Assembly: GCA_001556025.1 (NCBI GenBank)
Contig: LSIB01000075.1
Location: 1 to 29,063 of the forward strand
Source: Rhizobiales bacterium CCH3-A5
GTDB taxonomy: Bacteria; Pseudomonadota; Alphaproteobacteria; Rhizobiales; Beijerinckiaceae
Reading direction: 5' to 3'
DNA: 29,063 bases
This document shows, piece by piece, positions 1 through 29,063 of this stretch (position 1 is the stretch's first letter; each line of letters begins with the position of its first letter). A model generated the notes under the pieces. That model did no database searches. It was not told the DNA's origin and saw only the letters and a list, made by a program, of their open reading frames with translations. The translations under genes were made by a program, and so were the position numbers.

Positions 1-79
1 GGGATGGGTGGGGGGCGGTTCGGCCGGGTACGACCTTGCTCGCGGTGGCTCGCCCGGTCGCTCGCCCCCCCATCGCTAA

Positions 80-109
80 CCCTTCCACGCCGCACGCGGG
101 GCGGAAGGG
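80..109 (-). terminator. stem-loop downstream of hmuV
   Basis: An interrupted perfect stem lies just past the end of hmuV: CCCTTCC (80-86) pairs with GGAAGGG (103-109), and inside it CCGC (90-93) pairs with GCGG (96-99). No U-run follows on the minus strand, so this is a terminator-like structure rather than a classical intrinsic terminator. The rest of 1-127 shows no gene. Confidence 0.35.
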
Positions 110-127
110 GACAGGGCGGCCTTTCGC

Positions 128-964
128 TCACCCCGCCGCCGCGGCCGCCCGCGCGACCTCCCGCGCCTGCTGCGGCAGCAGGAACGGCAGGCCTGGCGGC
201 GGCAGGCGGCCGAAGGCGAGATCGACCCTGAAGACGCCGGCAAGCAGCGCATCGTTCAGCACCTGGCCCGGCGTCCCGTGCGCGACGATGCGGCCGCCAT
301 CCATCACCACCAGCGTATCGGCACAGGCCGCCGCCAGGTTGAGGTCGTGCAGCACGGCCAGTACCGCGACGCCGCGCGCCGCGAGCATCCGCGCGCGATC
401 CAGCAGGGCAAGTTGGTGGCAGAGGTCGAGATTTGCGACCGGCTCGTCGAGGAACAGCGCCTGGCTTTCGCCGAAGCTGGAGCCCGCCTCGAGCTGGCCG
501 AGCGCGCGGGCGAACTGGACGCGCTGCTGCTCGCCGCCCGACAGGCTCTGATAGGCGCGCGCCGCCAGCCCCAGCACGCCGGCGGCTTGAAGCCCCTCCC
601 CGATCAGGGCCTCGCGGGCGGAGCGCGTCAGCGCGCGGCCGACGCCCTCGACGCCGAGGCGCGCCACCTCGTAGACGGTGAAGGGGAAGGCGAGCCGCGT
701 CTGCTGCGCCATCATGGCGCGCCGGCAGGCCAGACGCCAGCCGGGGACGGCCGACAGCGGCTCTTTGCCGAGCCTGACCTCGCCGGCAGCGGGCGCAAGC
801 TCGCCCGAGAGCAGCTTGAGCAAGGTCGATTTGCCCGCGCCGTTGGGGCCGACCAGCACGGTCAGCCGCCCGGCCGGGAGCGCGAGCGACGCGTCCTCGA
901 CCAGCGCGCGGCCCGACGCGCGGTAGCTCAGGTTCCGGCCTTCGACGATGGCGGTCTCAGGCAT
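128..964 (-). CDS. hmuV: haemin ABC transporter ATP-binding protein HmuV
   Basis: This is the cytoplasmic ATPase that powers haem import through the HmuU permease. All ABC motifs are intact in the 278-residue protein: Walker A GPNGAGKST (39-47), Q-loop around 87-88, signature LSGGE (141-145), Walker B ending LFLDEP (to 175) and the switch histidine in LHDLN (H206). The ATG lies inside the end of hmuU (8 bp overlap), so the two are probably translationally coupled. The order hmuT-hmuU-hmuV and the divergent TonB-dependent haem receptor gene separate it from generic siderophore FecE-type ATPases, which share the fold. It should be co-regulated with hmuT from the iron-responsive intergenic region. 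Confidence 0.93.
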   Translation of the reverse strand: MPETAIVEGRNLSYRASGRALVEDASLALPAGRLTVLVGPNGAGKSTLLKLLSGELAPAAGEVRLGKEPLSAVPGWRLACRRAMMAQQTRLAFPFTVYEVARLGVEGVGRALTRSAREALIGEGLQAAGVLGLAARAYQSLSGGEQQRVQFARALGQLEAGSSFGESQALFLDEPVANLDLCHQLALLDRARMLAARGVAVLAVLHDLNLAAACADTLVVMDGGRIVAHGTPGQVLNDALLAGVFRVDLAFGRLPPPGLPFLLPQQAREVARAAAAAG

Positions 965-2066
965 CGAAGACGCTCTTGCGGCGCAGCAGCAGCCACAGGA
1001 AGAAGGGCGCGCCGATCGCGGCCGTGACGATGCCGATCGGCAGTTCGGCCGGCGCCACGATCAGCCTCGCGACGATGTCGGCCCCCGCCAGCAGTGCAGC
1101 CCCGCCCAGCGCCGAGAGCGGCAGGAGCAGGCGGTGGTCGGGGCCGACCAGCAGTCGCACCAGATGCGGCACGACGATACCCACGAAGCCGATCACGCCG
1201 GCGCAGGCGACGCTCGCGCCGACGCAAAGCGCCACCAGCAGGATGGCGAGGCCCTTGATGCGCTGGACGGGCACGCCGAGATGATAGGCCTCGGCCTCGC
1301 CCAGCATCAGCGCGTTCAGGCCGCGCGCCAGCAGCGGCAGCAGGACGAGCAGCGGCAGCATGATCGGCGCGACCACGGCGAGCTTGCCCCAGCTCGCGCC
1401 GCCCAGGCTGCCGAGCGACCAGAAGGTCAGGTCGCGCAATTGCCGGTCGTCCGACATGAAGGCGAGAAGCCCGGTCAGCGCGCCGGCCAGCGCACCGAGC
1501 GCGACGCCGGCCAGCAGCATGGTCGAAACCGAGGTACGGCCCTGCCGCGTCGCGATGAGATACAGCGTCAGCGTCGCCGCGAGCCCGCCCAGGAACGCGC
1601 CGACAGGCAAGGCGAGAAAGGGCAGCTTGCCGAGAACGCCGACAAGATAGCGGTCGCCGAGCACGATGGTCGCCGCCGCCGCCAGCCCCGCCCCAGACGA
1701 GACGCCGACAAGGCCTGGATCGGCCAGCGGATTGCGGAAAAGCCCCTGCATCAGCGCGCCGGAGACGGCGAGCGCCGCGCCGACCAGGAGCCCGAGCAGC
1801 ACGCGCGGCAGGCGGATCGCAGTGACGACGAGGCCGTCGCGAGAGGCGAGCACGCCCGCATCCCCCGTCGCCCAGCCGTGCAGGATGTCCAGCACGCGAA
1901 GCGGTGGAATTTGCGCCGCGCCCTGACCGATCGCGACGATCGCGACGAGGAGACAAAGCAGGATCAGGCCGACGACCGCGACGGCCGCCTGCCGCCGTCG
2001 GCTATCGGCATAGGCGTGCAGCGCGGCCAGAGCCGACAGGTCGCCCCGGCCGGTGGCGAGCGTCAT
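957..2066 (-). CDS. hmuU: haemin ABC transporter permease HmuU
   Basis: This is an inner-membrane permease of the FecCD/BtuC family, 369 residues, forming the haem channel with HmuV. The N-terminus has a short polar stretch and then a strong hydrophobic segment (about residues 28-48). The conserved family block RLPRVLLGLLVGAALAVSG follows, then MQGLFRNPLADPGLVGVSSG in the usual place, and many further membrane segments; the protein ends in a short basic tail (LLRRKSVFDA). The start at 2066 is chosen because its ATG overlaps the hmuT stop as ATGA; the frame stays open far upstream, but that stretch is a shadow of hmuT. The middle gene of a tightly overlapping hmuTUV operon. Confidence 0.93.
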   Translation of the reverse strand: MTLATGRGDLSALAALHAYADSRRRQAAVAVVGLILLCLLVAIVAIGQGAAQIPPLRVLDILHGWATGDAGVLASRDGLVVTAIRLPRVLLGLLVGAALAVSGALMQGLFRNPLADPGLVGVSSGAGLAAAATIVLGDRYLVGVLGKLPFLALPVGAFLGGLAATLTLYLIATRQGRTSVSTMLLAGVALGALAGALTGLLAFMSDDRQLRDLTFWSLGSLGGASWGKLAVVAPIMLPLLVLLPLLARGLNALMLGEAEAYHLGVPVQRIKGLAILLVALCVGASVACAGVIGFVGIVVPHLVRLLVGPDHRLLLPLSALGGAALLAGADIVARLIVAPAELPIGIVTAAIGAPFFLWLLLRRKSVFDA

Positions 2067-3019
2067 GGCGCGGCGGCCGTCTTCAGCGGCGGAAGGATCG
2101 TCTCGGGGTTCAGCGCCGCCATCAGGTCGCGTGCGGCGGCGGGCGTGCGCGGGCCGAAGCCCAGCAGATAAAGCCCGTCCATGACGACATGGGCGCGCTT
2201 TTCGGCAGCCGGCGTGCGCGCAAAGGCCGGCATGGCGAAGAGCGCATCGGTGGTGATGGTGTGCGACGAGCTGTTGCGCATCATCAGGATGGCGTCGGGC
2301 GCGGCCTCGAGGATCGCCTCGTCGCTCATCGGCTTGTAGCCCTCGACCGCCTCGGCGGCGTTGACGCCGCCCGCCATGGCGATGATCGAGGCGGCAGAAC
2401 TGTTCCGGCCGCCGACCATGACGCGGCCGTTCTGGAGCGAGAGCACAAAGAGCACGCGCGGCTTGCCTTTCAGCCCATCGCGCATCCGCGTCAGTTCGGC
2501 GAAGCCGGCTCGGGTCCGTTCGGCCAGCGCTTTTGCCGGCCCGGCCGCGCCGACGACAGCGCCGATCGCCGCGATGCGGGTGACGACGCCGTCCTCGCTG
2601 GGATCGTCGGGGATTTTGGCCAGCTTCACGCCGGCCTCGTTGAGCAGCGAGAGCGCGTCGGGCGGTCCGGCCCCTTCGATCGCAATCACCAGCGAGGGCT
2701 TCAGCGAAACCACGCCCTCGGCCGAGAGCTGCCGGACATAGCCGATATTCGGCTTGTCCTTCAGCGCCTCGGACGGGAATTGGCTGGTCGAATCGACGCC
2801 GACGATCCGGTCCTGCAGCCCCAGCGCATAAAGCACCTCGGTGATGACGCCGCCGGCGACGACGATGCGCTCCGGCGTCTGCGCGACCGAGCGCGCCACC
2901 AACAAGGAAGGCCCGGCGAGATCGGCCAGCGCGGCAAGCGTCAGGCCGAGCGCGGCGAGCACTTCGCGGCGATGCTGCGGGCGCAGCGCGCTCGCGATCA
3001 GGGGTTGCCTCGCGGCCAT
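2063..3019 (-). CDS. hmuT: periplasmic haemin-binding protein HmuT
   Basis: This is the substrate-binding protein that picks up haem in the periplasm and delivers it to HmuUV. The 318-residue product begins with a signal region containing QHRREVLAALG (about 15-25), which resembles a twin-arginine motif with Val in place of Phe, followed by a hydrophobic stretch ending near ARSVAQ. The mature part starts ERIVVAGGVITEVLYALG, typical of the PeriBP/BtuF-like haem-binding fold. An in-frame ATG upstream at 3112 would add 31 residues, but the ATG at 3019 has GGAGG eight bases before it and is preferred. First gene of hmuTUV, transcribed away from hmuR. Whether export is by Tat or Sec is not settled by sequence. 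Confidence 0.92.
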   Translation of the reverse strand: MAARQPLIASALRPQHRREVLAALGLTLAALADLAGPSLLVARSVAQTPERIVVAGGVITEVLYALGLQDRIVGVDSTSQFPSEALKDKPNIGYVRQLSAEGVVSLKPSLVIAIEGAGPPDALSLLNEAGVKLAKIPDDPSEDGVVTRIAAIGAVVGAAGPAKALAERTRAGFAELTRMRDGLKGKPRVLFVLSLQNGRVMVGGRNSSAASIIAMAGGVNAAEAVEGYKPMSDEAILEAAPDAILMMRNSSSHTITTDALFAMPAFARTPAAEKRAHVVMDGLYLLGFGPRTPAAARDLMAALNPETILPPLKTAAAP

Positions 3020-3128
3020 GGCTCCAGCCTCCGTCCAGATCCGAAGAGACTGCGCCAGCGCGGCCACGCACCGGAGAAACCATTCGGACATTGAGATCAT
3101 CGCCAACATCAAACAAGTAATGATCTTG

Positions 3129-3145
3129 TTTTTAATTCTTCTAAA
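3129..3145. promoter_or_regulatory. ICE-like (Irr) operator between hmuT and hmuR
   Basis: TTTTTAATTCTTCTAAA matches the iron-control-element pattern TTTAGAA-N3-TTCTAAA at 12 of 14 fixed positions, with the right half-site exact. It sits in an AT-rich patch of the 283-bp divergent region between hmuT and hmuR. Irr binds ICE motifs in Rhizobiales, so haem- and iron-responsive control of both arms is inferred. An overlapping 6-bp palindrome, TCTTCT (3137-3142) with AGAAGA (3148-3153), may be part of the same or a second site. Confidence 0.55.
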
Positions 3146-3166
3146 TCAGAAGATATGCCAGCGTTA

Positions 3167-3195
3167 TTGACGTTGATAGTCAGCTTTACTACAGA
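3167..3195 (+). promoter_or_regulatory. candidate hmuR promoter
   Basis: TTGACG (3167-3172) followed after 17 bases by TACAGA (3190-3195) is a plausible sigma-70-type pair pointing toward hmuR. It lies just downstream of the ICE-like box, which would suit repression or activation from that site. The -10 match is weak. Confidence 0.3.
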
Positions 3196-3302
3196 GGGTC
3201 AAGGGCGGCGCGCCGGGGTGGCGCGTCGCGAAACGCCAGCCAGCCAAACGCGCGAACGCGTCCAGCCAGCCAGCCGTCATTTTCTGGTCCGGGGCTGTCA
3301 TC

Positions 3303-5402
3303 ATGCATTCGCACGCCGCGCTCATGCGCGCTTCCGTCTCACTTCTCGCCCTGACGCTCTGCGCCGGGAGCGCGCTCGCGCAGCAGCGGCCGCGCCTCGC
3401 TCCGCCGCCGGCCGCCATCGTTCCGGGCGCTGCGGCTGCGCCGATCTCGCTCGACGAGATCACCGTGACCGCGAGCCGGCAGGAGGAGCGCGCCATCGAT
3501 GCGCTCGCCGCCGTCTCGGTGGTCAGCCGCACCGATTTGCGCGCGCAGCAGCCGCAGCGCATCGGCACCGTCATCAACCAGATCCCCGGAGTCGCGACGC
3601 AGGAGAACCCCAACGACCCCGCGACCGCGATCAACATCCGCGGCCTGCAGGATTTCGGCCGTGTCGCGGTCACGGTCGACGGCGCGCGCCAGAATTTCCA
3701 GCGCTCGGGCCACAATGCCAACGGCGCGTTCTTCCTCGACCCTGCCTTCGTGCGCTCCATCGACGTGACGCGCGGCCCGGTCGCCAACATCTATGGCTCG
3801 GGTGCGATCGGCGGCGTCGTCTCCTTCGAGACGGTCGATCCCAAGGACATCCTGCGGCCCGGCGAGCGGGCGGCGGCCGAGATCGGCGCGACCGGCGTGT
3901 TCGGGCGGCAGAGCGGGGCCTTCGGCAACGTCGTCGCCGCGGTGCGCCCGACCGAATGGGCGGCGGGTCTCGTCGGGCTGTCCTTCCGCTCGCTCAACCC
4001 CTATCGCGACGGCCAGGGCAACCGCATCCTCGATTCGGACCAGGATCTGCGCTCGGGGCTCGGCAAGATCGTGCTGACGCCGGGCGAGGGCCAGGAGCTC
4101 AAGCTCGGCGGCCAGTACCAGCGCTACGAGTTCACCAACGGGCTCGGCACGGCTGCTGCGCCCCGGCGCGAGAACGAGGTCACGACGCAGAACTATACGG
4201 CGCAGTACTCCTTCTCGCGGCCCGACATTCCGTGGCTCAACCTGAAGGTCAGCGCTTACAACACCCGCACCGAGACCGACCAGACGCAGGTCTCGGGCAC
4301 CGGGGCTGCGCTCGGCGCCAAGCGCTACTTCAACATCGAGACGACCGGCTTCGACATCGCCAACACCAGCAAGTTCCAGTTCGGCGCTCTGGGGCTCGAC
4401 CTGACCTATGGCGCGGACTGGTTCGAGGACCGGGTCAAGACCAGCGACCCGGTCGGCAATGGCGACGAGACGACGCCCTCGGGCAAGCGCCAGGTCTATG
4501 GCGGCTTCGTGCAGGCGCATTTCAAATACGCGATCTTCGACCTGATCGGCGGGCTGCGCTACGATTCCTACGAGCTCAGCGGCGGGCGCACCGCGTCGGA
4601 CGGGCAGCGCGTCTCGCCCAAGGTCACGCTCGGCGTCACGCCGATCCAGGGCCTGCAGGTCTATGCGACCTATGCCGAGGGCTACCGCGCGCCATCGGTC
4701 ACCGAGACGCTGGTCGACGGGCTGCACCCGGCCCCGGCGAGCTTCCTGTTCCGGCCCAACCCGAACCTCAAGCCCGAGGTCGGCAAGACGGTCGAGGCGG
4801 GCGTCAACCTGAAATACGACAATGTCCTGCAGGCCGGCGACCGCTTCCGCGGCAAGCTCTCGGTCTTCCAGAACGACGTCACCAACTTCATAGACGGCGT
4901 CTTCACCGATCCGGGCGCACCCTGCGGCTCGCCAGTGCCGAGAGCCTGCGCCGACGCATTCTTCGTCTACCAGAACGTCGCCAAGGCGAAGCTGACCGGC
5001 ATCGAGGGCGAATTCGCCTATGATGCCGGGCGCTGGTTCGCCAGCCTCTCCGGCTCCAGCGTGCGCGGCGACAACGAGACCAACGGCCAGCCGCTGCAGT
5101 CGATCTATCCCGACAAGCTGACGCTGGGCGCAGGCCTTCGCTTCCTCGACGAGAAGCTCACGGTCGGCGGCCGCGTGACGCTGGTCGACGAGCAGCGCCG
5201 CCTGCCGGCCTCGGCGTTGGCGACCGCGAGCAAGGCCTATGCGCTGGTCGATCTCTATGCCGACTACAAGATCACGCCCGATGCGCGCGCCTTCGTCACG
5301 CTCGAAAATGTCGGCGATGTCCGCTACAAGCGCTTCCGCGACGGCGACAACAGCCCCGGCTTCGTCGGCAAGATCGGCTTCTCGACCCGGTTCGGCACAT
5401 GA
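3303..5402 (+). CDS. hmuR: TonB-dependent haem receptor HmuR
   Basis: This outer-membrane beta-barrel imports haem or haemoglobin-bound haem using TonB energy. The 699-residue protein has a signal peptide ending SALA-QQ (about residue 26), a TonB-box-like DEITVTASRQ near 50, a plug domain (including NIRGLQDFGRVAVTVDGAR and RGPVANIYGSGAIGG), then the barrel, ending FSTRFGT. It carries the haem-receptor signature pair YRAP (461-464) and NPNL (486-489) with a histidine between them (H475), the arrangement known from HemR/HmuR/ShuA receptors. A second Met at residue 8 is an alternative start; neither has a strong ribosome binding site. Transcribed divergently from hmuTUV and followed after 10 bp by the VOC gene, so it probably leads a four-gene haem operon. 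Confidence 0.93.
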   Translation: MHSHAALMRASVSLLALTLCAGSALAQQRPRLAPPPAAIVPGAAAAPISLDEITVTASRQEERAIDALAAVSVVSRTDLRAQQPQRIGTVINQIPGVATQENPNDPATAINIRGLQDFGRVAVTVDGARQNFQRSGHNANGAFFLDPAFVRSIDVTRGPVANIYGSGAIGGVVSFETVDPKDILRPGERAAAEIGATGVFGRQSGAFGNVVAAVRPTEWAAGLVGLSFRSLNPYRDGQGNRILDSDQDLRSGLGKIVLTPGEGQELKLGGQYQRYEFTNGLGTAAAPRRENEVTTQNYTAQYSFSRPDIPWLNLKVSAYNTRTETDQTQVSGTGAALGAKRYFNIETTGFDIANTSKFQFGALGLDLTYGADWFEDRVKTSDPVGNGDETTPSGKRQVYGGFVQAHFKYAIFDLIGGLRYDSYELSGGRTASDGQRVSPKVTLGVTPIQGLQVYATYAEGYRAPSVTETLVDGLHPAPASFLFRPNPNLKPEVGKTVEAGVNLKYDNVLQAGDRFRGKLSVFQNDVTNFIDGVFTDPGAPCGSPVPRACADAFFVYQNVAKAKLTGIEGEFAYDAGRWFASLSGSSVRGDNETNGQPLQSIYPDKLTLGAGLRFLDEKLTVGGRVTLVDEQRRLPASALATASKAYALVDLYADYKITPDARAFVTLENVGDVRYKRFRDGDNSPGFVGKIGFSTRFGT

Positions 5403-5412
5403 GCGCAACCCG

Positions 5413-5832
5413 ATGACGAGCGAGGCTTCCAGCGCGACGCCAAAACCCGGCGAATGCGTCGCCCCGGTCCTGCCGATGCGCGACGCGGATGCGACGGCGG
5501 CCTTTTACGGCAAGCTCGGCTTCGCCATGCAGAGCCGCTATGGCGCGCCGGTCTGCGACTATCTCATCCTGCGCCGCGACTGGGTCGAGCTGCACTTCTA
5601 CCTCGATGCCGATACCGATCCGCTGACCAATGCGTCGGGCGCCTACGTCAGGACGCGCGACGTCGACGCCATGACGGCCAAGTTCGCGGCTCATGTCCCG
5701 CCCGATCCGCGCGGCACGCCGCGCTTCCTGCCTCCGGAGCCCAAGCCCTGGGGCATGAAGCAGGCCGTTCTCGTCGATCCCGACGGCAATCTCGTTCAGT
5801 TCGGCACCCCGCTCGACCAGCCAGCCACTTAA
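5413..5832 (+). CDS. VOC/glyoxalase-fold protein (bleomycin-resistance-like) in haem operon
   Basis: A 139-residue single-domain protein of the vicinal oxygen chelate superfamily. After a short polar N-terminus it reads VAPVLPMRDADATAAFYGKL, the usual first beta-alpha unit, and later VELHFYLDAD and AVLVDPDGNLVQFG, the usual closing strands with an HF and a D-P-DGN-LVQF end. Bleomycin-resistance-type members sequester ligands as dimers, while others are metal enzymes. Which applies here is unknown. It starts 10 bp after hmuR and is followed 13 bp later by the haem monooxygenase gene, so it is almost certainly co-transcribed with them. A role in handling haem or its breakdown products is inferred from position only. 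The ATG at 5413 has no strong Shine-Dalgarno and may rely on coupling. Confidence 0.85.
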   Translation: MTSEASSATPKPGECVAPVLPMRDADATAAFYGKLGFAMQSRYGAPVCDYLILRRDWVELHFYLDADTDPLTNASGAYVRTRDVDAMTAKFAAHVPPDPRGTPRFLPPEPKPWGMKQAVLVDPDGNLVQFGTPLDQPAT

Positions 5833-5845
5833 AAGGACAACGCCC

Positions 5846-6196
5846 ATGTTCATCGCCATGAATCGCTTCAAGGTCGTCAAGGGCGAGGAGGCCGCCTTCG
5901 AGGAAATCTGGTCCTCGCGAAAGACGCGCCTCGACGAGATGGCCGGCTTCCAGGCCTTCCATCTCCTGAAAGGACCCGAGAAGGACGATTACACGCTGTA
6001 TTCTTCGCACACGACCTGGGCCTCGAAGGAGGCCTTCACCGCCTGGACCAAGTCCGAGCAGTTCCGCGAGAGCCACCGCAATGCCGGCCAGCCGCGCGAG
6101 CGCCCGCTCTATCTCGGCCATCCGGAGTTCGAGGGTTTCGAGACAGTGCTGAGCGAGACTAACCCGAACGCGCCGCGCCAGCAGGCGGCCGAGTGA
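5846..6196 (+). CDS. IsdG/HmuD-type haem-degrading monooxygenase (ABM domain)
   Basis: A 116-residue protein of the antibiotic-biosynthesis-monooxygenase fold, in which IsdG-type enzymes open the haem ring and release iron in the cytosol. It begins MFIAMNRFKVVKG and contains the residues known to be catalytic in IsdG/IsdI: Asn6, Trp67 (AFTAW) and His77 (ESH). The spacing is practically that of Staphylococcus IsdG (N7, W67, H77). HmuQ and HmuD of Bradyrhizobium belong to this group and lie in a haem uptake locus; which of the two this is cannot be told here, so no symbol is given. AAAAGGA sits eight bases before the ATG. Its stop overlaps the ATG of the next gene (TGATG). Confidence 0.9.
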   Translation: MFIAMNRFKVVKGEEAAFEEIWSSRKTRLDEMAGFQAFHLLKGPEKDDYTLYSSHTTWASKEAFTAWTKSEQFRESHRNAGQPRERPLYLGHPEFEGFETVLSETNPNAPRQQAAE

Positions 6197-6735
6197 TGGC
6201 AGGCGCTCAGGCGATGGCCCATCCGTCCAGCCAGCCCGACGCCGACAGGATGGCGCGCGTCCGCGAGATGCTGGCGCAGAAACCCGACGGCGTCATCGAG
6301 GCCGTCGCACGCGAGGTCGGCGTGCCGACACTGGCCGTGCTGGAGGAGATTCCGGCCGAACAGCGCGTCACGATCGCGCCCGAGCGTTTCGAGGCGCTCT
6401 GGAAGGAGCTTTCGACCTGGGGCGACGTGCTGTTCATCGTCCATACGCCCGACATCGTACTCGAATGCGAGGGGTCGTTGCCGGTCGGCTCCTTCGGCCA
6501 TGGCTACTACAACATCCATGGCGACAGCCCGATCGGCGGGCACATCAAGGCCGGCAACTGTCGCGCGATCTATCTGGTCGACCGCGCCTTCCATGGCCGG
6601 CGCTCCTGCTCGGTGCAGTTCTTCAACGGCGCGGGCGAGGCGATGTTCAAGGTCTTCGTCCGCCGCGACGAGAGCCGCGAACTGATCGGGGCGCAGTTGG
6701 CGCAGTTCGAGGCGCTGAAGACGAAGGGCTGGTGA
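6196..6735 (+). CDS. HutX/HuvX-like cytosolic haem utilisation carrier
   Basis: A 179-residue protein of the HutX/HuvX/HugX family, soluble haem-binding proteins that receive haem after import and pass it to degrading enzymes. Family features seen are the N-terminal helical region (MLAQKPDGVIEAVAREVGVP), the TWGDVLFIVHTPDIVLECEG block, the glycine-rich GSFGHGYYNIHG stretch and the C-terminal FKVFVRRDESREL. The ATG at 6196 shares one base with the previous stop (TGATG); a GTG at 6193 and an ATG at 6214 are alternatives. Last gene of the hmuR operon, followed by a long inverted repeat. HugX and HuvX names are used interchangeably in this family, so no symbol is assigned. Confidence 0.88.
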   Translation: MAGAQAMAHPSSQPDADRMARVREMLAQKPDGVIEAVAREVGVPTLAVLEEIPAEQRVTIAPERFEALWKELSTWGDVLFIVHTPDIVLECEGSLPVGSFGHGYYNIHGDSPIGGHIKAGNCRAIYLVDRAFHGRRSCSVQFFNGAGEAMFKVFVRRDESRELIGAQLAQFEALKTKGW

Positions 6736-6745
6736 GAGCTTCAGT

Positions 6746-6823
6746 CGTCATTGCGAGCGCAGCGAAGCAATCCAGGAGACGTAGAGCGAAACGCTGGATT
6801 GCCTCGCTGCGCTCGCAATGACG
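6746..6823. repeat. 30-bp-armed inverted repeat between convergent genes
   Basis: Left arm 6746-6775 and right arm 6794-6823 are reverse complements at 29 of 30 positions, around an 18-base loop. The arm begins CGTCATTGCGAGCGCAGCG, a core resembling palindromic repeats dispersed in many Rhizobiales genomes. It lies between the stop codons of the HutX-like gene and the convergent flavoprotein gene, so it may act as a bidirectional terminator or mRNA-end protector. Confidence 0.85.
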
Positions 6824-6839
6824 GGTTAGCTTGACGTGA

Positions 6840-8054
6840 TCAGCTTCGCGCCAACCACCCCTCGATTCCACTTGCCGCCGCGACGCCGGTGGAAAAGCAG
6901 CCCTGCAACAGGTAGCCGCCGGTCGGGGCCTCCCAGTCCAGCATTTCGCCGGCGACGAACACGCCCGGCAGCGCCTTTAGCATGAAGCCCTCGTCGAGTT
7001 CGCTCGCCATCACCCCGCCGGCGGTCGAGATGGCGCGTCCGATCGGGAAGAGACCTGTCAGCCGCAGCGGCACGGCCTTGATCAGCGCCGCGAGCCGCGC
7101 GGCGTCCTCGGGCAGCCCGCCGCTTTCGCGCAGCAATGCGATCGCCGCCGGCGACAGCCCCGCCGCCTTGCGCAGATGGTTGCTCAGCGTCTCGCCCTTG
7201 CGGCGGGTGGCGAGCCGCTCCGCCAGCCGCGCGGCCGTCACGTCCGGCCGCAGGTCGATCGCGATGTCCGCGAACCCATCGCGCAGAACGGCCTCGCTCA
7301 GAACCGAGGAGAGCGCATAGACCGCCCCGCCCTCGATGCCGCCGGCGTCGATCATCGCCTCGCCCGCCGCCTCCTCGACGCCGAACCGGACGCGGATGCG
7401 CTTGAGTGGCTGGCCGGCGAAACGCTCCCGCATGAAGGGCGACCAGTCGACGCAGAAGCCGCCATTGGCCGGTTTCAGCGGCGCGATCGCGACGCCGCGC
7501 GCCGCCAGCAGCGGAACCCAGCTTCCATCCGCGCCCAATCTGGGCCAGCTTGCCCCGCCCAGCGCGAGCAGCGTCGCGTCCGCCCGGACCGGCTCGCGAT
7601 CGCAAAACGTCAGCGCGCCCTGCCCGTCCCAACCGGTCCAGTGATGGCCGGCGGCGAGGCTGACGCCGAGCCCGTCGAGCCGGCGCAGCCAGGCCCGCAG
7701 CAAGGGCGAGGCCTTCATCGCCCTGGGAAACACCCGCCCGCTCGTGCCGACGAAGCTGTCGGCGCCGAGCCCATCGGCCCAGTCGCGCAGCGCTTGCGGC
7801 GGAAAGGCGGCCAGCGCAGGTTCGAGCCATGGCCTCGCGGCACGATAGCGCGTCAGAAAAAGGTCGACCGGCTCGGAATGCGTCAGGTTCAGCCCGCCGC
7901 GTCCCGCCAGCAGGAATTTTCGCGCCGGCGACGGCATGCGCTCGTAAAGCGTGACATTGTGGCCGGCCCGCGCAAGCTTTTCGGCCGCGATCAGACCGGC
8001 GGGACCGGCGCCGACGATCGCGATCGTGCGGGCGGGAGCGGGACCCGTCGTCAC
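6840..8054 (-). CDS. HI0933/BaiN-like FAD-dependent oxidoreductase (TIGR03862 type)
   Basis: A 404-residue flavoprotein of uncharacterised substrate. It has an N-terminal Rossmann FAD motif IAIVGAGPAGLIAAEKLARAG (with GxGxxG), then the family-specific FLLAGRGGLNLTHSEP, and a C-terminal FAD-closing block VFVAGEMLDWEAPTGGYLLQG. That order matches the TIGR03862 flavoprotein branch of the HI0933 family. The start is a GTG at 8054 overlapping the histidine kinase stop (GTGA). Any later start would cut off the FAD motif, so GTG is well supported. Co-transcription with the kinase is likely but does not reveal a shared function. Confidence 0.9.
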   Translation of the reverse strand: MTTGPAPARTIAIVGAGPAGLIAAEKLARAGHNVTLYERMPSPARKFLLAGRGGLNLTHSEPVDLFLTRYRAARPWLEPALAAFPPQALRDWADGLGADSFVGTSGRVFPRAMKASPLLRAWLRRLDGLGVSLAAGHHWTGWDGQGALTFCDREPVRADATLLALGGASWPRLGADGSWVPLLAARGVAIAPLKPANGGFCVDWSPFMRERFAGQPLKRIRVRFGVEEAAGEAMIDAGGIEGGAVYALSSVLSEAVLRDGFADIAIDLRPDVTAARLAERLATRRKGETLSNHLRKAAGLSPAAIALLRESGGLPEDAARLAALIKAVPLRLTGLFPIGRAISTAGGVMASELDEGFMLKALPGVFVAGEMLDWEAPTGGYLLQGCFSTGVAAASGIEGWLARS

Positions 8055-9109
8055 GACTGAGCGCGCGCGGCGTCGAAACGCGGCAGCACCGCCCGGAAGG
8101 TCGCGCCCTCGCCCGGTGCGCTCTCGATCGTCAGCCGGCCGCGATGGCGCAGCACGATATGCTTGACGATGGCGAGACCCAAGCCAGTGCCGCCGGCCTC
8201 GCGGCTGGCCGCGGTGTCGACCCGGTAGAAGCGCTCGGTCAGGCGCGGCAGGTGCTCGGGCGCGATGCCGGGCCCGTCGTCATGGACGCTGACGCTGGCC
8301 TCGGCCGGGCCGTCCTGGACGTCGATATCGACCTCGCCGCCCTCGCGGCCGTATTTGATCGCGTTCTCGACGAGGTTTTCCATCAGCCGCAGCAACTCGT
8401 CGCGGTCTCCCGGCACACGGACCGGGGCGGGCGGGGTCGCGAGCTTCAGCGTCACCTTGCGCTCGCGCGCCATCAGCGCCAGCGAATCGACGATCTCGCG
8501 CGAGATGCCGGCGAGATCGACCGGCGTATCGGGCGCGAGATGGGCGCGCAGCTCGATGCGCGACAGCGAAAGCAGATCGTCGACGAGGCGGGCCATGCGC
8601 AGGCCCTGCTCGCGCATGATGGTCAGGAAGCGGTCGCGCGCGCCGGCGTCGTTGCGGGCCGGGCCCTGAAGCGTCTCGACGAAGCCGAGCAGCGAGGCCA
8701 GCGGGGTGCGCAATTCATGGCTGGCATTGGCGACGAAATCCACGCGCATGCGCTCGGTCGAGCGCTGCTCGCTCAAATCCTCGAAGGTCAGCAGCACGGG
8801 CCTGCGCCAGTCGGCGCCCGGCAGCGCCGCGATATGGATGCGGAAGGTGCGCTCCACCGGCACGCGCTCGATGAACTCGATGACGCGCCGACCGCCGCCG
8901 CGAGAGACCTCGCCGATCGCCTCGATCAGATCCGGATCGCGCAGCACCAGCGTGAGCGGCTTGCCGGTGTCGAGGCCCGACATCAGCGCGCGCATCGCCG
9001 GGCTCAGCGCCTGCGCCACACCCTGCGCGTCGAGCAGCACGGCGGCCGCGCCCATCGCTTCGACAAGGTCGGCGACCGGGCGGGCCTGCGGATCGAAGGA
9101 GAGGTTCAT
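8051..9109 (-). CDS. PhoR-like sensor histidine kinase without membrane segments
   Basis: A 352-residue kinase with an N-terminal PAS-like domain (about 10-115), an HisKA domain with the phospho-acceptor in ASHELRTPL (His131), and a HATPase domain with N-box NLVENAIKYG, G1 DDGPGI (278-282) and G2 GTGLGLAIVK. The overall match is to the PhoR phosphate-sensor group, but no hydrophobic membrane segment precedes the PAS domain, unlike usual PhoR proteins. A longer reading from 9196 would add 29 residues, partly encoded by a tandem repeat, and still no membrane span. The ATG at 9109 with AAGG upstream is preferred. No response regulator or pst gene is in view. The divergent neighbour is a polyphosphate kinase 2, which fits phosphate metabolism. 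Confidence 0.85.
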   Translation of the reverse strand: MNLSFDPQARPVADLVEAMGAAAVLLDAQGVAQALSPAMRALMSGLDTGKPLTLVLRDPDLIEAIGEVSRGGGRRVIEFIERVPVERTFRIHIAALPGADWRRPVLLTFEDLSEQRSTERMRVDFVANASHELRTPLASLLGFVETLQGPARNDAGARDRFLTIMREQGLRMARLVDDLLSLSRIELRAHLAPDTPVDLAGISREIVDSLALMARERKVTLKLATPPAPVRVPGDRDELLRLMENLVENAIKYGREGGEVDIDVQDGPAEASVSVHDDGPGIAPEHLPRLTERFYRVDTAASREAGGTGLGLAIVKHIVLRHRGRLTIESAPGEGATFRAVLPRFDAARAQS

Positions 9110-9125
9110 GGACGGTAGCCTTGGC

Positions 9126-9155
9126 GGGCGGGAGGCTTGCGGGCGGGAGGCTTGC
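9126..9155. repeat. two perfect tandem copies of a 15-bp unit
   Basis: GGGCGGGAGGCTTGC occurs twice head to tail (9126-9140 and 9141-9155) in the 187-bp divergent region between the kinase and the PPK2 gene. As 15 is a multiple of three, the duplication keeps the upstream frame open and creates the false N-terminal extension of the kinase. Confidence 0.85.
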
Positions 9156-9296
9156 GGACAGGCGGATGCGCTTCTTCCTGAGCGCAACGCAGGCAAGCGT
9201 CAATTCCTTCGCGACGCGGCCATGCGCGTGTCCCGAGACACGTTCCCTTGCCGCACGCAGCCGGCTAGGCTCCGCCTGACAGCAGGGAGCAAACAG

Positions 9297-10256
9297 ATGG
9301 CCAAGGCGGTTGCGACGAAGACGGCGAAGGCGAGAGCGGCCAGACGCGCCCCCGCCGCGAAGGTGGGCAAGATCGCGCCGCGCAGCCGCAAGGTCGTGAC
9401 GGCCGCCGCCGGACCCGATTTCGACATCGAGGCGGAGACGCTGCCCGAGGCGATCGTCGACGCCGCCTTCCATTCGGGCGGCTATCCTTATGGCAAGCGC
9501 ATGAAGCGCAAGCCCTATGAGAAGGCGCTCGCCCCGTTGCAGATCGAGCTGCAGAAGCTGCTCGCCTGGGCGCGCGAGCGCGGCGAGCGCGTCGTCATCG
9601 TCTTCGAGGGCCGCGACGGGGCCGGCAAGGGCGGCGCAATCACGCGCTTCACCCAGCATCTCAACCCGCGCCAGGCCCGCGTGGTGGCGCTGTCGAAGCC
9701 GTCGGACATCGAGAAGGGGCAGTGGTATTTCCAGCGCTACGCCGCGCAGATGCCCACAGCGGGCGAGATCGTCTTCTTCGATCGCTCCTGGTACAACCGC
9801 GCCGGCGTCGAGCGGGTGATGGGCTTCTGCACGCCGCAGCAGACCGACGCGCTCCTGCGCGAGGCCCCGGCCTTCGAGGGCATGCTCACGCGCGACGGCA
9901 TCCGCATGATCAAGCTGTTCCTGACCATCGGGCGCGAGATGCAGATGACGCGGCTGCATGCGCGCTGGCACGACCCGCTCAAGCGCTGGAAGCTCTCGCC
10001 GATCGACTTCGAGGCGATCCCGCGCTTCGACGCCTATTCGGAGGCCTTCGAGCAGCTTCTGTCACGCTCCTCAACCGACTGGGCGCCCTGGACCGTGATC
10101 CGCGCCAACGACAAGCTGCGCGCGAGGCTCAACGCCATCCGCCACGTGCTCCACGCCATTCCCTATGACGGCAAGGACGAGGCGGCGATCGGCGCGATCG
10201 ACGACAAGGTCGTGCTGAGCGCAAAGGCCTATCTCGATCAGGGCGGGGAGAGCTGA
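9297..10256 (+). CDS. ppk2: polyphosphate kinase 2 (PPK2, class I-like)
   Basis: This transfers phosphate between polyphosphate and nucleotides; class I PPK2 enzymes typically make nucleoside triphosphates from polyphosphate. The 319-residue protein has an Ala/Lys-rich basic N-terminal tail of about 40 residues, then the single PPK2 domain. Walker A-type FEGRDGAGKGGAITRF falls at about 103-118 and the Walker B/lid segment FFDRSWYNRAGVERVMGF at about 160-177, both diagnostic for the family. The ATG at 9297 has GGGAG seven bases before it. The frame is open far upstream (to 8706), but that part is antisense to the kinase. Divergent from the PhoR-like kinase. The basic tail could bind polyphosphate, which is inference. 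Confidence 0.93.
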   Translation: MAKAVATKTAKARAARRAPAAKVGKIAPRSRKVVTAAAGPDFDIEAETLPEAIVDAAFHSGGYPYGKRMKRKPYEKALAPLQIELQKLLAWARERGERVVIVFEGRDGAGKGGAITRFTQHLNPRQARVVALSKPSDIEKGQWYFQRYAAQMPTAGEIVFFDRSWYNRAGVERVMGFCTPQQTDALLREAPAFEGMLTRDGIRMIKLFLTIGREMQMTRLHARWHDPLKRWKLSPIDFEAIPRFDAYSEAFEQLLSRSSTDWAPWTVIRANDKLRARLNAIRHVLHAIPYDGKDEAAIGAIDDKVVLSAKAYLDQGGES

Positions 10257-10350
10257 ACGACCGGCCCGGTGCAAAGCGTCGCAGGCGTCATTGTGACGGA
10301 TCAAATCTGCTAGTCCGGCGTTGCCATCGCGCGACCTGAACCCAGCAGCG

Positions 10351-10515
10351 ATGATGATGATCGAGACCGACGACGACTACAAACTGGCGATCGAGCGCCT
10401 GAACCGGCTGAGCGAGGCGGCCTTGGGCGAGGAGGATCAGGAAGAGTTCCTGGCGCTGACCGCCGCGATGCTCGACTACGAGACCCGCAACCATCCCGCG
10501 CTGGTCCGGAGCTGA
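10351..10515 (+). CDS. small acidic protein resembling the HigA antitoxin N-terminus
   Basis: A 54-residue reading frame starting with three consecutive ATGs. The sequence IETDDDYKLAIERLNRLSEA followed by a short linker and EEFLALTAAMLDYETRNHP resembles the N-terminal helical region of HigA-type antitoxins, where a DNA-binding HTH domain would follow. Here a stop codon comes right after NHPALVRS and no HTH coding follows. No HigB-type toxin gene is adjacent. It may be a stand-alone member of a small protein family or the relic of an antitoxin. No clear ribosome binding site was seen; a TTG at 10321 is an alternative start. Codon use is like its neighbours, which supports a real gene. Confidence 0.6.
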   Translation: MMMIETDDDYKLAIERLNRLSEAALGEEDQEEFLALTAAMLDYETRNHPALVRS

Positions 10516-10546
10516 GGCCACAGCCGGCGCAACGCGCAGGCTCCGG

Positions 10547-10726
10547 TCAGCCCAGAACCTCCTGCGCCTCCTCGGCCTCGACCTTGTCATGCGCGGCCTC
10601 CCAGCCATCCATCCAGGCGTCATGGGCCGGATCGTCGGCGGGATAGGGGCATTCGCTGATGGCAAGCCCGTCGATGCAGGCCTGCCGGCCTTCCTCATAG
10701 GCACAGCTGACGGTTATCGACGTCAT
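10547..10726 (-). CDS. ribosome modulation factor (Rmf)-like small protein
   Basis: A 59-residue protein whose core, AYEEGRQACIDGLAISECPYP, then AWMDGWEAAHD, follows the Rmf pattern: a Gly-rich helix start, Cys-Pro-Tyr, then W-x-x-GW-x-x-A. In gammaproteobacteria Rmf joins 70S ribosomes into inactive 100S dimers in stationary phase. Alphaproteobacterial homologues (Rmf/CrpP group) are less studied. The second of two adjacent ATGs (10726) is chosen because GAGG lies seven bases upstream; the ATG at 10729 would leave only four. The tail is strongly acidic (KVEAEEAQEV), unlike the basic E. coli Rmf, so ribosome binding should not be assumed. Monocistronic, convergent with the HigA-like frame. 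Confidence 0.75.
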   Translation of the reverse strand: MTSITVSCAYEEGRQACIDGLAISECPYPADDPAHDAWMDGWEAAHDKVEAEEAQEVLG

Positions 10727-10851
10727 CATGTCACCTCTTTGCTCTGCGACCCGGCGACCGCTGCCACTCATGGCGGCATGATGGCGGTTGCGAGTCACCG
10801 GATCGTGAATCATCAACGCGGCGCACGCGGAATTGATCCAACCGGCGGCCC

Positions 10852-11919
10852 CTACCGCTCCCGCCCCCTGATCCGGCGCGCCATCTCGTTCAGCGCCAGC
10901 AGGGCGAGGGCGAGGATGAAGGGCAGCAGGTAGTAGGCGATGCGGAAGAGCAGCAGCGCCCCCAACACGCCCTCATAGGGCAGTCGCGAGAGCGCGATCA
11001 GCATCGTCGCCTCGAACACGCCGAGGCCGCCGGGCGCATGGCTGGCGATGCCGATCAGGCAGGCGAAGACATAGGCCGCGAGGAATGTCGGATAGGCGAT
11101 GTTGTGCCCGCCGGGCAGCAGCACATAGAGCACAGCGGCCGCCGCGCAGACCTCGGCCGCGCCGAGGAACATCTGGCCGAGCGTGATGCCCAACCCCGGC
11201 AGCGGCAGGTTCCAGCCGCGCACGCGGATGGTGCGCTCGCCGGTCGAGATCCAGCCGAGATAGCCGAGGGTGCCGATGGCAACGGCCAGGCCGACGCCCT
11301 GCACCACCAGCGGCGAGGTCCGGGCCAGCACCGCGACCGAGTCCGAGGCGTAGAACAGGCAGGCGCACAGGATCGCGCCGAGGCCGAGCCAGAAGGTCAG
11401 CCCCGCGATCACGGTGAGGCTCGCGACCTCGGAGGCGCGCACGCCTTTGGGCGAATAGATCCAGTAGCGCACCGTGCCGCCTGTCACGATCGGGAAACCG
11501 AGCGTGAAGGAGACCGAATAGGAGGTGAAGGAGGCCAGCGCCGTGGTGCGGTAGGGGATCGAGAGGCCGAGCCGCTTCAGCGCCAGCGCGTCGTAGCCGG
11601 TGAGCAGCAGATAGCTCAGCGCGGTGAAGCCGAGCGCCAGCCCGATCTGGCGGGCGCTGGCGTTGCGGAAGGCGTCGGCGAGTTCGCCGGGCTCGATCTC
11701 GCGGACGATGTAGTACAGCACCACCAGCGAGGCGCAGAAGATGAGCGCGCTCGCCAGAGGGCCCAGCCACCACCAGCGGCTGCGCCGGCGCAGCGGCAGG
11801 GCCGGGCGCGAGATTCCGGGCTCATCCTGGCCGAAGGACATCGATAACTCGGGGCTGTCGGGACGCGAGGGTCCGGGGCGAACGGAACGGCCGCCGACGC
11901 GACCCTTGCCGGCAGACAT
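10852..11919 (-). CDS. MprF-type flippase-domain membrane protein (UPF0104/YbhN family)
   Basis: A 355-residue integral membrane protein matching the N-terminal transmembrane part of lysylphosphatidylglycerol synthases (LPG_synthase_TM), without the C-terminal aminoacyl-transferase domain. After a basic, disordered N-terminus of about 45 residues come roughly eight hydrophobic segments. Conserved-looking blocks are LTGYDALALKRLGL, SYSVSFTLGFPIVTGGTVRYW and IGIASHAPGGLGVFEA, all typical of the family. Such proteins are thought to move or bind lipids, but the substrate of stand-alone members is mostly unknown. The ATG at 11919 has GGAG five bases upstream and is preferred to the ORF start at 11940. 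It lies alone between leftward genes. Confidence 0.88.
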   Translation of the reverse strand: MSAGKGRVGGRSVRPGPSRPDSPELSMSFGQDEPGISRPALPLRRRSRWWWLGPLASALIFCASLVVLYYIVREIEPGELADAFRNASARQIGLALGFTALSYLLLTGYDALALKRLGLSIPYRTTALASFTSYSVSFTLGFPIVTGGTVRYWIYSPKGVRASEVASLTVIAGLTFWLGLGAILCACLFYASDSVAVLARTSPLVVQGVGLAVAIGTLGYLGWISTGERTIRVRGWNLPLPGLGITLGQMFLGAAEVCAAAAVLYVLLPGGHNIAYPTFLAAYVFACLIGIASHAPGGLGVFEATMLIALSRLPYEGVLGALLLFRIAYYLLPFILALALLALNEMARRIRGRER

Positions 11920-11975
11920 AGCGTCTCCGGGCCGATCCACAAGCCGGCGGGCGTCTCGGCCCGTCCGCGTTCAGC

Positions 11976-12569
11976 TCAACCCGCCTTCTGGAACACCCGT
12001 AGCGTCTTGAAGGTCGCGACCTCCTCGACCGGCGCCGTCTTCGCCCAGTCGGCGATGATCGGCTCGGCCGTCGCATAGGCGAAGGAGCCGGTGTAGAACA
12101 GCAGGTAGCCGCCGGCATCCGTCTGGGCGGTGAAGAGGTCGATGACCTCGCGGTCGGTCAGCGCGCCATAGGCGTCGTTCATCTCGTGCCGGAACTCGCA
12201 GGCGTGGAACAGCGTCACGATGTCGAAGCGCGGCAAAAGCTTCGCGTTCGAGGTGTAGATGTCGCCGAAATAGGCGCTGTAGGTCTTGGTTATGGTGGGG
12301 TTGCCGGTGGCGAGCTTGACGAAGGCGTCGTATTCCTTCGGCGAGGCGGTGATGCTGAGCACGGTGCAGTTCAGCTCGGGCTCGGCGCAGCGGATGCCGA
12401 CATAGTGATGCCCGCCGCTGCCGAAATGGTAGATGCGCTTGTCGGTCAAGCCCAGCTCCTCGAGCCATTCGACGAAATGCACGTCGCAGGGGCACTGGTC
12501 GACGCGCAGGCCCCAATAGACGTCCCAGATGTTCATCGGCGCGGGGGCTGCGCTGGTCGCGGCGGTCAT
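11976..12569 (-). CDS. uncharacterised protein, possibly SAM-methyltransferase fold
   Basis: A 197-residue protein not recognised as a named family. Features hinting at a Rossmann-type methyltransferase fold are a strand-loop IYHFGSGGHHYVG (motif I position), an acidic/hydrophobic FDIVTLFHACEF where motif IV would be, and a late GGYLLFYTGS strand. The Gly-rich loop departs from the usual D/E-x-G-x-G-x-G, so SAM binding is uncertain. Near the N-terminus it has a CPCD pair of cysteines. The ATG at 12569 with GGAG nine bases upstream is preferred to an ATG at 12584 with no ribosome binding site. It follows the ABC transporter gene in the same direction with an 88-bp gap. Confidence 0.7.
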   Translation of the reverse strand: MTAATSAAPAPMNIWDVYWGLRVDQCPCDVHFVEWLEELGLTDKRIYHFGSGGHHYVGIRCAEPELNCTVLSITASPKEYDAFVKLATGNPTITKTYSAYFGDIYTSNAKLLPRFDIVTLFHACEFRHEMNDAYGALTDREVIDLFTAQTDAGGYLLFYTGSFAYATAEPIIADWAKTAPVEEVATFKTLRVFQKAG

Positions 12570-12657
12570 GACGGGAGGCTCCATGCAAATCGGAATTCTG
12601 TTGCGGCAGGCCGGCACAGGCGCAGTTTGCGCCTGAACTGCGCCTGAACGCGCGCCA

Positions 12658-14466
12658 TCACGACGCGCCGGGCTCGGCCAGTTCGGGCCGCGCCTCGGCC
12701 CGCGCCGGCCCGGCCATGCGCACAACGCCGCCGGCACGCTTCAGCGTCAGACGGTGCGTCGCGGCTTCGGCGAAACCGGCGCTCTGGCCGAAGCCGAGGA
12801 TGATGGCGTCAGGCCGCGCGGCGCGCAGCTCGGAAATCAGGTCGAGCGCGATCTCGATCTCCAGCGCGCTCGTCGCCTCGTCGAGCAGCAGGATGTCGGG
12901 CGCCTCCAGTTCGGCCCGCGCCAGCGCCAGCCTCTGCCGGTCGCCGGTGGCGAGTTCCTTGTCCCAGTCACGGATTTCGTCGATGCGGGGCGCGAGGCTG
13001 GAGAGGCCATAGCGCCGCAGGGCGTTGGCGATCTCGTCGCCCGCATGTACCGCGCCGGAATCGAACACCGCCCGCAACGTGCCCTCCGAGAGATGCAGCT
13101 TGTGCGGCACTACGGTGACCAGCGCACTCTCCGGCAGCGCGACCACGCCGCGCCCCCAGGGCCAGAGGCCCGCGATCGCCTGGATCAGCGCCGCCTTGCC
13201 GAGCCCGAGTTCGCCCGAGAGATGCAGCATGTCGCCGGGCTGGGCCGTGAGCCCGATCTCGGCTGCGAGCGTGCGGCCGTCGCGGTCGACCAGCGTCACG
13301 TCGTCGAGCGTCAGGCCCCCGTCGCGGCTGGGCTCCAGCGCCAGATGTGCGCCCGGCGGATCACGCTCCAGCCGCTCCAGCGCATCGGCCAGTTCGTTGA
13401 CGCGGCGTGCGGCGGCGAGCCATTCGGCGATGCGCATGAAATTGTCGAGCAGCCAGTTGAAGGCGTTCTGCACCGCGACGAAGGCGGCCGCGACCTGCAC
13501 CACACCGCCCAGCGACATCTCGCCCGAGAGATATTTCGGCGCGGCCAGAAGCAGCGGCACCACCGGCACCAGCGCGCCCGAGCCGTTGGTGATCCAGGTC
13601 AGCCGGCCGCGCTGCTTGATCATGGCGAGCCAGCGCTGCACCAGCCCGTCATAGGTCTGCTTCACGGCGCGGCGCTCGCCAGCCTCGGCCCGCGTCAGCG
13701 CGATCGTCTCGCCATGGTCGCGAATGCGCATCAGCGAGAAGCGCAGGCGCGCCTCGCCCTCGTTGCGCGCCGCGATCAGGCGCGGCAGTTTTCGGCCGAC
13801 GACGCTGATCAGAGCCGAAACAAGAACGGCGTAGACGATCGCCGCCAGAACCATATAGGCGGGAATGACGACCCCGCCGCCGGCGGTCGGAATCGTGAAA
13901 CTGCCGCCAATGCTCCAGAGGATGCCGATGAAGGTGATCGCGGTGATGATCGACGACAGGAGCCCGATGGCGAAATCGACCACCGGCTCGGTCGCCCAGC
14001 GGACATCGTCGGCGATGCGATATTCCGGATTGGCCGGCTCGTAGCCCGACAGGCTGAGGCGGAAGAAGCGGCGTCCGCCGATCCAGCCATCGGCGAGCTT
14101 CGCCGCCACCCATTCGCGCCAGTAGACCTGAAAGGTTTCGCGCGAGACCAGGATGGCGACGCCGAGCCCCGCCGCGACGAAGGCCAGCACCGGGAACACC
14201 GCCATGGCGATCAGGGCGCTTTCGGCGTCCTTCTTCTCCAGCGCGTCGAAGAACCAGCCGTTCCAGCGGTTGACGGTGACATTGGCGAAGACGCCGATGA
14301 TGATCGCGGCGGCCAGCGAGAGCGACCAGAACCAGGCCTTGCCCGCGCTTTTGCCGCGCCAGAACCCGCCTGTCAGTTCGAAGAACCGAAGCGCAACCTG
14401 ACGGTCGCCAGGCGCTGCCGCCTGGACCGGTCCCTGCGCCTCGTTACTCGACCCGGTCCCAGCCAA
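12658..14466 (-). CDS. ABC_membrane_2 (SbmA/BacA/YddA-type) transporter with degenerate ATPase
   Basis: A fused permease-ATPase of about 602 residues. The membrane half matches the SbmA/BacA/YddA group (KAWFWSLSLAAAIIIGVFANV, NRWNGWFFDALEKKD, then YWREWVAAKLADGWI and NPEYRIADDVRWATEPVVDF), a family that imports peptides or long fatty acids. The C-terminal half is an ABC ATPase with several altered motifs. Walker A reads GELGLGKAA (Ala replacing Ser/Thr at 13192-13194), the Q-loop has PHK (His at 13102-13104), the signature is LATGD instead of LSGGE, and the switch His is Gln (12784-12786). Walker B LLLDEATSALE is intact. No ATG occurs before the membrane region: the best start is the TTG at 14466, with a TTG at 14676 inside the upstream gene as alternative. 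ATP use is doubtful. Confidence 0.85.
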   Translation of the reverse strand: MAGTGSSNEAQGPVQAAAPGDRQVALRFFELTGGFWRGKSAGKAWFWSLSLAAAIIIGVFANVTVNRWNGWFFDALEKKDAESALIAMAVFPVLAFVAAGLGVAILVSRETFQVYWREWVAAKLADGWIGGRRFFRLSLSGYEPANPEYRIADDVRWATEPVVDFAIGLLSSIITAITFIGILWSIGGSFTIPTAGGGVVIPAYMVLAAIVYAVLVSALISVVGRKLPRLIAARNEGEARLRFSLMRIRDHGETIALTRAEAGERRAVKQTYDGLVQRWLAMIKQRGRLTWITNGSGALVPVVPLLLAAPKYLSGEMSLGGVVQVAAAFVAVQNAFNWLLDNFMRIAEWLAAARRVNELADALERLERDPPGAHLALEPSRDGGLTLDDVTLVDRDGRTLAAEIGLTAQPGDMLHLSGELGLGKAALIQAIAGLWPWGRGVVALPESALVTVVPHKLHLSEGTLRAVFDSGAVHAGDEIANALRRYGLSSLAPRIDEIRDWDKELATGDRQRLALARAELEAPDILLLDEATSALEIEIALDLISELRAARPDAIILGFGQSAGFAEAATHRLTLKRAGGVVRMAGPARAEARPELAEPGAS

Positions 14467-14602
14467 AGACGCTACAATCCCCCCGGATCGGCCCTGTTCA
14501 AGACGATGACGGCCAGCCCCCGCAGCCGAACCATAGCGATCGGTTAGCCGGATGCGAATGAACTGCCGGTGAACGCGGCGTGATCGGGGAGATGGAAGCC
14601 CG

Positions 14603-15046
14603 CTACTTCCCTTCGGCCTTGGCGATCGCGTCGCGCAGATCGCCCCATTCGTGGCAGCGGCCGCAAAGCTGCTCAAGCTTGGCGAGATTGGCCTTCGCGC
14701 TCGCCATGTCGCCGGTCTCGATGAACCATTCGCCCTGATATTCGAGCGCCGGCAGGAAGGTCGGGTCGCGCTCCAGCGCAGCGTCGTAAAGCTGCTTCGA
14801 CAGCGGGTAGTTCTTCAGCTTGCGGTGCGAGAAGGCAAGCCAGTTCAGCAGCACGGGAGAGTTCGGAGAGCGCTTCAGCAGAACCTCCAGCTTCTCGATG
14901 GCGGACGGAAAGTTCTTCTCCTCGATCCAGCGCCGCGCCTGCCGGTACTCCGGGTCGTCGTCGAGCCAGGTCCAGTCCGGGCCCACGGCGAAGGCGGGGG
15001 CGCAGGCGAGCGCCGCAGCCCAGAGCATGATCGCGAGCCTGCGCAT
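14603..15046 (-). CDS. periplasmic TPR protein with a C-terminal CXXCH motif
   Basis: A 147-residue exported protein. A signal peptide (MRRLAIMLWAAALACAPAFA, cleavage near 20) is followed by tetratricopeptide-like helices: PEYRQARRWIEEKNFPSAIE, PNSPVLLNWLAFSHRKLKNY and PTFLPALEYQGEWFIETGD. Near the C-terminus the sequence LCGRCHEWGDL contains CXXCH (14651-14665), the form of a c-type haem attachment site, although related TPR proteins have a simple Cys pair here. The ATG at 15046 has GGAGG five bases upstream; longer starts at 15058 and 15151 are less likely. Upstream of and in the same direction as the ABC gene, gap 136 bp. TPR proteins of this sort are usually assembly or scaffold factors; the partner is unknown. 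Confidence 0.82.
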   Translation of the reverse strand: MRRLAIMLWAAALACAPAFAVGPDWTWLDDDPEYRQARRWIEEKNFPSAIEKLEVLLKRSPNSPVLLNWLAFSHRKLKNYPLSKQLYDAALERDPTFLPALEYQGEWFIETGDMASAKANLAKLEQLCGRCHEWGDLRDAIAKAEGK

Positions 15047-15123
15047 GATGTCCTCCATCTGCGGACCCGCGCGCCGCCTCGCGCGTTCAGTCCCGCATCG
15101 AAACCAGATCATGGAGCGTTCGC

Positions 15124-15345
15124 ATGACAAGTCCATTGCGCAAGGGCGCACAGGTTCGCTGGAATTGGGGCAGCGGCACCGCCGAGGGCAAGGTCGAGGA
15201 GGTCTTCACCGCGCCGGTCAGCCGCACGATCAAGGGCAAGCGCATCCGCCGCAACGCCTCGGCCGAGAAGCCGGCCTATCTCGTGAAGCAGGAGGACGGC
15301 GACAGGGCACTGAAGTCGCATGGCGAACTGGAGCGGGATGGCTGA
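15124..15345 (+). CDS. DUF2945 (HVA1 TUDOR-like) small protein
   Basis: A 73-residue basic protein matching the DUF2945 family. It begins LRKGAQVRWNWGSGTAEGKV, the hallmark, then has VSRTIKGKRIRRNASAEKPA and ends AYLVKQEDGDRALKSHGEL. The family is predicted to form a small SH3/TUDOR-like barrel and is widespread in alphaproteobacteria, yeasts and fungi; its molecular role is not established. GGAG lies seven bases before the ATG. It stands alone between the divergent TPR gene and uvrB, which follows 93 bp later. Confidence 0.85.
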   Translation: MTSPLRKGAQVRWNWGSGTAEGKVEEVFTAPVSRTIKGKRIRRNASAEKPAYLVKQEDGDRALKSHGELERDG

Positions 15346-15438
15346 AGCCCGTCTCTCCTGCCATCTCCTGTCATCACTCGGCCCCGCCGTGCGCCCTGCC
15401 CCCTCGCAGCCGGGGGCAATCCGCACCATATTCCTCTC

Positions 15439-18160
<2,722 letters not shown>

Positions 18161-18165
<5 letters not shown>

Positions 18166-18188
18166 CCGGCGATGTTTTGCCGGTCATT
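18161..18188 (+). terminator. hairpin at the end of uvrB
   Basis: AATGACCGGC (18161-18170) and GCCGGTCATT (18179-18188) form a perfect 10-bp stem with an 8-base T-rich loop, starting within the last codons of uvrB. No U-run follows, so Rho-independent termination is plausible but not classical. Confidence 0.55.
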
Positions 18189-18209
18189 GCCCTCAATCGC
18201 AATACGGTA

Positions 18210-18377
18210 TCACGCGTAACTGGAGAGCATCCAGGAGACTGCTTTGCCGCCATATGGCGGCATGCGGTTTCCTTTCGCGATGGGAGCGGTCGTGGTCGGC
18301 GTTCCGACCACTTTCCAGACTCCGCTTTCAGGGCAAGTCTCGCCCGTCTTCGCGGTCGTTCCAATAGGCTTCTTCAT
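18210..18377 (-). CDS. 55-residue hypothetical protein downstream of the DndB-like gene
   Basis: A small frame beginning MKKPIGTTAKTGETCPESGV with GGGAG seven bases upstream of the ATG. It continues with VWKVVGTPTTTAPIAKGNRM and ends in an aromatic and hydrophobic tail (SWMLSSYA). The C-P-E-S-G-V-W core followed by a Gly-rich turn suggests a small beta structure like those of YjzC-type proteins, but no firm family can be named. It lies between the convergent uvrB end and the DndB-like gene, on the same strand as the latter, with a strong hairpin between them. It may belong with the DndB-like gene or be an independent small gene. The frame is open further upstream to 18428 without a better start. 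Confidence 0.55.
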   Translation of the reverse strand: MKKPIGTTAKTGETCPESGVWKVVGTPTTTAPIAKGNRMPPYGGKAVSWMLSSYA

Positions 18378-18499
18378 TGTAGGTCTCCCGCGACTGGTTG
18401 CGAAAACCGCATCACAGGGTACAATCAAGGTGTTGGAGCCTCGATCTGTTCTGTGGCGGTGATCGATCGATTGCCGTCGCTGAACAATCAGACCGATCG

Positions 18500-18532
18500 T
18501 AAGGCGGGACCGTTTGGCGCGGTCCCGCCTTA
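18500..18532. terminator. 12-bp perfect hairpin after the DndB-like gene
   Basis: TAAGGCGGGACC (18500-18511) pairs perfectly with GGTCCCGCCTTA (18521-18532) around a 9-base loop. It lies 13 bp past the stop of the DndB-like gene. On the plus strand it is followed by TATCTGATC, on the minus strand by CGATCGG, so it could terminate in both directions without a long U-run. Confidence 0.7.
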
Positions 18533-18544
18533 TATCTGATCACG

Positions 18545-20002
18545 CTATTTCGCGTGGCGGTTAGGCAGATTGAGCTTCCAGCGGATCATGTCCGCGAGGA
18601 TAGGGTAGATGTCGTTGTGCTTCGCACCGAAGCGCATGAGCGCGCCTTGGAATGAGCCTAGATCGCGGTTGGCTTCGGTGACTTGGCCTTGATCAGGCAA
18701 ATACTCGCCGAGCTTGTCGATTTTCGCCGCGATCCGATCTTCCTCGCTCATTTCGTAGAACCGCCACATCGGGTTAGTGTGGCTGAAATCCACCTGGCTC
18801 AGCCGATTTAGCGCCGAGTCCAGGACGGTGTCTCCATTGTCCGGACGGCGGTTCGAGAAGGCGAGGTCAAAGACCACCTTCGCGATGGCCTTGAGAACTA
18901 CTGGCTGCGCCGCGACCGTGTTCAGCTTCGCTCCAGGCTCGTTGAAGCTGTCCAGCTTGAGGATCGCCGTCCACATCTGCGAGACGGTTTCGACTCGCGG
19001 CTCGATGATCGCGGGCGTGGCGCCCACGATATTGCTCTTGTTCAGGAAGGCGATTGCGTTGATGGCGACGATATCCTTACGAGGAAGGCACCCCGTATCG
19101 TCGCTCCAGTCATTCACGTCGTTCTCGCAATCTTGCAAGCCGAGTTCATCGATCAGCACTGAATCAATGAATTTGGTGACGGGGTTTGAGCCGTCGAACT
19201 TCAAAGAGAGCGATCGCGTGACCTTTTTTCCGAGGTTGTTGAGATCGTGGAAGAGTTGCCGTTCCTGCTCGATGGAAAGGCCCAGGTGCAGCTCGACCTT
19301 GACGCTGGCGAACGAGCGAGAGCATTCCAGGGCCTCCATCCAGACCGCCATCTCCTCGGGCGATACTTTACCGCGGCCCGTGAAGAGGTTGTTCTTGGCG
19401 GGGTACGAGCCTGTCTTGGTAACGTACTCGAGGAATTCCTTGGTGGTCTGCCCGCCGACAAGGCGGTGCTGTCCGTCGATCATCCACCAACGAAAATGGC
19501 GGGGAAGATAGACCTGAAATCCCCGGGTCTCGCCTTTGGAAGAGGCTATTCGCTCTGCGCGCACAGAAGGCTTCTCAGGATCAATGTCGCGGATATTCGC
19601 GACGAAAGGCTGAAGCGAAAAATAGGGCTGCGAGCCGAGCTGACGCAGGATTTCTTGAAAGATGTCGGGGATGGGCTTCCCCATGAGTGCGCGTCGCGCC
19701 ATCGCCGAGTTCACCAAACCCTTGAGCATGTAAACTCCCAGACCACGTGCATGCGCGTGGTCCAGCGGCCTTTGCGCGATCTCGCCTTTCTCAGGGTTGT
19801 TTGCGACCGAAGACCATTCGACCAGCTTCATCAGTGGAACATCGACCACCCAAGTCATGCGCCCAAGATTGTAACCGACAAAAACGGTGAAGGGCTCTTC
19901 GTCGCTCGTGGCGAAAGTCATCATGCTGTCCAAGCTGGCGTTTTCCAGCTTGCTTTCGTCCACGGCCATCGCCTTCGGCATTCCATTGGTGTTACCAAAC
20001 AT
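18545..20002 (-). CDS. solitary DndB-like DGQHR-domain protein
   Basis: A 485-residue protein with the family motif WMIDGQHRLVGG (DGQHR at about 176-180) and the later FHDLNNLGKKVTRSLSLKFD block that DGQHR/DndB proteins share. An N-terminal AQRPLDHAHARGLGVYML resembles the DndB N-terminal signature. DndB belongs to DNA phosphorothioate (Dnd) clusters and has been described as a transcriptional regulator of dnd genes. None of dndA, C, D or E, and no restriction partners, are in this window, so this is an orphan. Base composition is visibly lower in GC than its neighbours, with many A/T-ending codons, which suggests horizontal transfer. The ATG at 20002 has GGGAG six bases upstream; the frame extends to 20068 through its own promoter. 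A phage-defence or regulatory role is inference. Confidence 0.82.
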   Translation of the reverse strand: MFGNTNGMPKAMAVDESKLENASLDSMMTFATSDEEPFTVFVGYNLGRMTWVVDVPLMKLVEWSSVANNPEKGEIAQRPLDHAHARGLGVYMLKGLVNSAMARRALMGKPIPDIFQEILRQLGSQPYFSLQPFVANIRDIDPEKPSVRAERIASSKGETRGFQVYLPRHFRWWMIDGQHRLVGGQTTKEFLEYVTKTGSYPAKNNLFTGRGKVSPEEMAVWMEALECSRSFASVKVELHLGLSIEQERQLFHDLNNLGKKVTRSLSLKFDGSNPVTKFIDSVLIDELGLQDCENDVNDWSDDTGCLPRKDIVAINAIAFLNKSNIVGATPAIIEPRVETVSQMWTAILKLDSFNEPGAKLNTVAAQPVVLKAIAKVVFDLAFSNRRPDNGDTVLDSALNRLSQVDFSHTNPMWRFYEMSEEDRIAAKIDKLGEYLPDQGQVTEANRDLGSFQGALMRFGAKHNDIYPILADMIRWKLNLPNRHAK

Positions 20003-20024
20003 CTCAATCTCCCATTCTGTGATG

Positions 20025-20095
20025 CCCTGGATATGAATTATTGAAACCCTGGTGTCAAGATAAAACATCCCAGGTGAATAAATATTTTACCCAGG
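20025..20095 (-). promoter_or_regulatory. promoter of the DndB-like gene with four phased CCCWGG sites
   Basis: CCCTGG at 20025-20030 and 20047-20052, then CCCAGG at 20069-20074 and 20090-20095, stand 22, 22 and 21 bp apart, about two DNA turns. Each contains CCWGG, the Dcm recognition sequence. On the minus strand a perfect TTGACA (20053-20058) abuts the second site, with a weak -10 about 17 bases on (CATATC, 20030-20035) touching the first. The sites therefore bracket and fill the promoter, as operators for repression would. A fifth CCTGG (20120-20124) is off-phase. The surrounding DNA is AT-rich. Confidence 0.55.
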
Positions 20096-20229
20096 GATAA
20101 TTTTGACGTAGAAACCGCTCCTGGACGAAGAGTGGTAAGGGGATGAGGTGACGGCCCCTCGACCAGCGAAGCGCCGCTCCACCCGCAGCACCGGCGACGT
20201 CTCGCCTCATACGGACACCGTCCGACCCC

Positions 20230-20260
20230 TCACCCTGCCCTCTCCCTCCGGGAGAGGGTT
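20230..20260. repeat. REP-like palindrome, copy A
   Basis: CCCTCTCCC (20238-20246) pairs with GGGAGAGGG (20250-20258) over a 3-base loop, preceded by CTCACCCTG. The same core recurs at 20736, 20850 and 29022, so this is one copy of a dispersed repeat family. Confidence 0.75.
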
Positions 20261-20300
20261 CCGCGTCGGGCTCCCGCGCCAGCCGCGAAGGGCGCGCTCC

Positions 20301-20323
20301 CCTTCTCCCCCGAGGGGAGAAGG
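20301..20323. repeat. second palindrome (CCTTCTCCCC type)
   Basis: CCTTCTCCCC (20301-20310) and GGGGAGAAGG (20314-20323) form a perfect 10-bp stem with a CGA loop, 40 bp from copy A. With copy A it occupies the region before the small secreted protein gene. The rest of 20100-20400 shows no gene. Confidence 0.75.
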
Positions 20324-20403
20324 ACCCCAAACCCGCCGGAACAATCACCCCCTCCCCCTGTTTCCCGGAAAAGGGCCGTCCGGCCCGCACAGGGAGAGAA
20401 ACC

Positions 20404-20697
20404 ATGTCCAGAACCACCATGCCCCTCGCCGCTCTCGGTTTCGCGCTCGCCGCTTGGCCGGCTCAGGCGCAGACCGCGCCGATGGCGCCGAACACCACGC
20501 CGCTGCCGCCGACGACCTGCAGCCAGGTCGAGCTGTCCAAGATGAACGCCGAGACCGCCAAGATGACCGATCCGGACAAGAAGGCGGCGGCGATGAAGGA
20601 GCTGACGCTCGCCACCGACCTGATGGCCAAGGACGACATGAAGGGCTGCGCCACCCATCTCGGCAACGCCATCAGGATGATCCCCGGCCGGAGTTGA
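20404..20697 (+). CDS. small exported protein of unknown function
   Basis: A 97-residue protein with a clear signal peptide (LAALGFALAAWPAQAQ, cleavage near AQA-QT, residue 22-23). A Pro/Thr-rich linker follows, then a helical, Lys-rich segment (SKMNAETAKMTDPDKKAAAM) and a C-terminal helix. It has two cysteines, one in TTCSQVE and one in KGCATHL, which could form a disulfide in the periplasm. GGGAGAG lies a few bases before the ATG. It stands alone among REP palindromes. The pattern resembles small alphaproteobacterial periplasmic proteins annotated only as hypothetical. Confidence 0.75.
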   Translation: MSRTTMPLAALGFALAAWPAQAQTAPMAPNTTPLPPTTCSQVELSKMNAETAKMTDPDKKAAAMKELTLATDLMAKDDMKGCATHLGNAIRMIPGRS

Positions 20698-20720
20698 ATG
20701 CGCATGCTGCGAGGGGCGAA

Positions 20721-20772
20721 GGGCGCTGGAAGAACCCCTCTCCTGTAAGGAGAGGGCAGGGGTAAGGTGACG
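20721..20772. repeat. REP-like palindrome, copy B
   Basis: CCCTCTCCT (20736-20744) and AGGAGAGGG (20748-20756) form a perfect 9-bp stem. The 23 bases at 20721-20743, beginning GGGCGCTGGAAGAACC, are identical to 29008-29030. The outer part up to 20772 is matched in inverted orientation by copy C, so B and C could together form one long hairpin. Confidence 0.8.
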
Positions 20773-20834
20773 CACGCTGGACCAGTGCGACGCCAACCTC
20801 ACCGCTGCCGACAAGCGCCCGATCCGGAGATGGC

Positions 20835-20872
20835 CGTCACCTCACCCTGCCCTCTCCTTACAGGAGAGGGTT
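20835..20872. repeat. REP-like palindrome, copy C (inverted relative to B)
   Basis: CCCTCTCCT (20850-20858) and AGGAGAGGG (20862-20870) form a perfect 9-bp stem. The copy is a near-perfect reverse complement of 20733-20772, with small differences in G-run length, at a spacing of 62 bases. Past it, 20873-21285 shows no convincing gene: the open frames there have the composition of shadow frames. Confidence 0.8.
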
Positions 20873-21285
20873 CCCCGCGCTCTGTCAGGCACGGGCGGCC
20901 CGATCCCGCCTCGCCAATCCCCACGGGGATGCAAAAAACCTCAATCCCCTCCCCCACGAACCCATGTCATAACCACCGCGTTCCACCCGACCAAGGGGCT
21001 TCGCGAGGCATCGTGCGGCCGGGCGGAATGGCGGTGTTCATGGCGGCGGGCCGTTGCGGGTTCGGCGCCATGGAGGTGTCGTTCGTCGGCCGGGCCGAAC
21101 AGGCAGGCCCGGGTCCTCGCCGGACTCCCATCGACGACGAACCCCCAGAGAACCGCGCGCGGGGCTCGGGCAGCGGCTGACGACGCTGTTCGACTCATTC
21201 GACTCGACTTCGACATCGGCACGCAGCCGTCGACTGCGACGCCGCCCGAGACCCCGCGCATCCCCTTGGATTCGCGAACAAGGCC

Positions 21286-21323
21286 GGAAACCCTCGCGGC
21301 GCTCAGCGCCGGCGGGGTTTTCC
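21286..21323 (-). terminator. GC-rich hairpin after the DUF3445 gene
   Basis: GGAAACCCTCGCGGCGCT (21286-21303) pairs imperfectly with AGCGCCGGCGGGGTTTTCC (21305-21323) with almost no loop. It sits 9 bp past the stop of the leftward gene. No U-run follows on the minus strand. Confidence 0.5.
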
Positions 21324-21331
21324 GCGCGTCG

Positions 21332-22216
21332 TCAGCCCGCCCGGCGCTCCAGCCAGGCGATGAGCCGGGGCAGCGCCGGACCGATATGGCGATAGGCCAG
21401 CGCCGGCTCGTCCATGCCTGAGAGCGCCTCGATCAGGTCGCGCGCGTCGGCCGGCGTCGCGACCGCTTCCTCCAGCCGCAGCACGAAGGTGCGGATCGAG
21501 AACACGACCGCGCCGGTCTGCGGCAGGCGGCAGAAGCATTGCCGCTCGAGCCGCATCGCCAGTTTTCGGCCGATCTCGTCGACCGGAATCGCCTGCGCCA
21601 GCGGGCGCTTGCCGAGCTGGAACAGGGCCGGCTCGTCGGAGAGCAGCCAGTTCGCCCGCGTCACCACCCGCCCGGCGTCGAGCCGCTGCAGGAAGCGGTC
21701 GACGCCCGCGCCAACCGCCGGCTCGTAATCGGGCACATGCTCGTGGATGGCGATCAGCGGCCGGCCGAGCTTTTCCGCGAGCTTCCAGTTTGCCGGAAAG
21801 CACAGGCTCGCCCCGGTCAGCCGGTAAAGCCCGTCGCCCTCGTCCGGCTGGAGCAGGCAGACATCCTCCTGGACATGGCGGATGACCGCGCCGAGATCGC
21901 CCGGCGGCAGCGCCTCGCTCTCGCCGAGCAGACGGTTCTCGAAACGGCCGTTCTCCCGGCGGAAATGCTCGCCGTGATGCGCGACGAGGTTCGCCGCCAG
22001 AACATCGCCGAGTTCGGCCGCCGCGCCGTCAGCCTGCGGCAGCATCTGCCAGACGGCCTCCCGGTCGGCGGCGATGAGCCGGCGCTTTTCGGCGATCTGC
22101 ACGGCATAGTCCGGCCCGATCACGAGCCACTCCGCCGGCTGGATCGGCGTCAGCCCCATGCGCACGCGAAAAGGGCCGCCGCGGAACGGCATCGGGGTGA
22201 TCGGTTCGGGGCGCAA
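21332..22216 (-). CDS. DUF3445 protein, haem-dependent oxidative N-demethylase alpha-like
   Basis: A protein of about 294 residues of the DUF3445 family, related to the alpha subunit of haem-dependent oxidative N-demethylase (HODM). Family landmarks are PFRVRMGLTPIQPAEWL near the N-terminus, HVQEDVCLLQPDEGD, then LCFPANWKLAEKLGRPLIAI with a following H-x-x-VPDYE, and near the C-terminus FSIRTFVLRLEEA. Whether it binds haem or demethylates anything is unproven; no beta, gamma or delta HODM subunit gene is adjacent. The start is uncertain: a TTG at 22216 has GGAGG eleven bases upstream, while the ATG at 22192 has no visible ribosome binding site and would leave only ten residues before MGL. Divergent from the GST gene. 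Confidence 0.82.
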   Translation of the reverse strand: MRPEPITPMPFRGGPFRVRMGLTPIQPAEWLVIGPDYAVQIAEKRRLIAADREAVWQMLPQADGAAAELGDVLAANLVAHHGEHFRRENGRFENRLLGESEALPPGDLGAVIRHVQEDVCLLQPDEGDGLYRLTGASLCFPANWKLAEKLGRPLIAIHEHVPDYEPAVGAGVDRFLQRLDAGRVVTRANWLLSDEPALFQLGKRPLAQAIPVDEIGRKLAMRLERQCFCRLPQTGAVVFSIRTFVLRLEEAVATPADARDLIEALSGMDEPALAYRHIGPALPRLIAWLERRAG

Positions 22217-22335
22217 GGCGAGCGGGTCCTCCGGGAGAGCTCGGTCTCCAGATTAGCCCATGTCGCCGGCGGCGACAGCCGTCTTGCCTGCGCCATCTCG
22301 CCGGGCCACCCTCCGGCAAAGCGGAGGAAGCGACG

Positions 22336-22974
22336 ATGACCGACGAGATCGTGCTCTACACCCACCCGATGTCGCGTGGGCGCATCGCGCGCTGGATGCT
22401 GGAGGAGACCGGCCAGCCCTACAGGGCCGAGATCGTCGGCTACGGCCCGCCGATGAAGGGCCCCGACTACCGGGCGATCAACCCGATGGGCAAGGTGCCG
22501 GCCGTGACCCATCGGGGCGTCGTGATCACCGAATGCGCCGCGATCTGCGCCTATCTCGCCGACGCCTTTCCGCAAGCCGGCCTCGCGCCGGAGCCGGGCG
22601 CGCCCGAGCGCGGAGCCTATTACCGCTGGCTGTTCTTCGGCGCGGGGCCGACCGAGGCCGCCACCACCAACCGCACGCTCGGCGTGGTGGTGCCCGACGA
22701 CAAGCAGGGTTTCGTCGGATACGGCAGCTATGAGGCTGTGCTTGATACGCTCGAAGGCGCCCTGAAGGCCGGGCCTTACCTGCTCGGCGAGCGCTTCAGC
22801 GCGGCCGATGTCTATCTCGGCTCGCAGATCGCCTGGGGCGTGCAGTTCGGGACCATCGAGAAACGCCCCGGCTTCGAGGATTATGTCGGCCGCATCTATG
22901 ACCGCCCGGCGGCGGTGAAGGCCCGCGAAATCGACGATGCGCTGATGGCGAAGATGAAGGCGGCGCAGGGGTAG
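22336..22974 (+). CDS. glutathione S-transferase family protein
   Basis: A 212-residue soluble protein with an N-terminal thioredoxin-like domain (VLYTHPMSRGRIARWMLEET, then NPMGKVPAV and a TECAAICAYLAD segment that would hold the glutathione gamma-glutamyl group). The C-terminal helical domain has LGERFSAADVYLGSQI, the usual N-capping and hydrophobic staple motif of GSTs. A serine in HPMSRGR is the likely catalytic residue. The substrate is unknown. GGAGG sits eight bases upstream of the ATG. Divergent from the DUF3445 gene and followed by a hairpin, it appears monocistronic. Confidence 0.92.
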   Translation: MTDEIVLYTHPMSRGRIARWMLEETGQPYRAEIVGYGPPMKGPDYRAINPMGKVPAVTHRGVVITECAAICAYLADAFPQAGLAPEPGAPERGAYYRWLFFGAGPTEAATTNRTLGVVVPDDKQGFVGYGSYEAVLDTLEGALKAGPYLLGERFSAADVYLGSQIAWGVQFGTIEKRPGFEDYVGRIYDRPAAVKAREIDDALMAKMKAAQG

Positions 22975-23015
22975 CGTCCCGGCCGGCGCATATCGCACCG
23001 CAACGAATCCGGGTT

Positions 23016-23035
23016 GCCCGGCGTTTTCGCCGGGC
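23016..23035 (+). terminator. hairpin downstream of the GST gene
   Basis: GCCCGGCG (23016-23023) and CGCCGGGC (23028-23035) form a perfect 8-bp stem with a TTTT loop, 41 bp after the GST stop. No U-run follows. Similar palindromes are common between genes in such genomes. Confidence 0.5.
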
Positions 23036-23108
23036 CTACCGTGCTGGCAGAGGGGGCTCGACCGATCGCTTTCGCGCCTGCGCGAAGCCGGCCCGCGCAA
23101 GGCTCGAT

Positions 23109-24347
23109 ATGACCGACACTTCCGTTCCAGCCCAGCCGCGCCACGGCATGAGCTTCCGCGCCTTTGTGGGCATGACGGCGGCGCTGATGGCGACGAATGC
23201 GTTGGCGATCGACTCCATGCTGCCGGCCCTGCCGCAGATCGGCGACGCGCTCGGCATCACCGAGCCCAACGACCGGCAATGGATCCTGACCGCCTATCTG
23301 CTCGGTTTCGGCGCAGCCCAGATCGTCTATGGCACGATCTCCGACCGCTACGGGCGGCGCGCCGTGCTGCTCTGGGGTCTGGCGCTTTACGTCGCAGCCA
23401 GCGTCGCGGCGGCGTTCGCGACCTCGTTCGAGGCGATGATGTGGGCGCGGGTGATCCAGGGCGTCGGCGCGGCGGCGACGCGGGTGCTGGCGGTCTCGAT
23501 CGTGCGCGACTGCTATTCCGGCCGCGACATGGCCCGCGTCATGTCGCTGGCGATGATCGTGTTTCTCGCCGTGCCGATCCTCGCGCCCTCGATCGGCCAG
23601 GCGATCCTGTGGGTCGCGCCCTGGCGCTGGATCTTCGGCTGCCTCGCCGCCTTCGGCGCGGCCGTGATGATCTGGAGCGCGCTGAAGCTGCCCGAGACGC
23701 TGCATGTCGAGGATCGCAAGCCGATCGCGTTTGCGAGCGTCGCCGAGGCCTTCGGGATCACGCTGACGACGCGGATCGCGGTCGGCTACATGCTGGCCAT
23801 GGCCTTCATCATCGGCGGGCTGTTCGGCTTCATCAACTCGGCCCAGCAGGTCTTCGTCGACGTCTTCGCCGCGCCGGAATGGTTCACCGGCATTTTTGCG
23901 CTGATCGCCGGCTTCATGGCCTGCGCCTCGCTGCTGAACGCGCGCATCGTCGGAAAACTCGGCATGCGCCGCGTCTCGCATGGCGCGCTGCTGGGCTATA
24001 TCGCGCTGACGAGCGCGCATGCGCTGGTGGCGCTCGCCGGCTACGAGAGCCTCTGGCTGTTTGCGGCCTTTCAGAGCGGGGCGATGTTCTGCTTCGGGCT
24101 GCTCGCCCCGAACTTCGGCGCGATCGCGATGGACCCGCTCGGCCATGTCGCCGGCACCGCCTCCTCCGTGCAGGGCTTCGTCACCACGGTCGGCGGCGCG
24201 CTCCTCGGCTTCTGGATCGGCCAGCATTTCGACGGCACCGTGGTGCCGCTGACGCTTGGCTTTTCGCTCTGCGGCTGGGTCGCGCTGGCGATCGTGCTGG
24301 TCGCGGAGAAGGGCCGGATGTTCCGGCCGGCGGCCGGACGGAGCTAG
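23109..24347 (+). CDS. MFS drug-efflux protein, Bcr/CflA type
   Basis: A 412-residue 12-helix major facilitator of the drug:H+ antiporter-1 group resembling Bcr/CflA. Helix 1 carries ATNALAIDSMLPALPQIG, the typical D-x-x-LPALP segment. Motif A is GTISDRYGRRAVLL between helices 2 and 3, and helix 4 shows RVIQGVGAAATRVLAVSIVRD, the Bcr-like R-x-x-QG-x-GAA motif. The substrate cannot be told from sequence; Bcr/CflA members export bicyclomycin, chloramphenicol-like or amino-acid compounds. AAGG lies six bases before the ATG. It is followed closely (63 bp) by the tartrate-dehydratase-like gene, so some shared transcription is possible but a shared pathway is not shown. Confidence 0.9.
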   Translation: MTDTSVPAQPRHGMSFRAFVGMTAALMATNALAIDSMLPALPQIGDALGITEPNDRQWILTAYLLGFGAAQIVYGTISDRYGRRAVLLWGLALYVAASVAAAFATSFEAMMWARVIQGVGAAATRVLAVSIVRDCYSGRDMARVMSLAMIVFLAVPILAPSIGQAILWVAPWRWIFGCLAAFGAAVMIWSALKLPETLHVEDRKPIAFASVAEAFGITLTTRIAVGYMLAMAFIIGGLFGFINSAQQVFVDVFAAPEWFTGIFALIAGFMACASLLNARIVGKLGMRRVSHGALLGYIALTSAHALVALAGYESLWLFAAFQSGAMFCFGLLAPNFGAIAMDPLGHVAGTASSVQGFVTTVGGALLGFWIGQHFDGTVVPLTLGFSLCGWVALAIVLVAEKGRMFRPAAGRS

Positions 24348-24410
24348 GGGGCTGGCGTTGCGCGCCGGCTCGCTCTAGCGGTGAGCGACAGCCTGAACGG
24401 AGACCGGACC

Positions 24411-25574
24411 ATGCGCATCGTCGATGTCGTCGAGATCACCAAGCCGATCGCCTCGCCGATCCGCAACGCCTATATCGACTTCTCGAAGATGACCGCGAGC
24501 CTCGTCGCCGTGGTCACCGACGTGGTGCGCGACGGCCGCCGCGTCGTCGGCTACGGCTTCAACTCGAACGGCCGCTACGGCCAGGGCGGGCTGATCCGCG
24601 AGCGCTTCCGCGACCGCATCCTCGAAGCGCAGCCGAAGAGCCTGCTCGACGAGGCCGGGACCAATCTCGATCCGCATAAGGTCTGGGCGGCGATGATGGT
24701 CAACGAGAAGCCGGGCGGCCATGGCGAGCGCTCGGTCGCGGTGGGCACGCTCGACATGGCGGTCTGGGACGCGGTCGCAAAGATCGCCGGCAGGCCGCTG
24801 TTCCGCCTGCTGGCGCAGATGAAGGGGCGAGAGGCGGACCCGCGCGTCTTCGTCTACGCAGCGGGCGGCTACTATTACCCCGGCAAGGACAATTCCCAAC
24901 TCAGGGCCGAGATGCGGCGCTATCTCGACCGTGGCTACAATGTCGTGAAGATGAAGATCGGCGGCGCCTCGCTCGACGAGGATCGGGTCCGCGTCGAGGC
25001 GGTTCTGGCCGAGATCGGTTCGCAGGCGCGGCTGGCGGTCGACGCGAATGGCCGCTTCGACCTCGAAACCGCCATCGCCTACGCCAAGATGCTGCGCGAC
25101 TATCCGCTGTTCTGGTATGAGGAGGCCGGCGACCCGCTCGACTATGCGCTGCAGGCGGCGCTGGCCGAATTCTATCCGGGGCCGATGGCGACGGGCGAGA
25201 ACCTGTTCTCGCATCAGGATGCGCGCAACCTGCTGCGCCATGGCGGCATGCGGACCGACCGCGACTGGCTTCAGTTCGACTGCGCGCTATCCTACGGACT
25301 GGTTGAATATCTGCGCACGCTCGACGTTTTGGCCCAGCATGGCTGGTCGCCGGCCCGCTGCATTCCGCATGGCGGCCACCAGATGTCGCTCAACATCGCG
25401 GCGGGCCTCGGCCTCGGCGGCAATGAGAGCTACCCCGACCTGTTCCAGCCCTATGGCGGCTTCCCGGACACGGTGCGCGTCGAGGACGGCCACATCGTCA
25501 TGCCGGAACTGCCGGGCATCGGCTTCGAGGGCAAGGGCGACCTGATCAGGGTGATGCGGGAGCTGGCGGAGTAG
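24411..25574 (+). CDS. enolase-superfamily dehydratase, D(-)-tartrate dehydratase-like
   Basis: A 387-residue mandelate-racemase-subgroup enzyme, expected to dehydrate an acid sugar such as D-tartrate to oxaloacetate. The active site can be read directly: the KxK base in VVKMKIGG (K180, K182), metal ligands D211 (VDANGR), E237 (WYEEAG) and E263 (ATGENLF), and the His-Asp dyad H320 (IPHGGHQ) with D290 (LQFD). Each is exactly two positions before the residues recalled for Bradyrhizobium TarD (K184, D213, E239, E265, H322, D292), and the length is two shorter (389). The ATG at 24411 with GGAG eight bases upstream is preferred to an earlier start at 24381. Symbol tarD is withheld as activity is unproven. 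Confidence 0.88.
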   Translation: MRIVDVVEITKPIASPIRNAYIDFSKMTASLVAVVTDVVRDGRRVVGYGFNSNGRYGQGGLIRERFRDRILEAQPKSLLDEAGTNLDPHKVWAAMMVNEKPGGHGERSVAVGTLDMAVWDAVAKIAGRPLFRLLAQMKGREADPRVFVYAAGGYYYPGKDNSQLRAEMRRYLDRGYNVVKMKIGGASLDEDRVRVEAVLAEIGSQARLAVDANGRFDLETAIAYAKMLRDYPLFWYEEAGDPLDYALQAALAEFYPGPMATGENLFSHQDARNLLRHGGMRTDRDWLQFDCALSYGLVEYLRTLDVLAQHGWSPARCIPHGGHQMSLNIAAGLGLGGNESYPDLFQPYGGFPDTVRVEDGHIVMPELPGIGFEGKGDLIRVMRELAE

Positions 25575-25709
25575 GGCGCTTCACCCTGCGACGGCATGCA
25601 TCCGCCCTGCGGCGTTAACGCTTCGGCAACGTCCGAATTGCAACCGATGCGGGAGGTTTGTAAAGGTCGCAACGGGACGGCTGGGTCGTCCGGACAAGGA
25701 CGACAGACC

Positions 25710-25970
25710 ATGAAGATTCTGACTTCGCTCGCCGCAGCGGCGCTTTTCGGCGTCGTGCTGTCAGAGGCCGCCTCGGCGCAATCCGTCCGGTCCTATCCAG
25801 AATGCCGATCGTTCCAGAACCGCCATTCGTGCAATTGCGCCCTCGCCAATGGCGGCAGCGTCTCCGAAAATCCTCATCGTCCGGGCCGCTTGCGCTGGCA
25901 GGCGGCGCGCCCCGGGACCAGTGCGCACATGGCCTTCATGGCCTGCGCGCAGTCGGGCGGCCATTTTTAG
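25710..25970 (+). CDS. small secreted cysteine-containing protein
   Basis: An 86-residue protein with a signal peptide (MKILTSLAAAALFGVVLSEA, cleavage near ASA-QS). The mature part has five cysteines: PECRSF, the close pair SCNCAL, and MACAQ near the C-terminus are four, and no further pattern is recognised beyond these. AAGGA lies about eight bases before the ATG. The frame is open further upstream to 25596 without a signal-peptide-compatible start. Convergent with the DUF4112 gene, 20 bp away. Function unknown; small Cys-containing exported proteins of this size are often envelope or stress proteins. Confidence 0.65.
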   Translation: MKILTSLAAAALFGVVLSEAASAQSVRSYPECRSFQNRHSCNCALANGGSVSENPHRPGRLRWQAARPGTSAHMAFMACAQSGGHF

Positions 25971-25989
25971 GCGTCGGCCGGGAGCACGT

Positions 25990-26403
25990 TCACCTGCGCT
26001 CCAGCCCCGCCAGATGCGCGTCGAGCAGCGCCATATTGCGCTTGTTGGCGCGGAAGAAGATGTCGCCGACCCAGCCGGCCAGCGGCACGGCCGAGATCGC
26101 GAAATCGACCCCCAGATTGCCGAGCATGCGCATCAGCGTCGCCTTGGGCACGCCGAGGCGATGCGCCTCCCAGATCAGATAGCCCGAGAGCCCCTTGGCG
26201 AAGAGCGTGCCCGCGCCGGGGATGAGGTTCAGCGCCGCATCCGCGCCCATGCGGATGTTGGTGCCGGGAATGCGGAAGGCCGTATCGAGCAGGCGCGCCA
26301 GCGCGGCCAGCCGGGCGCGGGTGGTGGCGATGTCGCCGCCGGCAAAGCGTCGCGCCTCGTCGAAAGCGGGGTGGTTGTAGGCTGCGTTGAAGCGCGTGGT
26401 CAT
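25990..26403 (-). CDS. DUF4112 membrane-associated protein
   Basis: A 137-residue protein matching DUF4112. After a polar N-terminus it has ARLLDTAFRIPGTNIRMGAD, then LNLIPGAGTLFAKGLSGYLI, the family hallmark (I/L-PG-x-G), then LGNLGVDFAISAVPLAGWVG, a hydrophobic stretch, followed by DIFFRANKRNMALLDAHL, which closes the family pattern. Two hydrophobic segments suggest membrane association. The function of DUF4112 is unknown. No clear ribosome binding site is visible at the ATG (26403). It stands alone; upstream, 26404-26690 holds no gene. Confidence 0.88.
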   Translation of the reverse strand: MTTRFNAAYNHPAFDEARRFAGGDIATTRARLAALARLLDTAFRIPGTNIRMGADAALNLIPGAGTLFAKGLSGYLIWEAHRLGVPKATLMRMLGNLGVDFAISAVPLAGWVGDIFFRANKRNMALLDAHLAGLERR

Positions 26404-26690
26404 CTCTGATCTTCCAGATGCGCCGCGCCCGTCACCGAGGGCATGGCTTTAGGTGGAAGAGTCCGACATCGCGGCAGGGACGAATGGCTGCCGCCAGAGG
26501 GGCCCGGACCCGGCTCCCCATGAGATCGCGATGATGAGCGGGGAATTCAAGATGCGGGGGCCGGGAGCCTACGCCGCAAGCCGAGCCGAAAGGCCCTGTC
26601 TTTTGAGTGTTTCAACCGCCGCCTCTTGGCGACGGGCATGCCGGGAATCGTCTTCCAGTCCGTCACAGATCGTAGAGATTCGCAGTGGCT

Positions 26691-26720
26691 CGGGAGGCGT
26701 CGCCGCCGATCGGCCTCCCG
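26691..26720 (-). terminator. hairpin downstream of the cold-shock gene
   Basis: CGGGAGGC (26691-26698) and GCCTCCCG (26713-26720) form a perfect 8-bp stem 13 bp past the csp stop. The 330-bp stretch 26404-26733 between the DUF4112 and csp genes otherwise shows no gene or other element. Confidence 0.5.
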
Positions 26721-26733
26721 TCTGGGGCTTGCA

Positions 26734-26943
26734 TCAGGCGGTCTTGAGGTTCACCGCCGAGGACTTGCCGGTCTTGCGGTCGGCCTCGAGATCGTAGCTG
26801 ATCTTCTGACCTTCGTTCAGGCCGCGCATACCCGAGCGCTCGACCGCGCTGATATGCACGAAGACATCGCTGCCGCCCTGATCGGGGGTGATGAATCCGT
26901 AGCCCTTGGTTTCATTGAACCATTTCACGGTACCCGTGCTCAC
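26734..26943 (-). CDS. CspA-family cold-shock protein
   Basis: A 69-residue single-domain cold-shock protein that binds single-stranded RNA and DNA, acting as an RNA chaperone. The RNP1 motif KGYGFI (13-18) and RNP2 motif VFVHI (27-31) are intact, and WFNETKG and the terminal AVNLKTA are typical. The start is a GTG at 26943 with AAGGA seven bases upstream; the ORF extends upstream to 27039 but that part has no family similarity. The 225-bp divergent region to the FAH gene holds room for a long 5' leader, as in cold-inducible csp genes, though no conserved cold-box could be identified. Which paralogue it is (cspA-E) cannot be told. Confidence 0.95.
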   Translation of the reverse strand: MSTGTVKWFNETKGYGFITPDQGGSDVFVHISAVERSGMRGLNEGQKISYDLEADRKTGKSSAVNLKTA

Positions 26944-27168
26944 GTTCTGTTCCTTCAGTCTCTGTTCAGGTCGGCACATGCCGGCCCGGAATGCAGTGTG
27001 ATGGCATTCCTCTCCGGTTGCAACGACGCACCGCAACACGGCGCGAAAGCCGGTCTTGCGACCGATGCCGCAGGCGCAAGGCCGCCCCCGCCGGCCAGGC
27101 CCTTGCCCGATGCGCGCGGCTCCCGCATGAACGGCGGCGAAACCTGTTTCCTAAAAGAGGCCACTCCC

Positions 27169-27855
27169 ATGACGCAGTATGTGATCGAACCGCAGGCCGT
27201 CACCGCGGTGCCCGTCGCCGGGGGCGGGCTGTTCCCCGTCCGGCGCGTGTTCTGCGTCGGCCGCAACTATGCCGAACACACCCGCGAGATGGGCGGCGAT
27301 CCCGACCGCGAAGAGCCGTTCTTCTTCATGAAGCCGGCCGACGCGCTGGTGATCAACGGGGCCGACATCCCCTATCCGGTCAAGACGGCCGATTTCCACC
27401 ACGAGATGGAGCTGGTCGTCGCGATCGGCACGGGCGGCAGGGACATTCCCGAGGCGGACGCGCTCTCCCACGTCTTCGGCTATGCGGCAGGCCTCGACAT
27501 GACGCGGCGCGACCTGCAGGGGCAGGCCAAGAAGGCCGGACGCCCCTGGGACATGGGCAAGGGTTTTGACCAGTCCGGACCTGTCGGCGAGATCGCGCCC
27601 GCCAGCAAGATCGGCCATCCGGCGGCCGGCAAGATCGAACTCGTCGTCAACGGCGCGCCCCGGCAAAGTTCGGACCTCGCCAAGCAGATCTGGAACGTCC
27701 AGGAGACGATCTCCTATCTGTCGGGTCTCGTCGAGCTGAAAGCCGGCGACCTGATCTTCACCGGCACGCCGGAAGGCGTCGCGGCCGTGGTCTCGGGCGA
27801 CACGCTAGAAGGTGAGATCGCCGGCGTCGGCACGGTGCGGACGCGGATCGTCTAA
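27169..27855 (+). CDS. fumarylacetoacetate hydrolase (FAH)-family protein
   Basis: A 228-residue C-C bond hydrolase or isomerase of the FAH family. The fold's metal ligands are visible: E79 and E81 in HHEMELVVAIG and D110 in AAGLDMTRRD. The opening FCVGRNYAEHTREMGG and the closing IFTGTPEGVAAV are family signatures. Short members of this length act as fumarylpyruvate hydrolases or oxaloacetate decarboxylases. The substrate here is unknown. AGAGG sits eight bases before the ATG at 27169; the frame extends upstream to 26626 but overlaps the csp gene antisense. It is followed 30 bp later by the small membrane protein and the DapA-like gene, so a three-gene operon is likely. Confidence 0.9.
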   Translation: MTQYVIEPQAVTAVPVAGGGLFPVRRVFCVGRNYAEHTREMGGDPDREEPFFFMKPADALVINGADIPYPVKTADFHHEMELVVAIGTGGRDIPEADALSHVFGYAAGLDMTRRDLQGQAKKAGRPWDMGKGFDQSGPVGEIAPASKIGHPAAGKIELVVNGAPRQSSDLAKQIWNVQETISYLSGLVELKAGDLIFTGTPEGVAAVVSGDTLEGEIAGVGTVRTRIV

Positions 27856-27885
27856 CGGACAAGCGACGTCGCAACGGAGTTCGCG

Positions 27886-28062
27886 ATGACCAGCCGGACT
27901 GAAGCGTGGCTTGGCGGCTTCATCGGAAAGGCCATCTGCGTCGTCGTCGGCGTCGTCCCTGTTGTTTATCTCAATGGCTGGATCGGCATGGCGATTGTCG
28001 CTGTCCTGTCGGCCGGCTTGGTCGCAGTGCTGAGAAGATCGAAAAGAAAGCCCTCCCCATGA
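27886..28062 (+). CDS. 58-residue two-helix membrane protein, overlaps the DapA-like gene
   Basis: A short frame of 59 codons. It reads MTSRTEAWLGGFIGKAICVV, continues with a Val-rich stretch to VVYLNGW, then has a second hydrophobic segment IGMAIVAVLSAGLVAVL and ends in a basic tail (RRSKRKPSP). That is a typical two-span hairpin with positive residues on the inside. CGGAG lies six bases before the ATG. Its TGA stop overlaps the ATG of the downstream gene (ATGA), the usual sign of translational coupling. Function is unknown. The positions of hydrophobic and charged residues argue against chance, but only weakly as no homologue could be checked. Confidence 0.6.
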   Translation: MTSRTEAWLGGFIGKAICVVVGVVPVVYLNGWIGMAIVAVLSAGLVAVLRRSKRKPSP

Positions 28063-28988
28063 CCCTCACCGCCTCCGCCTCCGGCGTCTTCCCGATCGCG
28101 CCGACGCCGTTCAATCCCGATGGCACGCTTGACCAGGCCTCCACCGACCGGTTGTTTTCCTTCTACGACTCCATTGGCGCGGACGGGACGACCGTGCTCG
28201 GCATCATGGGCGAGGCGCCCAAGCTCGAGCCGGAGGAATCGCTCGGCATCGTCAAAAGCGCGGTGAAGAACATGCCCGGCAAGCCGGTCATCGTCGGCGT
28301 CTCGGCGCCCGGTTTCGCCGCGATGCGCTCGCTGGCGCGCCAGTCGATGGAACTTGGCGCAGCCGCCGTGATGATAGCGCCGCCGCCGTCCTTGCGCACC
28401 GACGACCAGATCACCGGCTATTACGCCCAGGCCGTCGAGGCGATCGGGACCGACATTCCCTTCGTGATCCAGGACTATCCGCTGACGCTGCAGGTGGTGA
28501 TGACGCCCGCCGTCATCCGGAAGATCGTCATGGACAACCCCTCCTGCGTGATGCTGAAGCACGAGGACTGGCCGGGGCTGGAGAAGATCTCGACCCTTCG
28601 GAAGTTCCAGAAAGAGGGCTCGCTGCGCGAGCTCTCGATCCTCACCGGCAATGGCGGGCTCTTCCTCGATTTCGAGATGGAGCGCGGCGCGGACGGTGCG
28701 ATGACGGGCTATGCCTTTCCGGAGTTGCTGATCGACGTCGTGCGGCTGCAGAAGGCCGGCGAGCGCGACGCGGCCCACGACATCTTCGACGCCCATCTGC
28801 CGCTGCTGCGCTACGAACAGCAGCAGGGCGCGGGGCTTGCCGTGCGCAAATACACGATGATGAAGCGCGGCATCCTGGCATCCGACGCCCAGCGCAAGCC
28901 GGGTTCGGCGATCACCGCCACGGCGAAGGCGGAGGTGGATTACCTGCTGGCGCGGGTGGCGAAGGTGGATGCACGGGCGAAGGTTTGA
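28059..28988 (+). CDS. DapA-superfamily (N-acetylneuraminate lyase/DHDPS-like) lyase
   Basis: A 309-residue TIM-barrel aldolase of the DHDPS/NAL superfamily. It begins SGVFPIAPTPFNPDGTLD, the usual N-terminal strand. The Schiff-base lysine is K167 (VMLKHED) and the conserved tyrosine Y140 (IQDYPL). In the substrate-binding loop the usual G-T-T-G-E or G-S-T-G-E is GIMGE (48-52), so the two Thr/Ser that bind pyruvate in true DHDPS are missing; lysine biosynthesis is therefore unlikely. Related proteins act on other oxo acids, sugar acids or hydroxyacids. The ATG overlaps the previous stop (ATGA). Third gene of a likely FAH-small membrane protein-DapA-like operon, ending at the REP copy. Confidence 0.88.
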   Translation: MTLTASASGVFPIAPTPFNPDGTLDQASTDRLFSFYDSIGADGTTVLGIMGEAPKLEPEESLGIVKSAVKNMPGKPVIVGVSAPGFAAMRSLARQSMELGAAAVMIAPPPSLRTDDQITGYYAQAVEAIGTDIPFVIQDYPLTLQVVMTPAVIRKIVMDNPSCVMLKHEDWPGLEKISTLRKFQKEGSLRELSILTGNGGLFLDFEMERGADGAMTGYAFPELLIDVVRLQKAGERDAAHDIFDAHLPLLRYEQQQGAGLAVRKYTMMKRGILASDAQRKPGSAITATAKAEVDYLLARVAKVDARAKV

Positions 28989-29007
28989 CGTCTTCCCTCT
29001 TGAAGGA

Positions 29008-29060
29008 GGGCGCTGGAAGAACCCCTCTCCCGGAGGGAGAGGGGCAGGGGTGAGGGGTCG
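29008..29060. repeat. REP-like palindrome, copy D
   Basis: CCCCTCTCCC (29022-29031) and GGGAGAGGGG (29035-29044) form a perfect 10-bp stem with a GGA loop. The 5' flank 29008-29030 is identical to copy B at 20721-20743. It follows the DapA-like gene by about 20 bp and may terminate it; the copy may continue beyond the window end. Confidence 0.8.
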
Positions 29061-29063
29061 GCC

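What the first reader, a model, noticed from the sequence alone, without database searches (positions are those of the whole stretch)
20025..20095. Four CCCWGG sites at two-turn spacing fill the promoter of the orphan DndB-like gene
Sites at 20025, 20047, 20069 and 20090 are spaced 22, 22 and 21 bp, i.e. on one face of the helix. CCWGG would be expected about once per 512 bp in random DNA. One site sits next to a perfect TTGACA and another near the -10, so a factor binding there could repress the gene. Because CCWGG is a cytosine-methylation target (Dcm), the array might alternatively read DNA modification. DndB proteins have been described as regulators of dnd genes, so self-binding is a fair hypothesis. 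I know of no such array; this is inference from spacing.
Basis: partly seen in the sequence, partly recalled or inferred. Interest (0 to 1): 0.72.

Follow-up and report, generated by a model that had tools for sequence, protein, structure and literature searches.

The report
Phased CCWGG operator of orphan DndB
A lone bacterial gene related to a known DNA-modification regulator carries, in its own promoter, a row of identical short DNA signs spaced by whole turns of the double helix; the same kind of row sits before relatives of the gene on plasmids, chromosomes and a probable prophage, so it is probably a switch, most likely thrown by the gene's own protein.

Summary
CCWGG cores at 20026, 20048, 20070 and 20091 (spacing 22, 22, 21) lie just upstream of the minus-strand DndB-like gene (ATG at 20002, 485 aa, PF14072). 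Twelve distinct upstream regions of this DndB clade (including Alphaproteobacteria, a probable prophage and two Bacillota plasmids) all carry phased CCWGG sites, ten of them three to five. In 11 regions CCWGG ranks first of 96 palindromes (45 seen, 5.1 expected). Spacings fall on two, three or four helical turns (R=0.84 at 10.5 bp). Twelve other PF14072 loci and eight phage homologues lack such arrays. The model shows a ParB-CTPase-like domain. No other gene was seen to recur beside the array, so autoregulation by the DndB-like protein is the best explanation; binding and repression are inferred. On one plasmid the gene precedes CBASS genes; elsewhere it lies near R-M genes or a Piwi gene; in the window no such partner was found. 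DndB autorepression is known (Salmonella, TACG-N10-CGTA); no paper listed by my searches describes, in title or abstract start, a phased CCWGG array. New variant of a known kind.

The parts
18545..20002 (-). orphan DndB-like gene, 485 aa, PF14072, DGQHR motif at residues 176-180, ParB-CTPase-like domain about residues 50-260
20026..20030 (.). CCWGG site nearest the ATG (position -28)
20048..20052 (.). CCWGG site (position -50), adjoins TTGACA and lies in the presumed -35/-10 spacer
20070..20074 (.). CCWGG site (position -72)
20091..20095 (.). CCWGG site (position -93)
20030..20058 (-). presumed promoter: TTGACA at 20058-20053, 17-nt spacer, weak -10 CATATC at 20035-20030; start site not known
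   Evidence: not listed
18166..20115 (.). probable acquired segment (gene plus array) of lower GC, between uvrB and DNA that has matches in same-genus genomes; borders approximate
   Evidence: GC 0.51-0.61 against 0.65-0.73 on either side; matches to same-genus genomes begin at about 20105-20140, many of them to a repeat

Best explanation
The array is a conserved cis-regulatory operator. The DndB-like protein, which has a ParB-CTPase-like domain, most likely binds the palindromic CCWGG cores as dimers. The dimers sit on one face of the helix, two to four turns apart, and contact one another, so that occupancy of two or more sites shuts the overlapping promoter of its own gene and of whatever gene is co-transcribed (for example CBASS genes on a Polymorphobacter plasmid). 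By analogy with Salmonella DndB, nucleotide binding probably tunes the repression. Shown here: conservation, motif, phasing, restriction to one clade, position relative to predicted promoters. Inferred: that this protein is the binder, that the effect is repression, and nucleotide control.
For: CCWGG ranks first of 96 palindromes in 11 upstream regions (45 seen, 5.13 expected, sd 2.21, largest of 500 shuffles 13). Across 12 regions, 32 of 34 adjacent spacings of 46 bp or less are 21-23, 31-32 or 42-44 (the others 29 and 38; three further spacings exceed 46); R=0.838 at 10.5 bp. Phased chains of 2-5 sites in 12 of 12; in 10 of 12 no shuffle of 3000 reaches the observed chain, L008 is reached by 2 and L016 by 4. 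CCSGG 3 against CCWGG 49. 0 of 12 other PF14072 loci have a phased chain. The array rows form one side of a branch, support 82/90. The best-scoring predicted promoters lie within or just downstream of the arrays. In the window no dnd or methyltransferase neighbour was found. ParB/Noc/KorB-type domain. Salmonella DndB represses its own promoter at two palindromes (PMC4507180, passages).
Against: No binding data. DNA-binding residues of this clade are unknown; the C-terminal half (262-485) has no clear fold match. The window's -10 is weak, so the site geometry there is uncertain. In L002, L009 and L010 the sites end upstream of the -35, which would also suit an activator. Eight phage homologues of 43-46% identity lack the array, although array-bearing L009, L010 and L017 are no closer to the window's protein (42-44%). 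L010 and L016 have only two exact sites. The branch that holds the array rows is only moderately supported (82/90, not starred).
Confidence: 0.62

Rival explanations
1. The array reads cytosine methylation: a Dcm-type methyltransferase (partner or host) methylates CCWGG and thereby switches the promoter, as is known for some R-M genes (recalled); the binder may be the methyltransferase or a methylation-sensitive factor.
For: CCWGG with W kept is the Dcm/EcoRII specificity (recalled). L002 has Vsr, a C5-methyltransferase and a weak Eco29kI-type endonuclease match just upstream; L007 has a cytosine methyltransferase and a very-short-patch repair endonuclease downstream; L008 has a weak type II methyltransferase match downstream (PADLOC E 0.0012).
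Against: The L002 and L007 methyltransferases are only 22% identical to each other and 25-27% to E. coli Dcm. None was found among the eight window neighbours scanned, and none was seen by eye in the G034 ORF list. A strict two-, three- or four-turn spacing suits contact between bound proteins rather than mere methylation (inference).
Confidence: 0.12
2. The array is a centromere-like or plasmid-maintenance site: a ParB-fold protein bound to repeated sites that double as its operator.
For: ParB-like domain; five of the 12 regions lie on plasmids or a plasmid-like contig, with a ParA-type gene within a few kb in L002 and L009.
Against: The array is kept before copies on what look like chromosomes (window, L001, L003) and beside phage genes (L026), where no ParA gene was seen by eye in the ORF lists. 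The plasmids share no other gene that I saw.
Confidence: 0.1
3. A host or other trans-acting regulator, not the DndB-like protein, binds CCWGG and controls the gene (repressor or activator).
For: Sites ending upstream of the -35 in L002, L009 and L010 would suit an activator.
Against: The same motif precedes the gene in Pseudomonadota and Bacillota while the neighbours differ; I know of no shared host factor of that specificity (recalled, not searched).
Confidence: 0.12

Closest known systems
DndB autoregulation of dndBCDE in Salmonella enterica (PMC4507180, passages)
   Same: DndB family; binding at palindromes in the protein's own promoter, repression; ATP dependence is reported in PMC12704722 and PMC10853773 (passages)
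   Different: There two TACG-N10-CGTA palindromes before a dndBCDE operon; here CCWGG cores in a phased array of 2-5 sites, no dnd gene among the window neighbours scanned, and a distant clade
RptR, self-repressor of an E. coli defence island (PMC12255303, abstract and passages)
   Same: several short palindromes as direct repeats over its own promoter, at least two needed, defence-linked
   Different: small helical protein, TAGCTA, 9-bp direct repeats; no similarity to DndB is claimed
KorB / ParB / Noc CTPases
   Different: Pfam finds only DndB and no HTH domain here; DGQHR motif; solitary gene
CapW (WYL) control of CBASS (PMC9122588, search listing and abstract start only)
   Same: a transcription factor associated with CBASS
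   Different: WYL protein; here a DndB-like gene precedes Cap15 and a CD-NTase in one locus (L007)

Membership tests
PF14072 DndB family | score above the curated cut-off | tested here: met
   82.8 bits against 29.1; but the NCBIfam DGQHR model is below its cut-off, 33.5 against 58.85, and the PADLOC DndB model is weak, E 0.00012
canonical DndB (regulator of dndBCDE) | encoded with dndC, dndD, dndE | tested here: not met
   none among the eight neighbouring proteins scanned: UvrB, SbmA/ABC, HODM, GST, MFS, enolase superfamily, and two without a match
canonical DndB (regulator of dndBCDE) | TACG-N10-CGTA operator | tested here: not met
   no match with up to 2 mismatches inside 20003-20120; 61 in the whole window, 70.55 expected
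ParB-CTPase fold | fold of the N-terminal NTP-binding domain | tested here: met
ParB-CTPase fold | NTP binding and hydrolysis | not testable with these tools
   a DndB-like protein bound ATP and GTP in PMC12704722 (passage)
autoregulatory DndB-type repressor | protein binds its own promoter and represses | not testable with these tools
   needs EMSA or reporter
Dcm-linked regulation | cognate CCWGG methyltransferase linked to the gene | tested here: not met
   none among the eight window neighbours scanned; in other loci, those of L002 and L007 are 22% identical to each other and 25-27% to E. coli Dcm; specificity itself cannot be tested here

The most novel reading that the evidence does not exclude
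A mobile one-gene regulatory module: a nucleotide-controlled ParB-fold protein that assembles as a cooperative line on CCWGG sites in its own promoter and gates linked defence genes (CBASS on one plasmid). It would sense infection because CCWGG-rich or differently methylated incoming DNA, or a drop in nucleotide, draws it off the array.
Probability: 0.2. Interest if true: 0.85.

Novelty: new variant of a known kind. Interest (0 to 1): 0.68.

Why it matters
The protein has at least 1719 homologues at E<=0.001; most of their gene contexts were not seen here, and the passages read leave the role of DndB outside dnd operons open. A conserved operator gives a direct test: the likely DNA target can be read off the sequence, and the helical spacing predicts a cooperative complex. 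It would extend DndB autorepression to a free-standing clade with a new DNA signal and link it, in one locus, to CBASS. Because the core is also the Dcm/EcoRII site (recalled), a connection between DNA methylation and this regulator is testable in ordinary dcm+ and dcm- E. coli strains.

Tried and rejected
Phage CCWGG avoidance as a consequence of the protein: Pseudomonas phage VCM (with the gene) has 1 CCWGG where 161.6 are expected, and 20-kb pieces of two other phages with the gene have 0 of 22.3 (SYP) and 0 of 27.7 (NoPa). But 20-kb pieces of phages that were not among the 21 records with the gene are depleted too: phiPsa374 0 of 26.1 expected, KIL1 2 of 27.9, Bitten 5 of 37.1. VCM also lacks GGWCC (0 of 72.2); SYP and NoPa do not. 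Host restriction is the simpler cause; not used as evidence.

Regulon: phased chains of three or more were sought only in the 33 loci held and the window. Eleven sequences had one: ten before the dndB-like gene and one (L005) inside a predicted coding region of another gene, taken as chance.

Secondary structure of the array strand: no better than shuffles (z -0.58). Comparison with an empty site in the genus was swamped by repeats. Foldseek alone gave no significant match. Dcm homology of the neighbouring methyltransferases: weak.

Rows dropped: L011 (upstream identical to L010); L005 (upstream not held), L006, L018, L024, L025 (fragments or weak matches); L042 and L044 (same genes as L016 and L017); plasmid hits H6-H14 (partial matches, not fetched). 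Of 21 phage records with the gene, 4 were fetched with flanks and VCM in full. The viral contig L023 (31% identity) has no CCWGG in the 330 bp upstream of its match. Among the 12 control PF14072 loci two (L050, L051) are below the family cut-off, L048 is a fragment, and start codons were taken mechanically. The first look at L001 was on the wrong side of the gene and was corrected.

Full report
OBSERVATION. They lie between 24 and 93 bp upstream of the ATG (20002) of a minus-strand gene of 485 codons, PF14072 DndB. The window is not rich in CCWGG (71 seen, 67.8 expected), it holds no other phased chain of three or more, and no shuffle of the window (0 of 300) or of the upstream region (0 of 3000) gives a phased chain of four.

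SETTING. Of eight neighbouring proteins scanned with Pfam, six have matches (UvrB, SbmA/ABC, HODM, GST, MFS, enolase superfamily) and two none; none is a dnd or methyltransferase gene. A 125-aa ORF between uvrB and the gene has no Pfam match. From about 18.1 to 20.2 kb GC falls to 0.51-0.61 from 0.65-0.73 on either side, and matches to same-genus genomes, many of them to a repeat, resume at about 20105-20140, just beyond the last site. The gene and its array therefore look like one acquired segment next to uvrB. This is an inference: the borders were not mapped against an empty site.

RELATED LOCI. They were found by protein similarity alone, without regard to the array: genome contigs, relatives, order, class and phylum searches (the phylum search found none in 398 genomes), plasmids and phages, viral contigs. 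Twelve distinct upstream regions of non-phage members could be read: the window, L001, L002, L003, L004, L007, L008, L009, L010, L016, L017 and L026. All 12 have at least two phased CCWGG sites; ten have three to five. Protein identity to the window's, where a call gives it, runs from 85% to about 42%. They include plasmids of Paracoccus, Polymorphobacter, Peribacillus and Paenibacillus and a contig with phage CI repressor and portal genes. The distance from the last site to the ATG varies. Among 15 pairs of six upstream regions (last 135 bp), 13 align within 3 sd of shuffled sequence; window-L003 and L002-L003 align better. So sites are kept while much of the DNA around them turns over.

MOTIF AND PHASE. 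In an unbiased count of 96 palindromes over 11 of the 12 regions (before L026 was included), CCWGG is seen 45 times against 5.13 expected (z 18); the next motif has z 3.3. The centre is W: CCSGG 3, CCWGG 49 in 12 regions. Flanks are A/T-rich. Of 37 adjacent spacings 34 are 46 bp or less; 22 of these are 21-23, five 31-32, five 42-44, and two (29, 38) are off. R is 0.838 at 10.5 bp, nominal p about 4e-11. That p ignores kinship among loci, and periods of 10.0 to 11.0 give nearly the same R, so it is a guide only.

CLADE AND CONTROLS. In a maximum-likelihood tree of 25 proteins the 12 array rows form one side of a branch (82/90, not starred; 86% of bootstrap trees), with eight phage homologues, the viral contig L023 and four outgroups on the other; several rows have long branches. 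Of 14 matches of a PF14072 search in 240 genomes two were genes already in the set; of the 12 others none has a phased chain (one has two sites 45 bp apart). Eight phage homologues have no CCWGG in the 330-350 bp upstream. Phage depletion of CCWGG is not tied to the gene.

PROMOTERS. With a recalled sigma-70 matrix, scanning about -150 to -30, the best-scoring promoters lie within or just downstream of the arrays: TTTACT-17-TATTAT in L009, TTTACA-16-TATAAT in L010, TTTACA-17-TATACA in L002, TTGCAA-17-TATATA in L003. In L003 and L004 a site lies between the presumed -35 and -10; in L002, L009 and L010 the sites end upstream of the -35. The window's own -10 is weak. Repression is thus the likelier effect, but activation is not excluded.

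NEIGHBOURS. On p29334-4 (L007) the gene is followed after 10 bp by Cap15 (PF18153 E 1.2e-35; PADLOC effector 8.9e-83) and a CD-NTase (PADLOC cyclase 1.5e-147), that is, a probable CBASS operon. L002 has Vsr, a C5-methyltransferase and a weak Eco29kI match directly upstream. In G599 a Piwi-domain gene (E 1.3e-7) lies about 4 kb away. L008 has a weak methyltransferase match downstream. For the window no such partner was found; for G034 the ORF list was read by eye only. Defence association is thus seen in 3 of the 12 regions and is suggestive only; some neighbours of only four loci (L002, L004, L007, L008) were scanned with the defence library.

MECHANISM. The economical reading is autoregulation: dndB is the only gene that I saw travel with the array. 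Salmonella DndB sets the precedent (two TACG-N10-CGTA palindromes; PMC4507180, passages), and RptR shows that short palindromes in series suffice for a defence-island self-repressor (PMC12255303, abstract and passages). Methylation sensing, partition and another regulator are rivals at lower odds.

LITERATURE. Searches for DndB or DGQHR (102 papers, 30 listed), DndB with CCWGG (2 papers), DndB with CBASS, DndB with orphan and repressor, and CCWGG with operator and autoregulat listed no paper whose title or abstract start describes such an array. The library holds open-licence papers only, and most of those papers were seen as listings. PMC12704722, PMC10853773, PMC4507180 and PMC6186775 were read as passages.

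CHECK. On re-reading the calls I corrected the count of neighbours with Pfam matches, the start of same-genus matches, and claims that rested on ORF lists read by eye.

VERDICT. A real, conserved, helically phased operator array of an orphan DndB clade; a new variant of DndB-type autoregulation, with the binder and the direction of control still to be shown.

Noticed in passing
L007:8001-11228: DndB-like gene precedes CBASS genes (Cap15 and CD-NTase) on a Polymorphobacter plasmid, with a cytosine methyltransferase and a very-short-patch repair endonuclease gene close by.
   Followed up: partly
L027, L028 (Pseudomonas phage VCM): CCWGG (1 seen, 161.6 expected) and GGWCC (0 seen, 72.2 expected) are almost absent; related phages not found to carry the gene also avoid CCWGG.
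   Followed up: partly
L002 and L003, about 35 bp upstream of the ATG at 4001: Inverted repeat near the presumed ribosome-binding site in both (by eye), possibly a 5' leader hairpin.
   Followed up: no
L036:13205-15604: Piwi-domain gene about 4 kb from the DndB-like gene in G599, with an integrase-like ORF (by eye) nearby.
   Followed up: no
L026: DndB-like gene with array on a contig with a phage CI repressor gene and a portal gene, i.e. probably prophage cargo.
   Followed up: partly
window 20115-20340: Repeat element with many copies in same-genus genomes, which swamped the DNA search.
   Followed up: no
L011:3974-5399: The second Paenibacillus plasmid copy of the gene is annotated in several pieces; its upstream stretch is identical to that of the other copy.
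   Followed up: no
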